In this document: positions 1 to 64,000 of the stretch, in pieces
Numbering within the stretch: position 1 is the stretch's first letter
Layout: the number at the start of each line of letters is the position of its first letter
Assembly: GCF_005576615.1 (NCBI RefSeq)
Contig: NZ_CP040331.1
Span: forward strand, 186,001 to 250,000
Length of the DNA: 64,000 nt
Direction: 5' to 3'
Source of the DNA: Natrinema versiforme
Lineage (GTDB): Archaea; Halobacteriota; Halobacteria; Halobacteriales; Natrialbaceae
Translations under genes and position numbers: made by a program
The notes under the pieces: model-generated
Seen by the model: only the letters and a program-made list of their open reading frames with translations
Told to the model about the DNA's origin: nothing
Database searches by the model: none

Positions 1-1
1 C

Positions 2-106
2 GGTCACAGCAGGCTCCGCAGACTCTTGCTCGGGAGCGTCTCCGAAGATATCGTCGCACGGGCGGACGGCAACGTTATGCTCGTACCGCCGGATCGAACG
101 GCGTAA
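2..106 (+). CDS. Universal stress protein (UspA family), C-terminal end only
   Basis: The last 34 codons of a gene entering from the left edge. They read GSVSEDIVARADGNVMLVPP near the end, which matches the closing beta-strand/helix of UspA-fold proteins (GS-x-S-x-x-I-x-x-x-A-x-x-x-V-x-x-V-P). The ATP-binding loop would lie outside the window, so the subclass cannot be told. The gene ends in TAA and faces the convergent regulator gene downstream. The family call rests on a short tail and is likely but not certain. Confidence 0.6.
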   Translation, partial: GHSRLRRLLLGSVSEDIVARADGNVMLVPPDRTA

Positions 107-146
107 CACGAGGGCGAACCGTCGGCTCACTCGAGCGTGAACCGGT

Positions 147-803
147 TCACCGATCGTGAGAGATGGAGTCGACGCGTTCGTCGGCAAACCAGTGTGCGAT
201 CGCGCTCTCCGCGCGATGCAGGACATCGCTACAGGTCGACTTGGTCACACCGAGCGCCGACGCGATGTCCGTCAGCGTCGCCTCGCGGGGAACGTCGTAG
301 TACCCCGCCTCGAGAGCGGTGCGGAAGACCTCGAGCTGCCGATCCGTCAACAGATTCTCTGCGTCGCTCGCGGCGACGGCGTGTACGTACTCGATGTGGT
401 ATTCAATACCACGCTCATCGAACGCGTCGCCGAGCATCGATAACCGGTCCGCACTCGTCGTCAGTTCCCAAGTCACCACGCCGTCTTCGACCGCAAACGG
501 CGTCTCCATTGGAACGCCGGCCTGCTGCATGGGAACGAGCAGTGACGGATTCGATGTCTCGACCTGCAGGAGTGCGGTCTCGTCGTGCTTCCAGAGCAAC
601 TCGAGGTCCCGGATATCGCTCCGCTCGTCGATCGCGGCGAGTATCGGGACTGGATTCGACGCCGCCAGTTCGATGACACCGATTGCGACGTCCGATCCCG
701 GCAGCACTGAACTGACTCGAAACGTAGTGTCGGGATAGGCCGTCGAAATCTCGTGGATCCAGAGCGATTCGGGGAGTTGGACGGTGAGTTTCGCCCGTGG
801 CAT
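147..803 (-). CDS. Bat-type helix-turn-helix transcriptional regulator
   Basis: A 218-residue protein with the usual two-part layout of haloarchaeal bacterio-opsin-activator-like regulators. The N-terminal alpha/beta sensor-like region spans about residues 1-150. The C-terminal HTH_10 domain starts at LTDRQLEVF and contains the recognition helix ALGVTKSTCSDVLHRAE. The start at 803 was chosen because the peptide MPRAKLTVQLPESLW is a typical N-terminus; an upstream ATG at 890 would add 29 residues unlike the family. No GAF/PAS domain or Cys cluster is seen. It is divergent from the membrane oxidase-like gene at 914, with about 110 bp between them, and probably controls it (inference). The signal it senses is unknown. 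Confidence 0.85.
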   Translation of the reverse strand: MPRAKLTVQLPESLWIHEISTAYPDTTFRVSSVLPGSDVAIGVIELAASNPVPILAAIDERSDIRDLELLWKHDETALLQVETSNPSLLVPMQQAGVPMETPFAVEDGVVTWELTTSADRLSMLGDAFDERGIEYHIEYVHAVAASDAENLLTDRQLEVFRTALEAGYYDVPREATLTDIASALGVTKSTCSDVLHRAESAIAHWFADERVDSISHDR

Positions 804-913
804 CAGTATTGATGGTTGGCAGTCGAACATCGTAGCATACGCTTCGAACATGTTCGAAGCAGCCTGCAATATTCGCGACAACGGATACACAGCGGCCGAT
901 CAAACGAACGTGT

Positions 914-2269
914 ATGGCTGATACGGATCCGTGCGACCCACGTCCAAGCGACTCCGAACACCGATCCACCCGGCGGACGGCTGATGGACCGACGCTCACT
1001 CTGACGCCGTTTCACGTTGCTGGCATCGCCTTCCTGTTTGTCGGTTTCGCGCTCGCTCTCTATCAGGGCCTTCAAGCGTTCGAACTCGTTCCGCAGGTGT
1101 CGTGGATCACGTGGACGCACATCCACTTCGTTACGATCGGCGCGTTCACGCAGTTGCTCTTCGGCACGCTGCCACAACTGACGGCGCGGAAACTCGAGCA
1201 ACCGGGACCGTCAGCAACGGCTATCAAAGCCGGTTTTCTCGGATTGAACGGCGCCGTACTACTCGCCTGGTACGGTCGTGCCTTTGGCGAGCCGCTGTGG
1301 TTCGACATCGGTCTTGGGACGATCTGGCTGCTCACGGGCTGGCTGTTCGCCGTCGTTCTCCTGATGGTACGCAGAAGCGACGGCGGGCGAGCGCGCGACC
1401 CGACCATTGGCTTTTACCTCCTCTCACCGTTCGTCTACCTGATCGGGCTCACGTTCGCGTTCGGACTGTACAGCCACGGCTGGGACGTCCCCGGCGGCTG
1501 GTACGGACTCCGGGAGGCACACGTCCACGCCAACGCGTGGGGGTTTCTGGGCCTCGCGGCGATCGGCACGCTGTACGATCTCTTTCCGCGGCTCGTGGAC
1601 GCGGAGCTATACAGCGACCGCCTGAAACGATACTCGTTCCCGCTGTTTGCACTCGGTATCGTCCCGCTCGTCGTCGGACCGGTGCTCGGCATGGGGAAGA
1701 CGGTGACCGCGATCGGACTAGTACTGTACGCCGCCGGCTATGTTCTCTATATTTACACGCTCGCTCAAACCTACCGGGCCGGCACGCCGAGCGGGACAGC
1801 GCTCTCGGTGCTCGTCGCCCAGCTGTGGATCCTCAGCCCAGCGAGTTTCGCCCCGTTCATCTTGTTCAGCATGCCACTCGGTATCCCCGACCCGTGGATC
1901 GAGACCGGCGCATTGCACTTCCTTTTCATCGGCTGGGCGCTTCCAATCGCGCTCGCGGGCTCGCTGCTCGTCGCCCGCACTCTCGAGTGGCCCCACGGAA
2001 CCGCTCGAGGTGACGGCGGAGACAGCCGCGTCGACGGACTCGTCCCCGCGAAGCGTCTCCCGTCGGCCGTCGGACCGAAGTCCGTCCTCGCCTGGAACCT
2101 CGCGGTCCTCGCCGTCGGGATCGGCTTCTTCTATCAGGACCAGTCGTGGTCGGCGCTACTGTACGGCTCGGGATTCACTGTCCTCCTCTCACTCTGGGGG
2201 TACTATCTGCTGAAGATCGTCGAACAGCGGTGGTCAGCCCGCGCGCAGACGTCGTCAACTCGAGTGTGA
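914..2269 (+). CDS. Heme-copper-oxidase subunit I-like membrane protein
   Basis: A 451-residue polytopic protein with about 12 predicted membrane helices after a 30-residue hydrophilic N-terminus. Candidate metal-binding histidines lie in WTHIHFVTIGAF (about residue 65) and EAHVHANAWGF (about residue 205), a spacing like that of cytochrome oxidase subunit I or NorB relatives. Other histidine motifs of true terminal oxidases are not evident and no subunit II gene is adjacent. It may be a heme-binding membrane protein with a role in nitric oxide or oxygen metabolism rather than a complete oxidase. The divergent Bat-type regulator fits a gas- or redox-responsive unit (inference). The fold class is fairly sure, the function is not. 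Confidence 0.6.
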   Translation: MADTDPCDPRPSDSEHRSTRRTADGPTLTLTPFHVAGIAFLFVGFALALYQGLQAFELVPQVSWITWTHIHFVTIGAFTQLLFGTLPQLTARKLEQPGPSATAIKAGFLGLNGAVLLAWYGRAFGEPLWFDIGLGTIWLLTGWLFAVVLLMVRRSDGGRARDPTIGFYLLSPFVYLIGLTFAFGLYSHGWDVPGGWYGLREAHVHANAWGFLGLAAIGTLYDLFPRLVDAELYSDRLKRYSFPLFALGIVPLVVGPVLGMGKTVTAIGLVLYAAGYVLYIYTLAQTYRAGTPSGTALSVLVAQLWILSPASFAPFILFSMPLGIPDPWIETGALHFLFIGWALPIALAGSLLVARTLEWPHGTARGDGGDSRVDGLVPAKRLPSAVGPKSVLAWNLAVLAVGIGFFYQDQSWSALLYGSGFTVLLSLWGYYLLKIVEQRWSARAQTSSTRV

Positions 2270-2351
2270 TTTCCGGACTCGACGAGAAAAGCGTTGTATA
2301 CACCGTCGTCGGGATATCGCGTTCAAAGCCGCTCACAGTCAGCGGCCTGCG

Positions 2352-2676
2352 CTATTCTGAGTTCTCGCCGAGTGACCGTGTTTCATCAACATCGCTCGGC
2401 TGTAGTTGGCGAACGAGATTCAGGTGCATGAGATGTAGGTGCATCCCGATACCGTACAATATTAGTCCCAATCCGACGAAAATGAGCGGAAGGAGTATCG
2501 ATTCAATTGCCTGAGAGACACTCTCAAGATTCGCCGGCAGAACGCCTATAATCGTCAAGAGAAATGCGCTCACGATCACAAGGTAGCCGACACGGACTGC
2601 GCGGGGAGTAGTTTCCTATCTGCTGAATCCGATTCTCGATCTCGTCATTAGTGGGAGTCGATTTCTCGGAAGTCAT
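2352..2676 (-). pseudogene. Small two-helix membrane protein, broken by a frameshift
   Basis: Two reading frames join into one plausible protein of about 108 residues. The first starts at 2676 (MTSEKSTPTNDEIENRIQQ) and stays sensible up to IQQIGN near 2611. In the frame shifted by one base the reading continues as TPRAVRVGYLVIVSAFLL and then through two hydrophobic segments (about 2400-2580) to GENSE and a stop at 2352. The codon after GGA AAC appears to carry one extra T. The second part begins mid-helix, which argues that it is not an independent gene. It resembles small conserved haloarchaeal membrane proteins of unknown function. It may be a real inactivation or a sequencing error. Confidence 0.6.
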
Positions 2677-3398
2677 AGCCACGTGTGAGCGACTAGTGGG
2701 TTCGGTGGAATAATTGTTCAACTTGCAGCCATCGGTCGACCGTTTCACACGATCAGCAATCAGAGGGGCAGGTTGCGTACAGAAACGCTGGATTGCGATC
2801 ACCTCAGCAATCACCGTCTGCCCAGCTCTGTCGCAGCATCCGCCAAACCTCCGTCTTCAAAAGTGGCGATTGTCACACAGCGATGGTCTCGTCTCAAACA
2901 CCGGACCTCAGATCACTGCAAGAGACTTCTGATCGTTCCGGTTTTCTCGTGACGGACAGCATGTAATGCTAGTCCGCCGTGAATGTTTGCGTTCTCGTCT
3001 CTTCACTAGCCGGGTACACTTTCTATATCTCGGCCCGACTACGCTATGGCGATCGCCTCTCGAGTCGGAAACGGTCGCGGAGATGCACCGTCGGCAGTTC
3101 ACCAACGACAAACGGAATGGGAGGTGGTGCGAGACGCGACGAAGCGGTCTTGGGTCACCGCAGCAGCCACGAGAGCGGTCGATACGGTACTTCACTACCC
3201 GATCAAACGGGCGGTGTCAACGCCGTGGTATGGTTCATTACTGGACTCGAGGACGATCTGTTCCCGGTCTGCTCAGCCCGAACGATGTGAGAGTCGGCCG
3301 GCGATCCGCGACGAGACCAGTGCGAGTCCAAACCGGCCATATTATATTGTAGTTGGTTCACAAAACCGTTATTGCTGTGGAAACCGTACCGTCGATCG
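2677..3398. other. Intergenic region, no convincing gene
   Basis: About 720 bp between the frameshifted membrane gene and thioredoxin. Several overlapping open frames exist on both strands, but they lack homology cues, are arginine/serine-rich and resemble high-GC shadow frames. The plus frame from about 3046 contains a stretch (residues 24-65) with somewhat more protein-like composition and may be a decayed gene. The only regulatory signal seen is the AT-rich box just before thioredoxin. Confidence 0.4.
3339..3348 (+). promoter_or_regulatory. Probable TATA box of the thioredoxin gene
   Basis: ATATTATATT lies about 55 bp before the ATG at 3399, in otherwise GC-rich DNA. Transcription would start near 3370 and leave a leader of roughly 28 nt. 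Confidence 0.45.
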
Positions 3399-3833
3399 AT
3401 GAGCGACTCCGCAAACGACGAACGCCAACGGATCCGTGAACAGAAGAAGCGAGAGCTGCAGGAACGTCTCGAGAACGGCGGGGGCCTCGGTGCGGCCGAC
3501 AGGGAGAGCACCGCACCCGACGAGCCAATCGCGATCACAGGCCAGGGTCACCTCGACGAGGTCGTCGGAGAGCACGACGTTGTCCTCGTGGACTGTTACG
3601 CCGACTGGTGTGGCCCCTGTCAGATGATGGAGCCGACGATCGAGGCTCTCGCCGCGGAGACCGACGCCGCCGTCGCGAAGGTCGACGTCGACGCTCACCA
3701 GCAGATCGCCCAGCAACTGGGCACTCGCGGCGTCCCGACGCTCGTCCTCTACGCCGACGGCCAGCCGGTCGAGCGGATGGTTGGCGTCCAGGACCGCGGA
3801 ACGCTGGAGGGGCTAATCGAGCAACACGCGTAG
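3399..3833 (+). CDS. trxA: Thioredoxin
   Basis: A 144-residue cytoplasmic thiol-disulfide oxidoreductase. The thioredoxin fold carries the active site ADWCGPCQMM, and the cis-Pro loop reads RGVPTLVLYADG. A charged N-terminal extension of about 45 residues (RQRIREQKKRELQERLE) precedes the fold and is common in haloarchaeal thioredoxins. The start at 3399 (MSDSANDERQ) was preferred over an upstream ATG at 3372 because it agrees with the TATA position. It is followed after 110 bp by the DUF1684 gene on the same strand. No thioredoxin reductase is nearby. Confidence 0.92.
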   Translation: MSDSANDERQRIREQKKRELQERLENGGGLGAADRESTAPDEPIAITGQGHLDEVVGEHDVVLVDCYADWCGPCQMMEPTIEALAAETDAAVAKVDVDAHQQIAQQLGTRGVPTLVLYADGQPVERMVGVQDRGTLEGLIEQHA

Positions 3834-3943
3834 TGACGCACCTGCCGAGGCCACGGCAGTCGATAGTGATTATCTGAACAGCGTCCTGGTCCGACCTAAA
3901 TACGGGGACCGGCGACACGACCACGACACACTGACCTTCAGCC

Positions 3944-4483
3944 ATGACCACCGATTGGCGGCGAGCGATCGAGACGCAACGGGAAAGGAAAGACCGGTAC
4001 TTTGGCGGCGACCCGCACTCGCCGATTCAGTCGGACAAGCGCGAGTCGTTCGACGGCCTCGAGTATTACCCGATCGACGAGGCATACCGGTTCGAACTGC
4101 TGCTGCACGAGTACAACGACCCTGAACCGGTCACCGTCGGGACGAGCACCGACGGCGAGCGGAAGTATCTTCGGTGGGGCGAGTTCCGATTCACCGTCGA
4201 CGGCGAAGACATCACACTGCAGGCCTACAAGGCGGATCCGGACGACGATCGGCTCTGGGTCCCGTTCCGAGACGCGACCAGCGGCGACGAGACCTATGGC
4301 GCCGGTCGGTACCTCGACCTCGAAGGCGACGCCCACCGAACGGGCGACGAAAACTGGATCCTCGACTTCAACGAGGCGTACAATCCGACGTGCGCGTACT
4401 CGGATCGGTACGAATGCCCGCTCCCGCCGACGGAAAACTGGCTCGAGGTCCCGATCGAGGCCGGCGAACAGGCGTACCACTGA
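3944..4483 (+). CDS. DUF1684 family protein
   Basis: A 179-residue protein matching the DUF1684 pattern. The central beta-rich part has GEFRFTVDGEDITLQAYK and LWVPFRDATSGDETYGAGRY. The conserved C-terminal block has LDFNEAYNPTCAYS followed by CPLPPTENWLEVPIEAGE. No signal peptide or membrane segment is seen. The biochemical function of the family is unknown to me. The gene stands alone between thioredoxin and the MetE-like gene. Confidence 0.85.
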   Translation: MTTDWRRAIETQRERKDRYFGGDPHSPIQSDKRESFDGLEYYPIDEAYRFELLLHEYNDPEPVTVGTSTDGERKYLRWGEFRFTVDGEDITLQAYKADPDDDRLWVPFRDATSGDETYGAGRYLDLEGDAHRTGDENWILDFNEAYNPTCAYSDRYECPLPPTENWLEVPIEAGEQAYH

Positions 4484-4588
4484 CGATGATTCCGGACTAA
4501 TTCGGCGCCCTCGACGGAATTTCGCTGTTTTCGAACGTCGTAGGCGCTATCGAACCACCGTGACCGTCGATCGTGAGAATACCACCAG

Positions 4589-4597
4589 TTATATTAT
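4589..4597 (+). promoter_or_regulatory. Probable TATA box of the MetE-like gene
   Basis: TTATATTAT sits about 35 bp upstream of the ATG at 4629, in a locally AT-rich patch. The expected start site near 4622 would give an almost leaderless transcript. Confidence 0.5.
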
Positions 4598-4628
4598 CTA
4601 CTGAAACTATTACTCACAAGAGTACCCC

Positions 4629-5783
4629 ATGACGACCACTGAAGACCGAATCCGAACGACGCACATCGGGAGCCTTCCCCGCCCGCCGGCGCTTCTCGAC
4701 CTCCTCGAGGCGCGTCAGAACGACGAACCGGTCGACGAGGACGAGTGGAACGAAACCGTCGCAGAGGCCACGCGGGCCGTCGTCGAGCGACAGGACGATG
4801 TCGGGCTCGACGTCGTCAACAACGGCGAACAGTCACGGGTCTCGTTCAACTGGTACGTTGCGGACCGTCTGAGCGGGATTGACGGGAAGCGCGAGCAGGA
4901 GCTCTGGGCGGACCTCCAGGAGTTCCCCGAGTACGCCGAGGAGACGTTCAAGACGGATGTCATCGATCTCTCGATGCAGCCCGTCGTCGACGGTCCCATC
5001 GAGTACACCGGCCACGGGGAAGCCGAGGATGAACTCGAGGAGTTCCGAGACGCGCTCGAGACCGTCGACGCCGACTTCGAGGGGACGTTTATGACCTCGG
5101 CGTCGCCGAGCATCGTCGCAACCACGCACGTCAACGAGTACTACGACAGCTACGAGGAGTTCCTCTTCGCCGTCGCGGACGCGATGCAAGCGGAGTACGA
5201 ACTGGTCGCCGAGACCGGAACGACCCTTCAGATCGACGCGCCCGAACTCCTCACCATCGGCCAGACGGCGGCCTACGCGGACGAACCGCTCGAAGAGATC
5301 AGAGCAGCCACGCGCCTCCACGTCGAGGCGCTCAACGAGGCCCTCGAGAACGTCCCCGCCGAGCAGGTCCGCCTCCACACCTGCTGGGGGAGCTACGAGG
5401 GCCCCCACCACCTCGACGCGGACCTCGTTGACCTCCTGCCGGAGATCTACGAGGCCGACATCACCGGACTGAGCGTCGAACAGGCCAACCCCCGTCACCA
5501 GCACGAGTACCGCGCGTTCGCCGAGCAGCCGCTTCCCGACGGCTGGACGCTGATGCCCGGCGTCGTCGACGTCAAGACGAACATCATCGACCACCCGGAG
5601 ACGATCGCGGACCGCCTCGAGCGCGTCGCGGACGCGGTCGACGAGTCGACGCCGATCGTCGCCGCGCCCGACTGCGGCTTCGGCACGCAGGCCGGCCTCG
5701 GCATGGTCGACCCCGAGATCGCGTGGGCCAAACTCGAGGCGCTCGTCGAGGGCGCCGAGATCGCGACCGAGCGCGTCTACTGA
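4629..5783 (+). CDS. Cobalamin-independent methionine synthase II family protein
   Basis: A 384-residue single TIM-barrel protein of the MetE C-terminal/UROD superfamily. The family start IRTTHIGSLPRP is clear. Later come a conserved zinc-site-like segment (HTCWGSYEGPHH, His and Cys ligand candidates) and the C-terminal AAPDCGFGTQAG with the second Cys of the zinc site. True MetE has an extra N-terminal barrel that is missing here. This short form in haloarchaea may use a different methyl donor, or act as an epoxyalkane:CoM-transferase-like or methylcobamide-linked methyltransferase. The exact substrate is uncertain. It has its own promoter and ends about 57 bp before the convergent kinase gene. 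Confidence 0.85.
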   Translation: MTTTEDRIRTTHIGSLPRPPALLDLLEARQNDEPVDEDEWNETVAEATRAVVERQDDVGLDVVNNGEQSRVSFNWYVADRLSGIDGKREQELWADLQEFPEYAEETFKTDVIDLSMQPVVDGPIEYTGHGEAEDELEEFRDALETVDADFEGTFMTSASPSIVATTHVNEYYDSYEEFLFAVADAMQAEYELVAETGTTLQIDAPELLTIGQTAAYADEPLEEIRAATRLHVEALNEALENVPAEQVRLHTCWGSYEGPHHLDADLVDLLPEIYEADITGLSVEQANPRHQHEYRAFAEQPLPDGWTLMPGVVDVKTNIIDHPETIADRLERVADAVDESTPIVAAPDCGFGTQAGLGMVDPEIAWAKLEALVEGAEIATERVY

Positions 5784-5840
5784 CGGCCGCCTCTTGGGCC
5801 GCCGGGTGGAAGCCCGTCCGGTGAGCGGTCCGCTCGCGTC

Positions 5841-8800
5841 TCACGCGAGCGGAAGCGTGAGCGAGAACGTCGATCCCTCACCGGGTTCCGACTCGACCCA
5901 GATGCGGCCGCCGTGCCGTTCGACGATCCGCCGAGCGAGGGTCAGTCCCATCCCGGTTCCCTCGTGTTCCTCGTGCGTGTGCAAGCGCCGGAAGATCTCG
6001 AAGATCCGGTCCTGATCGTCGGGGTCGATCCCGATTCCCTCGTCCCGAACCGAGAGTAAGCACTGCCGTCCGCGCCGTTCCGTCTCGATATCGATTCGGG
6101 GCCGCTCGTCGCCGCTATACGTGATCGCGTTGGTGACGAGATTCTGAAGTACCCGTCGCAACTGACTGGCGTCGCCGCGAACGGTCGGCAACGATTCCGC
6201 CGTGATCTCCGCGCCGGTCTCCTCGATCCGGAACTGCAGGTCGTCGAGGACCTCGTCGAGCAGTTCGTCGAGGTCGACCGACTCGAACGACTCCCCTTGC
6301 GTATCGACCCGGGAGTATTCGAGCAGCCCATCGATCATCTCCGTCATCCGTTCGGCGCCGTCGACGGCGAACTCGAGGAACTCTGTCGCCTCCCCGTCCA
6401 GGTCGTCGCCGTAACGGCTCTCGAGCAGTTGCAAGTAGCTCGAGACCATCCGCAGCGGCTCCTGTAGATCGTGGCTCGCCGCGTAGGCGAACTGCTCTAA
6501 GCGCTCGTTCGATTCCTCGAGTTTCCGTTTGTACTCGTCGCGCTCGGTGACGTCGACCGCGACGAGCATCCCCGCGAACACGTCGCCATCGTCGTCCCTG
6601 ACAGGAACGATGTGGACGTTCCAGATGTGATCGCGAAACGAGACGTCCGTTTCGGTCGATTCACCGCCGAAGACGGACCGGAGCGCCGGCTCGAGTTCGG
6701 TGACGAGTTCGTCGGGGTAGACGTCGTGGATCGTCTTTCCCTCGAGTTCCTCGGGGGGAAGATCGATCTCGTCGAGGATTTGCCCGTCCGCGAAGGTATA
6801 CCGGAGTTCCTCGTCGAACATCGTGATCACGCCGTTCGGGAAGCTCTCGACCAGCGTCCGGTAGCGCCGTTCGCTCTCCTCGAGCCTGCGTTGATACGCG
6901 AGCCGCTCGGTGACGTCCCTGACGACGCCGATCCGGCGGTACGTCCCGGATTCGGCGACGTGGGTCGTCACCGCCGTTTCGGTGGGGACCGCCTCGCCGT
7001 CGGCCGTCTGGATCGTTGCCTCCAGTTTCGTCGCGCTCGACTCGTCGGCGACGGCTTGAGCGCGTTCGAGTACCTCGTCGTCGACGACAAGCGACTCGCG
7101 TGCGCCGAGCAGTTCCTCGCGGTCGTAGCCGGTCAGTTCGGCGAACGCCCGATTGACGACGGTGAATCGGCCCTCGTCGTCGACCGTGTAAACGCCGTCG
7201 TCGATCGCCTCGATGATCGTTCGATACTTCTCCAGTTTCCGCTCCCGTTCTTTCTGCGCCGTGACGTCGGCGTCGATTCCGACGATGTGCTGGACCGTCC
7301 CGTCGTCGTCGGTGACTGGGACCGCCCGGGCGTGAATCCACCGCTGCTCGCCGTTCGGTCTGACGATCCGAAACTCCTCATCGAACCGCCCGTCCGGCAG
7401 TGCGGTGTAGGCCTCGCGGACCCGGTCTCGGTCCGCCGGGTGGACGAGTTCGAGCCACGAGAGCCCGTCGTCGTACAGGTTTTCGCGGTCGTGTCCGAAG
7501 ACGTCCTCGTAGGCGGGGTTCGCGTAGACGTACTCCGCGGGGTCCGCGTCGGTCAACCAGATGACCTCCTCGAGGTGTTCGCTGAGCGTTCTGAATCGGC
7601 GTTCCTGCTCTCGAAGCGCCGCCTCCATCCGGTTGCGCTCGGTTACGTCCCGGACCACACCGATCCGCGTTTCGTCGCCGTCCTCGTCCAGAATAACGAA
7701 TCGATTCTCGACCGTCCGGGTCTCGTCCGGACCGGCGTCGATCGTCTCCTCGAACATCGGTGGTTTCCCCTCGCTTCCGTCGCTCCACTGTTCGGCCTCG
7801 ATGGAGGCGAACTCCTCGCCGAACACCGTCGAGGCGTGTCGCCCCTGCAGTTCCGCCCGCGAGAACGGGGTCAGGTCGGCGAACGAATCGTTGACCAGTT
7901 CGAACCGACGCTCCTCGTCGAGAACGTAGATGCCCTCGTGGGCCGTTTCGACGACCGTTTCGTACCGCTCGAGCTCTCGACTACGCTCGAACCGATCGGT
8001 GATGTCCTCAATCGCGAAGACGACGCCGTCGATTTCGTCGTTGTCACCGTCGGAGAGCGGCGCGCCGCTGATCGAGAGCCACACCCGCTGACCGTCCGGC
8101 CGCAAGACCCCGCTGACCTGATCGAACACCGGTTCGCCGGACTCGAGGATCCGGGAGAACGGCAACTCCGCCGACGAAAGGGAATGGCCGTCGGGACCGA
8201 TCTCGTCCCACTCGGGATCGTCGAACCGCAACTCGTCGATCCGCTCTTTGCTACGACCGAAGATTTCTTCGGCGCGATCGTTTGCGAAGCGCATCTCGCC
8301 ATCGGTATCGACGATCGTGATGCCGATCGGACTCGTTTCGACGATCTTGTCCTTGAGGGACGCCTCCGCGTCTCTGCGCCGGTTCGCTCGCTCCCGATCG
8401 ACGACCGAACCGAGGACGTTCGCGACGCTCTGGACAAACGCCGCGTCCGAGTCGTCGAACGCGTCCGTCGTCGTGTAGATAGCGAGGACGCCCCACGGCC
8501 CCTCTGTCGAGCCGATACTGGCGCAGATGACGCTGCTGATCGTCCGGTCGGGGAGAAACGGCGGCCGGTCGAACTGATCGCTGGTTTCGAGGTCGACGAC
8601 GACGGGGTCGTCCGCCGTCAGCGCCGTTCCGTGTGCGGTATTGCGACCGGATGCAGTCGTCTTCGTTCCGATGCGATCGTCGTCGATCCCGTTTCCGCCG
8701 CGGATCAGGAACCGATTGTCGCCCGGAGCCGATTCGAGAACGGTCGCGAACTCGGCCTCGAGTACGTCACTGACCGCCGTGACGGCGCTGTCGATCAACT

Positions 8801-8912
8801 CGTTCGGATCGTCCGTGTCGAACGCCCGGCGACCGAGGTCTGCAACGAGCCTCTGCTGTCGGATAGCAGCGTCCGCCGTCGAGTTCCCATCCGAACGAGG
8901 AGAGGGTGTCAT
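5841..8912 (-). CDS. Sensor histidine kinase with GAF and five PAS domains
   Basis: A soluble kinase of about 1023 residues. An N-terminal GAF-like domain spans about residues 20-170. Five PAS domains follow; examples are SPIGITIVDTDGEMRFAN, HEGIYVLDEERRFELVN, DADPAEYVYANPAYEDVF and DDGVYTVDDEGRFTVVN. The HisKA domain has its phospho-acceptor in ASHDLQEPLRM (His about 814). The HATPase domain shows N box NLVTNAITYSG, G1 DEGIGI and G2 GTGMGL. The start at 8912 (MTPSPRSDGN) was chosen over one at 9080, whose extra 56 residues are out of character. No transmembrane segment and no partner response regulator are nearby, as is usual for orphan haloarchaeal kinases. Confidence 0.9.
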   Translation of the reverse strand: MTPSPRSDGNSTADAAIRQQRLVADLGRRAFDTDDPNELIDSAVTAVSDVLEAEFATVLESAPGDNRFLIRGGNGIDDDRIGTKTTASGRNTAHGTALTADDPVVVDLETSDQFDRPPFLPDRTISSVICASIGSTEGPWGVLAIYTTTDAFDDSDAAFVQSVANVLGSVVDRERANRRRDAEASLKDKIVETSPIGITIVDTDGEMRFANDRAEEIFGRSKERIDELRFDDPEWDEIGPDGHSLSSAELPFSRILESGEPVFDQVSGVLRPDGQRVWLSISGAPLSDGDNDEIDGVVFAIEDITDRFERSRELERYETVVETAHEGIYVLDEERRFELVNDSFADLTPFSRAELQGRHASTVFGEEFASIEAEQWSDGSEGKPPMFEETIDAGPDETRTVENRFVILDEDGDETRIGVVRDVTERNRMEAALREQERRFRTLSEHLEEVIWLTDADPAEYVYANPAYEDVFGHDRENLYDDGLSWLELVHPADRDRVREAYTALPDGRFDEEFRIVRPNGEQRWIHARAVPVTDDDGTVQHIVGIDADVTAQKERERKLEKYRTIIEAIDDGVYTVDDEGRFTVVNRAFAELTGYDREELLGARESLVVDDEVLERAQAVADESSATKLEATIQTADGEAVPTETAVTTHVAESGTYRRIGVVRDVTERLAYQRRLEESERRYRTLVESFPNGVITMFDEELRYTFADGQILDEIDLPPEELEGKTIHDVYPDELVTELEPALRSVFGGESTETDVSFRDHIWNVHIVPVRDDDGDVFAGMLVAVDVTERDEYKRKLEESNERLEQFAYAASHDLQEPLRMVSSYLQLLESRYGDDLDGEATEFLEFAVDGAERMTEMIDGLLEYSRVDTQGESFESVDLDELLDEVLDDLQFRIEETGAEITAESLPTVRGDASQLRRVLQNLVTNAITYSGDERPRIDIETERRGRQCLLSVRDEGIGIDPDDQDRIFEIFRRLHTHEEHEGTGMGLTLARRIVERHGGRIWVESEPGEGSTFSLTLPLA

Positions 8913-8970
8913 TGTCCGTGCTAGAAAGGCGAAGCAGTATAAGGCCACCTTCTCGAACGGGACGGTGCCG

Positions 8971-10140
8971 TCACCGAACGACGAGCATCGATACGTAGCC
9001 GAGCCCGAACGCGAGGACGAACGATCCGATCCAAGCGGCGACGGTGAATCCCAGCTTTCGGGGGCTGACGCCGTCTCCACCGGCGACCGCGAGTCCGCTG
9101 CCGATGATCGCGCTCACGATGATCTCGTTGAACGAGACCGGTACCCCGAGCAGGACCGCGGTCTGTGCGATGAGAAACGAGGGGACGAGCGTCGAAATGG
9201 ATCGTCGCGGTCCCAGCGACGCGTACTCCTGCGAGATTGACTTGATCATTCGGGGCGCACTCGTCCACGAACCGACGAGGATCCCGACGCCGCCGCCGAG
9301 CAACACCACGATCGGTGACACCGTCGGCAGCTCCTCGAGCAGCGGGAACAGTGGTCCAACGGCCAGTCCGACCTGACTCGCACCTGCCGAGAACGCTACG
9401 AGCGCACCGAGCGAGAGCAGGAACCGGCGCAGCCCGCCGGCCTCGTCGCGACCGACGTCCCAGCGAACGACAGTCGCGGCGATGGTCCCGAAGCCGAGGG
9501 AGATTACGATCGTGGCGGCGACGCCGTCGACGGGAACCAGCGTGGTCCCGGCGGCAGCGAGTGTTCCCCCGACCGACGCGAGGAACGAGAACTCGAGGTT
9601 CGCAACCACGACGCCGACGATCCCGGCGAGAATCGGAACGGTGACGTCCTCAGGAGCATCAGCTCGCGGGAGGATACTGGCGAGACCGTAGGCGATTCCC
9701 CCGCCCACGAACGGCGTGAGTATCCAGACCGCGCCGATTTCGGCGTACTTCCCCCAGGCCGGATCGCCGCCGAGCGCGAGGCCGACGCCGACGACCGACC
9801 CAGTCACGGTGAACGCAGTCGCGATCGGATATCCCGTGTAGATCCCGATCGCCATCAGCCCGGCGCCGATCAGCAAGACGACGATGACGCCGCTGACAGG
9901 AAGGCTGATTCCGTCGACGAGGCCGCTGCCGACGGCTTCGGAGACACTTCCGCCCTGTGTCACCGCGCCAGCGAAGCCGAGAATGCCGACGAAAAACGCC
10001 GCACGCATTGTGGAAATAGCGTTCGCACCGACAGCCGGGGCGAACGGGGTCGCGCCGCTCGAGCCGGCGCCGATGACCCACGCCATGAAGAGGCTCGCGA
10101 CCGCGGCCGCTGCGAACAAGAGTATCGTTGTGGGTTCCAT
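8971..10140 (-). CDS. PiT-family anion permease (phosphate- or sulfate-type)
   Basis: A 389-residue inner-membrane protein with about 10-11 helices and the internal repeat of the PiT family. The first repeat signature reads VIGAGSSGATPFAPAVGANA and the second VGSWTSAPRMIKS. Both depart from the canonical GANDVAN motif, so simple phosphate specificity is doubtful. PiT relatives such as CysP carry sulfate. The gene is followed on the same strand by two YeeE-type genes and a rhodanese-MBL gene, so transport of a sulfur anion is the better guess from context (inference). Start MEPTTILLF at 10140 was chosen because the upstream in-frame extension is arginine-rich noise. Confidence 0.8.
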   Translation of the reverse strand: MEPTTILLFAAAAVASLFMAWVIGAGSSGATPFAPAVGANAISTMRAAFFVGILGFAGAVTQGGSVSEAVGSGLVDGISLPVSGVIVVLLIGAGLMAIGIYTGYPIATAFTVTGSVVGVGLALGGDPAWGKYAEIGAVWILTPFVGGGIAYGLASILPRADAPEDVTVPILAGIVGVVVANLEFSFLASVGGTLAAAGTTLVPVDGVAATIVISLGFGTIAATVVRWDVGRDEAGGLRRFLLSLGALVAFSAGASQVGLAVGPLFPLLEELPTVSPIVVLLGGGVGILVGSWTSAPRMIKSISQEYASLGPRRSISTLVPSFLIAQTAVLLGVPVSFNEIIVSAIIGSGLAVAGGDGVSPRKLGFTVAAWIGSFVLAFGLGYVSMLVVR

Positions 10141-10193
10141 CAGTGCGCGAAAATCCTCCGTCTCAGTTCTCGAAACACGAAATTCGAACGGTG

Positions 10194-10655
10194 TTAGTCG
10201 GCACTCGCCGGGCTGGAGTCGGCCGCGGCACGCTTGCTGCGCCAGACCCCCTGCAGGTAGGCGCCGGCGAACATGCCGACGAGCGCCCACAGGATGGCGA
10301 CGTTTCCGATCCCGAGGCTGGCGTAGGCCGCGCCGGGGCAGATCCCCGAGAGCCCCCAACCGACACCGAAGATCCCGCCGCCGATCAGGACGTTTCGATC
10401 GAACGATTTCAGCCGTCGACGGTACACGTCACCCGTCAGCGGTGCGCTGTCGCGAATCCGGGGCATGATCGCGAAGGCGATCCCGGAGACGATCGCGGCG
10501 CCAAACATGACGAACGGCAGGCCGAGGTCGTCGAACTGGAGGAAGTCCAGCACGACTTCCGGCCGGGCCATGTGGCTGTACGCCAGTCCGAAGCCGAAGA
10601 TCAGGCCGCCGACGAGGATCAGCGGCATGAACAACGGATGACGATTCCGGGTCAC
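10194..10655 (-). CDS. YeeE/YedE-type sulfur transport half-protein (second half)
   Basis: A 153-residue membrane protein with four to five hydrophobic segments. The hallmark is FGVGWGLSGICPGAAYASLG, the conserved Cys loop of the second half of YeeE/YedE (TsuA) thiosulfate channels. It starts with GTG at 10655, one base after the stop of the preceding half-gene, so the two are translationally coupled and probably form one channel. Bacterial TsuA passes thiosulfate through stacked Cys residues; the same role is inferred here. Confidence 0.85.
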   Translation of the reverse strand: MTRNRHPLFMPLILVGGLIFGFGLAYSHMARPEVVLDFLQFDDLGLPFVMFGAAIVSGIAFAIMPRIRDSAPLTGDVYRRRLKSFDRNVLIGGGIFGVGWGLSGICPGAAYASLGIGNVAILWALVGMFAGAYLQGVWRSKRAAADSSPASAD

Positions 10656-10656
10656 G

Positions 10657-11169
10657 TTATGGACTCACCCCCACTGCCTGGACGATCTGAGCGGTGACTA
10701 TCGCGACCGTCAGGAACGTGATCACGCCGACGATTGACGTTTTCGAGGCCGAGCCGACGCCGCAGACCCCGTGGCCCGACGTACAGCCCTTCCCGACGCG
10801 TGTCCCGATCCCAACGAGGACGCCACCGAGCAGGAGCCGCCAAGGCTGGACGTCGGTCGTCCACGTCCCGCCCTGCCAGAAGACGGCGTAGACCGCCGCT
10901 CCCAGAATGATTCCGAGCGTGAAGACGATGCGCCAGTCTCGAGAGGCGCGGTACTGCTTGAACCGCGACTGATCCGAGACGTACGACAGCGTCGACTCGA
11001 GGAACGTACTCGCGCCTGCGGCGATCCCCGTCCCGAGATAGATGACGACCGCGCCGAGGCCGACGAGCAGTCCACCGATAGCGTACCGGGAGATGCCGTT
11101 GGGGAACGGCTCGGCGGGCACTATCTGACCCGGGGCGGCAAGTTCGGCGAACAGTGCGATCTCGATCAC
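10657..11169 (-). CDS. YeeE/YedE-type sulfur transport half-protein (first half)
   Basis: A 170-residue membrane protein with five hydrophobic segments and the signature GKGCTSGHGVCGVG, the first-half Cys loop of YeeE/YedE proteins. It lies 5 bp downstream of the rhodanese-MBL gene and one base upstream of the second half-gene, in one operon. Two separate half-genes replace the single fused channel of many bacteria. Thiosulfate or another sulfane-sulfur species is the expected cargo, by family. Confidence 0.87.
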   Translation of the reverse strand: MIEIALFAELAAPGQIVPAEPFPNGISRYAIGGLLVGLGAVVIYLGTGIAAGASTFLESTLSYVSDQSRFKQYRASRDWRIVFTLGIILGAAVYAVFWQGGTWTTDVQPWRLLLGGVLVGIGTRVGKGCTSGHGVCGVGSASKTSIVGVITFLTVAIVTAQIVQAVGVSP

Positions 11170-11174
11170 GGTGA

Positions 11175-12368
11175 TCAGTCACCCGCCAGCGACTCTTGGC
11201 TGGCCGCGCAGTTGTTCGGGCCGAGCTCGAGTTCGAACGCTTCCTTGTCGTTGGCCTCCTGCTGTCCGAGGTTCGTGAGGATGATATCCTCGTAGTTGGC
11301 CGGACGGGGCGGCATATCCGAGAGGATCAGCTCGACGAACTCGTCTTCGTCCATCGTTAGAGCGTCCATCTCTTCTTCGAGTTGGTTGATCGGTGCCGTA
11401 TAGGTGCCATCGTCGGCGGGATCGGCGGAGTCACTGAAGTGAGCCCCGCCGACGAGCGTGTCGTTAGGCAGGGTCAGCACGCGCTCCTGCAGCGACTCGT
11501 AGAGCTGGCGTGCGGCGTCTTCTGCGCCCTCGTCGCCCTCCTCTAAGTCAGGGCGGGCAACACTCTCGACGAACAGGCCGTCGCCAGTCGCGAGGAGCGA
11601 GCCGTCGATCAGGTACGAGGTCATCCCGGAGGTATGTCCGGGCGTGTAGACGGTTTCGATCGTGGCAGCACCGACTTCGAACTCGTCGCCGTCTGCTGCG
11701 AGAGTCATCTCGTCGGCGTAGGTGATACCGCGGTCGACCGCCGCCTTGGGGATGACGCCCTCGACGCCCTCATCGGCGAGGTCGCGGATCCCCGAGATGT
11801 GATCCGCGTGGATGTGCGTGTCGATTGCGTACTTCAGGTCGGCGTCCAGTTCGTTCGCATCTTGGAGATAGCGGTCGGTGAATGCACGCAGTGGGTCAAT
11901 CAAGGCCGCCTCGTCACCGTCAACGATGAGGTAGCCGAGACAGCCGCTCGAGGGACGCTGGTACTGGTAGAGCGTCCCCGCGCCGTCGTAGCGCTCGACC
12001 TCGACGCGCTCGTAGATTCGCGCCCAGCCGTTCATCCCGTTCTCGAGGTGGTCGACGTCGTAGCCGCGCTCTCTCAACTGTGCGGCGACGTACTCGCTCG
12101 AGCCGCCCTTCGCACAGAGAACCGTAATTTCGCGCTCATCGGGAATCTGTGCAAGGACATCGTCGTCAATTTCGTCGTCCAGGAACTCGAAGTACGGGAT
12201 GTTGATCGATTCGACGGTCTCCCCGTCGATCCTCCACTCGTTGTACTCCGATTCCATGCGGGTATCGAGGAGTGTGACGTCCTCGCCCGCGTCGATTTTC
12301 CCCTTCAATTCGTCTGGACTGACCGATTCGATCTCGACGTCCGGCATTGGAAGATCCATATCGTCCAT
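11175..12368 (-). CDS. Rhodanese / metallo-beta-lactamase fusion (persulfide dioxygenase-like)
   Basis: A 397-residue cytoplasmic protein. A rhodanese domain occupies about residues 10-120, with the sulfur-carrying Cys in ITVLCAKGGSS. It is followed by an MBL-fold domain with the metal motif DTHIHADHISG (about residues 175-185), a further ligand in TPGHTSGMTSYL and GDGLF downstream. The ETHE1/Blh-type persulfide dioxygenases have this fold and rhodanese fusions of both orders are known, so oxidation or detoxification of sulfane sulfur is likely. It heads the leftward sulfur operon and is divergent from tusA. The C-terminal 60 residues have no match I recognise. Confidence 0.87.
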   Translation of the reverse strand: MDDMDLPMPDVEIESVSPDELKGKIDAGEDVTLLDTRMESEYNEWRIDGETVESINIPYFEFLDDEIDDDVLAQIPDEREITVLCAKGGSSEYVAAQLRERGYDVDHLENGMNGWARIYERVEVERYDGAGTLYQYQRPSSGCLGYLIVDGDEAALIDPLRAFTDRYLQDANELDADLKYAIDTHIHADHISGIRDLADEGVEGVIPKAAVDRGITYADEMTLAADGDEFEVGAATIETVYTPGHTSGMTSYLIDGSLLATGDGLFVESVARPDLEEGDEGAEDAARQLYESLQERVLTLPNDTLVGGAHFSDSADPADDGTYTAPINQLEEEMDALTMDEDEFVELILSDMPPRPANYEDIILTNLGQQEANDKEAFELELGPNNCAASQESLAGD

Positions 12369-12533
12369 GTTGTACAGTTCCCAGTATCGGCTACTGGCAC
12401 TTAAGAGTTTGTGTAGTAATTCCTATTATCTACAATACAGGCTGGCCAAGTATAGCCTCATGATTTCTATATACGCGTATGCAGGCGGTACTAACTAGTT
12501 ATTTTATCCTCCTCAGGGCCAGGGGTGTTCGTG

Positions 12534-12545
12534 TATTGTGCAATA
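12534..12545. promoter_or_regulatory. Possible operator between the divergent sulfur operons
   Basis: TATTG-TG-CAATA, an inverted repeat with 5-bp arms, lies between the rhodanese-MBL gene and tusA, about 70 bp before the tusA start. A TATA-like TTATATG follows at about 12556. A shared regulator of both directions is possible but unproven, and arms this short can occur by chance. Confidence 0.25.
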
Positions 12546-12612
12546 ACCGGAGGCCTTATATGGGAGCGCCCAATATTGTATGATAGCTCCAATACGGGGC
12601 CAGAACGAAACT

Positions 12613-12858
12613 ATGAGTTCGGAATACCAGACCACGGAGACGCTAGACGTGAAAGGACAGTCGTGCCCGATGCCCATCGTGAAGACCAAGCAATCGATCG
12701 ACGATCTCGAGGCCGGCGACATCCTCGAGGTCGTCGCGACTGACTCGGGCAGCATGAGCGACATTCAGGGGTGGGCCGACGGCACCAACGGCGTCGAACT
12801 CCTCGAGCAGGTCGAGGAGGACGATTTGTACACTCACTACGTGAAGAAAACGGAATAA
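12613..12858 (+). CDS. TusA-family sulfurtransferase
   Basis: An 81-residue sulfur carrier with the invariant motif of the SirA/TusA family, DVKGQSCPMPIVKTKQ, in which the Cys carries the persulfide. The fold is beta-alpha-beta-alpha-beta-beta with the conserved acidic segment LEAGDILEVVATDSG. Start MSSEYQTTE at 12613 was taken because the upstream 11 residues overlap the promoter. The stop overlaps the start of the DsrE-like gene (TAATG), so the pair is coupled. It likely hands sulfur imported by the YeeE-type channel to downstream acceptors (inference). Confidence 0.93.
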   Translation: MSSEYQTTETLDVKGQSCPMPIVKTKQSIDDLEAGDILEVVATDSGSMSDIQGWADGTNGVELLEQVEEDDLYTHYVKKTE

Positions 12859-13448
12859 TGAGCACGGATAACCCAACGACGGCAGTCGACGACGCCGATC
12901 CGGACGTCGACGCCGCCGAGTTACAGGCGCTGCGCGAGCGCGTCGAGGAATTGGAAGAATCGATGGCAGCGGTGGACACTGGCGACGATCAGAAGAAGAT
13001 GACCATCGTCGCGACACAGGGGAGCTTCGACATGGCGTATCCACCGTTAATCCTCGCGAGCACTGCGGCCGCCTTCGGCTGGGAGGTTGTCGTCTTCCAC
13101 ACGTTTTGGGGGCTCGATATCCTCCACGAGGAGAAGTCGAAGGACCTCAAGTTGAGCGCCGTCGGCAACCCGAATATGCCGGTCCCGAACGCCGTCGCCG
13201 CGCTCCCCGGCATGGATACGATAGCCACGAAGATGATGCAGAAGAAGATCGACGATAACGGGACCGCCACCATCGAGGAACTGATCGACCTCTCGCTCGA
13301 GAGCGGCGTCGATCTGCAGGCCTGTCAGATGACGATCGAGCTGATGGACTACGACGAGGACGACTTCCACGACGGCGTCACCACCGGCGTCGGCGCGGCC
13401 ACCGCGTTGCAGCACATGGCTGAATCCGACATCCAGCTCCTCGTCTGA
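12858..13448 (+). CDS. DsrE/DsrF/DrsH-like family protein
   Basis: A 196-residue protein with an N-terminal acidic region (about residues 1-50, including a short coiled coil LQALRERVEELEESM). A DsrE-like domain follows: MTIVATQGSFDMAYPPLILA, then VVVFHTFWGLDIL and VDLQACQMTIELM. The Cys in LQACQMT matches the reactive position of DsrE-type persulfide carriers. Such proteins exchange sulfur with TusA; the start-stop overlap with tusA agrees. Probably cytoplasmic or weakly membrane-associated. Confidence 0.9.
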   Translation: MSTDNPTTAVDDADPDVDAAELQALRERVEELEESMAAVDTGDDQKKMTIVATQGSFDMAYPPLILASTAAAFGWEVVVFHTFWGLDILHEEKSKDLKLSAVGNPNMPVPNAVAALPGMDTIATKMMQKKIDDNGTATIEELIDLSLESGVDLQACQMTIELMDYDEDDFHDGVTTGVGAATALQHMAESDIQLLV

Positions 13449-13451
13449 GCC

Positions 13452-13697
13452 ATGACCGACACCGAGTCCACGCGCTCAAAGCCGAGCCTGCGCGTCCTTG
13501 AAGCGATTGCCGACGCGGAAGATGTCTCGCCGATTATCCTCAAGCCACCGCTCAACGACGTTGTGGATCCTGCTGCGCTGGACCGATTATTTGAACCGAC
13601 CGCTGCTGACGACTCGGTCCGAAGCGGACACGTTTCGTTCCGGTACCGGGGGTATGACGTAACAATCTCTTCGGATGGGGCCGTCAAACTGTCGTAA
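13452..13697 (+). CDS. HalOD1 output domain protein
   Basis: An 81-residue stand-alone HalOD1 domain: LRVLEAIADAEDVSPIIL, PPLNDVVDPAALDRLFEP, then GHVSFRYRGYDVTISSDG. The domain is restricted to halophilic archaea and is often a small signalling or regulatory module. It follows the DsrE-like gene after 3 bp and so may tune the sulfur operon (inference). Confidence 0.85.
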   Translation: MTDTESTRSKPSLRVLEAIADAEDVSPIILKPPLNDVVDPAALDRLFEPTAADDSVRSGHVSFRYRGYDVTISSDGAVKLS

Positions 13698-14083
13698 GAA
13701 GAGTTTGGGATTCGATTCTACGACCCTCGGCTATTGTCATTTTCATCCACTACTACACCCGTCGGTTGAATCATGTGACGCAGAGGTCTGGAATCGATTA
13801 ATTACTGAGCAAGTCGTACTCTACTTGCTATCTGTTTCTCTTCTAGCTAGGGAGAAACAAAGCCACGCATCAAAATTATCCTCCGAGGTTGTGAAAGTTG
13901 AGACTACAAGGGGTTAGCGGGCCCGTGATGCGTTGTTTCAGTCGAATTTCGTCACGGAATCAGACTTAGGGAGTCTCTGAGAACACCATTCTTGTTCACT
14001 GCTCAACTGTTTCAGCGATTTTTTCGAGAATATACCCAGTGTTACCACTCAAGAACAGGTATTTGGCCGGCCTGAGCGGCTGT
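13698..14083. other. Intergenic region, left flank of the IS4-type element
   Basis: About 390 bp of lower-GC sequence without a supported gene. A segment near 13976-14003 (CTGAGAACACCATTC...) weakly resembles, in inverted orientation, the sequence just beyond the transposase start near 15800-15830, so the IS boundary may lie there. The match is too imperfect to fix the ends and no target duplication was found. Confidence 0.3.
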
Positions 14084-15781
14084 CTATCCGATTCCCGTCT
14101 CCTTCTTCAAGAGTGTAAGTTTATTATCCGCTGTCACAATCGGCAAATGCTCGTACTCGTCAGTCAACTCGACCTGCACGAGCAAATCGACGGCTCTCCA
14201 GATCGAGTACAGCAGGCAGGCGAACGCGAAGTAGAAGAATCGCAGCCCGAAATTCTTCGACGTCGTCGCGGCCATGAATCGCTTGATCGACCTGTAGCCG
14301 CTCTCGATTTCCCACCGACACCCGTACTCAGTGAGAAATCCGCTCACGGTATTGGTCATAAACACCGAGTACTGCCGGTGGTCGTCGTGCTCAGCGTTCT
14401 CTTTGCGCCGGTAGATCAGCGTCGTTGAGTGCCACTCGTTGTTTCCGAGGTGGAGCTTCCGGTCGGTCTCGTACCGATCTTGGCCGTGTTGGAGCAACCG
14501 CTTTGCCTGAGCTTTCTCGCTGGTCTGCATCCGTTTCGGGACGACATACGACAGCCTGCGCTGGCTGATCATCTCCAGGACGTGCTGGCTATCGAACTCC
14601 CGGTCCATCAGGACGTTATCGACGTGGACCAGTTCCTCGGTAGAGTCCAGCAAGTCTTCGACGATCTCTTTGCGTGACTCACCCCTCCGAACTGGACGAG
14701 CATCCAGCACAATTGGAACCGCATTGCCGACCAACTGGACAGTGGCCCACTGGTAGGCGTACTCGTCGGTGTTCTCCTTCGTGCCGATGATCTCATCCTC
14801 GTGGCCCGTTCGATCACCGGTGAAGGGGTCAGCTTCGGTAATGTCGATGGCAACGATCCCAGCTCGGAAGAACTGCTCTGTCTCCGCAACTTCGTTCAGG
14901 AGCCAATTGATGGCCTGCCGGTACATCTCTCGGACCTGTGGAATCGAGAGGTCGCGGATGTGCTCGCGATGGGCGTGCCCCAGCGGTGTCCGGTCACGCG
15001 TCGATTCATAGACGAAACTGCGAGCCCCTTCGTTCGCAGCCAGTCTCTCGCGAAGTCCGAGATACGTCTGTAAATCCCAGAAGGCGTTCTGGTGGATTTC
15101 ACAGCCCTCACCACGATCCAACGAGAACGCTGGGAAGACGACGCGGCTGACGTGGTCCGTAATCGGTGCCGCTTCGTCGAGGACAGCTTGATCGTCTGGG
15201 TGTGGTTCGTCCTCTTTGTCGTGAGATGGAAGGTGCCGTTCTGGTTCGCGCGGAACAGCGACACCCGCGTTCTGGGCTTTGATGAGGATGGTCCGCGCAG
15301 CTGTCTCGACTGTACTGCGAAGCTCGGCAGTGAATCGGTTGTGCCAGCTGCGCCACAGCGTCGATTGGTCCGGTACTACCTCCAGGTCTAATTGTTCACA
15401 GAGTTCTGGACGACAATTGAAGTACTCAACGAGTGCCGTCTCGTTATCCCATCCGTAGAGTTCCTTCAGAACGAACACCCGAAAAAGCGCATCCATCTTG
15501 TAGCGTCTTGCATTCGCGTAGCGGTCGTGGGCCTCGAACCGGAAGTAGGCTAACGGGAGCGAGCAGACGAACTGCTCAACTGAGTCGTGAGTGTCGTGTT
15601 TGAACCAGATTCCCGAGACGATGCGAACGTCCGATTCCAACCCGGCAAGCGAGGTTCGGTCGTACAGTGGTGTTGAATCGTATACTGGCCAGTCAGCGTA
15701 CGACCGTCGTGCGATTCGTCGGAAGACAGCTCGGCGAGACTCACGAACCGTAGTCACTACGAGATACTGGCCACGACACAC
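14084..15781 (-). CDS. IS4-type DDE transposase
   Basis: A 565-residue transposase that looks intact. The catalytic core has the first Asp in AIDITEADPFTG, the second in NVLMDREFDSQ and the third acidic residue in YGCRWEIESGYRSIKRF, which fits the Y-(2)-R-(3)-E-(6)-K signature of the IS4 family exactly. The N-terminal half includes a probable DNA-binding part (VVPDQSTLWRSWHNRF). The exact start is uncertain because upstream residues are not diagnostic. It sits at the edge of a low-GC region rich in broken genes. Confidence 0.85.
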   Translation of the reverse strand: MCRGQYLVVTTVRESRRAVFRRIARRSYADWPVYDSTPLYDRTSLAGLESDVRIVSGIWFKHDTHDSVEQFVCSLPLAYFRFEAHDRYANARRYKMDALFRVFVLKELYGWDNETALVEYFNCRPELCEQLDLEVVPDQSTLWRSWHNRFTAELRSTVETAARTILIKAQNAGVAVPREPERHLPSHDKEDEPHPDDQAVLDEAAPITDHVSRVVFPAFSLDRGEGCEIHQNAFWDLQTYLGLRERLAANEGARSFVYESTRDRTPLGHAHREHIRDLSIPQVREMYRQAINWLLNEVAETEQFFRAGIVAIDITEADPFTGDRTGHEDEIIGTKENTDEYAYQWATVQLVGNAVPIVLDARPVRRGESRKEIVEDLLDSTEELVHVDNVLMDREFDSQHVLEMISQRRLSYVVPKRMQTSEKAQAKRLLQHGQDRYETDRKLHLGNNEWHSTTLIYRRKENAEHDDHRQYSVFMTNTVSGFLTEYGCRWEIESGYRSIKRFMAATTSKNFGLRFFYFAFACLLYSIWRAVDLLVQVELTDEYEHLPIVTADNKLTLLKKETGIG

Positions 15782-15832
15782 TCAAGAATCCGTCCAACCG
15801 ATCAGTACAGGTGAAGAACACGTCGCTCAGTA

Positions 15833-16315
15833 TTAGTAACAGTCTTCCGTAATCGCAAATACTACGTCGGCGGAGTCAGTCGTCAGGTAGGTTCCGGGAG
15901 GATAGTCGGGATTATCATAAGAGGGAAGTGATTCAAACGCATCTCTAACTTCTTCTATTTCATCGTCTGATTTTGGAGAGATATTGAATTGCTCATATTC
16001 TCCGCTTTTCCTTGTTGTTGTCGTATATTACTTATTCGAAGTAGTTGCCTTCTCAAAAATACGCTTTATACTACCAATAGCCAGCAGGTGTTCCTCTTCG
16101 GCAGAGACTATTTGAGCGTCTTCTGGTGGCTCTTCAAGTATTTCGATATGAAGTGAACAGGAGAGTTGAGGAGTTTCTTCGGTTCCATTTGTTTCAGTTG
16201 AATTATTATTTTCTTCTCTGGTTGGCGTCTCTGTTTCATCGTTGGCAGTAAGACACCCTGCAAAAAAGGGCAAGAGGCCGACACCAGTAGACCCAAGAAT
16301 CTGGCGGCGATTCAT
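15833..16315 (-). pseudogene. Small lipoprotein with an in-frame stop codon
   Basis: The reading begins at 16315 with NRRQILGSTGVGLLPFFAGC, a twin-arginine-like signal with a lipobox Cys typical of haloarchaeal lipoproteins. It then enters a Thr/Asn/Glu-rich linker. A TAA at 16028-16030 stops it after 95 residues. The same frame continues open with protein-like composition (SGEYEQFNISPKSDDEIEEV, then SYDNPDYPPGTYLTTDSADV) to a stop at 15833. The complete product would be about 160 residues. The distal end abuts the IS4-type element, so the last residues may also have been altered by the insertion. GC is low compared with neighbours. Function unknown. Confidence 0.55.
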
Positions 16316-16501
16316 AGTAAAGTAATTATAATTTACTGTCATAAGTCTTCTCATAGGTTAAACAGCCGTTTTATTCTCTGGTACTTGTTCAGTGCGCAGA
16401 CCTACCCAATAGCCGTTGCAGAATAGAGTGTAATCAAGAACCAAACAAAACTATCCTCCGAGACATGGCGAAACTCTATGCATTGAGATGACTGGTCTCA
16501 A

Positions 16502-16841
16502 CTACTGGCACCATGCAGAGATATAGCGGTAATAGGTTTGTACAGTGTTCTGTTTGATCCCTCGGTCACCGGCGAGTACCGGTATACTCGCGGAACACGC
16601 GTTTGTCGAGGTCCTCAAAGGTGGATTCACGGTCGATATCGTCGGGAACAATCCCGGTCCAGTCGTCGTCGCCACGATCACCGGCGGCCCACTCAGCGAA
16701 CCGCTCGAGTTCGCGCGCTGCGTTGTGTCGGTAACTCCCGCCGTCGCCCCCACGCCCCTTTCCCTTGTCTTGGAGGTAGCGCTCAAACGAGTCGGTGAGT
16801 GGGGTCAATTGTGTTCGTCCGGTGGGTATATTCCGGTCCAT
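16502..16841 (-). pseudogene. Tyrosine recombinase/integrase, N-terminal fragment with frameshift
   Basis: The frame starting at 16841 reads TPLTDSFERYLQDKGKGRGG and WTGIVPDDIDRESTFEDL, the SAM-like N-terminal domain of haloarchaeal XerC/D-type integrases. Near 16585 the frame breaks. In the next frame it goes on as AGDRGIKQNTVQTYYRYISA and then stops at 16502. The whole catalytic domain (R-H-R-Y residues) is missing, so the gene is dead. It marks past integration of a mobile element in this low-GC area. Confidence 0.75.
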
Positions 16842-16872
16842 AGTGTTCTTTTGAAGTGTCCGACGTAGTCAG

Positions 16873-17074
16873 TCACACAGACAGACGCCCTTCCCGGATC
16901 TGACTCACAGCAAACGGATGGACTGCGATTGCGAGGTCAGTCATTGCTTCCGTCTGTTCTTCAGTTGGACGACCGCCGCCGTAATCGACCACGGTCGGTT
17001 CACTCGCGAATTGTATCAGGGTCTTGATGAGCTCAGGTGCTGCACCTGGATCGACGAACGAACAGAAGAACTAC
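16873..17074 (-). pseudogene. C-terminal fragment of an unidentified protein
   Basis: The minus strand reads without stops for about 65 codons up to TGA at 16873: DPGAAPELIKTLIQFASEPT, then VVDYGGGRPTEEQTEAMTDL and HPFAVSQIREGRLSV. Composition is that of a normal haloarchaeal protein, but the frame closes with stop codons just upstream, so only the 3' end of a gene remains. I do not recognise the family. Confidence 0.35.
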
Positions 17075-17084
17075 CGTTATCGGA

Positions 17085-17240
17085 GAAAAGTCGATAGCTC
17101 AACATCTTCGGCTGCTTAGCGTAGAACGCTCTCACCAAGCAATCTGGTATTTCAATCAACTGTCTTACAGCATCCCAGACCTGTGACAGTGGAACTATCT
17201 CGAGTCGCTATTGATGAGATTTCTGTCAAAAATTAACTTC
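17085..17240 (+). pseudogene. Degraded transposase fragment
   Basis: One plus frame reads IAQHLRLLSVERSHQAIWYF up to a stop at 17184. A second frame continues with VELSRVAIDEISVK. This is the order seen in haloarchaeal IS6-type transposases, where an ERS-x-x-A-(V/I)-W helix precedes VA(I/V)DE with the first catalytic Asp. Frameshift and stops show it is a remnant. Nothing recognisable was seen between here and the promoter of the next gene. Confidence 0.45.
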
Positions 17241-17622
17241 GTCTAATCTTGGTCATATACTACAATATTCCAGATTCAGGTCTTATTATTGATGTCGCAG
17301 TGCTCGGACCACGAGATACCGACCAACCGCTGATCTCCTGCATAAATTGTCTAAAACACGATATTTCCAACACTGTGATTTTTGGCAATTGCCTCAACTA
17401 TCTAAGCTCTTCTTCTGATTAAGGTTGAACAGTAATCTTAACTATATCGATCGGAGACTGATAGAAAAGCGATTTCGCACCTTGACGATGAGAATTGTCG
17501 TTTTACGACTCGTGGGTAGGTAGCTAGGCAGCGTTAGAGACTATATTGAATACTTTATGCACAACTATAACGCATTACAGTCGTACAAATAAGTAAATAT
17601 ATGTGTTCTAACAGAGGTACTA

Positions 17623-17634
17623 AACTATATAGTT
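17623..17634 (+). promoter_or_regulatory. Probable TATA element of the mocA-like gene
   Basis: AACTATATAGTT, a perfect 12-bp palindrome containing a TATA box, in an AT-rich region. Transcription would start near 17655. That is very close to an ATG at 17659 and about 135 nt before the preferred start at 17791. The palindrome could also bind a dimeric repressor. Confidence 0.4.
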
Positions 17635-17790
17635 CACTAAATTAGCGTCCAGTATAATATGTTTCTATTGGTGACAAGAACTGGTCTGTCTCGTCCCAAA
17701 TTCGAAACGGGTATGCCTATTGCGGTTTTCACTAGTGAACGAATGAGTCCGGTTCAGGATAGAAACGAGTATACGGACTCACTTCCTGTG

Positions 17791-18411
17791 ATGTCAGTTG
17801 TTGATTCAGACAGTGCACGGGATCGTGACTTAACCATCTGGGGCGTTCTCCTCGCAGCCGGCACCAGCAATCGATACGGAACGGAAAATAAGCTACTTGA
17901 GTCAATCAGCGGTGAACCGATCGTCCGGCATGCGACACGGACACTCGTTTCGTCCAGCGTGGATGGCGTCACGGTGGTTGCCGGATACCAAGCGGACGAC
18001 ATTCGAACTGCTGTCAGCGGGCTCGATGTGGAAATACGCGTCAATGACGACTACGAAAAGGGACAGAGCACAAGCGTGCAGACGGGAATAGAAACGGTAT
18101 GCAAGCACGAGGCCGACGCGGCGGTAATCGCACTTGGTGATATGCCATGCGTTGCATCATCGACGGTCAATCAACTCATCGCCGCATACGTTACTGAAAA
18201 ACGGCCAGCGCTTGCAGCTGCCTACAGGGGACAGCGTGGAAACCCAGTCCTATTCGATGCTCAGTTCTTCGGTGCACTCCTCAGCGTTACGGGAGACAGC
18301 GGTGGCCGACAACTTCTTCTCTCCGCTGACGACGGGGCTGCTGTGGAGACGGCCGATCCCGGGGTTCTCCGGGATATTGACCTCCCGTCTGACTTGCGTA
18401 ATCTCGAATAA
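17791..18411 (+). CDS. MobA/MocA-like molybdopterin nucleotidyltransferase
   Basis: A 206-residue NTP transferase-fold protein. The nucleotide-binding start is WGVLLAAGTSNRYGTENKLL and the metal-binding motif is VIALGDMPCV. A late segment, RGQRGNPVLFDAQFF, is typical of MocA, which transfers CMP (or GMP) to molybdopterin for xanthine-oxidase-type enzymes. The Mo hydroxylase and XdhC genes of the same island need such a cofactor, which supports MocA (inference). An in-frame ATG at 17659, which suits the TATA position, would add 44 residues not typical of the family; the start is therefore uncertain. Confidence 0.82.
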   Translation: MSVVDSDSARDRDLTIWGVLLAAGTSNRYGTENKLLESISGEPIVRHATRTLVSSSVDGVTVVAGYQADDIRTAVSGLDVEIRVNDDYEKGQSTSVQTGIETVCKHEADAAVIALGDMPCVASSTVNQLIAAYVTEKRPALAAAYRGQRGNPVLFDAQFFGALLSVTGDSGGRQLLLSADDGAAVETADPGVLRDIDLPSDLRNLE

Positions 18412-18480
18412 TTCTACGACCTTCGACGACTACCGAGAATTGTAGTTTATCACATGTTTCGTATGGATGCCACAGCGGGA

Positions 18481-18714
18481 TTAGGTAATTACTCCCCATG
18501 TGATTCGATCCCATATACGTTCATACAGATAGTACGTTCCTGTCTTTAATAAGTTGGTTATAATACCTATATTAATTGCATTACTTATATCACCAGTTAT
18601 AATCCACGCAATGGTTACGGTAATCGTTAGCATAAACAGTCGATAACACAGCGTTTTGACGATAGCACGTTTTTGGGCTTGTAGCGTTGACTGTGAGATC
18701 ACGTTCCGCACCAT
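18481..18714 (-). CDS. DUF2061 small membrane protein
   Basis: A 77-residue protein with the DUF2061 pattern: KRAIVKTLCYRLFMLTITVT, a second hydrophobic segment INIGIITNLLKTGTYYLYER and the closing WDRITWG. Two membrane helices are predicted. Some DUF2061 proteins accompany sulfate assimilation genes but no such link is seen here. GC is markedly low. It is convergent with the mocA-like gene. Confidence 0.85.
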   Translation of the reverse strand: MVRNVISQSTLQAQKRAIVKTLCYRLFMLTITVTIAWIITGDISNAINIGIITNLLKTGTYYLYERIWDRITWGVIT

Positions 18715-19041
18715 ACGATGTCTTGGTGGTTGATCATATAAATAACCGATATTGGCAACACAGTTGCCGATTGATAACCATACTTGGTTTCTTTCATCGG
18801 AGTCCCCGCAGTGCTCGTAACGATAGATGCAATCTGTGGCGGACTATCGACTTCGATTTCCACATGTCCGTTACAAACGATCGTTTGTAACTGAGAGCTC
18901 TGATAACAATATCGAATCGGATGCGTTCCGCCACGGCAATCTGCGGGGATGCGACATCTGACCTCACCTCTCAGTACTGAACCTCGTATACCCTCGTGTT
19001 ACACGCATACTTGTGTAACAACCTCCGTATTTTTCCCGAAG

Positions 19042-19050
19042 ATTTATACG
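19042..19050 (+). promoter_or_regulatory. Probable TATA box of the coxG-like gene
   Basis: ATTTATACG about 38 bp before the ATG at 19082, following an AT-rich stretch. It predicts a leader of under 10 nt. Confidence 0.4.
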
Positions 19051-19081
19051 TATCTTCCCGGTATGGGAGAACGTCGCAACA

Positions 19082-19540
19082 ATGGAGATCAACGGTGAGC
19101 AGACTATCGGACAGGAACCGGAACAGTTGTGGGAAACGCTTCTCGATGCCAAAACGCTCGAGGAGACAATCCCCGGTGCAAAGACCTTAGAGCGAAACGG
19201 TGACCATTACGAGGGTACCCTGGAGCGGGGACTCGCAGGCATCTCGTTGACGCTCTCCGCGGATGTCGAAATCGTGGACAAGGAGGAACCGAACTGGCTC
19301 GAATGCGAGATCGAGGCCATTGACAACACGATTAACAGTCGCGTCAACGGGACGGCACACGTCGACTTCGAGGCGACCAACGACGGTGAGACGAATCTCG
19401 TTTACAAGACGGAGTTCGATTTCTCCGGGAAACTCGCTTCGCTCGGATCACGAATCATCAAACGGAAAGTCAACAAGGACCTCAACACCTTCTTTACCAA
19501 CGTCGAGGAGTACGTCGAGTCGCAGGAAGCCCACGCATAG
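19082..19540 (+). CDS. CoxG-like SRPBCC family protein
   Basis: A 152-residue protein with the SRPBCC/CoxG fold. The family opening is seen in EQLWETLLDAKTLEETIPGA, followed by strands YEGTLERGLAGISLTLSADV and a C-terminal amphipathic helix. CoxG proteins accompany molybdenum hydroxylases of the CO-dehydrogenase family and help membrane recruitment or assembly. The Mo enzyme of this island lies 14 kb downstream. The C-terminal Pro-rich anchor of some CoxG proteins is absent. Confidence 0.85.
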   Translation: MEINGEQTIGQEPEQLWETLLDAKTLEETIPGAKTLERNGDHYEGTLERGLAGISLTLSADVEIVDKEEPNWLECEIEAIDNTINSRVNGTAHVDFEATNDGETNLVYKTEFDFSGKLASLGSRIIKRKVNKDLNTFFTNVEEYVESQEAHA

Positions 19541-19651
19541 TCAAACGGGTCCCATAGCACCCATTTCGTAGCTGGTAGTGACATTGGACACTGCTGGAAC
19601 TACGTACGCAAAACGAATGCAAAGCGTGTTCAGTGATTCGAGCACCACGGT

Positions 19652-21073
19652 CTACCGGTCCGGCATGTCCAAGGTTTTCGTCGCGGAATCCAGGAACTCC
19701 TCAACGTCAATCCCGGCTGACTCGAGTCGATCGGGGTACTCCTCGTCCAGTTCCATCGTCGCGTCGATACCGCCACGGGCAGTGATCTCGTAATTTTCAG
19801 CGGAGGGATCAAGAGTTATCGAACTGAAACCGCCTTCAGCAATCAGATCCTTATCCCACTGAGATCGTGTCGCAATGGCCCAGAGAATATCTCTGTCATC
19901 GAATAGATTCACGTCCGAGTCAACTATAATTACGTGTTTGACAAGATCGTACGGCGCGAGTGCTGCGAGGATTGCGTTCCGTCCCTGTCCGGGTTTTTTC
20001 TTATCAATTTTCACGTAACAGTGTTGGCGGCAGTTACCCGACGGTGGTAGATATACGTTTTCGACGGACGAGACAGTTTCCTTGACGCTATCATAAATAC
20101 GCCCTTCAATGGGAATGCCACCGAGATTCAAGTGATCTGGGTGACCGGCAAAGATATCGTGAAAAATCGCATCTGACCTGCAGTTCATTCCTGACACCCG
20201 GACTTTGTGTCTATCTGCCGCTTGGTCCCCATAATAGCCAGCATATTCACCGAATGGTCCCTCTTCAATCCGATCGCCTGCTTGTACTTCCCCCTCGAGA
20301 ACGATCTCCGCGTCCGCTGGTATGAGAAGGTCGTCACCTAGGGTCGCCGACTCCACAACAGGTAATGCCGACTTCCGCATCCCGCCGATCACATTGTACT
20401 CATCGATGTCGATCGAATGGAGCGTCTGAGCACCGAAATGGAATGTCGGATGATGACCCAAGACGATCGCGATCGGCATGTCTTCGTCGTTCTCCTCGTA
20501 TGCCTCGAAATAACTCGCGGTGTGACGACCTGGGATCATAAATAATCCAAGCTCGCGAGGCCCGCGGTACTCAAGTCGAATCGTCGCGGCGTTGTACCCC
20601 CAATCCTTGTCCGGCGGTGACGGAACGATACAGACACCGGCCGTGATATATGGTCCGGCATCGCCCTCGTGATGGGTGATGATTGGTAGCGTCGAGAGAT
20701 CACAGTTTTGTCCTGTTACGACGTGATCCTTGACAGGAGCAGTCGCCGATTCCGTTCGTTGGGGTTTGATTTGCCGCTGCTGGCGCTCCCGTTCGTAATA
20801 TTCGAGTCCAACATCTCTGACGGTCGAATTAAGCGCTTGCGCACAACGTTTTCGATCGGCGAAGAGGTTCGTGACGACTGGATACTCCGCTTCGGTTCCG
20901 TCGATCGCGTTAACGGAGTCGAACCAGACGGCCGGTTTCTCGTGAGCCTGTTCGAATGACCAGAGTACTTCCGTCACTGCAAGATCGGGTGAAATCGGGT
21001 TCGTAATCTCGGTTAGGCCCTCTGATTGAGCAATCTCCGAGAGGAACGTTCGTAAGTTTGAATTATCTGTCAT
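19652..21073 (-). CDS. UbiD-family (prenylated-FMN) decarboxylase
   Basis: A 473-residue reversible (de)carboxylase family member. The catalytic segment IEEGPFGEYAGYYGD carries the conserved Glu pair that works with an Arg on prenylated FMN. A metal/cofactor-binding region follows from CDLSTLPIITHHEGD through PYITAGVCIV. The start MTDNSNLRTFL at 21073 is preferred to one 63 bp upstream. UbiX, which makes the cofactor, is 1.3 kb away on the same strand. The substrate should be an unsaturated or (hetero)aromatic carboxylate; with the island's other genes furan-2,5-dicarboxylate or an aromatic acid is plausible (inference). It is convergent with the coxG-like gene. Confidence 0.9.
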   Translation of the reverse strand: MTDNSNLRTFLSEIAQSEGLTEITNPISPDLAVTEVLWSFEQAHEKPAVWFDSVNAIDGTEAEYPVVTNLFADRKRCAQALNSTVRDVGLEYYERERQQRQIKPQRTESATAPVKDHVVTGQNCDLSTLPIITHHEGDAGPYITAGVCIVPSPPDKDWGYNAATIRLEYRGPRELGLFMIPGRHTASYFEAYEENDEDMPIAIVLGHHPTFHFGAQTLHSIDIDEYNVIGGMRKSALPVVESATLGDDLLIPADAEIVLEGEVQAGDRIEEGPFGEYAGYYGDQAADRHKVRVSGMNCRSDAIFHDIFAGHPDHLNLGGIPIEGRIYDSVKETVSSVENVYLPPSGNCRQHCYVKIDKKKPGQGRNAILAALAPYDLVKHVIIVDSDVNLFDDRDILWAIATRSQWDKDLIAEGGFSSITLDPSAENYEITARGGIDATMELDEEYPDRLESAGIDVEEFLDSATKTLDMPDR

Positions 21074-21240
21074 TATTCGTCGAGTCCTCATCAGAGGTAA
21101 TCCGATAATGATCCGTAAAGAGACGGGTTGCGGCACAACTTTCCCCCTGAGGAACTACGTACTCACGGTTGTCGGGTATTCGGTATCAATACAGCAACCT
21201 AGAAGCCCGATCAAGGATTGCTACTACCGGGCGTTCGAAC

Positions 21241-22239
21241 TCAGCGGTGACCCTGCTCGGTGAGGAAGTCTTCCGCACCTTCATGGAATGGAATCTGAAC
21301 CCATTCATCACTCGCGCCGCTTTCCGGTTCGAAGACTTCGAAGGCAGTGGTAGCAGCCTCAATCGAATCCTGTTCTTCGATGACGGCCTCGGTTATCGAA
21401 CTGGCAATCTCGTTGTCCAGGCTCTCGGTAGTCATGAGCATCGATCGATACCCGACCTGGCGGATATCGTCGGAGGCGTTGAATTCGCCTTCTGGGAGAT
21501 CGGGCATATCTAACCATCCCCGCTCGGTGAGATAGTCAGCAGTTGTCTCATCGTGGGGCAGGAACTTCATATCGACGCTATTGGTTATTTCCGTCCACGT
21601 GGGATGTCCTGGTGTGGCCACCTGGCCCATTCCTTCTAGATCACCACCTTCGATGGCTGAGACCATATCGCCGAAATCCATTCGCTCTATTCGACCGCCC
21701 CAGTTTTCGATATCCTCAAACGTGATGTCATGGGCATTAAGCGTCTGTTCGACACCAACTGCACCCAAACTCCCCGCAGTCGCGATCGCGAGTTCGAGTG
21801 GATACTCCTCCTCACGGAGTTCTGCGAAAGTGTCTATCGGGGTATCTTCGGTGACAGCTATCGGTAGCCAGTACGTGTCGAGATGGCCGACGAGTGCTCG
21901 TATCTCTTCGTACGAGCCGTCATCTTCGAAAACGAACTCTCCGTTTTGTGCCCACCTCGCACTTGTCGGTGCAGTAATTCCGAAGTCTGCGACTCCTTCG
22001 CGATGGAGATCAACGCTCCCAACTCCGCCTCCTTCGGGAACGACATCAACAGTTGACCCATCAGGGAGATAATCAGGAACGACATCCGCGATTGCCGAAC
22101 CGAGGACATACCATCCCGTCCCCTCAACGAACGTCGACATACTCAGCGACTCTCCTACGTCTCCACCCATGCAACCGGCGAGTCCTGCGACGCCCGTTAC
22201 TGATGCTGTACAGACTCCAAGATACTCTCTTCGGCGCAT
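21241..22239 (-). CDS. TAXI-family TRAP transporter substrate-binding lipoprotein
   Basis: A 332-residue secreted binding protein. The signal begins MRRREYLGV and ends in a lipobox, GVAGLAGCMGG, so it is anchored outside the membrane. TAXI-type features include GTGWYVLGSAIADVV near the N-terminus, VVPEGGGVGSVDLHREGVAD, and a glycine-rich segment ATAGSLGAVGVEQTLNAHDI. It supplies the TRAP permease at 23257, which reads the other way. It lies between ubiD and ubiX in the leftward group, so the cargo is probably the substrate of the UbiD enzyme (inference). Confidence 0.88.
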   Translation of the reverse strand: MRRREYLGVCTASVTGVAGLAGCMGGDVGESLSMSTFVEGTGWYVLGSAIADVVPDYLPDGSTVDVVPEGGGVGSVDLHREGVADFGITAPTSARWAQNGEFVFEDDGSYEEIRALVGHLDTYWLPIAVTEDTPIDTFAELREEEYPLELAIATAGSLGAVGVEQTLNAHDITFEDIENWGGRIERMDFGDMVSAIEGGDLEGMGQVATPGHPTWTEITNSVDMKFLPHDETTADYLTERGWLDMPDLPEGEFNASDDIRQVGYRSMLMTTESLDNEIASSITEAVIEEQDSIEAATTAFEVFEPESGASDEWVQIPFHEGAEDFLTEQGHR

Positions 22240-22355
22240 ACCACTATGTCATATCATACCATCACATATATAATTATCGTACATACGGGAAGGTAGAAGT
22301 GGAATATTATCTTCTATAGATGGCCTCAGTAAGACTGGATCTCTAAACCGAGGAA

Positions 22356-22913
22356 TTAGTGGCCTTCCCAGCGCGTTAATTCATCGGCTTCAACACCGAT
22401 CCGGTCTAGCATCTTCGCTGCAAACTCGTCTATCAGTTCGTCAATCGATTCAGGATCAGTGTAAAATCCTGGTGCCGCGGGAGCGACAATCGCTCCTGCC
22501 TGACTGAGTTTTCCCATGTTTTCCACGTGGGTGTGTGATAGCGGTGATTCACGGAACACGACGAGAAGATCTCGCCCCTCTTTGAGGCAAACATCAGCAG
22601 CACGTGGAATAAGTCCCTCACCGATACCGTTGGCCATGTATCCTAACGTTTTCATCGAACAGGGACAAACGATCATTCCGTCGAAATTGAACGAACCGGA
22701 CGCTATACAGGCTCCAATATCGTTCGGGTTATGAACAACATCAGCGCGTTCCTCGATCGTCGACGGTTGGAGATCAGTTTCAATGCTCATCACGTACCGG
22801 GCGTTTTTCGAAATTATCAGGTGGGACTCAACGTCTGTCTGTTCCAGTAATCGAACGAGAGCGGCCCCATACTGAATACCGCTCGCACCGGTGATACCGA
22901 TTATCAGTTTCAT
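22356..22913 (-). CDS. ubiX: UbiX-family flavin prenyltransferase
   Basis: A 185-residue flavoprotein that makes prenylated FMN from FMN and dimethylallyl (pyro)phosphate. The N-terminal FMN loop is IGITGASGIQYGAALVRLL. A later segment MIVCPCSMKTLGYMANGIGE is the hallmark Ser/Lys loop, and LLVVFRESPLSHTHVENM contains the conserved Arg-Glu-x-Pro-Leu. It heads a leftward group with the TAXI lipoprotein and ubiD and is divergent from the TRAP permease. Its co-location with ubiD strongly supports a dedicated cofactor supply. Confidence 0.93.
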   Translation of the reverse strand: MKLIIGITGASGIQYGAALVRLLEQTDVESHLIISKNARYVMSIETDLQPSTIEERADVVHNPNDIGACIASGSFNFDGMIVCPCSMKTLGYMANGIGEGLIPRAADVCLKEGRDLLVVFRESPLSHTHVENMGKLSQAGAIVAPAAPGFYTDPESIDELIDEFAAKMLDRIGVEADELTRWEGH

Positions 22914-23256
22914 ATTAGCGGGAGGTCTTCCACTCCTGGAAGATTTCTGTATTTCAAATCGTATTCACTTCCCTTTAGACGGTATACCAATAGATACTGA
23001 CTCTGTACTTATAATCGTTTCCCACAATCATCTCGGTCAGCAATAGCTTCGGAAATGATTCTATCTCGACTAACTATATTTTCAAATCAGCAAAGATATA
23101 GCATAGTGATGAGCCAAGAATTATATACCATTATAGTAGATGTGTTCCCATGGGGCACAAGCCACCGAACCACACACTAGCAGGTAGTGCTCAATGGTCA
23201 ACTGATCGCGTTACAGCCAATAGAGAACGACAATACGACCAACACGATCTGAAATA
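22914..23256. promoter_or_regulatory. Divergent promoter region between ubiX and the TRAP permease
   Basis: About 340 bp of AT-rich DNA. TATA-like elements are seen at about 23121-23136 on the plus strand (AATTATATACCATTATAG) and further AT-rich patches toward ubiX. No gene of useful length was found. It probably holds the promoters for both directions and any operator for the catabolic island. Confidence 0.4.
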
Positions 23257-25158
23257 ATGATTGGAAAAACACGGGATATCGATCTGAACTTGAGCGACTG
23301 GCGAGACTACTACATCTGGCTTATCGGTGTTCCCTGGGCGATTTTCCATCTCTATGCCGGGTTGCGGTACGTGAATATATTGACGCTGACGTACGTCCAC
23401 GTCATGGCGGCAACATCCGTCGCATTCGCACTTAATCCGACATCGATACCAAGGCTTAGCGAGCGGATCAATTCGATTATCGATATCGTTCTTGTTCTCT
23501 CACCAGTAATCATCATGGGATATCTTCTCATGATCCAAGAGCGGGTTATGACCCGTATTCCGCAAGCTCACGAGGTAACTACGTTGGATCTGTTTTTCGG
23601 AACGCTCACTGTGATTCTCCTGCTCGAGGCGACAAGACGCATTATCGGCGTTGCTCTCGCCGCGATAGCGGGAACGTTCATCGCGTACGGTTTCCTGGGA
23701 CCGCTTCTGCCACCGATTTTCGCACACAGTGGACTCGATTATACGGGGATTATCGACATTCTCTTTCTCACTGAACAGTCATTTTTTGGAACACCAGCGA
23801 AAATGTCGGCCCGATACGTGTTCCTGTTTGTCCTCTTCGGATCGATCCTCCTTCAAAGCGGGGCTGACGATAATTTCCTTGACCTCGCGAAATCCATCGG
23901 CGGGGACCTGAAAGGAGGTGCAGCCAAGATCGCCGTCGCCGCCAGTGCCTTAATGGCGACGATCAACGGCAGCGCCGTGGCTAATACGGTTTCGACCGGG
24001 TCGATTACGATTCCGATGATGAATCGATCGGGATACGATGCCGAGAGCGCTGGTGCGACAGAGTCGCTCGCTTCAACAGGTGGGCAACTGATGCCACCCG
24101 TAATGGGTGCTGCGGCCTTCATTATGGCAGACATCTCCGGAATACCGTACTTCGAAATAGTTATTTATGCAATCATTCCATCAATCCTGTTTTACGTCGG
24201 CGTTTATTCGTCTGTCCACTTCGAGGCCACTCGGCAGAATATCGGAACGGTTGACACCGAGGATATTCCACCGCTAGCAACGTCCATCCGTCGGTCACTT
24301 CATCTCTCAATCCCTATTCTCGGGCTATTGTTCGTAATGTATACGACGATGAATGTCGAATACGCGGCATCGGTTACCGTTCTACTGACGTTCGTTACGG
24401 TCGCGTTCCACGAAACGACTCGCATGTCGTTCGTCGATTACCTCGGGGCATTCAAACGAGCGGCAGAGATGGTCGTTTCAGCGGCCATTCCGTGTGCAGT
24501 AGCGGGTATTATCATCGGCATCGTCTATTATACGGGCATCGCAGCGCGGATCACGTCCATTATTCTCTCTCTCACGGCCGGAATGCTCGTTCCTACGCTC
24601 ATTCTGGTTGCGGTTATCTGTCTCGTTCTGGGTATGGGAATGCCGACGACTGCTGCGTACGTGACCGTCGCGGTCCTCGCCGTTCCAACGCTTATCGAAC
24701 TCGGCATGCCGACGATTTCCGCACACCTCTTCGGCTTGTATTTCTCAGTCATCTCAATGGTCACACCGCCGATCGCGATTGCGGCCTTTGCCGCGTCGAG
24801 TATTTCCGGCGGGAGTTCATGGAAAACGGGAATACAAGCGTTCAAGATGGGACTAGCAATCTATATCGTCCCTTTCCTGTTTCTCCTTCACCCGTCATTA
24901 TTAGGAATCGGTACGTCGATCGAGATCGGTCAGTGGTTCGCTATCGCAACGGTCGTCGTTGTCGTGATCTCCGCTGCGGGAGTCGGATATCTGTTCACAA
25001 AACTAACGCTTATTGAACGGGTCGTTCTCCTCGTTGGCGCCCTCGTCACGGTCTTCGCATCGTCGTTCTACTGGATCGGGCTCCTTCTGATCTTCCTCGG
25101 TCTACTCAGTCAGGTGAAGATCGGCGCCGATATCGTCGCGAGTTGGCGAACCAGCTAA
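23257..25158 (+). CDS. TRAP transporter fused permease (TAXI type)
   Basis: A 633-residue inner-membrane protein fusing the small four-helix (DctQ-like) and large (DctM-like) TRAP subunits, as usual for TAXI systems. The large domain shows GSAVANTVSTGSITIPMMNR, SLASTGGQLMPPVMGAAAFI and the repeat motif LVLGMGMPTTAAYVTVAVL. About 17-18 hydrophobic segments are visible. It pairs with the TAXI lipoprotein at 21241. Uptake is driven by an ion gradient, by family knowledge. Confidence 0.93.
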   Translation: MIGKTRDIDLNLSDWRDYYIWLIGVPWAIFHLYAGLRYVNILTLTYVHVMAATSVAFALNPTSIPRLSERINSIIDIVLVLSPVIIMGYLLMIQERVMTRIPQAHEVTTLDLFFGTLTVILLLEATRRIIGVALAAIAGTFIAYGFLGPLLPPIFAHSGLDYTGIIDILFLTEQSFFGTPAKMSARYVFLFVLFGSILLQSGADDNFLDLAKSIGGDLKGGAAKIAVAASALMATINGSAVANTVSTGSITIPMMNRSGYDAESAGATESLASTGGQLMPPVMGAAAFIMADISGIPYFEIVIYAIIPSILFYVGVYSSVHFEATRQNIGTVDTEDIPPLATSIRRSLHLSIPILGLLFVMYTTMNVEYAASVTVLLTFVTVAFHETTRMSFVDYLGAFKRAAEMVVSAAIPCAVAGIIIGIVYYTGIAARITSIILSLTAGMLVPTLILVAVICLVLGMGMPTTAAYVTVAVLAVPTLIELGMPTISAHLFGLYFSVISMVTPPIAIAAFAASSISGGSSWKTGIQAFKMGLAIYIVPFLFLLHPSLLGIGTSIEIGQWFAIATVVVVVISAAGVGYLFTKLTLIERVVLLVGALVTVFASSFYWIGLLLIFLGLLSQVKIGADIVASWRTS

Positions 25159-25284
25159 CAGACATCGGAATTCAGGCTGCTCAATCGGAATCCAGAAACA
25201 GATCGTGAGAAGAACCGGTTTACACTGATTTCGCTATCCGGCTTGTCTTCCACCTCTCGAGACGCATCCTACGGTAGCGGCGGT

Positions 25285-26166
25285 TCACTCCCCAAAATCG
25301 GCATCAACGCCGTAGAAGTCGATCGCATTTCGGTAGAATACGCGGTCGCGTGCTTGAGGGAACGCCGCCGCCGTCGCGTCGATCAGATCACCGTACACTA
25401 CCGAGTCCGGATAGGTCGGATAGTCGGTACCGAACATGACGCGGTCCGTGTACCGACGAATCCGCTCGATCGGGTATTCCTCGTCACGAGTGCCGATTAA
25501 TTCGTGTACCTGCTCGCCGACTGCGACTGCAGTATCGAACGCAACCCTGTCGTACCGGTCCGCGAGGTCGAGGAACGCGTCTGTTTCGAACAGCCCGAGG
25601 TGAGGAATGCATAGTCGAAGCCCGGGAAAGCGCTCGAGGACACGCTTCGTCGCTTCTGGGCCAACGAGGTCAGAGTCCCGATAGAAGGGATGAGAGGATG
25701 CGTGAACGATGACGGGGAGATCATGTTCAACAGCCAGTTCGTACACCGGATCGAGTCGAGAGTCCGAAGGCGGGAACTCCTGAACCGGACAGTGAAGTTT
25801 GACGCCTGCGAGGCCGGCATCAAGTCCTTCTTGGACGATATCCACAGGATTGTCGTCCCTTGCGTGGACGGTGGCCAGTCCGACGACATGATCAATTCCG
25901 ACGACGACATCCGCGACCGTTCGATTCATCGAGCGAGCGACGCCGGGTTTGTGTGCGTACGGAAAACAGACTGCCCCATCGAGGGTGGTCAGGTACTCGA
26001 ACACGTCGGCTTTCGTAACGGTAGGGAGCGTCCAAGAAACCTCCTGATGGAACCACTTCCGGATCGCCTTAAGAACGCGGTCGGGTAACAGGTGCACGTG
26101 TGCGTCGATGATCGGCCGATCAACCTGGTGAATCGCATCGAACGGCTCTGAGTCAGTACCACTCAT
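25285..26166 (-). CDS. Amidohydrolase-2 family (ACMSD-like) metal-dependent hydrolase
   Basis: A 293-residue TIM-barrel enzyme. The metal site starts with PIIDAHVHLLPD. Further ligands lie in GLAGVKLHCPVQEF, PVIVHASSHPF and CIPHLGLFETDAF, and the closing Asp in VMFGTDYPTYPDS. The subfamily includes decarboxylases (ACMSD, gamma-resorcylate) and hydrolases of ring-cleavage products; which one applies cannot be told. The start codon lies 3 bp after the stop of the SMC-related gene, so the two are probably cotranscribed although their roles look unrelated. It may belong to the catabolic island. Confidence 0.85.
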   Translation of the reverse strand: MSGTDSEPFDAIHQVDRPIIDAHVHLLPDRVLKAIRKWFHQEVSWTLPTVTKADVFEYLTTLDGAVCFPYAHKPGVARSMNRTVADVVVGIDHVVGLATVHARDDNPVDIVQEGLDAGLAGVKLHCPVQEFPPSDSRLDPVYELAVEHDLPVIVHASSHPFYRDSDLVGPEATKRVLERFPGLRLCIPHLGLFETDAFLDLADRYDRVAFDTAVAVGEQVHELIGTRDEEYPIERIRRYTDRVMFGTDYPTYPDSVVYGDLIDATAAAFPQARDRVFYRNAIDFYGVDADFGE

Positions 26167-26169
26167 CCG

Positions 26170-28116
26170 TTAGATCTCGGTCACACGGTGATACTGCTCG
26201 TCAACCGCCTGCGCATCCTCAGGGAGAAGTGCGACGACGAGGAACTCGGCATACTCCTCGAAGTAGTCAACAAGTGCGGCGATACGGTTGGAATCGATGG
26301 CTTCCAGCGAATCGAGCAGCATGAACGGCACTTCATCATACACCTCGTGCACAAGATATCCCGCGAGAGCGAAGACGAGACCGGTCACCTCGCGCTCGGA
26401 TTCGCTGAGATGATCGACGGTGTCCTCGTAGGCAGTGCCGTCCGCTGTCGTCCGGACCACATGGAGGTCGAACTCGGTCTTTGGGATGCTCCGTCGCCCG
26501 TCGCGAACAGTCGTTTCCTGGCGTTCGATCCAGATCCGTTCGAGGTTATCATAATCGAGCCGTTGAATGAGGTTTTCCATATGGTCATTGAACGCCTCGA
26601 CCGCGTCGGCCTCAATGTCGTTGATCCGGTTGCGAAGGTCCGTAAGTCGGTCGGCAACCGACTTACGCTCCTCTTCGATCTCCGGGATTTCAGTGACGTC
26701 AGCTTCGATGTCGTCAATTTTCGCGCCTATCGTCTCGAGATCAGATTCAAGTTCCTCGATGGTGAGTGCTAATTCGTTCTCGCGTTTGTTGAGTTCAAGG
26801 ACGCGGTCGTCATCCCGTTCAGGTTTGGCTTCCTCGAGTTCACGTTCGAGTTCGCCGACCCGTTCGCGCAACGTCTCGCGCCGGTCGCGCAACTCCTCAA
26901 TTCGCTGGGTCTGTTGCTCAATCCGATCGTCGATCTGCTGGAGTTGTTGGTCGATTTGCTCACGGCGCTGCTGTTTTTTTTCCGTTTCACGCTTTCGCTC
27001 ACGGAGATCGTTCAGTTCGTCTGAGATATCCTTTCGCTCGGACATCTTCTCTTGGCGAAACTCCTGCAGGTCCTCAAGCGTGTCCTCGATTTCGCTCCGG
27101 TCAACGGTCGACCCACACGTCCAACAGACAAGGTCCTGCTCGGTCATCAGCCGATCGGTTAGGTCAGTGTCCTCGTCGGACGGTACCACTACTTCGCGAA
27201 GCTCGGAGTCCGCATTGTCGATGATCTCTTCGTTAAACTGGATGATGTTCTGAAGCCGATCGAGCAGGGAACCGAGCGCCCGTCGACGCTCCTGTAGTTC
27301 GCCGATGCGCTGTCCGAGTTCGTTGATCTCTTCAACCGATGTCGGGAGTTCCGAGCGTTCCTCTCGAAGATCAGATCGTTCGTTCTGGAGTGCCTCACGC
27401 TGGGTCTTCTTGTTGTCGAGTTTCCGGTCGATCTCATCGAGTTCTGCCTGTGTATCGTTTAACTCTGTGAGTGTCTCCTGATATGCTTCGCGCTGGGCCT
27501 GCATCTCATCGACTCCTGACTCCGCAGCTTCGAGTTCCTCGCGGAGATTTTCAAGATCCGCCCGTTTGTCCGTCAGTTCGTCGGCAATAGAGACCCGCTC
27601 GGACTGCAGCTCCGGGAGTCGCTCCTTGCTGGTGCGAAGTTCGGCGAGCTGATTGTCGAGTTCGTCCTTCCGCCGTTCGGCCTCGGAGATCTCCCGTTCG
27701 ATCTCATCGGTATCAACGGGGCGCATGATGACATCATGAAGGTCATCACCCCGAGTGACGGTTCGACGCGCTTCGTTCGATTCAAGGAGAAATGCAAAGA
27801 GGTCAGCGAGCGTCGAGTCCTCGAGATACGGATCGTCGCTCATGGTCGTCGTGTTGCCGCTGCGTTCGAGGGTTCGGGTATACGTTACCCCTTGAATCGT
27901 GAGTTCAACGGAACCCTGGTCGGCGTCGCCTTTGAGCGCGACATCATTGCTACCAAGAGCAGCCATGATAGCGCGCAGTAGCGACGTACGGTTCGTTGCG
28001 TTTCGTCCTTGTAGAACGTTCACGCTGGGAACGAACTCAACCGACGTTTCTTCGATACCGCCGATCCGCTCTACGGAGAGAGCGGCCCTGGCGTCAGCCG
28101 ACGTCTTTGGTTTCAT
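26170..28116 (-). CDS. Archaea-specific SMC-related (Rad50-like) coiled-coil ATPase
   Basis: A 648-residue protein with an N-terminal ATPase half and a modified P-loop VNVLQGRNATNRTSLLRAIM. A long left-handed coiled coil covers about residues 150-330 and 370-510. Between its arms is a hinge with LVCWTCGSTVDRSEIE, a CxxC zinc-hook-like motif. The C-terminal half has the signature-type HLSESEREVTGLVFALAG and Walker B VPFMLLDSLEAID. The start at 28116 (MKPKTSADARAALSVERI) fits the family. It follows rdfA closely; this pair is a known haloarchaeal arrangement. Role in chromosome or cell-shape biology is inferred from the partner. Confidence 0.88.
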   Translation of the reverse strand: MKPKTSADARAALSVERIGGIEETSVEFVPSVNVLQGRNATNRTSLLRAIMAALGSNDVALKGDADQGSVELTIQGVTYTRTLERSGNTTTMSDDPYLEDSTLADLFAFLLESNEARRTVTRGDDLHDVIMRPVDTDEIEREISEAERRKDELDNQLAELRTSKERLPELQSERVSIADELTDKRADLENLREELEAAESGVDEMQAQREAYQETLTELNDTQAELDEIDRKLDNKKTQREALQNERSDLREERSELPTSVEEINELGQRIGELQERRRALGSLLDRLQNIIQFNEEIIDNADSELREVVVPSDEDTDLTDRLMTEQDLVCWTCGSTVDRSEIEDTLEDLQEFRQEKMSERKDISDELNDLRERKRETEKKQQRREQIDQQLQQIDDRIEQQTQRIEELRDRRETLRERVGELERELEEAKPERDDDRVLELNKRENELALTIEELESDLETIGAKIDDIEADVTEIPEIEEERKSVADRLTDLRNRINDIEADAVEAFNDHMENLIQRLDYDNLERIWIERQETTVRDGRRSIPKTEFDLHVVRTTADGTAYEDTVDHLSESEREVTGLVFALAGYLVHEVYDEVPFMLLDSLEAIDSNRIAALVDYFEEYAEFLVVALLPEDAQAVDEQYHRVTEI

Positions 28117-28180
28117 GGTGTCTCCTATCGAGTACACAGCCAAAACTCTAACCCTATTATTAGCTGACCTAGGGAAGAAA

Positions 28181-28795
28181 CTACATCTGACAGTCGCATC
28201 CACCAGCCTCGAGGAGATCGGTAACATCGTGAAGCGTTCCGCAGTGTTCACAGGAGATACGGAAGTTGATCAGGACTTCGAACTCATCGATATCGAGTTT
28301 GCCGCCGTCGCGGAGGCGGGCCACCGAATCGTCGACTACAGACTCGGCGCGGTGCTGGATCGAGTGAATTCGATCTCGTTCCTTCTCAGTGGTGAGTACG
28401 TTGCGTTCCTTTTCGACATCGAGACAGTTCCTGAAGTGCCGGTACATCGTCTGATGGGAAACGAATTGGTTCTGGAGGCGGTCGACATCGATACCATTTC
28501 TTTCGAGGGTCGACTGTGCTTCGAGTCGAACGGCCTCTAACCTATCCTCATCAGTGAGCAACTCATAGAGGTTCTCGACACGCCCCTCTACCAATTCGAT
28601 ATTTGCGTCGCGCATCTCGGCGCGGAGGAGACGCTGATTGAACCGGTCGGCCAGCGTCCGGACACTTTCTTCCTCACTGTGCGCGCCAGTCCAGCGTGCA
28701 ACTAACTCCTCGTAGAGACTATCGAGTTCGTATGCGTCGGCGAGAGTGCCGATTTTGCACGTACACGTCGATTCGGGTTGATTGTGTTGGGTCAT
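28181..28795 (-). CDS. rdfA: RdfA family protein (rod-determining factor homologue)
   Basis: A 204-residue cytoplasmic protein resembling RdfA of Haloferax. The N-terminal part has the Cys motif STCTCKIGTLADAYEL and the C-terminal part a second one, RISCEHCGTLHDVTDLLEAG. Together they may bind zinc. The middle is helical (VARWTGAHSEEESVRTLADR, FNQRLLRAEMRDANIELVEG). In Haloferax volcanii RdfA is required for rod cells. It heads the leftward group RdfA, SMC-related protein, amidohydrolase. Paralogues are common in haloarchaea, so this copy need not control shape. Confidence 0.8.
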   Translation of the reverse strand: MTQHNQPESTCTCKIGTLADAYELDSLYEELVARWTGAHSEEESVRTLADRFNQRLLRAEMRDANIELVEGRVENLYELLTDEDRLEAVRLEAQSTLERNGIDVDRLQNQFVSHQTMYRHFRNCLDVEKERNVLTTEKERDRIHSIQHRAESVVDDSVARLRDGGKLDIDEFEVLINFRISCEHCGTLHDVTDLLEAGGCDCQM

Positions 28796-29050
28796 TGCCT
28801 ATGTGTTACAGACTGCTTTTGTAACTTTTGCTTTTTCTTTGCGGCTATTCGGGGACAAGATTTGGATTTAATCACCGGTACGGCTCGGATCAGAGCAGAT
28901 TATCGCTAATCGAGGCACTATTGTTCTGATAGTTCCATCCTGTAAAGATGTTGGCAAATCATTTAAGATGGGCATTATCCAATTCGAGGGGAACTGACGA
29001 TGAGCGGTCACGGGAGATCACTGCCAAGACTGAAGTGCATATCAGAGAAA

Positions 29051-29059
29051 GGTTTATCA
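29051..29059 (+). promoter_or_regulatory. Probable TATA box of the BenE-type transporter operon
   Basis: GGTTTATCA about 35 bp before the ATG at 29088, giving an expected leader of only a few nucleotides. Confidence 0.4.
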
Positions 29060-29087
29060 CAATTGATTCAGAACTACACCACGGATT

Positions 29088-30377
29088 ATGTCGAGACGAT
29101 CGTTAGCAGACACCATAGAAAGTGGTCCAGGATTCCGAGAGAGCATCGCTGACTTCGGAAAATATCTCGACTTGAGCAAGGCTGGAGCGGGATTAACCGC
29201 GGCAATCTTCGGTTGCACCGGTCCAGCGCTAATCATTCTCAACGCTGCAAACGAGGGCGGGCTGTCGAATTCCCAGGCCGTATCGTGGCTCTTCAGCATT
29301 TATGTCTTGGGTGGGTTAATGACGCTCGGAATGGCGCTATACTACAAACAGCCGATCATGGGAGCATATACCATTCCCGGCGCGGTGATGGTCGGTGTCG
29401 TACTGGCCGATTTCAATCTCGCGGAGGCAGCCGGTGCCTATTTCGTATCCGGGGTACTCGTATTCTTGATCGGGATATCGGGATCGTTCCGAAAAGTCGT
29501 CGAGTTCCTTCCCCAACCGATCATCATGGGGATGATCGCTGGTGTCCTCATCGAGTTCACCATCGGCATTATAACCGCCGTCTCGGAGGCACCGATCGTT
29601 GCGGGAGCCGGCTTACTTGGATTTTTGCTGTTTTATCGATTCGTTCCACAGATTCCGGGTATCGTCGGCGCAATCGGACTCGGTGCTGGTGCCGCCGTCT
29701 GGGAGGGTGCGACTGCGCTCTCACAGGTGTCCATATCCATGGCCCAGCCGGTACTCGTCACGCCCGTCATCACTTTCGATTCAATCATCACTATCGCGAT
29801 TCCGCTGACGGTGATGGTCATCGGGGCCGAGAACATGCAGGCAATCGGCGTTCTCCAAGCTGAAGATTACGATCCACCGATCAACTCGATGCTGATATTT
29901 AGCGGTCTCGGTGGGATAGTCGCGAGTCTTATGGGCGGACACAACGCGAACATCGCGGGACCGATGACCGCGATCACAAGCAGCGACGAGGCAGGCGACC
30001 AGAAGGATGGGCGATACGTCGCGTCGGTCATCGGCGGCATCCTCTTCAGCGGCTTCGGCTTCATCGCTGCAGCGGCGACCTCAATTGTCAACGCAATCCC
30101 GGGGACATTGATTTCGCTGCTCGCGGGTGTCGCGATGATTGGTGTCCTCATAAGCGCTTTCGAGGAGTCCTGGGCGACATCAGAGAAGTATCGGTACGGG
30201 ACATTCTTCGCGCTCATTATTGGGATGTCGGGAATCTCACTGCTGGAGATCGGCGCACCATTCTGGTCGCTCATCGGCGGCGTCGGTGTTTCGCTCATCC
30301 TTGAGCCGGACGACTGGGAATTCCTCTTTGGTACCGATTCCGAACCAGCTGATCCGAGTCCGACAATCGACGACTGA
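29088..30377 (+). CDS. BenE-type benzoate/aromatic acid transporter
   Basis: A 429-residue permease with 11-12 hydrophobic segments. Typical BenE features are AAIFGCTGPALIILNAANE near the N-terminus, PIMGAYTIPGAVMVGVVLAD and the mid-protein MGGHNANIAGPMTAITSS. It should import a (hetero)aromatic carboxylate with protons, by family knowledge. It opens the rightward run that leads to the ligase and Mo-hydroxylase genes, consistent with uptake of their substrate. Confidence 0.85.
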   Translation: MSRRSLADTIESGPGFRESIADFGKYLDLSKAGAGLTAAIFGCTGPALIILNAANEGGLSNSQAVSWLFSIYVLGGLMTLGMALYYKQPIMGAYTIPGAVMVGVVLADFNLAEAAGAYFVSGVLVFLIGISGSFRKVVEFLPQPIIMGMIAGVLIEFTIGIITAVSEAPIVAGAGLLGFLLFYRFVPQIPGIVGAIGLGAGAAVWEGATALSQVSISMAQPVLVTPVITFDSIITIAIPLTVMVIGAENMQAIGVLQAEDYDPPINSMLIFSGLGGIVASLMGGHNANIAGPMTAITSSDEAGDQKDGRYVASVIGGILFSGFGFIAAAATSIVNAIPGTLISLLAGVAMIGVLISAFEESWATSEKYRYGTFFALIIGMSGISLLEIGAPFWSLIGGVGVSLILEPDDWEFLFGTDSEPADPSPTIDD

Positions 30378-30392
30378 AGGGGACAACCAGTA

Positions 30393-30400
30393 AGTATAAG
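30393..30400 (+). promoter_or_regulatory. Possible internal TATA box before the DUF6282 gene
   Basis: AGTATAAG lies 26 bp before the ATG at 30419, the spacing expected for a leaderless haloarchaeal transcript. The gene could therefore be expressed independently of the transporter upstream. Confidence 0.35.
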
Positions 30401-30418
30401 GGCGCCTACGGACCACTC

Positions 30419-31300
30419 ATGTCTATGACGTCGAGTGACCTCGAGTCCATCGACCACCTTGTAGAGGGTGCAGTTGACACACATATGCACACCGCGCCGG
30501 GAGCATTCCCCCGGCATGATACCGATTTCTCGGCCGCCCGGAAGGCCCAACAGCACGGGATGCGTGCCATCGTCACGAAGAACCACCACTTTGAGACCGC
30601 CTCTCGAGCACAGAACGTTCGGGACGAGCTCGGGTTCGATTTATTGGGCGGGATCACGCTCAACGAGTGGGTCGGTGGATTGAACCCATACGCCGTCGAT
30701 GGCGTTGCGAACTTCGATGCCGACATCATCTGGATGCCAACGATCACCGCTGCGAACCACTTGGAAAACGCCGCAGTTCAGATGTTCGAGGCTGAAGAGG
30801 AAGAAAAAGCCGGGATCACAGTCCTCGACGACGGTGAGTTAACAGACACGACCCTCAACGTTCTCGATCGGATCGCCGAACAGGGGTTCGTCATCGGCCT
30901 CTCCCATCTCAGTCCCGAGGAATCGATCGCACTCGTCGACGAAGCGACCGATCGCGGCGTCGACGAGTTCCTAGTGCAGCATCCCCACGCGAACTTCTTG
31001 GACTACAGTCTCGATCAGATGCGAATGATAACCGATCTCGGAGCGACATTGGAGTTCCACTACATTTGCACCAGCGAGATGATGGGGAACGCCGCGACGG
31101 TAGACGATTATGTCACCGCGGTCGACGCCGTTGGGCCGGAGAACGCCGTAATGGCAACTGACGGCGGCGCAACGGCGAACCCGCCAGCAATGGAGCAGTT
31201 CAAACGGTTCATCCGAGCGATGTTGAGAGCAGGGGTTTCCGAATCGGAGATTGAGACGATGATCAAGGAGAACCCGAAACGTATCTTCGACTTGGACTGA
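30419..31300 (+). CDS. DUF6282 family amidohydrolase-like protein
   Basis: A 293-residue TIM-barrel-like protein. It carries an HxH pair in GAVDTHMHTAPGAFPRHD near the start. Further histidines lie in ITKNHHFET-like VTKNHHFETA, IGLSHLSPEESI and LVQHPHANFLDY, and there is an Asp in MATDGGATANPP, a layout of metal-dependent hydrolases. The C-terminus KENPKRIFDLD is typical of amidohydrolases. It may hydrolyse a lactone or amide in the catabolic route, but no substrate is known. It is followed after 70 bp by the thioesterase gene. Confidence 0.82.
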   Translation: MSMTSSDLESIDHLVEGAVDTHMHTAPGAFPRHDTDFSAARKAQQHGMRAIVTKNHHFETASRAQNVRDELGFDLLGGITLNEWVGGLNPYAVDGVANFDADIIWMPTITAANHLENAAVQMFEAEEEEKAGITVLDDGELTDTTLNVLDRIAEQGFVIGLSHLSPEESIALVDEATDRGVDEFLVQHPHANFLDYSLDQMRMITDLGATLEFHYICTSEMMGNAATVDDYVTAVDAVGPENAVMATDGGATANPPAMEQFKRFIRAMLRAGVSESEIETMIKENPKRIFDLD

Positions 31301-31370
31301 TCTCTTCAGCTGCCGAAGACAGACGGATCGATATCTATTTGGCACTAGGAAAAGAGATTTTCCTTGCTAC

Positions 31371-31784
31371 ATGTCCGAGAAAGTGGACCAAGAGATGGAG
31401 GACTACTTCGAAACAATGCCGTTTCTCGAACTGATCGGCATCGAGGAAGCCATCGTTGAGAACGGTACCGCTGAATTCCGTGTCCCCTACGACGAGAGTA
31501 TCACGAATCACACCGTCGTTCACGGCGGTGTGATGGCGACGCTGGTCGACGCTGCTGTCGCCGGTGCTATCCATAGCGACGCTGAGGCGACCCTCGAAGA
31601 GATGGAACCACTCACTATCGATATGGACGTCAATTATCATGCGCCAGTTACGGACGGTGAGCTTGTCGCACGCGCCAACCTGATCCAGCGCGGCGGTACC
31701 ATCGCTGTCGGCGAAGCCGAGGTATTCAATGACGACGATCTCGTCGTCTCGGGGAAGGCAACATACTTCCAGAAGTGGGAGTAG
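31371..31784 (+). CDS. PaaI-type hotdog thioesterase
   Basis: A 137-residue hotdog-fold acyl-CoA thioesterase. The family motif is TNHTVVHGGVMATLVDAAVA, with the catalytic acidic residue expected in the following helix, and TIDMDVNYHAPVTDGELVAR. Homotetrameric cytoplasmic enzymes of this type hydrolyse aryl- or ring-cleavage CoA thioesters. In bacterial furoate clusters a hydrolase releasing 2-oxoglutarate from its CoA ester holds the comparable position (inference by context only). Confidence 0.88.
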   Translation: MSEKVDQEMEDYFETMPFLELIGIEEAIVENGTAEFRVPYDESITNHTVVHGGVMATLVDAAVAGAIHSDAEATLEEMEPLTIDMDVNYHAPVTDGELVARANLIQRGGTIAVGEAEVFNDDDLVVSGKATYFQKWE

Positions 31785-31848
31785 AACGGTACTGCAGTAA
31801 CATCAGTCCAAACACTTTTACTACGACTCCACCATTTTACGACTGCCG

Positions 31849-33429
31849 ATGAATATGGGACTGGTTCTCAATCGGGCGGTGGATCGGACGCCGGATACCG
31901 TCGGGATCGTCGATCCGATCGCTGACGTTCAGTACACGTATCAAACGCTATACGACCGGAGCATTGCGGTCGCAGCGGTTCTCAAATCCCGCGGAATCGG
32001 CGAAGGAGACCGCGTTGCCACGGCCATGCGGAACCGAGTCGAGTTAGTAACACTGTACTGTGCGACGCAGTTGCTCGGTGCCGTTTTTGTTCCGTACAAC
32101 TTCCGGGTTTCGGCGGAAGAGTTGACACACCTCGTCGAGAATTCGACGCCCGACATTCTCTTTTTCTCGAGCGAAGTGGCCGACGCTGTCGCCGACGGTG
32201 AATGGAACACTAATCCGTCGCTTGTGTCGATCGATGCTGATTCAGAAAGTTCGGAGCGGTACGAAGCATTTCTCGAGGCCAGTGGTCCGGACTCATTCGA
32301 GCCGACGTTTGTCGACCCCGACAAGACGAGCGTCATCCTCCATACTGGCGGGACGAGCGGCAAACCAAAGGGAGTTCCGCGAACTCACCGAAACACGTAT
32401 GCAGCGGCCACAGCCCACGCGCTCCAGAACTCGTGGTCGCAGGGCGAGTCGACGCTCGGGCTTATGTCACTGTCGCATACTATGGGCATTCACGCGCTCG
32501 CGTCGATCCTTGTTCTGGGCGGAAAGTGGGTTGCCCAGCGGGAGTTCTCGGCCACCGACACGGTCGATCTCATTGAGTCGGAGGAAATTACGAGCCTCTA
32601 TCTCGTCCCGACGGTATACCACGACCTCCTGCGTTCGGATGCCGCTAACCAGGCCGATCTCTCGTCCGTTCAGCACGTCGCCTATGCTGGGTCGAACATG
32701 AATCCGTCCATCGTTCGCGAGATTGAATCACAGTTCAACCCCCAGACGTTCGTTAATCACTACGGCAGCACCGAAGTGTACACACACGCAGTCTGCAGTT
32801 GGGTCAGTGAAAAACCCAACTGCGTCGGCCGTGCCGGAATCAACACTGCCGTGCGCGTCGTTGAACCAAGCGACTTTGGCCAACTGGATCCGAATGATAC
32901 CGTCGATCGGAACGATCTGGGAGAAATAATCGTCGACACGTCGTCGCCCGAGGCATTCGATGGGTATCTTTCCGAGACGACCGACGATCGGTCACTAACC
33001 GATGGCTGGTTTTTCACGGGCGATCTCGGCTATCGGGACGAAGACGGCGACCTCTACTTCGTTGGACGCGTCGACGACATGATTATCAGCGGTGGTGAGA
33101 ACATCTATCCCGTTGAGGTCGAGTCAGTCCTCGAGCGACATGACCTTGTCACCGAAGCGGCGGTCGTAGGGAGACCGAGTGAGCGATGGAACCAGACTGT
33201 CGCTGCGTTCGTGACGCTAGCGGCGGATCCGTCTGGCACCGACTTCGAAACCGCTGCAACCACTCTCGACGACCACTGTCGCGAGAGCGAGGAGCTGGCG
33301 GACTTCAAGCGGCCACGACGATACTGCTTCATCGACGAATTTACAAAGAGCAACGTCGGAAAGATATTACGGAAGGAGTTACAGAAGCGAGATCTAAACA
33401 TCGATGTACACGGCGAAATCGACGTGTAG
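31849..33429 (+). CDS. Acyl-CoA ligase (class I adenylate-forming), copy 1
   Basis: A 526-residue ANL-superfamily enzyme that activates a carboxylic acid as acyl-AMP and then acyl-CoA. The P-loop-like A3 motif is SVILHTGGTSGKPKGVPRTH. The adenine-binding motif A5 is VNHYGSTEVYT. A7/A8 follow as WFFTGDLGYRDEDG and FVGRVDDMIISGGENIYPVE, and the catalytic Lys is in TKSNVGKILRKEL. It is 24 bp upstream of the FAD subunit of the Mo hydroxylase, so its CoA ester is probably the hydroxylase substrate (inference). It is a close paralogue of the ligase at 37537. Confidence 0.9.
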   Translation: MNMGLVLNRAVDRTPDTVGIVDPIADVQYTYQTLYDRSIAVAAVLKSRGIGEGDRVATAMRNRVELVTLYCATQLLGAVFVPYNFRVSAEELTHLVENSTPDILFFSSEVADAVADGEWNTNPSLVSIDADSESSERYEAFLEASGPDSFEPTFVDPDKTSVILHTGGTSGKPKGVPRTHRNTYAAATAHALQNSWSQGESTLGLMSLSHTMGIHALASILVLGGKWVAQREFSATDTVDLIESEEITSLYLVPTVYHDLLRSDAANQADLSSVQHVAYAGSNMNPSIVREIESQFNPQTFVNHYGSTEVYTHAVCSWVSEKPNCVGRAGINTAVRVVEPSDFGQLDPNDTVDRNDLGEIIVDTSSPEAFDGYLSETTDDRSLTDGWFFTGDLGYRDEDGDLYFVGRVDDMIISGGENIYPVEVESVLERHDLVTEAAVVGRPSERWNQTVAAFVTLAADPSGTDFETAATTLDDHCRESEELADFKRPRRYCFIDEFTKSNVGKILRKELQKRDLNIDVHGEIDV

Positions 33430-33453
33430 CCCGCAAACGAGAGTTACAGAGAT

Positions 33454-34338
33454 ATGTATCCAAGCAAGTTCGAACACGTACCTGTTCAGAGTATCGACGA
33501 CGCTATCACAGCGCTCAAGGAGTACGACGACGCGGAACTGATCGCTGGGGGACAGAGCCTTGTTCCCCTCCAAAAGACCCGGTTTGCATCTCCGGACCAC
33601 CTGATCGACATCGGGAATATCGACGAACTTCAGTACGTCGAAGCGGAGGACGACGCAGTTCGTGTTGGAGCACTGGCAACGCACACGGAGATCCAGCAGG
33701 CACCGCCGATCAGGGACCACGTGCACTTGTTCAGCGAGTGCATCAGCCAGATTGCCGACTGGCCAGTCCGTAATCAGGGAACGTTCGGCGGAACGATAGC
33801 CGAAGCAGACCCCTCCGGGGATTATTTGCCAGTTATGCAGGTTCTCAACCCTGACATCGAGCTCGCTGGTCCAGAGGGGGAACGTATGGTCCCCTTCGAC
33901 GAGTTTTATATCGGAATGTTCACCGTCGACATGGCTGAGACAGAACTCGTGATCGGTGCACGGATCCCAAAGATCGAAACCGCCGTACCTGATGCTGCTG
34001 CAGTCGGAAGCACCTACAAAAAGCACGCAGAACGGTCCGGGGACTACGCACTCGTTGGTATCGCCGCGATTGTCGCCATTGACGCCGACGGGATGGTGGC
34101 CGACGCGAAACTCAGCGTCGGAGCGGTCGGCCCGCTGACCCGGGCAACGGAGGCGGAAGCGGCCGTCGAAGGGACCGAACTTGACGAGAACGCGCTCAAC
34201 GAGGCCGCGGCTGCCGTCCGCGAGGCAGTCCTCCCCGATGAGGAGGGGCCAGAGGGAGAGTACAAGGAAGCTATGGCCGGAGAGTTCGCCGAACGAGCGC
34301 TTCAGACAGCCTACGAACGCGCAACAGAGAACCTATGA
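33454..34338 (+). CDS. Molybdenum hydroxylase FAD subunit (CoxM/XdhB-type)
   Basis: A 294-residue FAD-binding subunit. The two flavin loops are ELIAGGQSLVPLQKTRF and NQGTFGGTIAEADPSGDYLP, both classical for the CO-dehydrogenase medium-subunit family. The C-terminal domain begins near residue 180. The [4Fe-4S] insertion of 4-hydroxybenzoyl-CoA reductase is absent. The stop overlaps the start of the iron-sulfur subunit (ATGA), so the three subunits are cotranslated. Confidence 0.92.
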   Translation: MYPSKFEHVPVQSIDDAITALKEYDDAELIAGGQSLVPLQKTRFASPDHLIDIGNIDELQYVEAEDDAVRVGALATHTEIQQAPPIRDHVHLFSECISQIADWPVRNQGTFGGTIAEADPSGDYLPVMQVLNPDIELAGPEGERMVPFDEFYIGMFTVDMAETELVIGARIPKIETAVPDAAAVGSTYKKHAERSGDYALVGIAAIVAIDADGMVADAKLSVGAVGPLTRATEAEAAVEGTELDENALNEAAAAVREAVLPDEEGPEGEYKEAMAGEFAERALQTAYERATENL

Positions 34339-34964
34339 CAGAAACTAACACTAACACCGAATCGACGACGGTCAGCGTGACTGTTAACGGCGAAGAGTAC
34401 ACGAAAGAAACGGAAGACCGGACGCTACTGGTCCACTTCCTTCGCGAAGAATTGGGCCTGACCGGCACGCATCAGGGCTGTGTCGTCGGAAAGTGTGGCG
34501 CATGTACGGTCCTCCACGAGGGGACCCCCAAGAAGTCCTGTATGCTCTACGCCGCACAGGTCGACGGTGACGAGATAACGACTGTCGAAGGGCTTGCCGA
34601 CGTGGCTGAGTCTGAGGGCGTCGACCTCGAGACGCGAGATGGAACGACGCTGCATCCGCTGCAGATGGGATTCAAGCAGAACCACGGTCTCCAGTGTGGC
34701 TTCTGCACGCCGGGCTTCCTAATGACTTCGTATGCGCTCCTCCAGGAGAACGAGAACCCGACCAGAGAGGATATCAAGTCGGCCATCTCTGGGAACATCT
34801 GTCGCTGTACGGGATATAATTCGATCGTCGACAGCGTCGAATGGGCGTCGAAGGTGCTGCAAGAAGGAGAGCCTACGGCGATGCCGGACGGCGGTCCCGA
34901 AACGGGCTGTGGCTGCGGCTGTACATGTGTTGACGACGAGTCCGTGAGAGGTGATCAACCATGA
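34335..34964 (+). CDS. Molybdenum hydroxylase [2Fe-2S] subunit with Cys-rich tail
   Basis: A 209-residue small subunit carrying two [2Fe-2S] clusters. The plant-ferredoxin-type cluster is in HQGCVVGKCGACTVLHEG plus the later Cys in KKSCMLYAA. The helical-domain cluster is in LQCGFCTPGFLMTSYALL and SGNICRCTGYNSIV. After the usual end there is an extra tail containing ETGCGCGCTCVDDE, five more cysteines not needed for the known clusters. Start and stop overlap both neighbouring subunit genes by 4 bp. Confidence 0.93.
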   Translation: MTETNTNTESTTVSVTVNGEEYTKETEDRTLLVHFLREELGLTGTHQGCVVGKCGACTVLHEGTPKKSCMLYAAQVDGDEITTVEGLADVAESEGVDLETRDGTTLHPLQMGFKQNHGLQCGFCTPGFLMTSYALLQENENPTREDIKSAISGNICRCTGYNSIVDSVEWASKVLQEGEPTAMPDGGPETGCGCGCTCVDDESVRGDQP

Positions 34965-37411
34965 GCGAGATGGTCGATCAAGAAGAAGCGTCTGACACCG
35001 ACAACGCCGGAATGGTTGGCGACGCCTTCGGCCGCCGGGAAGACGACCGGCTTGTCAGGGGCGAAGGAAAATATATGGATGACTTCGATCCCGTCAGCAA
35101 CCTTCACCACCTCGCATTCCTTCGATCACCGCTGGCTCACGGAGAGATCGAATCGATCGACACCTCGGCGACCGAACAACGCGACGATGTCGTATGCGTT
35201 CTGACGGGTGCGGATCTGGTCGAACGGATGGATCCGTTCGCCGTCGGCGTTCAGAACCCGCCGGAGTACTACCCGCTGGCAGTTAACAAGGTCCGGTACG
35301 ACGGTGAACCCGTCGCGGCCGTCGTGGCGACGAGCAAGTACGCCGCGAAGGATGCACTCGAAAGTATCGACGTCAAGTACAACCGCCTCGATCCCGTCAC
35401 GGACGAACTTGAGGCCCTCAAGGATGAAGCGCCTCAGCTACATGAAGGCGGGAACCTTGCCAACGAGCGAACGCTCGAGTACGGCCCGATTGACGAGGCA
35501 TTCGAGAAGGCGGATCACGTCGTTGAATCGGAGTTCGAGTTCCCACGATACACCAGTGCCCCGATGGAGACCTACGGCGTCATCGCGGATTACGATCACT
35601 CCGCTGACGCTGCGACGGTCTGGTCGAACTTCCAAGGTCCATTCACGATGCACCCGGTCGTCGCGGGTGCACTCGGGATGTCCCAGAATGACCTTCAGTT
35701 CAAGGTTCCCTCGGACAACGGAGGGAGTTTCGGTGTAAAGGCGCACATCTACCCCTACATTGCGGCGATCGTCGTCGCATCGGAGGAGGCTGGCGTCCCG
35801 GTGAAGTGGATCGAGAGCCGGCGTGAACATCTACAGGCGAGCGCCTGTCACACCGATCGCACGCAGCGAATGCGTGGCGCCGTCTCCGACGACGGTCAGA
35901 TCCTGGGCGTGTGGGTCGAACTGTACGACAACTTCGGAGCGTATGTCCGTGCGCCGGAGCCCGGGAATACGTTCCGACCGCTCGCGAACTACGTTAACAC
36001 CTACGACTTCAACGCGTTCGGCGGGGAGTTCTACGCTGTCGAGACAAACAAGTGTCCGGCCGGTCTCAACCGCGGGTACGGCTGTCACCAGTACTATTTC
36101 GGACTGGAGCGGCTTGTCGACCAAATGGCCGATGTCGTCGATATGGATCCGACCGAGTTCCGGAAGCGCAACTTCATCGATGCCGACGAGTTTCCCTACG
36201 AGACACCGACCGGCGGCGAATACGACAGTGGTCGGTACGCCGACGCCCTCGAACGTGCCAAGGAACTGTTCGACTACGAATCGTACCTCGAGCGGCGCGA
36301 ACAGGCCCGCGAAGAGGGGAGGTACGTGGGGATCGGCTGTTCGGCCATCATCGATCCCTCGGCCTCGAACATGGGATACGTCTCGGTGGCGATACCACCA
36401 GAGGAACGCGAAAAGGGCTACCCCAAGTCCGGTGCGGTCAGTTCGGTTACGATGATGGTCCAGCCGGACGCTAGTATTGTCGTCGAACTCGACTCCGCGC
36501 CGAGCGGACAGGGCCACGAAACGACAGCTAGCCAGATTGCCGCCGACGAACTGGGTGTCAAACCCGAGGCGATCAACGTCATCTCGGGAATGGACACTAA
36601 CGAGAAGGCCTGGAGTGTCTCATCGGGGAGCTACTCCTCGCGTTTCGCGAGCGTCGGTCACAGCGCCGTCAAGAAGGCTGGTGAGCAGATCTCCAGCCAG
36701 ATGCAACGGATCGCTGGGGAGATCCTTGACGCTCCCGCTGACGAGATTGAACTCGCGGACGGCCGCGCGTACGGTCCTAACGAGGAGTCGATATCTATCC
36801 GGCAGATCGCCGGGACCGCACACTGGAACCCCGCTGTGCTACCCGACGATATCCAGCCGGGGCTACGGACCCAGTATACGTTTAGCATGGAGGACTCGAC
36901 GCCAATCGACAAGAACGATCGGATCAACTCCTCGGGAACGTACGGTTACGGCGTCCAGTTGATTGCCGTCGAGGTTGACGCAACGACCGGCGAAATCGAC
37001 GTTCTCGATTACGTAGCCGTCCACGACTGCGGGACGATTGTCAATCCACAGATCGTTGACGGCCAAGTTGAAGGCGGCATCTTCCATGGGTTCGCGGGCG
37101 CGCTCTACGAGGAACTGGAGTACGACTCAAGTGGAACGCTCCAGGCAGATACATTCATGGATTATGCGGTTCCGACTGCGAAAGAAGCACCCGACGTGAC
37201 GATGGATCACCTCGAGACTCCGTCGCCAAAAACGCCGTTGGGATCGAAAGGCACTGGTGAGGCTGGGACCGAAGGCGCACCGGCAGTCATCGCCAACGCA
37301 GTCGACGATGCACTCGAACCGGCTGGCATCGAGATAACATCGCTCCCGCTGAAACCCGAACGGATCTGGACGTTACTCAACGAGTCTGCGACTGGTGGAA
37401 GTGCTGATTGA
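34961..37411 (+). CDS. Molybdenum hydroxylase large (Mo-binding) subunit
   Basis: An 816-residue subunit of the xanthine oxidase/CoxL family, binding molybdopterin-cytosine dinucleotide. Visible are the opening RREDDRLVRGEGKYMDDFD, the Gln loop DNGGSFGVKAHIYPYIA, the active-site loop PAGLNRGYGCHQYYFGLE and the catalytic Glu in LGSKGTGEAGTEGAPA. The active-site loop is neither the AYRCSFR of form I CO dehydrogenase nor the usual AYRGAGR. CO oxidation is thus unlikely. Hydroxylation of a ring-acyl-CoA, such as 2-furoyl-CoA, fits the flanking ligases (inference). Confidence 0.9.
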   Translation: MSEMVDQEEASDTDNAGMVGDAFGRREDDRLVRGEGKYMDDFDPVSNLHHLAFLRSPLAHGEIESIDTSATEQRDDVVCVLTGADLVERMDPFAVGVQNPPEYYPLAVNKVRYDGEPVAAVVATSKYAAKDALESIDVKYNRLDPVTDELEALKDEAPQLHEGGNLANERTLEYGPIDEAFEKADHVVESEFEFPRYTSAPMETYGVIADYDHSADAATVWSNFQGPFTMHPVVAGALGMSQNDLQFKVPSDNGGSFGVKAHIYPYIAAIVVASEEAGVPVKWIESRREHLQASACHTDRTQRMRGAVSDDGQILGVWVELYDNFGAYVRAPEPGNTFRPLANYVNTYDFNAFGGEFYAVETNKCPAGLNRGYGCHQYYFGLERLVDQMADVVDMDPTEFRKRNFIDADEFPYETPTGGEYDSGRYADALERAKELFDYESYLERREQAREEGRYVGIGCSAIIDPSASNMGYVSVAIPPEEREKGYPKSGAVSSVTMMVQPDASIVVELDSAPSGQGHETTASQIAADELGVKPEAINVISGMDTNEKAWSVSSGSYSSRFASVGHSAVKKAGEQISSQMQRIAGEILDAPADEIELADGRAYGPNEESISIRQIAGTAHWNPAVLPDDIQPGLRTQYTFSMEDSTPIDKNDRINSSGTYGYGVQLIAVEVDATTGEIDVLDYVAVHDCGTIVNPQIVDGQVEGGIFHGFAGALYEELEYDSSGTLQADTFMDYAVPTAKEAPDVTMDHLETPSPKTPLGSKGTGEAGTEGAPAVIANAVDDALEPAGIEITSLPLKPERIWTLLNESATGGSAD

Positions 37412-37536
37412 TCCGCCACGCAATTTCTGATCGGCATTGTGTTACTGGCGTACGTCTGTAACAACCCCTCCACGGGAGCACAATGTTTTTAATGGTTGTT
37501 GTACAATCGAACGATAGCGTAGTGTGAGAGTCAATC

Positions 37537-39126
37537 ATGAACATGGGTAGAGTCTTTCAACGGACTGTTGATCGGTATCCGAATCGGACAGCCATCGTCG
37601 ATCAAGACGAGGGCATCGAATACAGTTACAAAGCGTGGGAAAACCGGGTCGATAGGCTCGCATCGGCACTCAAGAAGATGGGGATTGGACCGGGCAATAG
37701 AGTGGGCGTCGTGATGCAGCCCCGTGTGCAGGTCGGTACTGTCTACTGGGCAGTACAGAAATGTGGCGCCGCGTTTGTCCCGTACAACATCCGAGTCGCG
37801 GCCGACGAACTCCAGTTCCTAGTCAATAACACGGAACCGGACCTGTTGGTCTACTCATCGATCGCTCGAGAGGCGGTCGACGGCGCACACGAAGCGTTCT
37901 CATCAACGGATGAACTCGTTTACGTTGACGACAACGTTCCGTCATATGCTGAGTCGTTCGAGGACTTCCTTCCAGCCGATGCGGAGTCGGTCGAACCGGC
38001 AACGGTCGACCCTGACGATACAAGTCTCATTCTTCATACGAGCGGCACGACCGGTCGTCCGAAGGGTGTTCCGCGGAGTCATACGAATACATACACCGCT
38101 GCGAAGGCTCATGTCATCCAGTCGCAGTGGGTTGACGACGAGACGACGCTCGGGTTGATGCCCATCTATCATACAATGGGGATTCGGACGCTCGTCTCCG
38201 CGGCGATCGTCAGCGGCACTTGGGTTGCACAGAGGGCGTTCTCGCCAGACCAGACTGTCGAACTCATTGAATCCGAGGAGATAACTAGTCTCTATCTCGT
38301 ACCGACCGTCTATCACGACCTCGTCAAGTCATCGGCGATTGACGGCGCTGACGTCTCGAGCGTCACGTGCCTAGGTTATGCGGGGACGTCAATGACCGCC
38401 CCGATCCAGGAGGAGGTCAGGGAAACATTCGATCCCGAAATCTTCGTCAACCACTACGGCAGTACCGAGGTATATACACACAGTATCTGTTCGTGGATTG
38501 ATTCAAAGCCCGGTTCTGCAGGCCGTGCCGGTATTAATACGCGAATTCGGGTCGTCAACTCCAGCCGCGACGGAACGGTTCCGCCAAACGATACAGTCGA
38601 GCAAGGCGAGCTCGGTGAAATAGTCGTCGACGCGACATCGCCTGAGGCGTTCGACGGCTACCTCAATCGACCGGAAGCGACCGAGCAGTCCTTCGAAGAC
38701 GGCTGGTATTTCACCGGGGACCTAGGTTACCGAGACGACGACGGCGATATCTTCGTCGTGGGACGAGTTGACGATATGATTATCAGCGGCGGTGAGAACA
38801 TCTACCCCGTCGAGGTTGAGAACGTTCTCGACGGACACAAAGCAATCGACGAAGTCGCGGTCGTCGGTATCGACGACGAGCGCTGGAACCAGATCGTTAC
38901 TGCGTTCGTCACGCTTCCGGACGGCCCTAAGAGCGTCGATCTCTCGAGTCTCGCCGATCGATTGGACACATTCTGCCGAGAGAGCGATGATCTCGCAGAT
39001 TTCAAGCGTCCACGAAAGTACGTATTTGTCGACGAGATCGTTAAGAGCAATGTCGGGAAAGTACTTCGCCGGGAACTCGAGATTGACGACCTTGATGTGG
39101 AGGTATATGAAATCGTTAATGTCTGA
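37537..39126 (+). CDS. Acyl-CoA ligase (class I adenylate-forming), copy 2
   Basis: A 529-residue paralogue of the ligase at 31849, with the same opening (MNMGRVFQRTVDRYPNR) and motifs SLILHTSGTTGRPKGVPRSH, VNHYGSTEVYTHSI, YFTGDLGYRDDDG and VKSNVGKVLRREL. Differences are concentrated in the acid-binding region, so it may activate a related acid. The 125-bp gap before it contains an AT-rich element (TGTTTTTAATGG near 37483), so it may have its own promoter. It ends 25 bp before the convergent xdhC-like gene. Confidence 0.9.
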   Translation: MNMGRVFQRTVDRYPNRTAIVDQDEGIEYSYKAWENRVDRLASALKKMGIGPGNRVGVVMQPRVQVGTVYWAVQKCGAAFVPYNIRVAADELQFLVNNTEPDLLVYSSIAREAVDGAHEAFSSTDELVYVDDNVPSYAESFEDFLPADAESVEPATVDPDDTSLILHTSGTTGRPKGVPRSHTNTYTAAKAHVIQSQWVDDETTLGLMPIYHTMGIRTLVSAAIVSGTWVAQRAFSPDQTVELIESEEITSLYLVPTVYHDLVKSSAIDGADVSSVTCLGYAGTSMTAPIQEEVRETFDPEIFVNHYGSTEVYTHSICSWIDSKPGSAGRAGINTRIRVVNSSRDGTVPPNDTVEQGELGEIVVDATSPEAFDGYLNRPEATEQSFEDGWYFTGDLGYRDDDGDIFVVGRVDDMIISGGENIYPVEVENVLDGHKAIDEVAVVGIDDERWNQIVTAFVTLPDGPKSVDLSSLADRLDTFCRESDDLADFKRPRKYVFVDEIVKSNVGKVLRRELEIDDLDVEVYEIVNV

Positions 39127-39151
39127 ATCGGTATCTGGTCGTTAAACGACG

Positions 39152-40294
39152 CTACGACGCTTGTTCAGAATCAAGTCGCGTGTGAATCGGTCCTTCGCGG
39201 TCGGACAGTTGCCCACCGCTGCGGTTGTTGTGGACTGCAAGCAGTTCGGAGACGATGCTAAAGCCGATTGCCGTCGGTTCATCGCCGCCAAGATCCAGTC
39301 CGACTGGGGTCGCAATACGATCCGCGTCCCGACCCTTGATGCCAACTCCTTCGCGCAACTCCTGAAACCGCTTTCGCGGTCCCATCAGACCTACGTACGG
39401 AATGTCGGTATCGAGAAGTGCGTCCAGCGCTAACTGATCGTCGATCAGATTATGAGACATAAGTACTGCGTAAGTTTGCTCGGGAACCGTTACTAGGTCA
39501 GAGAGTTCTGTTGGGTGTGTCGAGATGACCTCGTCGGCCGCGGGGAAACGATCTGGCTCTGCACGGGCGCCTCGTGCCGTTGCGACACGAACTCGAAATC
39601 CGGCCTGTCGGGCCAGGGAAGCGACGGGGTTGATGTCTTCCTGATCCCCGAACAGCAACAGTTCGGGACTTGGATCGATTCGATCGACGAACACCCGAAC
39701 CTCACCGTCGTCCATCTCAACAATCACGCAAACAGCGCCGTCGTCCGGAAGGGGTTTGGTCCGTTCCAAAGCGTTGGTCACAGCGGAATCAGGCAGTCCT
39801 GACCGGCCGGCCGTCATGAACGTTTCATCGGCGACAACCGTTCGATCGCCGACACGAACAGCCGGGTTCGACGATTCGATGGCCGTGAGTACCGTCTGCG
39901 ATCGTCGGCTGTTGAGTCCCTCAACGACGGGGCTGAAGCTCTCGTCGATCGGTTCGATCAGGACATCGATAACACCGTTACAACCAAGTCCGAGCCCCCA
40001 AGCGTCCGTATCGTCGTCTGTCAGATCGTATGTTTCGGTGCGTGTCTTCCCGTCGGCGATGACGTCTTGTGCCAGATCAGTCACCGATCCTTCGAGACAG
40101 CCGGCAGTTACTGACCCCTGCAGTTCACCATCGTCCGCTACAACCATCTTCGCTCCAGGGCGGCGATATCCGGATCCCTCAACGTTGACAACCGTCGCGA
40201 GCGCGGCGGTCTCCTCCACGACGAGCGCGTCACCGATGGCCGAATGAACGTCGCGTTTCGTCGTGCTCCAAGGACTCTCGAGTAGACGAGTCAT
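39152..40294 (-). CDS. XdhC/CoxI family molybdenum cofactor insertion protein
   Basis: A 380-residue protein with the XdhC N-terminal domain (ALATVVNVEGSGYRRPGAKM, then GSVTAGCLEGSVTDLAQDV) and a C-terminal Rossmann-like domain (DIPYVGLMGPRKRFQELREG, with TPVGLDLGGDEP). XdhC proteins bind and sulfurate the Mo cofactor and deliver it to xanthine-oxidase-type apoenzymes. The partner enzyme is encoded just to the left, on the opposite strand. Start at 40294 (MTRLLESPW) was preferred to 40366. It is divergent from the thiolase gene. Confidence 0.9.
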   Translation of the reverse strand: MTRLLESPWSTTKRDVHSAIGDALVVEETAALATVVNVEGSGYRRPGAKMVVADDGELQGSVTAGCLEGSVTDLAQDVIADGKTRTETYDLTDDDTDAWGLGLGCNGVIDVLIEPIDESFSPVVEGLNSRRSQTVLTAIESSNPAVRVGDRTVVADETFMTAGRSGLPDSAVTNALERTKPLPDDGAVCVIVEMDDGEVRVFVDRIDPSPELLLFGDQEDINPVASLARQAGFRVRVATARGARAEPDRFPAADEVISTHPTELSDLVTVPEQTYAVLMSHNLIDDQLALDALLDTDIPYVGLMGPRKRFQELREGVGIKGRDADRIATPVGLDLGGDEPTAIGFSIVSELLAVHNNRSGGQLSDREGPIHTRLDSEQAS

Positions 40295-40507
40295 GCTTCG
40301 TATACGCTTTCGGCTCGAGGAATAACTCACTGTCGGTCGCTGCCCAAAGGCGTTACTCGTCTCCAAGGTGGCACTCCGTCGACGGTGTCACACGGGAATT
40401 TACAGGTGCTTGATCACGCGCAGATTCAACCCTAGTCGGGACAGAGGGGCGTAGAATTAAACAGCTTCAAACCGAACCCTGAAGTTCTATCGCTGTGAGG
40501 AGAAGAT

Positions 40508-41662
40508 ATGGGCCGAGTAGCAATAATTAGTGCATCGATGACCCAGTTCGGACAGCGTGACGACTGGATTTGCGAGTTACTCACAGAGGCCGGCGAGTCC
40601 TGTCTCACCAATGTAGACGTCGACGCGAGCGAGTTAGATCACCTCTACGTCTCGAACATGGCAAGCGGCGAGTTCGAGGGCCAGACCGGCGTTCCGAATG
40701 CCCTCGCCCATGATATAGGAGCGCTCGGTGCCTATACCCAACGTATCGACCAGACAAGCTCGTCAGGCGGTGCAGGTATCTACGCCGCGTGGCAGTCTGT
40801 GGCGTCCGGCGCAAGCGAGTTAACGATGCTCGTCGGCGGCGAGAAGATGACACATCGCTCGACAGCCGAGGCGACGGACATCATCGCTTCCCTGACGCAC
40901 CCTGTTGAGTATAAGCACGGCGTCACTCTCCCGAGTTTCGCCGGGCTCGTCTCCCGCCTTTACCTTGAATCGTACGATGCGCCTCGAAAGGCACTTGGCG
41001 CCGTCGCTGCCAAAAACCATGCGAACGGCATAGATAATCCCCACGCCCAATTCCAAAAAGAGGTTGACCAGGAGACGATCCTCGAATCCCCAATCATTGC
41101 CGACCCGCTACGCCTCTACGACTTCTGTCCAATCACGGACGGGAGTGCGGCCCTCCTCTTCTGTCCTGAAGAGAAGGCTGCCGAGTATACCGATGACTAC
41201 ACAGTGATTTCGGGTATCGGCGGTGCGACGGACACTCATGTCGTCCACGAACGCGTTGACCCCACCGTCATGAGCGGCGTTGTCGACTCTTCCCGCCAGG
41301 CCTACGAAATGGCCGATATCGACCCCGAAGACGTGGATATCGCCGAACTCCATGATATGTTTACAATCCTCGAAGTCCTTCAGTTGGAGGATCTTGGGTT
41401 CTTCGAGAAGGGTGAGGGGTGGCGTGCAGCCGTTGAGGGCACGACTGCACGAGATGGTGACCTCCCCGTAAACACCTCAGGGGGCCTTAAATCGAAGGGG
41501 CACCCGCTGGGCGCGAGCGGTGTCGCGCAGGTATACGAACTCCACCAGCAACTCACCCAAAGTGCAGACTCGCGACAAGTCGAGGCTGATACTGGTCTTG
41601 CATGTAATGTCGGAGGATTTGATAACTGCGTCACAACCACAATTTTGGAGGCCACGTCATGA
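40508..41662 (+). CDS. Thiolase-family protein with Ser at the nucleophile position
   Basis: A 384-residue SCP2/archaeal-type thiolase. The C-terminal motifs are normal: ELHDMFTILEVLQLEDLG, GGLKSKGHPLGASGVAQVYE with the catalytic His, and GLACNVGGFDNC. In the N-terminal half the segment normally reading A-C-A-S-G-G is TSSSGGAG, so Ser (about residue 84) replaces the nucleophilic Cys. It may use another mechanism, or be a structural or hydrolytic variant. It overlaps the DUF35 gene by 4 bp (ATGA), as in archaeal thiolase/DUF35 complexes. An SD-like GAGGAG lies 6-11 bp before the ATG. Confidence 0.87.
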   Translation: MGRVAIISASMTQFGQRDDWICELLTEAGESCLTNVDVDASELDHLYVSNMASGEFEGQTGVPNALAHDIGALGAYTQRIDQTSSSGGAGIYAAWQSVASGASELTMLVGGEKMTHRSTAEATDIIASLTHPVEYKHGVTLPSFAGLVSRLYLESYDAPRKALGAVAAKNHANGIDNPHAQFQKEVDQETILESPIIADPLRLYDFCPITDGSAALLFCPEEKAAEYTDDYTVISGIGGATDTHVVHERVDPTVMSGVVDSSRQAYEMADIDPEDVDIAELHDMFTILEVLQLEDLGFFEKGEGWRAAVEGTTARDGDLPVNTSGGLKSKGHPLGASGVAQVYELHQQLTQSADSRQVEADTGLACNVGGFDNCVTTTILEATS

Positions 41663-42018
41663 ACTTCGAAGCACACTCTTGTCCCAATGGACACGTCACG
41701 TATCCCAGACACACTGTCTGTCCAAAGTGCGGCGAAGAACAGACTGAGATCGTTGATCTGACCGACGAGGTTGGCACTGTTGTCACATGGACGACGAGCA
41801 CGGCGACACCGCCTGGCGTCCGCGAACCTAATCACCTCGCCATTGTTGAATTCAACCTCGGCGAGACAAACGTGCGCGCACTTGGTCAGACTACTGACCC
41901 CGTCGAGACCGGGGATCAGGTAACACCTGTTTTCTGCAAAGAGCTACGCGACCCAGGCGCCGGTATCCGCGAGAAGGAGAGCCAGGACTGGGACGGCTAC
42001 CGATTCAGTCCAGTCTAG
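41659..42018 (+). CDS. DUF35 OB-fold acyl-CoA-associated zinc-ribbon protein
   Basis: A 119-residue partner of archaeal thiolases. The N-terminal zinc ribbon has SCPNGHVTYPRHTVCPKCGE; a His partly replaces one Cys. The OB-fold part follows with VVTWTTSTATPPGV and LAIVEFNLGETNVRALGQT. DUF35 proteins channel acyl-CoA in complexes with thiolase and HMG-CoA synthase. Here the overlap with the thiolase gene suggests a two-protein complex devoted to the island's pathway (inference). Confidence 0.9.
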   Translation: MNFEAHSCPNGHVTYPRHTVCPKCGEEQTEIVDLTDEVGTVVTWTTSTATPPGVREPNHLAIVEFNLGETNVRALGQTTDPVETGDQVTPVFCKELRDPGAGIREKESQDWDGYRFSPV

Positions 42019-42283
42019 AAGCAGACTAGGAGATCCTGATTTGATCATCACCTTGAACCAGTTCAGACTATTGGTACATTTTAGATGAACTTTACCACTA
42101 ATCTGATAACTCCAACTGTAAGGCATTGTCGAGTTAGTGCGGTTTGGGAAGCGAGTAGGTCGTAGAATTGGTTTGGCATGCAGTTCGTAGATTTGCTCAA
42201 CGAGTACTACGTGGCAGATGTTGAACGGTCTCATCAAGGAATCTGAAACAACTTTATAGGACAATAGTATCTTAGACCAGCCG

Positions 42284-42362
42284 ATGGCAACGCCGTTACA
42301 GGCTGCTATTGAGAAAATACTGTCAAAACCAAGGTCGAGTGGTATTGGGTATATACTACAAT
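42284..42362 (+). pseudogene. Possible gene start cut off by the IS5-type element
   Basis: A TATA-like ACTTTATAGG near 42251-42260 is followed at 42284 by ATG and MATPLQAAIEKILSKPRSSG, which runs straight into the left inverted repeat of the IS5-type element at 42363. The continuation was not found on the other side. It may be the 5' stub of a disrupted gene. The stub is short, so this is tentative. The rest of 42019-42283 shows no gene. Confidence 0.25.
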
Positions 42363-42379
42363 GGCTCTGTTGAAATCCT
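42363..42379. repeat. Left terminal inverted repeat of the IS5-type element
   Basis: GGCTCTGTTGAAATCCT, identical to the reverse complement of 43999-44015. Confidence 0.75.
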
Positions 42380-42406
42380 TAGTGAGTTACAGATTCAGCC
42401 GGTAGT

Positions 42407-43237
42407 TTGAGTAGATGGAGACCCCTCCCAAAGTCTCGGTTGCTCCGATTTGTTGAGGAAGCATTTCAGTTAGCGCAACGTGCCGTGGCTCGATACTCCT
42501 CGAAGTTCTCGAAAAAACGCTATACGCTCCATCAGCACATCGTTCTCCTCTGTCTTAAAGTTCGGAAGGACACAACGTATCGAACACTCCTTGACGAACT
42601 CATCGAGATGCCCCGTATTCGGAGTGCCATCAATCTCACAGAACTGCCTGCCCCGTCAACGCTGTGCAAAGCGTTCGATAGGCTCGATATGGCTGTCTGG
42701 CGGGTGCTGCTCAATCTCTCTGTTTCACTGCTCCCGACAAATGGTGTTGCGGGGATCGACGCGTCGGAATTCGACCGAACTCATGCCTCAAAACATTATA
42801 CGAAACGGGCAAAGCTGACGATTCAGCAGCTGAAAGTCACGCTCTTAGTCGATACGAGAACGAATGCTATAGTCGATCTCCACATTACAACGACCCGTAA
42901 GCACGATACACAGATCGCACCGTCACTTATCAACCGCAACACAGCTAAAATTGATGTTCTTCTTGGCGATAAGGGATATGACGATCAGCAGATTCGGGCG
43001 ATGGCCCGCCAGAACGGGATTCGTCCGCTAATCAAACATCGTGAGTTCTCGTCACTGCAGAAAGCGTGGAACGCTCGGCTGGATACTGAACTTTACGGCC
43101 AGCGGAGCCAGAGCGAAACGGTGAATTCTCGGCTCAAGCGAAAATACGATTCGTTCGTCCGGTCACGATGCTGGTGGAAACAGTTTCGTGAACAGATCCT
43201 CGCGTGTATCGTCCACAACCTCGACCGTGCGCTCTAA
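42407..43237 (+). CDS. IS5-type DDE transposase
   Basis: A 276-residue transposase that appears intact. Catalytic residues: Asp in VAGIDASEFDRTHAS, Asp in VLLGDKGYDDQQIR and Glu in QRSQSETVNSRLKRKY. The N-terminal HTH-like part includes HQHIVLLCLKVRKDTTYRTL. Codon use is lower in GC than the neighbouring metabolic genes, in line with recent transfer. Confidence 0.9.
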   Translation: MSRWRPLPKSRLLRFVEEAFQLAQRAVARYSSKFSKKRYTLHQHIVLLCLKVRKDTTYRTLLDELIEMPRIRSAINLTELPAPSTLCKAFDRLDMAVWRVLLNLSVSLLPTNGVAGIDASEFDRTHASKHYTKRAKLTIQQLKVTLLVDTRTNAIVDLHITTTRKHDTQIAPSLINRNTAKIDVLLGDKGYDDQQIRAMARQNGIRPLIKHREFSSLQKAWNARLDTELYGQRSQSETVNSRLKRKYDSFVRSRCWWKQFREQILACIVHNLDRAL

Positions 43238-43362
43238 CGATCAGTACAGAAGAGGCATCTATCTTTCAGGAGAGAAAGCAACCCGATCAACTGCCTACTA
43301 GCAGTTCCAGATCCTTTTCATCTTCCCGAAGTTGTAAATAGTCCTATTAGACATATCGAATA

Positions 43363-43899
43363 ATGGCCTCCAGACGAACGGTAATCGGAGCCTCCGGGAG
43401 TATGCTGTTTGGTAGCGTGCTATCTGGCTGTCTTTCGGATTCGGACACCCTCTTAGCCGAACTCCTGCAAGTCAAGGGAATCTCTGTCAGATGGAAACAC
43501 GAGAACCGCACCTATTCGGATCAAATACTCCAACTTCACTCCGACGACGAAGGCGAGGTAACCGGACAAGTGGCAACGGAATACGATCAGATGGTCTCTT
43601 CCCCTACAGATGTTACCGTTTCTAAGGAGATGCAAGAAATGTTGGAAAGCGAGTTTAACGACGTTCGTTATGTAATTGGCGTGTGTGGCGACGATATCGG
43701 CGACGGCGAATACGGTTGCCGAAACGCACCAACACCCAGAGAAGATTTCAACAGTGTTCAGTTCGGTGACCGGGCAGACGTCAAGATAGACAATAATCTG
43801 ATTGACGTTAAAGACGTTGAGAGCGGCGACGTCGAAGACTGGAACACAGATATTAGCGAATTTGAGTGGAGCGAGCGCAACGCAGAGCACGGGCAATAA
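43363..43899 (+). CDS. Putative lipoprotein carried inside the IS5-type element
   Basis: A 178-residue protein. It begins MASRRTVIGASGSMLFGS with an Arg pair and a lipobox ending LSGCLSD, so export by the Tat route and lipid anchoring are expected. The mature part is acidic and has two further Cys in VIGVCGDDIGDGEYGCRNAP, possibly a disulfide. No domain was recognised. It reads in the same direction as the transposase, 125 bp behind it, with AT-rich DNA ahead (ATAGTCCTATTAGACATATC) that may be its own promoter. Its place between the terminal repeats makes it a candidate passenger gene. Confidence 0.65.
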   Translation: MASRRTVIGASGSMLFGSVLSGCLSDSDTLLAELLQVKGISVRWKHENRTYSDQILQLHSDDEGEVTGQVATEYDQMVSSPTDVTVSKEMQEMLESEFNDVRYVIGVCGDDIGDGEYGCRNAPTPREDFNSVQFGDRADVKIDNNLIDVKDVESGDVEDWNTDISEFEWSERNAEHGQ

Positions 43900-43998
43900 G
43901 TACCGACCAGGGATTCGGTATCTATCGTTATCTCTAGCAGACATTCAATAAGCACGTGTAGTGTACAATGGATTCACATGAACAAGTCTCTAGAGAAG

Positions 43999-44015
43999 AG
44001 GATTTCAACAGAGCC
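43999..44015. repeat. Right terminal inverted repeat of the IS5-type element
   Basis: AGGATTTCAACAGAGCC, the exact complement of the left repeat. A small open frame of 26 codons (43968-44048) reads across it but has no other support. Confidence 0.7.
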
Positions 44016-44163
44016 CTTCGTATGTCCCCGGAGGAGCGACATCAGTGAGCGTCGAACGATAACCCTCTGTTGGTGGTGTCCGCGTTCGCGTCTCGTAAAC
44101 CGTCTCTGACTCCGAAAACAGTCCGCCTTCTCTCTGAATAGTTATCTCCTTCCATACTTCTTG

Positions 44164-44862
44164 GGGTCGTGTTTAGTTTGTAGCATTCTGCCAGACAGCG
44201 AAGGCTTGGAGCCACGATTCTGCGGTTGATGGTTTAGCATGACTGAAACAGTTTGAGAATGAAGAGGTGCGTCGTTTTATCTCTCGAAAGATACGTTCGA
44301 CAGCGTTCCGATTTCCCTGTTTTTCGTATCGAAATCGGAGTCTGTGTCGGCGGAGTGCTGTCTGGAGATGCTGTGCGCCATCGACGAGAAACACAGCGTT
44401 TTCGACATCGTGTTTCTCGATTAGTTCTCGCAGAAAGCGTTCAGTCAATGCGGTCGTAGTCGTTGAAAATAGCCGTATATGAAGAATTCTGTTCGTTTCA
44501 GGATCGACTGCAGCATACAGCCAATACTGGTGATCATCGATTCGAATCACGGTTTCGTCGAGCGCAACGTGATTCGGATTCGCATCAGTTGTTGGCTGTA
44601 GATCGGCTTTCTGCACCCAATCGTGAACAGCCTTTCGCGAACGCTCGACACCGGACTTCTCGAGTTCCCGAACGGTATTCGAAAGCGATAATCCAGCAAG
44701 GTGGAGTCGAATACCAAGCTCCATCAGCCGGCGCGGTGTCCGTTCTCTCTCCACAAAACTCAAATCAATCCAGTCGCTACAACCATTGAGGCGGTCGATT
44801 TTTGCCATAGACCAGCATAAAATCGTGCCGCCTCACTTTTCACGCTTAACTAAACACAGCCC
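44164..44862 (-). mobile_element. IS6-type insertion element
   Basis: About 700 bp. The ends share GTGTTTAGTT near 44169-44178 and, inverted, AACTAAACAC near 44848-44857, the usual terminal sequence of haloarchaeal IS6 elements. A single transposase gene fills the interior. The 8-bp flanks differ, so no target duplication is visible. About 150 bp with no gene separates it from the IS5-type element on the left. Confidence 0.75.
44173..44808 (-). CDS. IS6-family transposase
   Basis: A 211-residue transposase, of full family length. The N-terminal part is LAGLSLSNTVRELEKSGVER followed by RKAVHDWVQKADLQ. The DDE residues lie in VALDETVIRIDDHQYWLYAA, AVFLVDGAQHLQTAL and GNRNAVERIFREIKRRT. It looks functional. 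The stop codon lies within the left end of the element. Confidence 0.93.
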   Translation of the reverse strand: MAKIDRLNGCSDWIDLSFVERERTPRRLMELGIRLHLAGLSLSNTVRELEKSGVERSRKAVHDWVQKADLQPTTDANPNHVALDETVIRIDDHQYWLYAAVDPETNRILHIRLFSTTTTALTERFLRELIEKHDVENAVFLVDGAQHLQTALRRHRLRFRYEKQGNRNAVERIFREIKRRTSSFSNCFSHAKPSTAESWLQAFAVWQNATN

Positions 44863-44907
44863 ATGCAGAGATCCCAAAGTTCTATATAGTCACACTATCT
44901 CACATTT

Positions 44908-45255
44908 ATGCGCTATGAAGACCGTTATAGATACAGCCATCCTATTCCGCTTAGTTCGTCTGAAGATCACATAGTCGGCTACCATCTTTGGGAGGCATAT
45001 CTACGTCGGAACTATGGGTGGAAAAGAGATTACTATTGTCCCAAATTGATCTTATCTGATCAAAGATTGGTACATTTTAAAAAAGGCGTCTTCAATGATG
45101 TACACCAGTCCTATAATCTTGATAAGATATCATCTGTGACCTATGAGGAGAATTTTAGAAGTTCTAAAATAGAAATTGAGGAAGATCAAATCAATAATCA
45201 GTTCAAGATGTATAATGGTCATGCAAATGAATTAGTTCGACTTATGTCTGAATGA
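44908..45255 (+). CDS. PH-like domain protein
   Basis: A 115-residue low-GC protein. The C-terminal two thirds follow the bacterial PH-domain pattern: KLILSDQRLVHFKKGVF, then YNLDKISSVTYEENF and a final strand/helix with GHANELVRLMSE. No signal or membrane segment is seen. Function unknown. The gene is preceded by an AT-rich TTCTATATAGTC near 44879 and followed by a hairpin, so it is probably a single transcription unit. Its base composition differs strongly from the partition genes next to it. Confidence 0.6.
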   Translation: MRYEDRYRYSHPIPLSSSEDHIVGYHLWEAYLRRNYGWKRDYYCPKLILSDQRLVHFKKGVFNDVHQSYNLDKISSVTYEENFRSSKIEIEEDQINNQFKMYNGHANELVRLMSE

Positions 45256-45260
45256 CATTA

Positions 45261-45284
45261 TTCGTATACTTATTTCTATACGAA
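45261..45284 (+). terminator. Hairpin after the PH-like gene
   Basis: TTCGTATA and TATACGAA form perfect 8-bp arms around an 8-nt loop, starting 5 bp after the stop codon. Position suggests a transcript end, although archaeal terminators rarely need a stem. Confidence 0.4.
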
Positions 45285-45568
45285 CCTTGAACCGAGCGAG
45301 GTACCGCCAATAGTTACTGGCGAGTTCCTCTGGCACCACTAGGGCATCGGGGCTGGGTCCATAGGATCAAAAGGTTTCTCCTCTCCGAAACAGTACAGTG
45401 GCTAAGATAAACAGACCCAAGAGAAGTCGAAACCCCGCGACTGCGATATTTGCCATACAGGAACCATCACTATTACTCACTTAATTCTGATTCTAAGCCG
45501 GATTTGAGAAGTACTCTACAAACCACTCCCCAACGCTGTATAATCGATCAAGCAGCAGCAGATATTGA
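45285..45568. other. Intergenic region, nothing recognised
   Basis: About 280 bp with one short stem (CGCCAATAGTTACTGGCG near 45307) but no coding frame of merit. It does not fold as a tRNA by eye. Confidence 0.3.
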
Positions 45569-46024
45569 CTACTCGAGTTCGCCGAAGCCTTCCTCTCGCA
45601 TCAACTCCGCGACGCCCTCCGGATTTTCAAACGCATACAAGAGTGCGAATTCGCGTGCGTCTGATTTTGGAATGTTACCGTTTGTCTCGAGTTCGTCGGC
45701 GAGTTCACTTCGGAAGTCCGACTCCTGGTCGGTGACGACTTCCCGAAGATGAGCCTCAATTCGTTCGTCTCGCTCGTCGAGGACCTTGCTTCGACGGACG
45801 AAATACGGATACTTGTGCTTGTCCTGCTCTGACTCGTTGGTCGACGTCGACGATGTGCCAGGCTGATCGGGCTTCGACTCCGATCGAATTGACGACGATC
45901 CCGATCGGCCACGATCCGGTTGACTATCGTCGATCGGTCCACCTGGCGGTTTGGATTCGGTTGACTCCTCCTCCTCACTGCTATCACTGTCGCCGAAATC
46001 GAGATTCCCAGAGCCGTCTTTCAT
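45569..46024 (-). CDS. ParA-associated plasmid partition protein (putative ParB-like partner)
   Basis: A 151-residue protein with a disordered, Ser/Glu/Pro-rich N-terminus up to about residue 70. An ordered C-terminal part follows: KYPYFVRRSKVLDERDERIE, REVVTDQESDFRSELADELE and DAREFALLYAFENPEGVAEL. It overlaps the parA stop by 4 bp, so translation is coupled. Position and size match the small second gene of haloarchaeal par operons, which is thought to bind the centromere. No classic ParB motif is visible. Confidence 0.65.
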   Translation of the reverse strand: MKDGSGNLDFGDSDSSEEEESTESKPPGGPIDDSQPDRGRSGSSSIRSESKPDQPGTSSTSTNESEQDKHKYPYFVRRSKVLDERDERIEAHLREVVTDQESDFRSELADELETNGNIPKSDAREFALLYAFENPEGVAELMREEGFGELE

Positions 46025-47016
46025 TGGGACGCCACCTCGGTTTCAGTGGCATCTCGGAAATCAAAGCGTTCCTCTCCGCGGCCCTGAATATCGAGGACGA
46101 GTTCGGGATTAATTTGAGCGTCGAACGTATCCGTCGCGACGAACACGCCGAGCTCGTGTATGTCTCGGATCGTCTCGAGTTCACGGTCACGGACGCTTCG
46201 TTCACCGGGACTGCTGACCATTTCGCCGTCTTCTTCGAAGGTTTTCCAGCGCTCCTCGAGGACCTTGTACGCCGAACCCCGCGCTTCCCACATCGTATCC
46301 ATCAAACTCTCCCGATCGGGGATTGCAATCGGCGTCGCGAACTCGTCGGTGTTCTTGAACTGCTTGGAATACTGCTGGTGAGCGTTTGTCTGGCCGACAC
46401 CGGAGGGAACGACACAGGAGAGGCCGACCTCGATGTCCAGTTTGCGCTCCATGTTACCGACGAGTTCGTCGAGGCCGTCGAGACTCAGATTTCCTTTGCC
46501 GGCTGGTTTGACCGGAGCAACCAGCGTCCGCATGGCATAGATCGAGTTGTACAGCAGGTCCTCCGCTCGAGCGTTCGGGTCGATGAGGACGGCATCGTAA
46601 TCCTCATGCAGTTCCTGTTCGTTCCAGAGGAGATCATAGAGGAGTTCAAACCGCGGGAACTCCTCTTTGCTCATGTTCTTCATGCCCGTTTCGTAGGCGA
46701 TCTTCTGCTCGAGATTCGATGTGAAGTCACCGAGCATGTCGTGGCTTGGGATCACGTCGACGCCTTCGTCCGACGTTTCGATGAGGTCCTCAAAATCACC
46801 GTCCGGCATCTCGAGGATGTGCTTGACGAGGTTATCAGCCTCCGGATCACTGCGGTGTTCCCCGACATTGAACAGACTCGTCAGGTTGCCCTCCTGTGGG
46901 TCGAGATCGATCACGCAGACGTCCAGCCCCATCCGGACGAGACTGACTGCGAGATTCGCAGTTGTGGTGGTTTTGAAGGTGCCGCCCGATTCGGAGTACA
47001 CGACTACAGTTATCAT
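46021..47016 (-). CDS. ParA-family partition ATPase
   Basis: A 331-residue MinD/ParA-like ATPase. The P-loop reads YSESGGTFKTTTTANLAVSL; a Ser stands where the signature Lys of deviant Walker A motifs (KGGxGKT) lies and Phe replaces the second Gly. Walker B/switch regions are VCVIDLDPQEGNLTSLFNVG and YDAVLIDPNARAEDL. A basic C-terminal half includes RDRELETIRDIHELGV. It segregates plasmids, by family. The promoter lies inside the 13-bp repeat array upstream, so autoregulation is likely. It starts at 47016 with a TATA-like TTTATGTAA about 27 bp ahead (leaderless). Confidence 0.88.
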   Translation of the reverse strand: MITVVVYSESGGTFKTTTTANLAVSLVRMGLDVCVIDLDPQEGNLTSLFNVGEHRSDPEADNLVKHILEMPDGDFEDLIETSDEGVDVIPSHDMLGDFTSNLEQKIAYETGMKNMSKEEFPRFELLYDLLWNEQELHEDYDAVLIDPNARAEDLLYNSIYAMRTLVAPVKPAGKGNLSLDGLDELVGNMERKLDIEVGLSCVVPSGVGQTNAHQQYSKQFKNTDEFATPIAIPDRESLMDTMWEARGSAYKVLEERWKTFEEDGEMVSSPGERSVRDRELETIRDIHELGVFVATDTFDAQINPELVLDIQGRGEERFDFRDATETEVASQ

Positions 47017-47034
47017 ATACAGACCGTACAGTCA

Positions 47035-47125
47035 TCTATTACATAAATCTGTTCCAGAGATACGTTACAGATGTCTGAAGTAGTATTCTGTAACAGATAT
47101 CTGTAACAGGTTTCTGTACATGCTG
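47035..47125. repeat. 13-bp iteron array, block 1 (seven units)
   Basis: Units start every 13 bp at 47035, 47048, 47061, 47074, 47087, 47100 and 47113. The best copies read TCTGTAACAGATA, and others keep TCTGT or GTTACA. The block covers the parA TATA region. It looks like a centromere (parS) and operator, or replication iterons. Confidence 0.8.
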
Positions 47126-47154
47126 CACTGCTGCGTTTTTGTCCCAATAACCAG

Positions 47155-47258
47155 TCTGTGAAAAGTATCTGTGACACATGTCTGTAACAGATATCTGTAA
47201 CACACATCTGTAACAGTTATCTATGACAGTATTCTGTTATAGATCACTGTTCCAGAGA
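47155..47258. repeat. 13-bp iteron array, block 2 (eight units)
   Basis: Units start every 13 bp at 47155, 47168, 47181, 47194, 47207, 47220, 47233 and 47246, consensus TCTGTAACA plus 4 variable bases. It is separated from block 1 by 29 bp. The unit at 47246 shares CTGTTCCAGAGA with the one at 47048. Confidence 0.82.
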
Positions 47259-47495
47259 CGACACCAAGTCGACAAAACTGTCTTTCAGGAACGGCCATCG
47301 CCTGCTACGGTCGCGATCGGGTAGCAACACCGTGGAGAGTCGTCCCGACCTGACCGGCAGACACGATGGCCACGCACTGCTTTCATTCAGCACATCATAG
47401 CGGTTGGATGAATCCGGCATCTCGAATGTCCACCGATCAGAATATTCTACCCCGATCGCGAGTGGGTCCTGAACATGTTGGTATCCGACACTCAT
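47244..47495 (-). CDS. Small hypothetical protein upstream of the par operon
   Basis: An open frame of 83 codons with reasonable composition (GYQHVQDPLAIGVEYSDRWT, then MPDSSNRYDVLNE and FLKDSFVDLVSSLEQ). The end overlaps the last iteron. No domain recognised. It may be a real plasmid gene, a 3' fragment of one, or chance. Confidence 0.3.
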   Translation of the reverse strand: MSVGYQHVQDPLAIGVEYSDRWTFEMPDSSNRYDVLNESSAWPSCLPVRSGRLSTVLLPDRDRSRRWPFLKDSFVDLVSSLEQ

Positions 47496-47722
47496 CTCAG
47501 TCAGTCATTTAGTATCCCCTCGGTTCAGGAACCGAGTTGGTCCAGTGTCTGTCGACGTGATTGCTGTATCTCTTTGTTTCATGATTTCGAGACGCAACGA
47601 TCGGTGAAGCGGGAGATTTAGATCATGAACAACAGAAGTCTCCTGCTCCAACTCCTTCGATTGACTGACATTCACCGACGCTGTCTAGTGATTCAACGCA
47701 ACTGATTAATCGGAGAGAAGCC

Positions 47723-47740
47723 CCTCAACCGTGGCTGAGG
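47723..47740. repeat. Hairpin upstream of the winged-helix gene
   Basis: CCTCAACC-GT-GGCTGAGG, a stem with one mismatched pair. Similar stems mark ends of haloarchaeal IS200/IS605-type elements, and a second stem lies on the far side of the next gene. The remaining DNA between 47496 and 47783 holds a further stem (CTCGGTTC...GAACCGAG near 47520) but no supported gene. Confidence 0.35.
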
Positions 47741-47783
47741 ATACCCAACCAGTCTAGTAAGTCTTTTTACTGTTCCCGGAATA

Positions 47784-47797
47784 TTGGTAACTACCAA
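47784..47797. promoter_or_regulatory. Palindromic operator candidate at the winged-helix gene
   Basis: TTGGTA-AC-TACCAA, perfect 6-bp arms directly abutting the ATG at 47798. A TTTTTAC/AATATT-rich stretch upstream could be the promoter. The position is ideal for autorepression by the encoded HTH protein. Confidence 0.45.
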
Positions 47798-48472
47798 ATG
47801 TACGAGGTGCTCGACGACACGGCGGCACGGGTCATCCTCGCCATCGAGAGTGGAGACTCCATCCGCCGTGTCGCACAACACCTTCACACGCCGTACGAGA
47901 CGGTGAGGCAGGCCGTGAACCGTCTCGAAGACGCAGGCTACGTCAGCTATGATGACGGCCTCTCCGTCGTCGACGAGCGCGTGAGGGACGCCGCACGCGA
48001 GCTCGTCGCTACCAGCGCCGGCGTCAGTCCGCCTTCGATTGAGGAGGCGTACGTCCTCCCACAGTTTAGTGACTGGCCGTTCGCCTTCACGCGGATCGAC
48101 GCCGTCTACGTATGGACCCAGGGCGGCTACCAAGTCGGTCGCGAGCCCAACGACTATCCGCTGTTCCTCGCTATTCGTGAGCAGGACGTCGACGCCTGGG
48201 AGGCATTTTTCGAGTCGTTCGATCTCCCGACCGCATTCGAGCGACAGCCCCGAGACGAGTTGGACGGACCGCTACAGATCGTCCTTGAGCCACGCCCGTC
48301 ACTCGACATCAATCATGTCGAAGGGTACCCAGTGATCCCGAGAGCTGAGACGATCGAGTATATGCGTGAGAACTACGCCCAATTCCAGTCGGCGCTGGCG
48401 ATGCTCGACCGGATGTATGAAGACCTTGACCTCGGCGTCACGTATCAAGAGAGTGAACGGGCACAGACGTAA
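47798..48472 (+). CDS. Winged-helix regulator (possible antitoxin-type)
   Basis: A 224-residue protein with an N-terminal HTH, ILAIESGDSIRRVAQHLHTP then YETVRQAVNRLEDAGYVSYD. The C-terminal domain of about 150 residues has FAFTRIDAVYVWTQGGYQVG, YPLFLAIREQDVDAWEAFFE and LDINHVEGYPVIPRAETIEY. The same architecture is common in haloarchaeal genomes and resembles AbiEi-like antitoxins, which have an HTH plus a large C-domain. No toxin gene is next to it here. The palindrome at the start codon suggests autoregulation. The function call is tentative. Confidence 0.6.
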   Translation: MYEVLDDTAARVILAIESGDSIRRVAQHLHTPYETVRQAVNRLEDAGYVSYDDGLSVVDERVRDAARELVATSAGVSPPSIEEAYVLPQFSDWPFAFTRIDAVYVWTQGGYQVGREPNDYPLFLAIREQDVDAWEAFFESFDLPTAFERQPRDELDGPLQIVLEPRPSLDINHVEGYPVIPRAETIEYMRENYAQFQSALAMLDRMYEDLDLGVTYQESERAQT

Positions 48473-48480
48473 GCTAACCT

Positions 48481-48494
48481 ACGGCTAAAGCCGT
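48481..48494. repeat. Hairpin after the winged-helix gene, IS200/IS605-like end
   Basis: ACGGCT-AA-AGCCGT, a perfect 6-bp stem 8 bp after the stop codon, followed by GGGCTTTCAGCGTGG. Such ends with remnants of tnpB follow in many haloarchaeal genomes. The minus strand of the next 80 bp has tnpB-tail-like words ([14 protein letters not shown]). A transcript terminator is the alternative. Confidence 0.4.
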
Positions 48495-48605
48495 GGGCTT
48501 TCAGCGTGGACTCCCGTTCTGGCCGAATCTTCGGCAGGAGGATAGCCTCCATTCACGTTCAGTGTCCCGCTGTTCAAGCACACGCCTACGGGTGCGCCTC
48601 CATGG

Positions 48606-48776
48606 TCATTCTGCATCCTCTCTGTCGACGTGGACGATCAACGTCGGATGCTCCGCGTCACTGTTCTCAATCACGAGTGAGACATCCTTGAAATCGCCCG
48701 GCTGTCTATACGCCTCGAACTCATCGGCAACCTGGTCGGCCAGGCAGTCGAGTACCTCAATTGGTTCCTTTGTCAT
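48606..48776 (-). CDS. Small hypothetical haloarchaeal protein
   Basis: A 56-residue acidic protein: [20 protein letters not shown], then [20 protein letters not shown]. Predicted as one helix followed by two strands. The start at 48776 is favoured by composition. Unknown function; it could be a small regulator linked to the TRAM/helicase operon upstream, with about 145 bp between them. Confidence 0.5.
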
Positions 48777-48920
48777 AGAATGAATTTCGGTCTTGGAAGG
48801 TTGTGCCATCACGAACGGTGGAAAAGACGTATCTTTCAGAACCGCCTCAACAGACTAACTCGAACGGAGCCTTCTCACACCGATGGTTTACCGAGAAGAA
48901 AGCTGGCTCAGCGAGAACAG

Positions 48921-49355
48921 TTAGACCGTCCGCGGATCGCTATCGGCGATGCTCGCAAACGCAACATTCTCTTGAACTTGTTCGATTTCGATGGTTGGCT
49001 CGTCACCGGGTTGAGCTTCGGGGACGATCACGACGTAACCACGTTCGACTTTTGCGATACCATCGCCCTGATCGCCGACTGTCTCGATGGTCACATCACG
49101 TACTTCGCCTTCCTCAACGGGGGGTTCGGAGGGAGAATGGCTCGCAGTCTCATGAGTAGGTGCTCTCTGTGACTCCTGTTGTACTGACGACTCCGTCGAG
49201 ACTGGAGATTGCAGAATCGCTACGCGATACGTTTCGTCAGCTGACAACGCTTCACGATCTACTTCCCTCGAGGGAACTTCCACTATGTACGTCCCATCCT
49301 GCTCTTTAATTGGAGCACTGAACAGAGAGCGAAGGGAGTTGGGAATTTCGACCAT
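48921..49355 (-). CDS. TRAM-domain protein
   Basis: A 144-residue protein. The N-terminal part (MVEIPNSLRSLFSAPIKEQD) and a variable Ser/Pro/Glu linker lead to a C-terminal TRAM domain: EVRDVTIETVGDQGDGIAKV then ERGYVVIVPEAQPGDEPTIE. TRAM domains bind RNA; small TRAM proteins act as archaeal RNA chaperones. It begins 37 bp after the helicase stop on the same strand, so it is likely the last gene of the helicase/nuclease operon. Confidence 0.85.
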   Translation of the reverse strand: MVEIPNSLRSLFSAPIKEQDGTYIVEVPSREVDREALSADETYRVAILQSPVSTESSVQQESQRAPTHETASHSPSEPPVEEGEVRDVTIETVGDQGDGIAKVERGYVVIVPEAQPGDEPTIEIEQVQENVAFASIADSDPRTV

Positions 49356-49392
49356 TGAGTGTCTAGTGCTCAGTACCCACGAGGCAAGTAAT

Positions 49393-52242
49393 TTAAACAC
49401 TATGTGTTAGCACAAGCTCTCGAAGAGCCGCCTTATCGAGAGGGGTAATATTGTGCTGAGTGCCATCATCGGTGTAGAAGATAGACGCAGTGACCGACCG
49501 ATCGGGATATTGGTCGGCGACGACATGGTAGTAGATACTGAGCTGTTTCCGGTATTCATCTTCTGCGTGCGTTGTGAGATCGGTTTTGTAGTCAATGATC
49601 TCAACACGGTCAGCTGTCACGTGGAGCAAATCGATGATGCCGCCGATCGTTACCTTCTCGCCGTCGACGGTAAGTGGAAGAAACGCATCGATCTCGGCTC
49701 TCGCCTCACCATCGAGTGAGTCGAGTAACGCCTTCACGTGCTCCTTGTCAGGGTTATCGCCGGTTTCGACTGCCTCACCGAGGACATACCGTTCCGCAAA
49801 CTCGTGGACGTCTGACCCGAACTCCATTCCCCGGCCGCCGGTATTCCCTTCGAAGACGGCGTCATCGATGAAGGTGTGCGGTGAGTAGCTCGCCGGGCCA
49901 TCAGGCTCGGGAATGTCGACCGAATACGGTGAATACTCGCCGTCTTCCGGATTGAACGCAGATAAATCGGGATCGACTTCTTCGACAGCAACGGGGAGTG
50001 CATCGAGGAACGAATTCGGGTCAGCGCCACCGGTCAAAACGAGGTGACTCTCAGCACGCGTAACAGCCACATAGAGGAGACGACGTTCCTCATCGTAGTT
50101 CTGAGGGAGACAGCGATTGAGAACGTCTGTCTTCCAGCTGTCGTAGACATGGGGGACATCGTGTGCCTCCTCTGAGTACACCTTCTGCTGTCGGAGACCA
50201 ATCGGGTCGGTATACGCGATATCGCTGCCGCTGCCACCGGAAGACGGGAACTTGTTGGCGTTCATATTCGCCAGAATGACGATCGGGTATTCGAGCCCCT
50301 TCGTTGCGTGGATCGTCTGGACAGTCACCGCATTCGTCCCAGCCCCGGCGTCGACGTCGTGTATGCTCCCATCAGCAATCGCCTCCTCGATGAATCGGAT
50401 TAGCTCTCCACGGGTGAACGTCGTCGTCCCGTGAACCGACTGGATAGTGTCGAGAACGACGTCTGCGGTCGGCCCGGAACGGCCGTACTGTTCGAACACG
50501 CGCCGGGCGACGCCACCGAACGTCTCCATCTCTCGGAGATCTTCTCGGAAGGCGACCATGGCTTCGGGGTACGCCTCACGCTCGATGATCGCCTTCGCCT
50601 CGTCGATCGTGTAGCCAGCCTCTTCGAGGACCAGCGCCCACCCGCGTTTGGCGTCGCGTTCGAGGATACGCAACCACGCTAACACCAGCTTCGCGGCGTC
50701 GGTCCGGAAGACCTCGATCCCACCCTCGTAGGCCATCGGCAGACGGAACTTACTCGCTGTATCGAGCAGATCCCGGCCGAAATCACGGGTTCGCGTCAAC
50801 ACGGCGATGTCGCCGTACTCCGGAGCGCGATACGTACCGTCATCACCTTCGACGGCGTAGGCGTCGTTGTCGACGATCGCGTCGATCTTCGCGAGAATGG
50901 CCTCGTGTTCGTCCTCACTCGTGAGCGCCTCGATGTAGCTATCGTCTCGGTCTGTATCGGCAGTCAGTGGTGTAACCTGCTCGGAGATAGCCTCTGTATC
51001 CAGCGATTCGTTCTTTGTCGCACGGGCAGTCAGCGCGTGGGTAGAGAAGTCCAAGATGGACTGCGTCGATCGGTAATTCCGCATCAGTTGCTTGTCATTG
51101 ATCGGCGTCGTCGGGAACATGACTCGATCTGCGTCCCGATTCAGCTCCGTGGCAAATCGTTCGAGCCGATCGTCGAACTCGCGGATGTTATCGACATCCG
51201 CGTACTGGAAACTGTAGATGCTCTGTTTCCAGTCGCCGACCACGCAGATGTTGTTCGTGCCGGCGAGCAGCAGCGTGAGTTTGAACTGGATCTCACTGGA
51301 ATCTTGGAACTCGTCGACCATCACGTACTCGTACCCTAGCTGTTCTCGGAGGTCGTGATCTTCACACAGAAGCACGAACGCGAACAGCTGGAGGAACCCG
51401 AAGTTCAGGTAGTTCCGCCGGAGCGCGAACTCGAGATAGTCGTGATATACGTCGTGGACGAACCGCTTGAGTGCCGTTCTGTCCTCCTCAAAGACGCGTT
51501 CAGTGAGATTTGCCGGGACTTGCTTGCCATCGCCGCGGATGTCCCACTTTGTGGGCGCCTCCGGGAGGTACGTCTTGTCTTCACCATACTGATAGAGCTT
51601 CTTTCGAAGCTTCGATTGCTTGCTCCCGCCGTTCCGTGGTTCATTCCGGTCAGTGAACAGCGTCTCGAACGCCTCGAAGTTCCCGTCGAGATGTGACTCG
51701 CCGTTCCGGTACCAGCCATCCGCAGTGGGGAACACACCCTTTGCGGACAGCTCCTTGATCAGGTCGAGCAGCTCAGATGTCTCCGATAGTGCCGTGAAGA
51801 ACTCGTCATACTCCGGGTGATTGTCGATGAACTGGCCGATGAACTCACGAAACAGCGCCTGTTCGATGATTTCGTCCTCGATAATCCGTGTCGAGCCAGT
51901 GATTGTCTCATCAATCCCAAGGGATGTCGGTGCATCGTGTCCGTATTCGTCGAGCAGGTCGTGTGACAGTGAGTGGAACGTCTGGATCGGCGCGTTCGCG
52001 AGTTCCCGCATCCCGTACTCACTGTGACGCACAATTCGTTCTCGCATCTCCTCGGCCGCGTTGTTCGTAAAGGTCACCAACAGCACGTCTTCAGGATCAA
52101 CGCCATCTTGGGCCACGATATTGGCGTATCGCCGGGTAACTGTGAACGTCTTCCCGGTGCCAGCACCCGCATCGACGAGATAGAGCCCGTCAATCGCCAC
52201 GATGAGTTCGCGTTGCTCCGGGTTCGGGTCGACGCCGCTCAT
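49393..52242 (-). CDS. UvrD/AddA-like helicase with C-terminal nuclease domain
   Basis: A 949-residue superfamily-1A helicase. Motif I is LVDAGAGTGKTFTVTRRYAN (residues 22-41), motif II YVMVDEFQDSSEIQFKLTLL, motif III VVGDWKQSIYSFQYADV, motif V VQTIHATKGLEYPIVILANM and motif VI RRLLYVAVTRAESHLVLTGG. The C-terminus adds a PD-(D/E)XK nuclease core, VEIIDYKTDLTTHAEDEYRK. This matches AddA, the helicase-nuclease of AddAB/RecBCD-type end-resection complexes. The start overlaps the stop of the second nuclease gene by 4 bp (ATGA). Confidence 0.9.
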   Translation of the reverse strand: MSGVDPNPEQRELIVAIDGLYLVDAGAGTGKTFTVTRRYANIVAQDGVDPEDVLLVTFTNNAAEEMRERIVRHSEYGMRELANAPIQTFHSLSHDLLDEYGHDAPTSLGIDETITGSTRIIEDEIIEQALFREFIGQFIDNHPEYDEFFTALSETSELLDLIKELSAKGVFPTADGWYRNGESHLDGNFEAFETLFTDRNEPRNGGSKQSKLRKKLYQYGEDKTYLPEAPTKWDIRGDGKQVPANLTERVFEEDRTALKRFVHDVYHDYLEFALRRNYLNFGFLQLFAFVLLCEDHDLREQLGYEYVMVDEFQDSSEIQFKLTLLLAGTNNICVVGDWKQSIYSFQYADVDNIREFDDRLERFATELNRDADRVMFPTTPINDKQLMRNYRSTQSILDFSTHALTARATKNESLDTEAISEQVTPLTADTDRDDSYIEALTSEDEHEAILAKIDAIVDNDAYAVEGDDGTYRAPEYGDIAVLTRTRDFGRDLLDTASKFRLPMAYEGGIEVFRTDAAKLVLAWLRILERDAKRGWALVLEEAGYTIDEAKAIIEREAYPEAMVAFREDLREMETFGGVARRVFEQYGRSGPTADVVLDTIQSVHGTTTFTRGELIRFIEEAIADGSIHDVDAGAGTNAVTVQTIHATKGLEYPIVILANMNANKFPSSGGSGSDIAYTDPIGLRQQKVYSEEAHDVPHVYDSWKTDVLNRCLPQNYDEERRLLYVAVTRAESHLVLTGGADPNSFLDALPVAVEEVDPDLSAFNPEDGEYSPYSVDIPEPDGPASYSPHTFIDDAVFEGNTGGRGMEFGSDVHEFAERYVLGEAVETGDNPDKEHVKALLDSLDGEARAEIDAFLPLTVDGEKVTIGGIIDLLHVTADRVEIIDYKTDLTTHAEDEYRKQLSIYYHVVADQYPDRSVTASIFYTDDGTQHNITPLDKAALRELVLTHSV

Positions 52243-54824
52243 TGTTCACCCTCCAGGAGGAGATCTCGGTTGTCAACCCATCGGTAGTTTGGCTCGCCGG
52301 TGAGCCCCTCGATTGGGAACGCCTCGTCGCCAGTGCGGCGCCGATTGAGTTCCACCAGTCGCTCGTCGACAAAAGATTCGAACGCATCGAGATCACGTTT
52401 GAAGAATGCACCCTTCTGCCGGTCAACGATTGCTCGCATCACCTGCTTACTCCCTGTTGTCACGTACTTGTACTTGCCAATCTCCGCTTCGAGCCGATTG
52501 ATCATCGTCTGTCCGAACTCGGACTCGATGAGTTCGTCGCTGTCGGTCGTCTCGACGAGCGGCGCAGCGTCGAAGAGCGCGTCGTATGTCTGATAGTCAA
52601 TCTTCGAGAGGATCTTCTGGCACTTCTGTGCCCCCTCCTTACGGAGATACTCGAAGAACTCCTCACGTTGCACGTGCTCGGTGAGCGATTCGGGGTAGTA
52701 TGTTACAGTCGTCAGTGCGTCGTCGACATTGGTGTCGCCAGCGATCACGTCGTCGACGAGTTCAGTAACGTAGAAGAACGTGAACGAGAGTTTCTCACCC
52801 GGCGTCTGTGATCGCCAATAGGTGAGATAAAGCAACGCCTGAAAGTTAGGCTCGTCTGTCGGCTCGTCGATCGCAGCGTGTTTGACAATCGAGGTGGCGC
52901 TGCTCTCGCTGCCGCTCTTGTAGTCGAGTAGGTCTCGATCCGACTGAACGAGGTCGATCATTCCGTTGATGCCCAGTTCTTCGTCAGTAAACCGGCGTTC
53001 AGTCACGGGGGAGTCGACATCCCGACCAAAGTCAGCGGCGACGGCATTGTCACCTCCACTGGACGGCGTCAGAAACGCGCCCTCAGTCGGCTGGTTCGCG
53101 TCAAGATATGAGACGATTGTTTCGAGGCTCGCACGATATTCAGTGCGCCGGGTCCGTTCGTCGACGGAGCGAACCAGCGGACGGACTTCCTCGAGCATGA
53201 GGTCGACGACCTCCGATAGTGTCTCTTCGTCAACCGCGTCCGGATGGTTGACGTAGAACTCCGCGAAGTCGTGGAGCAGGTTGCCCTCGGTGAGATACGC
53301 CTTCTCCGGATCGTCGACGATCCGGCTGAAGTAATAGTCCCGTGGGGAGTTCACGTAGGTGTTGAGACTCGACTTGCTGATCGTCTCGATCGGGTCGGAA
53401 GTCACGCCGACGGGTTCGTTCTCGAATCCGTCACCAGCACGTGCTGCGGTTTGGATCTGATGATTTGTCGAACACAGATCGGAGAAACGGTCGTACTCCG
53501 GTTCGAGGAGCTCTTCGAAGTACAGGCACGGCGTAACGGATGACCCGCCGGTCGCGTCTTGGACGAGATAGTGTTGCTGGCTGCCGCTCTGTAACAGCAG
53601 CTGGAAGCTCTTGAGGTTCCGTGTAAACTGGGCGTCCTGGTCGACCCACGGACGACGTGGTGCCGAGTGGGTCCAGCGGTCGTCGAGCCCCAGGTAGAAG
53701 ACAACCTCACGACCCACGTACGACGCCGATTTCGCGTCGGCGAGCAGGACGCCCTCATTCTCTCGGTCGACCGGCACCTCGTAGGTCTGGAGATAGAACG
53801 ACAAATCATCGAGGCGCGCTTCCGTAACGGATTCGTCGGCAATAGTGAGTGTCTCCAGTTCCTCACGGAAGGCGTCAAGCGTGTCATTGGCGTGGCGTTC
53901 AAACACTGAAAGGGCGTCCGAGAACGTGTATTCTTGGACACCATGACAGAACTCGATCAGCCACTTGAGATCTCCATCGTCAAACTCGTGCAGTCGCTTG
54001 TCTGTGTCAGCGTCATTGACGTCACAATCGAAGACCGTCAATAGCGACCGGATCTCGCTTATTCGGGTATCAGTCCCCCGGTGGGCGGTCCGGAGGAGGT
54101 GGAGGAACAAGCGATGTTCGCTGCGATCTGTGAAACCCGGCCCGCCGAAAAACGGGATATCGGCCGCTTCGAGGGCGGACTCAATAAGCGGTGAGTACTC
54201 GCTTTCCTGGTCGAGAACAATCCCGACGTTATCAGCGTTCTCGTCATCCACGGAATCGACGACGGTCTCTACGATCTCCGTCGGCGAATCGTGTATACGG
54301 AATGGCGGGAGATCGAGCTCCGTATCAGTGAAAAGGTCGACCGTGTCGTACTCGACGGGCAGATACGCTCGTTCGAGTTGGGTGAGCATCGCCGGCTCAA
54401 CGACGACCACGTCGAGATCCGGATCGATGGTCTCGTTCGTGAGTTTCATCGAGGCGGTCTCGAGTTCCGCGATTCGCTCCACAGCTCGTTCGGTGGCGTC
54501 GTCGACGTAGCTGTCGTACTCGAAGATTGCGTCGTGTGACCCTCGGTGTTCCCAACACTGGAGGATATTCCCAACCGCGTAGGCACAACGCTTCCAGGAG
54601 AAGTCCTCGTGATCAAGCATGCCGAGGAAGGCGAGACGATCCTCAGACTCTTGGCGTCGACCAACTGCAAGCCGGCGTGGTGGAATCGCGAACGGACCGA
54701 GATGCGAACGATCGAGTTGGCGGTTGAGGGCACTCGCAAGCGGTCCGTCCGGGGTGATCACCCGGTCGTACGATTTGACTTCGTCGTAGAGTTGGAGTGG
54801 CGATTTGGCGCGGGGAAATGACAC
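52239..54824 (-). CDS. AddB-like PD-(D/E)XK nuclease protein
   Basis: An 861-residue protein. Residues 1-500 look like an inactive helicase-type scaffold: no Walker A, but AddB-like blocks LAFLGMLDHEDFSWKRCAYA and VVFYLGLDDRWTHSAPRRPW. The C-terminal third holds the nuclease with ITKS-like TISKSSLNTYVNSPRDYYFS, EELGINGMIDLVQSD, LLDYKSGSESSATS and a following Gln-Ala-Leu-Leu motif. The Fe-S cysteines of bacterial AddB are not evident. Coupled to the AddA-like gene, it should form a two-subunit DNA end-processing machine for repair or defence (inference). Confidence 0.82.
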   Translation of the reverse strand: MSFPRAKSPLQLYDEVKSYDRVITPDGPLASALNRQLDRSHLGPFAIPPRRLAVGRRQESEDRLAFLGMLDHEDFSWKRCAYAVGNILQCWEHRGSHDAIFEYDSYVDDATERAVERIAELETASMKLTNETIDPDLDVVVVEPAMLTQLERAYLPVEYDTVDLFTDTELDLPPFRIHDSPTEIVETVVDSVDDENADNVGIVLDQESEYSPLIESALEAADIPFFGGPGFTDRSEHRLFLHLLRTAHRGTDTRISEIRSLLTVFDCDVNDADTDKRLHEFDDGDLKWLIEFCHGVQEYTFSDALSVFERHANDTLDAFREELETLTIADESVTEARLDDLSFYLQTYEVPVDRENEGVLLADAKSASYVGREVVFYLGLDDRWTHSAPRRPWVDQDAQFTRNLKSFQLLLQSGSQQHYLVQDATGGSSVTPCLYFEELLEPEYDRFSDLCSTNHQIQTAARAGDGFENEPVGVTSDPIETISKSSLNTYVNSPRDYYFSRIVDDPEKAYLTEGNLLHDFAEFYVNHPDAVDEETLSEVVDLMLEEVRPLVRSVDERTRRTEYRASLETIVSYLDANQPTEGAFLTPSSGGDNAVAADFGRDVDSPVTERRFTDEELGINGMIDLVQSDRDLLDYKSGSESSATSIVKHAAIDEPTDEPNFQALLYLTYWRSQTPGEKLSFTFFYVTELVDDVIAGDTNVDDALTTVTYYPESLTEHVQREEFFEYLRKEGAQKCQKILSKIDYQTYDALFDAAPLVETTDSDELIESEFGQTMINRLEAEIGKYKYVTTGSKQVMRAIVDRQKGAFFKRDLDAFESFVDERLVELNRRRTGDEAFPIEGLTGEPNYRWVDNRDLLLEGEQ

Positions 54825-54961
54825 ACATGAAGAAGGTCACCGATGTCGGTTAAATCTTTGTTAGATGAGTTCGTGAACAGGTGAAGTATATACAAAATAC
54901 TCCGTATCAAGATCTCGTTTGCTCGCCTTCTAAACAATTTCACAATCGTTTTCCTATCTAG

Positions 54962-55660
54962 ATGGCACCAACGCGAGAGAAGTCACTTCGGAACGTCTCG
55001 CCCGACGTTATCCGGTGTGACTGCCATAGCGACCGCGACGACATCCCCAGACTCGGGTACTCCATCTGTGACGAGGGCGACTACCTTGTCGACATCCTCC
55101 AACCCATCATCGACGCTCGCGACGAGATCAAGGCGGCTATCCGTCGCGAACAGCAGCGTGAGGACCCCGACGAGGAACGACTGGCGGAACTCGAGAGGCA
55201 GTCAGGTGCGCTGAAGTGGATTCTCGTTGCTTGCTTCGACTATCAAGGGTTCAGCAACGCGAAATTCGAGCGAATCGAGTGCCACGAGGCGATCAACGCG
55301 TATGCTCGCGAAATACTGCTTGAAGCGAAGCAACGGCTAGAAGCTGGCGGCTGGCAGGTTGTTCACGGAATCCACCTCGAACATGAGGCTACTTACGACT
55401 GGGTTCGTCCCCCAGCGCGAATGTGACGCTGATGCCTTGACGAAGTACTTCGGGAAGGTCGCTGGTGAGGATGAGTTCAAGAAGACATCGTGAGACAGGG
55501 TGGCACTAGTCCTGAAGATCCTGAATCGTACGATCCAACATACTACGAGACGCAACTTATCTGTGCAGTTGAGAGAGTACTGCTGCCGTTAGGTTGGGAT
55601 CGAACAGATATCCAACGGAACTTGCTGAGACTCGAGAACTAGAATTGACGGCCTTCACAG
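54962..55660 (+). pseudogene. Decayed B-family DNA polymerase copy
   Basis: The plus strand encodes a degraded relative of the polymerase at 58979. It begins in motif A (NVSPDVIRCDCHSDRDDIPR) and continues through DILQPIIDARDEIKAAIRRE, ALKWILVACFDYQGFSNAKF and EAGGWQVVHGI. It then jumps to HLEHEATYDW, so about 35 residues including motif C are deleted. After a frameshift near 55400 it reads FVPQRECDADALTKYFGKVA. The tail YDPTYYETQLICAVERVLLP and GWDRTDIQRN ends near 55640. The exonuclease region and the 5' end are lost. It cannot make a polymerase. Confidence 0.85.
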
Positions 55661-55692
55661 CAGCCTCGTTAATATCGTAGAATTACCCACCC

Positions 55693-55713
55693 ACCCCACT
55701 ACTTCCGCTGTTA
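55693..55713 (-). repeat. Origin recognition box-like repeat 1 (inverted)
   Basis: 21 bp; reverse complement of the box at 55876. Core ACTTCCGCTGTTA next to a C-run (ACCCC). Confidence 0.7.
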
Positions 55714-55729
55714 GCGATTGAACAATGGC

Positions 55730-55755
55730 ATCACCCTCCATGTGAGGAGGGTGAT
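55730..55755. repeat. Perfect hairpin beside the origin repeats
   Basis: ATCACCCTCC and GGAGGGTGAT, 10-bp perfect arms around a 6-nt loop, followed by TTGTTT. It could end the decayed polymerase transcript or serve as an origin cruciform. Confidence 0.55.
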
Positions 55756-55875
55756 TTGTTGTTTAGTGTTGAACAGCCTACGGATACTGTTTTTAGTGCC
55801 TATACTTAACTCTATTCTAGAGACCTAGAAAAGTAAAAGGCAGAAAAGCAGTTCCTCAGCGGTTGATTAGAATGC

Positions 55876-55896
55876 TAACAGCGGAAGTAGTGGGGT
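55876..55896 (+). repeat. Origin recognition box-like repeat 2
   Basis: TAACAGCGGAAGTAGTGGGG plus T; identical to box 1 in the other orientation. A G-run/C-run inverted tract follows directly (55886-55926). Confidence 0.75.
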
Positions 55897-55932
55897 GGGG
55901 GCTAACCCCCCCACCTAACCCCACCCTTTTGA

Positions 55933-55953
55933 TAACAGCGGAACCAGTGGGGT
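55933..55953 (+). repeat. Origin recognition box-like repeat 3
   Basis: Same as box 2 except CC for GT in the middle (CGGAACCAGTGGGG). Confidence 0.72.
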
Positions 55954-55987
55954 AAGTCCATATGTAACCTATCTAAATAGTATTGGA

Positions 55988-56008
55988 TAACAACGGAAGT
56001 AGTGGGGT
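55988..56008 (+). repeat. Origin recognition box-like repeat 4
   Basis: Same as box 2 with one change (TAACAACGG). It ends 7 bp before the orc1 stop codon. Confidence 0.72.
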
Positions 56009-56014
56009 GACACT

Positions 56015-57202
56015 TCAGGGAGCTGTCCCCATCAACTCCTCGAGTCCCGCTCTCACACTCGAAGTCGATTGATTCAACTCGTGTTTTTTGTACTTTCCAC
56101 CACCCTTCCCACGATTGATCTCGGTTGACTTGATAATCCCTAGTGTCTCGAGTTCAGCAAGATATTCACGAACTGCTCGGTCAGAAACAGGATTGTTCCC
56201 TTCCTGCTCACACAACATCTCGTAGGGTCCTCGGATTTCCCGCGTCCGGGCCGGCGTCTCGCCCTGCTCTTGGAGTACCGTCAGTGCCCATAGTACGAGC
56301 TGACCATGCAACGAGTAGTTGCTGATTCCTTCGATAATCTGGTCAGTCTGCAATCGTTCACGGGCTTCTTGGACGTAATCTTCTTTAACACGATCAGCCT
56401 TCCGTTCTCTAGCGATATCACCGCTCTCGAGCAGGAGGTCAAGCGCCTGCCGTGCGTCCCCAGAATCTTTCGCACCGTATGCTGCACACATTTCGATGAC
56501 ACCGTTTTCGAGGACGTCATCGTGGAAGGCCACGGATTCTCGTTGTCGCAGAACCTTGGTCAATTCCATCGCATTGTAGGCGCTGAATGAAACCTCTTTC
56601 TCGCAGAGACTAGAGCGAACCTTCGAACTGAGTTGGTTCCGGAAGCTCAAGTCATTCGAGATTCCAATCACTCCAAGTTTAGCATTCGAAATATCACCGT
56701 TTGATCGCGCTCGGGGCAGTTTATAGAGAAGACTATCGTCTTCGATATGGTCGACTTCGTCAAGGACAATGAGAATGGTGCCGCCTAGATCGTCGATTTC
56801 GTCAAAGAGGAACTGATAGACAGAGGCTTGTGGATAGCCCGTATTCGAAATCTGGTTTGCAGGATTGCGAAGTTCATTCACAAGAGCGACGGCCGTCTGA
56901 TAGCTAGAATTGAGTCCGTCACAATTAATTTCGACGGTATGAAGATCAAGATGGTCAACGTTGGCTGCACTCTCTTTGAGTTGATCTAGTAGAAATCGAG
57001 TGGCGGCCGTTTTCCCGACACCGCTCTTGCCATAGAGAAAAATATTAGAGGGTGTTTCACTTTCGATCACTGGCTGGAGCGCCGCGTGGTACTGTTCCAG
57101 TTCCTGATCACGGCCGACGAGTGTTTCTGGTGTCCACTCCTCGAGGAGAGCTTCACGCTCCTTGAAGATCCGGCCGGTTGGTTCGAAACTGAAATTGCTC
57201 AT
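56015..57202 (-). CDS. Orc1/Cdc6 replication initiator
   Basis: A 395-residue initiator ATPase. Opening EREALLEEWTPETLVGRDQE is typical. Walker A is FLYGKSGVGKTAATRFLLDQ, Walker B GGTILIVLDEVDHIED, and sensor-1 lies in LGVIGISNDLSFRNQLSSKV. The C-terminal winged helix starts near LVLWALTVLQEQGETPARTR and carries VREYLAELETLGIIKSTEIN. It binds origin boxes; five box-like repeats flank it, four behind the stop and one upstream, so it and they form a plasmid-type origin. Start at 57202 (MSNFSFEPTG) was chosen over 57223 by similarity. Confidence 0.93.
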   Translation of the reverse strand: MSNFSFEPTGRIFKEREALLEEWTPETLVGRDQELEQYHAALQPVIESETPSNIFLYGKSGVGKTAATRFLLDQLKESAANVDHLDLHTVEINCDGLNSSYQTAVALVNELRNPANQISNTGYPQASVYQFLFDEIDDLGGTILIVLDEVDHIEDDSLLYKLPRARSNGDISNAKLGVIGISNDLSFRNQLSSKVRSSLCEKEVSFSAYNAMELTKVLRQRESVAFHDDVLENGVIEMCAAYGAKDSGDARQALDLLLESGDIARERKADRVKEDYVQEARERLQTDQIIEGISNYSLHGQLVLWALTVLQEQGETPARTREIRGPYEMLCEQEGNNPVSDRAVREYLAELETLGIIKSTEINRGKGGGKYKKHELNQSTSSVRAGLEELMGTAP

Positions 57203-57281
57203 TGAGTGGGGTGTCTCAGTCAACCCCCTTAACCTTTGGTTCCGCTGCTTCCGTTGTCTTCCGTTATTTATATACTACCAA

Positions 57282-57302
57282 CCCCACCACTTCCGTTGTT
57301 AG
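57282..57302 (-). repeat. Origin recognition box-like repeat 5 (inverted, upstream of orc1)
   Basis: ACCCCACCACTTCCGTTGTT plus A, complement of the box family. Partial copies of TTCCG(C/T)TG occur at 57241-57266, and the adjoining ATTTATATACTACC is AT-rich and probably holds the orc1 promoter. Confidence 0.7.
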
Positions 57303-57548
57303 AGTAACATCGTACTCGAACCTCTATTTGGTAATATCTAAGCCTCCTTCTCATAGGACCTCGCACAAGGGTAGTATCAGATTGAGCTCATCCAGGGATA
57401 TGCAACCATGATTCGAGAAATCGGAAAGTAAGGAGAAATGGATAGAGAAAATTCGAGATCGGCTGGCGGCTTCACAACAAGCCTTTGTTTGACTATTTAT
57501 CGAATACTCCTCTATCGATATGTTTCGAACGCTGCTCGACAATCATTT
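57303..57548. other. Intergenic region, nothing recognised
   Basis: About 250 bp between the upstream origin box and the DUF6788 gene, AT-rich, with no convincing frame. Confidence 0.3.
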
Positions 57549-57872
57549 CTACTCGTCGGGGCTAACTGGCGCTTTGTATTTGGACTTGATCTTGTCTCCT
57601 TCTCTCCACTGCCAGTAATAGTAGCGGTTGTCGTTGATTTCCTTGATCGTGATCGTCGCTTTTGAGGGGACATCGTCTGGTAGGTCCTCTGGTCGTTCCT
57701 CCATCTCGTCTTGGTCTCCCTCCTCCTCAAGACAGGCCTTACGTTCCTTGTGTTCGGCTAGCTCTTCGGCGTACGTGGCAACGTCACGGAGGTGCTCCGG
57801 AGTGGACTCGTTGAGCGTGTTGACTATCTCCGTTGGGAGGTTCGCTGATGGGGTCGGTGGTTCGTAGGACAT
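57549..57872 (-). CDS. DUF6788-like small plasmid protein
   Basis: A 107-residue acidic protein. The helical N-terminus PTEIVNTLNESTPEHLRDVA and ATYAEELAEHKERK leads to a conserved C-terminal strand pair NDNRYYYWQWREGDKIKSKY. This tail is frequent in small haloarchaeal proteins near plasmid replication genes and is what I associate with DUF6788; it may bind nucleic acid. The start lies only 17 bp from the left end of the IS1595 element, so its natural promoter has probably been displaced. Confidence 0.7.
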   Translation of the reverse strand: MSYEPPTPSANLPTEIVNTLNESTPEHLRDVATYAEELAEHKERKACLEEEGDQDEMEERPEDLPDDVPSKATITIKEINDNRYYYWQWREGDKIKSKYKAPVSPDE

Positions 57873-57888
57873 CAGCTGCTCTCGTATC

Positions 57889-58933
57889 GCTCTTGTGTAG
57901 AGCTACGGAAAGACCCTGTAGTTACACTGTGCCCAGGCATAATCTAGGAGTATGTCTTCTGCTCAGCCGGCGTTCGGCGCGATGTTTCGAGAGCTGATCG
58001 AGTTGGGCGTCGTCGAGATCAACACGGAGCCGCTCGATGCGGGCATCGAGCGGCGACTCAAGGACTTCTGGGAGAACACATCTTGTCCACGGTGCGGGCA
58101 CACCGCCATTCAAACGTGGCCGCATCTCGACCGCGTGTGGTGCCGAGGCTGCAACTTTAAGCCGGTATACACCTACGGAACGCCGTTCCACGAGAAGCAC
58201 CTCACCTGCGGCGAGGTACTTCTCGCGTTCACGCTCTACGTCGATACGTTGCTCAGTATCAACCAGATCGCGCCGTTGCTCGGTCGAGCCTACAAAACCG
58301 TTCACACGGCGATTCGGGAGGTGGAAGCCGCGATCCATCGCGGCTTCCCCGTTGTCTGGAAGCTGCTTGACCAGACCATCGATGGCCCGACGCAAGTCGA
58401 CGAGTCTGGTAGAGTCTGTTCGGGCTACAAAGGCCAAGAGCCGCCGCGGAACAGCCGTTCTCGCGGCGGCTCGTCTCAGAGAGGGCGCTCACGCTGGCGA
58501 GGACGGCATGGTGATCAACTGACGCTCGTCGCGGCGTGCCGCGACTCGCTTCGGGTGATTCGCGGCCAGCTGGGCATCAACTATGAAGGCGATCTGGAAC
58601 CAGTAATTCAGGAGACTGAAGACCTCTCCCAGCCGTTGGGAGAGGTCTGGACCGACGGACTCCAGGCGTATCGAGAAATGAAGCGTGACCACCGGACAGT
58701 CGTCCACAAAGAGAGATACGTATCGCCTGACGGCGTCCATATTAACCAAGCAGAGTGCCTGTTTTCGCTCGTCCAGCCGTGGCTGCGGAAGTTTCGCGGC
58801 CTGTCCAAGCAGGGCTTGGAACAGGCCGCTCACACTTTCGGCATCGTTCGGTCACTCACTCTGGCTGGCGAATCCGTCGATTCAACCATTGATTGTCTCG
58901 TTATCGGGGCTTTCCGCAGTTCTACATAAGAGC
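57889..58933 (+). mobile_element. IS1595-type insertion element
   Basis: 1045 bp. Terminal inverted repeats of 24 bp at 57889-57912 and 58910-58933 (GCTCTTGTGTAG... against GCTCTTATGTAG..., both ending CGGAAAG) with three mismatches. One transposase gene inside. The right repeat overlaps the 3' end of the transposase gene. No target duplication was seen. It separates the origin block from the polB operon. Confidence 0.85.
57952..58929 (+). CDS. IS1595-family transposase
   Basis: A 325-residue transposase (ISXO2-like DDE domain), apparently intact. A zinc ribbon at the N-terminus has SCPRCGHTAIQTWPHLDR and WCRGCNFK. The catalytic residues fit TQVDESGRVCSGYKGQE, EVWTDGLQAYREM and HINQAECLFSLVQPWLRKF. 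An unusual Arg/Ser/Gly-rich insert (NSRSRGGSSQRGRSRWRGRH) lies between the first and second acidic motifs. Confidence 0.93.
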   Translation: MSSAQPAFGAMFRELIELGVVEINTEPLDAGIERRLKDFWENTSCPRCGHTAIQTWPHLDRVWCRGCNFKPVYTYGTPFHEKHLTCGEVLLAFTLYVDTLLSINQIAPLLGRAYKTVHTAIREVEAAIHRGFPVVWKLLDQTIDGPTQVDESGRVCSGYKGQEPPRNSRSRGGSSQRGRSRWRGRHGDQLTLVAACRDSLRVIRGQLGINYEGDLEPVIQETEDLSQPLGEVWTDGLQAYREMKRDHRTVVHKERYVSPDGVHINQAECLFSLVQPWLRKFRGLSKQGLEQAAHTFGIVRSLTLAGESVDSTIDCLVIGAFRSST

Positions 58934-58940
58934 GCTCAGC

Positions 58941-58983
58941 ATTAACCAACAAACCTCCCGATACTTCGATAGTGTTGGTTAAC
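58941..58983. repeat. Paired inverted repeat at the 3' end of the polB operon
   Basis: ATTAACCAACA, 21 bp, TGTTGGTTAAC. The polB stop codon lies in the inner arm. The same structure, with the end bases exchanged, is found at 62562-62604 on the other side of the operon. The gap length is identical. Confidence 0.75.
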
Positions 58984-61150
58984 TTCTTCCAATCTCAGTG
59001 AAGGCGGTCAAGTCCGTTTCCCGAATTTCCGCGATCTCGCGTTGAATCTCCGTCCGATCCCAGCCAAGCGGTGACAGCACACTCTCGACAGCTCTGACGA
59101 GTTGTGTCTCGTAGTACGACGCATCGTACGACTCTACCTCTTCGTGGGCCAACGCGACCCGCTCTCGCGAGCTCTTCTCGTCGTTGACGACCACGTACTC
59201 GATGTCCTGTCCCGGGTGGATAGCGAGGTCCTGGTTCCGAGCCCGCTTCAGCGCCGCCACGTTCTGCGTGTTCTGCGTGTATCCTTCCAGCGGCTTGGAG
59301 ACACGATTCCGTTCGACGAGCTGCTCGACCGGCACCGTCCCAGCGTGGAGGCGCTTGATTGCGTCCTGGAGACAGTCGAGTACGGTGTCCGGAGATTGAG
59401 TCGCATCGAGACGGTCGAGACAGTCCCGCTGGACGTCCTCGATGAACGGCGGGGTTGAGCGCTGCCGGGCTTCGATGCCTCTGACCTTGAAGTCGTCGTC
59501 GCCGGCGACCTTGCCGAAGTACTTCGTCAGCGCGCCGGCGTCGCTCTCGCGCTGCGGGACGAACGCCACCCAGTCGTACTGAGCTTCGTGTTCGAGCCGA
59601 ATCTCGACGCGTTCCGTGATCTCCGTCGCGAGCGTCTCGAAGTCCTCGCGGTCCTCGTCGTCGACGTCGGGGTCCGGGGTCACCCAGATGGAGTCGACGA
59701 TGCCGTGGACGACCCGCCAGCCGCCAGCTTCCAGTCGCTGTTTCGCCGTCAGCAGAATTTCGCGAGCGAACGCGTTGATCGCCTCGTGGCACTCGATGCG
59801 ACCGAACTTCGCGTTGCTGAACCCCTGATAGCCGAAGCAGGCGACGAGGATCCACTTCAGCGCTCCCGACCGTCCCTCGAGTTCCGCCAGCCGGTCCTCG
59901 TCGGGGTCGTCCCGTTCCTTCTCGCGACGGATGGCCGCCTTGATCTCGTCGCGAGCGTCGATGATCGGCTGTAGCACGTCGACGAGGTAGCCCCGGTCGT
60001 CGCAGATCGAGTATCCGAGGCCGGGGACGTCGTCGCGGTCGCTGTGGCAGCTACACCGGATGACGTCCGGCGAGACGTTCCGGGTACAGATGATGTTCGG
60101 ATACAACGAGGAGAAGTCGAGTTCGTGGACGTTCTCGTGGAGGCCGACCTCGGGTGCGAAGATGAAGCCGCCGCGGTCGGCGTCGTGGAGCGTCCCCATT
60201 GGCTTGTAGAACTCGTGGCGCCACGAGTTCCACGGCACGAGGACACCGCGGTCGTGGGCCTCACAGATCTGGATGGCAGTGAGGACGTTCCCGATCGACG
60301 CCCACGCGAGCTCCTGGACGGGCTTGTTCGAGCGCGACACGAGGTCGAGGACGCCCTCGAGGTTCGTCTCCCCGTAGAAGAACGTGTTCGATTCGTCGAT
60401 GATCGCCCGGCCGGGCACGTTGTACCGTGCCGGCGAGTGGCCGACGCGACCATAGCTCGAGTACGTCGACCGGCTCGCGAGCTGCTGGTAGTCGACGTCC
60501 GGCCACCGACTCAGCGAGAAGTCGTCGACGCCGGCGTCCGTCGCCATCTCGTACAGGGTCGGGACGATCTCGCTCGTCGAGCAGACCAGGACGTCCGGAT
60601 CGTGTGCGTCGAGCGCCCCCTGGACGGCGGTCAGGATATCCGTCGGCGAGCCGGTGACGGTGTCGCCGGCGACGGACAGTTCCTCGTAGACATCGTTGCT
60701 CGTTTCGGTCACCGGGACGCTGAGCCGAAGCATCGACAGCTCGCTCGCCGGCGTCGGATCGGCGCCGGTCTCCAGACAGTACCGAAACTCTCGCGAAAAG
60801 TCCACGTTGAAACAGGCGAGATCCCCGACTGGATAGGCCGACAGCTGGCGCGCTTGCCGGGCGAGTGGAGTGACGCGATCGATGTGGGCAACGTCGACTG
60901 CGAGAACGGCCTCCTCGTCTCGTCGAAAGCCGGGGCGTCGCGCAACCATCTCGGTCGCGACGACGTCCGGGTGCTGGTCGTACACTGACTGGAGGGTCGT
61001 GAGATCGAGGTCGGTCGCTGGGTCGCGAACGGCGACGTAGAAGCGTGGGGTGTAGTCATCGCGCTCGGTCGCGACGGCGCCGTCGGCAGTTGCCTCCCAC
61101 TCTATGACGCGCCCGTCGTCCAGAAAATCGATACTGAACGGCATCGTCAC
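58979..61150 (-). CDS. B-family DNA polymerase, divergent plasmid type
   Basis: A 723-residue polymerase. Motif A is LDFSSLYPNIICTRNVSPDV. Motif B is ALKWILVACFGYQGFSNAKF. Motif C reads VVHGIVDSIWVTP, so the usual DTD is reduced to V-D-S with only the second Asp kept. The exonuclease motifs are not found: the Exo I position has ELSMLRLSVPVTE and the Exo II position VLVCSTSEIVPTLYEMA. It is therefore a proofreading-deficient and possibly weak or specialised enzyme, comparable to archaeal PolB2-type proteins. It starts with GTG at 61150 overlapping the upstream stop (GTGA), or ATG at 61144. Last gene of a three-gene operon. Confidence 0.88.
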   Translation of the reverse strand: MTMPFSIDFLDDGRVIEWEATADGAVATERDDYTPRFYVAVRDPATDLDLTTLQSVYDQHPDVVATEMVARRPGFRRDEEAVLAVDVAHIDRVTPLARQARQLSAYPVGDLACFNVDFSREFRYCLETGADPTPASELSMLRLSVPVTETSNDVYEELSVAGDTVTGSPTDILTAVQGALDAHDPDVLVCSTSEIVPTLYEMATDAGVDDFSLSRWPDVDYQQLASRSTYSSYGRVGHSPARYNVPGRAIIDESNTFFYGETNLEGVLDLVSRSNKPVQELAWASIGNVLTAIQICEAHDRGVLVPWNSWRHEFYKPMGTLHDADRGGFIFAPEVGLHENVHELDFSSLYPNIICTRNVSPDVIRCSCHSDRDDVPGLGYSICDDRGYLVDVLQPIIDARDEIKAAIRREKERDDPDEDRLAELEGRSGALKWILVACFGYQGFSNAKFGRIECHEAINAFAREILLTAKQRLEAGGWRVVHGIVDSIWVTPDPDVDDEDREDFETLATEITERVEIRLEHEAQYDWVAFVPQRESDAGALTKYFGKVAGDDDFKVRGIEARQRSTPPFIEDVQRDCLDRLDATQSPDTVLDCLQDAIKRLHAGTVPVEQLVERNRVSKPLEGYTQNTQNVAALKRARNQDLAIHPGQDIEYVVVNDEKSSRERVALAHEEVESYDASYYETQLVRAVESVLSPLGWDRTEIQREIAEIRETDLTAFTEIGRS

Positions 61151-61452
61151 GGGTTCGGGTCCGATGGGGCGCTCTCTTGGTCATCGCTCGTTGTGACTGC
61201 GGCTTCGAGCTCCTTGAGGCGCTCTTCGTGGTCGTCAAGGCGGGCCTCCTGTTCGAGATCGATGCTGAGTAGCGCCGGCAGCAGCGGGTTCTGGTGGTTC
61301 AACAGCCCGCTCGCGTCGGCGTGCTCGCGGGCGTACTCGAACAGCCGGTCGAAGCGCGGCTGGTCGCGACGCCGCAGTGCCCGCCGGAACTCCGCCCAGC
61401 GCTCTTCGATGGCCCGGAGCGCATCTCGGTAGGTTGGGTTCGTACGCCCCAT
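61147..61452 (-). CDS. Small helical protein of the polB operon
   Basis: A 101-residue protein: MGRTNPTYRDALRAIEERWA, EFRRALRRRDQPRFDRLFEY and LEQEARLDDHEERLKELEAA (a short coiled coil). Rich in Arg and Glu, no Cys. It is a conserved companion of haloarchaeal polB genes in my recollection (DUF8156-like), with no known function. It overlaps polB by 4 bp and starts 2 bp after the upstream stop, so the three genes are tightly coupled. It may be a clamp or loading factor for the polymerase (speculative). Confidence 0.75.
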   Translation of the reverse strand: MGRTNPTYRDALRAIEERWAEFRRALRRRDQPRFDRLFEYAREHADASGLLNHQNPLLPALLSIDLEQEARLDDHEERLKELEAAVTTSDDQESAPSDPNP

Positions 61453-61454
61453 CG

Positions 61455-62405
61455 CTATCGGCCTCCTGTACCACTCGCCGTCCACGCATCGAGCAAGGGA
61501 TCTGCGGTGGCCGCGACCGTCTCACCGTCAGCGGTGACGCCCGTTCCGACACCCTCCGGAGTCGGCGTCGACGGCGCCGGCGTCGTCGGTTCCACGCCGA
61601 CCTGCGTGGCGCGTGCCGCGAGCAGCTGCCGCCAGTACGCGAACGTCGTCTGGTAGTACGCGCCGTCATCGACGGGATAGACGAGCGTCTCGAAGTCTTC
61701 GCCGAGGATCCTCGGCCCCATCCAGGTCTGCTCGCACTTCAGGTGGTGGTCGGCAACCGTCGCGACTGGCTCGGTGAATTCGTTTCGTTCGTTTCGCGTA
61801 ACGAGCACCGGGATATCGTACCCATCGGCGTAGGTCGCCAACCGGGCGAGAGTTCGGGCTTGGAGGGTTTTCGCGTGGGTCCCGCCGAGGGCATCGTCGG
61901 CGCGGTACTGGGTGTCGACGGCCGGCGCGACGATGAGGGCGGGGGTTTGAGGCGACGTGTCCTCGTCACGACCTGGCGCCCCTCGACCGCCCGCCCCGGC
62001 ATTGGCGGTGGACATCTGGATCGACTTGTTCACCGCTGTCGGAAGATCACAGACCGCGCCGTAGTGCTGGTAGGCGGTAAATCCGCGTGCCACGTGGATT
62101 CGGTTGGGCAACCGTTGACTGGGCGCGATCTGGGCGAGTGTCGTCGTCGTTGCGTGCCCGTTTGCGTCTACCCAGAAGGCGGGTCCGTCGTGTAGGAGGA
62201 GGTGGTCGAGCACGAGCGACTGCAGGATTGGGACGCCGCGGCCTCCTTCGACGTCGAGCAGCGTGATGCCGTCGTCAAGCTGCGGCAACAGCATCTCGTC
62301 CGTAGCCGGATCGGCCTGGTCAGCAAGGGACCGATTCCGGTCTGCCCCCCGCGTCGGCTGGTTCACCGCAAGACGGTTCGAGGGAGCTGTCGATTGGTCA
62401 GGCAT
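61455..62405 (-). CDS. RecA/KaiC-like protein without a Walker A motif
   Basis: A 316-residue protein heading the polB operon. The region expected to hold the P-loop reads LLDVEGGRGVPILQSLVLDH, without GxxxxGK(T/S). The following blocks still follow the RecA/RadA fold: AFWVDANGHATTTTLAQIAP and RIHVARGFTAYQHYGAVCDL, then PALIVAPAVDTQYRADDA near Walker B. The Pro/Thr-rich C-terminus resembles a disordered tail. It may be a non-hydrolysing recombinase-like partner of the polymerase. The start at 62405 (MPDQSTAPSN) fits; an ATG at 62486 is an alternative. Confidence 0.65.
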   Translation of the reverse strand: MPDQSTAPSNRLAVNQPTRGADRNRSLADQADPATDEMLLPQLDDGITLLDVEGGRGVPILQSLVLDHLLLHDGPAFWVDANGHATTTTLAQIAPSQRLPNRIHVARGFTAYQHYGAVCDLPTAVNKSIQMSTANAGAGGRGAPGRDEDTSPQTPALIVAPAVDTQYRADDALGGTHAKTLQARTLARLATYADGYDIPVLVTRNERNEFTEPVATVADHHLKCEQTWMGPRILGEDFETLVYPVDDGAYYQTTFAYWRQLLAARATQVGVEPTTPAPSTPTPEGVGTGVTADGETVAATADPLLDAWTASGTGGR

Positions 62406-62561
62406 ACTTGATTGGATGTCCACAATCCCGATAAGCCGCGGCGTGTCACTTCCACGTTTCAGGGAATACAGATGGATCGTATCCAATCACGGTACAGTCC
62501 CGTGAATTCTCTATGTAGAGGCTGTTTCCGAGACCATTTCCTGAATCAAAACCTACCTATT

Positions 62562-62604
62562 GTTAACCAACAGATCTGCGCTTTGCATCAGGGTGTTGGT
62601 TAAT
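62562..62604. repeat. Paired inverted repeat at the 5' end of the polB operon
   Basis: GTTAACCAACA, 21 bp, TGTTGGTTAAT. It mirrors 58941-58983: the outer arms (starting ATTAACC from either side) and inner arms (GTTAACC) are exact inverted copies across 3.66 kb. It lies between the polB operon start and the divergent gene at 62678, so it could also act as an operator. The rest of 62406-62677 has no gene. Confidence 0.75.
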
Positions 62605-62677
62605 AGACCACAGCTGTCGACTCAGATTCTCTCGCTCGGAATGTTAATGCTCAACACTGCGTTGTATGCGGTGCTCT

Positions 62678-63268
62678 ATGAGCTATCCACGAACCTACGT
62701 CGATCACCGAGATCCGAATCATCACGAAGCAATCCACCCGACTCGAAACATCGGGAACTCTCACGTTGTCGCGGGAGAATTCCTCACCTCGCGGTTTCAC
62801 GATGCTCTCCAAACTGTTCTCCACCCACTGGGAGAGTCATTGGTCATCCAAGACCGACACGCACTCAACGATCTCGGGATCATTCACGCCAATGGATCGC
62901 TCAACGATATGTCCCCGATCGTCCGTACATACGTCAAGCTCGACGACTATTGGACTCGAACTCATCGAACCTCTCTCAACGAGTTATTCGCCGGTCGACG
63001 TGCTCACGTCCTAAGCTGTTGTACGCGGTGCCTTCCTGAATTCTCTCGACACACATTCGAAGTCGAATCCGGACGGTCTGGTGCTGCGCTAGATACTACC
63101 CTTGCCCCGCTTCTCGAAAGTGGATTTCTCTCTCACAACGACGATGAGAAAACGACCTATACTGTCGATGAACTTCATGCGCTGTATCGGCCGACGGAAC
63201 GACTCTTCGACGCACTTCTTGACCAAGCAGCTGTCCTCTGTGAGCTGCTGCCCCCGACCGAGCTCTAA
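62678..63268 (+). CDS. Hypothetical protein divergent from the polB operon
   Basis: A 196-residue protein that I do not recognise. A histidine-rich start (RTYVDHRDPNHHEAIHPTRN), a helical middle (RFHDALQTVLHPLGESLVIQ), a Cys motif in HVLSCCTRCLPEFSRHTFEV and a helical end (RLFDALLDQAAVLCELLPPT) are visible. The part from about residue 130 could be a winged helix (ALDTTLAPLLESGFLSHNDD, then KTTYTVDELHAL), which would suit a regulator of the divergent operon. The start at 62678 is 8 codons from other choices; no clear ribosome site. Confidence 0.55.
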   Translation: MSYPRTYVDHRDPNHHEAIHPTRNIGNSHVVAGEFLTSRFHDALQTVLHPLGESLVIQDRHALNDLGIIHANGSLNDMSPIVRTYVKLDDYWTRTHRTSLNELFAGRRAHVLSCCTRCLPEFSRHTFEVESGRSGAALDTTLAPLLESGFLSHNDDEKTTYTVDELHALYRPTERLFDALLDQAAVLCELLPPTEL

Positions 63269-63333
63269 TCGAACGAGTCCGGGCTTTCGGACATCCAGAC
63301 ACGTTGAATAATCTCCCGGTCGAATCAGGATGT

Positions 63334-64000
63334 ATGTGTGGCCGGAACTCGCTCTTCATCGACCAGGCCGACCTTGAGGCCCGCTTCGACGCCGAGGTCG
63401 TCACGGACGGCGGGTACACACCCCGATACAACATTGCGCCTGGCGACGACCTCCACATCGTCACGAACGAGGCTTCCGATGAGATCGACGCCTACCACTG
63501 GGGACTGATTCCGTTCTGGGCGGACGAACCCGAAGAGGGCATCATCAACGCTCGCTCCGAGACTGCCGACGAGAAACGCGTCTTCGAGCGGGCGTGGGAA
63601 TCACGTCCCTGTCTTGTCCTCTCGTCGGGGTTCTACGAGTGGAGGTCACCGAACGGCGGGTCGAAACAGCCCTACCGGATTTACCGCGAAGACGACCCTG
63701 CCTTCGCGATGGCCGGCCTCTGGGACGTCTGGGAGGGCGACGACGAGACGATCTCGTGCGTCACGATTCTGACGACGAAGCCGAACGACCTGATGAACTC
63801 AATCCACGACCGGATGCCGGTCGTCCTCCCGCAGGACGCGGAGTCCGACTGGCTCGCTGCAGACCCGGACACCCGCAAGGAACTGTGCAAGCCGTATCCG
63901 AAGGACGATCTAGACGCTTACGAGATCTCGACGCGAGTAAACAACCCCGGCAACGACGACCCCCAGGTCATCGAGCCGCTGGACCACGAGCAATCGGGTC
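63334..64000 (+). CDS. SRAP-family (HMCES/YedK) protein, 3' end beyond the window
   Basis: 222 codons present, no stop before the edge. It begins MCGRNSLF, whose Cys-2 becomes the N-terminal nucleophile that crosslinks abasic sites in single-stranded DNA. Family motifs follow: GYTPRYNIAPGDDLHIV, AYHWGLIPFWADEPEEG, IINARSETADEKRVF, CLVLSSGFYEWRSPNGGS and the active-site His in LMNSIHDRMPVVLP. It guards replication forks against abasic-site damage, by family. It lies 65 bp after the hypothetical gene on the same strand, beside the replication and repair genes. Confidence 0.95.
   Translation, partial: MCGRNSLFIDQADLEARFDAEVVTDGGYTPRYNIAPGDDLHIVTNEASDEIDAYHWGLIPFWADEPEEGIINARSETADEKRVFERAWESRPCLVLSSGFYEWRSPNGGSKQPYRIYREDDPAFAMAGLWDVWEGDDETISCVTILTTKPNDLMNSIHDRMPVVLPQDAESDWLAADPDTRKELCKPYPKDDLDAYEISTRVNNPGNDDPQVIEPLDHEQSG

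Follow-up and report, generated by a model that had tools for sequence, protein, structure and literature searches.

We consider it likely that a tandem array of 13-bp units upstream of parA in Natrinema versiforme is bound by the partner protein, a small protein whose gene lies downstream of parA. The array would be read by the C-terminal domain of the partner and would serve as operator and as plasmid centromere, with an identity that depends on its word. It was found in a window of 64,000 nucleotides, that is, the whole stretch of DNA that was analysed, which lies within a 492-kb contig (G000:C3) of a 4.67-Mb genome in 5 contigs. The features on which the argument draws are the following (positions are those of the window).

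45569 to 45820, minus strand: C-terminal domain of the partner (last 83 aa), the proposed array-binding domain (AlphaFold2 pLDDT 81)
45569 to 46024, minus strand: partner (adaptor) gene, 151 aa; its start and the stop of parA share 4 bp (ATGA)
45989 to 46024, minus strand: conserved N-terminus of the partner, MKDGSGNLDFGD (family MKxGSGxxPF), the proposed ParA-contact tail, from the alignment and from the swap locus L191
46021 to 47016, minus strand: parA, 331 aa, ParA/MinD-type ATPase (PF13614, PF01656)
46966 to 46992, minus strand: P-loop of parA (SGGTFKT), signature lysine absent
47035 to 47125, unstranded: near block, seven 13-bp units (TCTGT-W-ACAGA-N2), overlapping the parA TATA box
47043 to 47047, minus strand: TATA-like TTTAT for parA, inside unit 1 and 31 bp ahead of the ATG, a leaderless spacing
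47126 to 47154, unstranded: 29-bp spacer between the blocks, CTGGTTATTGGGACAAAAACGCAGCAGTG on the parA strand
47155 to 47258, unstranded: far block, eight 13-bp units, with perfect TCTGTAACA at 47181, 47194 and 47207
47798 to 48472: gene of a helix-turn-helix protein, the next gene upstream of parA
56075 to 57169, minus strand: Orc1/Cdc6-family replication gene, ~9 kb distant and also on the 492-kb replicon

Direct reading of the sequence confirmed the original prediction of fifteen units on an exact 13-bp period, in blocks of seven and eight lying 29 bp apart. The units start at 47035, 47048, 47061, 47074, 47087, 47100 and 47113 in the near block, which ends at 47125, and at 47155, 47168, 47181, 47194, 47207, 47220, 47233 and 47246 in the far block, which ends at 47258. 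The two blocks are out of phase: with the 29-bp gap, the final unit of the near block and the opening unit of the far block start 42 bp apart. Counted unit by unit against TCTGTAACA, the mismatches are 2, 2, 3, 3, 0, 0 and 3 in the near block and 2, 1, 0, 0, 0, 2, 2 and 3 in the far block; five of the fifteen units carry the perfect word and the remaining ones depart from it at one to three positions. The spacing of the array is strict while its word is loose. Because positions 10 and 11 of the unit are also conserved (G in 11/15 and A in 9/15, respectively), the unit is better written as TCTGT-W-ACAGA-N2, an imperfect palindrome.

The lag-13 self-identity of the array is 0.569 (z = 9.7). Dinucleotide shuffles (n = 2,000) gave 0.266 ± 0.031 with a maximum of 0.379, and the second-best site at this lag within the 64-kb window reaches 0.346. 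Neither chance nor low complexity accounts for the array, given the shuffled sequences and the values elsewhere in the window. As for the spacer between the blocks, it is nearly identical in one relative (L010), and a AAAACGCA-like core is present at the same place in several others.

The near block had been expected to cover both the TATA region and the leaderless start of parA. The former holds, since TTTAT falls in unit 1, while the latter does not, as the block stops 18 bp upstream of the ATG and the start lies outside it. An operator function of the array is supported by this position. Repression requires nothing more than a block over the TATA box, and the array could accordingly be an operator only, the operon being autoregulated by the partner (or by ParA) and the centromere being located elsewhere on the plasmid. 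Such an arrangement is improbable, however: fifteen units in two blocks, reaching ~240 bp upstream, far exceed the needs of an operator, and the relatives repeatedly show long arrays in two blocks. Moreover, a search of the 4.67-Mb genome with the spaced word pair (two mismatches or fewer) gave seven matches, all of them in the array, and none with the reversed control; the genome thus shows no second copy of the array that could serve the same protein as a separate site.

The ParA of the window is a ParA-family ATPase without an N-terminal helix-turn-helix domain. The PF13614/PF01656 match begins at residue 3–4, and because the P-loop occupies residues 9–17, there is no room for a DNA-binding domain in front of it. 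This P-loop reads ESGGTFKTT and departs from the deviant Walker A motif with a signature lysine (KGGxxK[ST]); in the family alignment the consensus is EAGGVGKTT, with S or A at the signature position. A similar departure from the signature lysine is known for McdA, which has SGGQGKT (PMC9178275). The nearest ParA records, at 98% identity, come from Natrinema, the closest being that of a 113.8-kb Natrinema salinisoli plasmid (98.5% ParA identity).

The small adaptor gene is located directly downstream of parA, and most relatives show the same overlap between the two genes, or almost the same one. A transposase-like gene (DDE_Tnp_IS240) is found at 44173–44808, just past the partner gene. Alignment of the partners revealed conservation at the N-terminus and in the C-terminal domain, with a variable, acidic linker between them. 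No relative of the partner was found in sequence searches of Pfam, NCBIfam, PHROG or PDB, no match to a ParB/Spo0J CTPase domain was obtained from Pfam or NCBIfam, and a profile of 19 partners did not find SegB among all PDB chain sequences at the sequence level. AlphaFold2, run on 58 aligned C-terminal domains, predicted an extended segment followed by helices at 27–43, 52–65 and 67–76 (pLDDT 81), a predicted layout that is compatible with a ribbon-helix-helix (RHH) fold. Profile–profile comparison of the domain with haloarchaeal RHH proteins was negative (probability 0.2%), and neither this comparison nor the Pfam, PDB and PHROG searches detected a relation of the domain to a known DNA-binding family.

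The array is not peculiar to this plasmid. In dereplicated haloarchaeal parA loci with a downstream partner starting MKxGxGxxPF (class A, n = 131), the best period was clearly 13 bp in 127 when periods of 9–17 bp were tested. The four loci without a clear 13-bp array are L038, in which parA is truncated, L090, L102 of the present genome, and the swap locus L191 (see below). At lags 13, 26 and 39, the mean self-identity upstream of parA in 110 loci reaches 0.362, 0.336 and 0.323, respectively, vs 0.24–0.28 at the other lags between 6 and 40. In another set, made up of 77 loci in named genomes and partly overlapping the first, the same three lags gave 0.406, 0.375 and 0.348. In the relatives, parA is followed by a partner gene that shares the N-terminal motif and mostly overlaps the parA stop. 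Over half of the class A loci have a TATA-like box 30–33 bp before the ATG. The locus is found on plasmid-type replicons, near orc1. One of the relatives (L153) is present in Halobacterium salinarum. One locus with partner and array (L133; ParA 73% identical) is on a contig labelled Candidatus Nealsonbacteria, which is probably a mis-binned haloarchaeal plasmid contig.

The words of these arrays were compared with the proteins in 61 non-redundant loci. Word similarity is ~0.76 where the C-terminal domains of the partners are at least 60% identical, and below ~45% identity it is at the level of shuffled words (0.37). The word correlates with the identity of the partner C-terminal domains at r = 0.72 (partial 0.40 when ParA is controlled for) and with ParA at a partial 0.17 when the partner domain is controlled for. 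These values are taken as supportive only, because ParA and partner are co-inherited and much of the correlation is shared ancestry. Arrays residing in the same genome are unrelated to each other, with a similarity of 0.38 in 21 within-genome pairs vs 0.37 for shuffled words. Of 93 strong arrays, 66% have words that are more palindromic than expected by chance.

The genome of the window itself has two further par loci of this family with different words, L102 (G000:C3:372339-373097) and L064 (G000:C4:353516-354301). The former shares a contig with the window array; its own array is only weak, and another orc1/cdc6 gene is found ~4 kb away. Two other genomes, G019 and G024, each contain two identical par loci at different places (L080/L081 and L099/L100, respectively). 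These pairs are contrary to strict partition incompatibility, and a duplication or an assembly effect is possible.

The period of the array tracks the class of the partner: class A partners go with 13 bp, those of a sister class with 12 bp and those of class B with 6 bp. In the sister class, with partner starts of the KDDRY/KQDRY type, 12-bp arrays were observed in all four loci of one set and in 23 of the 24 loci L295–L318, two sets that overlap. The partners of class B have a different C-terminal domain, and their words, many of them CG-rich, are spaced by 6 bp.

A natural swap between the classes is provided by L191, a locus on a Haloarculaceae MAG contig. Its ParA is 71–74% identical to ParAs with 13-bp arrays, and all 30 of its close ParA relatives have class A partners. 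The partner in L191 joins an N-terminus of class A type (MKSGAGDDPF) to a class B C-terminal domain. The self-identity of the operator peaks at lags 6, 12, 18 and 24, and CG words of class B type occur 13 times in it vs 0–4 times in the 30 close ParA relatives. This evidence comes from a single locus on a metagenome-assembled contig, for which a chimera is unlikely because the partner C-terminus (in frame) and the operator, which are on opposite sides of parA, have both been exchanged.

Judged from these sequence comparisons, the C-terminal domain of the partner is most likely the part that reads the array, and binding of the array by the partner is strongly supported, if indirectly. The original prediction had regarded the array as a combined centromere and operator for the partition proteins. 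Binding by the partner is supported by the array type, which follows the partner C-terminal domain in L191 as well, and the operator role by the position over the TATA box; a centromere function, in the sense of plasmid stability, is what we infer.

It was also considered whether the array might be part of a replication origin, with the units being iterons bound by an initiator. An Orc1/Cdc6 gene is ~9 kb away, and iterons upstream of parAB in Deinococcus have both ori and parS functions (PMC7671480). An origin is nevertheless very unlikely, as no initiator gene adjoins the array and the type of array tracks the C-terminal domain of the ParA partner, the swap locus included. Binding by a different protein, either ParA itself or the helix-turn-helix protein, would agree with the conservation of ParA together with the array and with the place of the helix-turn-helix gene next upstream. 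The probability of this is similarly slight: ParA has no space for an N-terminal DNA-binding domain, a ParA more than 70% identical is paired with a different operator in L191, and the helix-turn-helix gene is present in 4 of 97 related loci as against 81 of 97 for the partner at the same threshold.

Type Ib partition systems, for instance ParF-ParG-parH of TP228 and delta-omega of pSM19035, have a ParA ATPase that lacks an N-terminal DNA-binding domain and a small adaptor encoded downstream or nearby. In these systems a repeat array upstream of the genes can act both as operator and as centromere. The haloarchaeal loci are similar in all three respects, namely the ParA without N-terminal DNA-binding domain, the small downstream adaptor and the repeat array upstream of parA, and by analogy the haloarchaeal system may work like the type Ib ones. 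It differs in being archaeal, in an adaptor that has no detectable sequence relation to the known ones, in a ParA without the signature lysine, and in a pitch that is invariant at 13 bp while the words differ completely. We have not filed it as a full classical type Ib member because of the missing signature lysine and because the adaptor can be given only a tentative fold class.

Among archaea, SegAB of Sulfolobales comprises a ParA-type ATPase and an overlapping downstream DNA-binding partner, with imperfect palindromic sites upstream of the operon and a 13-bp motif (PMC12284271). The archaeal ParA-type ATPase with its overlapping downstream partner and the imperfect palindromes upstream of the operon are common to both systems, but the SegB sites are scattered over the chromosome whereas haloarchaea have one dense tandem array per par locus. 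In ParMRC, parC of R1 and of C. perfringens pCW3 is a direct-repeat centromere upstream of the operon, and the repeat specificity of the adaptor decides plasmid coexistence (PMC9426499). There, however, the motor is the actin-like ParM, and the C. perfringens families differ in repeat spacing as well as in sequence, while the haloarchaeal spacing stays at 13 bp. Arrays of 18-bp iterons upstream of parAB, cisII and cisMP, act in maintenance in Deinococcus radiodurans and bind the cognate ParB (PMC7671480). This system is bacterial and has DnaA boxes and ParB binders, in contrast to the haloarchaeal partner, which has no Pfam or NCBIfam match.

The following mechanism is proposed. Each 13-bp palindromic unit would be occupied by the partner's C-terminal domain, most likely in dimeric form, and adjacent partner proteins held at the fixed 13-bp pitch would build up a regular filament on the DNA. 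Binding to the near block would cover the TATA box and repress the parA-partner operon. The flexible acidic linker and the conserved N-terminal tail (MKxGSGxxPF) would engage ParA, and through this contact the same array would become the plasmid centromere. The pitch would be set by the protein class, while the word would drift with the DNA-binding domain and give each plasmid its own segregation identity. It is probably through this array that the plasmids are distributed to daughter cells and distinguished from each other.

In the open-access literature we found no account of arrays with a 13-bp period in front of haloarchaeal parA genes. Literature matches to ‘PARS’ in Natrinema J7 were rejected as partition sites, as these are primer names. 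The segregation of several replicons at once is listed among the open questions for halophilic archaea (PMC5120986). The present analysis provides candidate centromeres and adaptors for ~130 haloarchaeal par loci, with a pairing of adaptor and array that can be predicted, together with a natural domain swap. A spacing that stays exact while the sequence is replaced is an unusual evolutionary pattern and ought to limit the ways in which the adaptor can assemble on DNA. We give an even chance to a more general proposition, that haloarchaeal plasmids use a centromere code of fixed pitch (13, 12 or 6 bp according to adaptor class) and free word, read by a modular adaptor whose N-terminal tail follows ParA and whose C-terminal domain follows the array. 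If this is true, new words would be new segregation identities, and many megaplasmids could therefore coexist in one cell.
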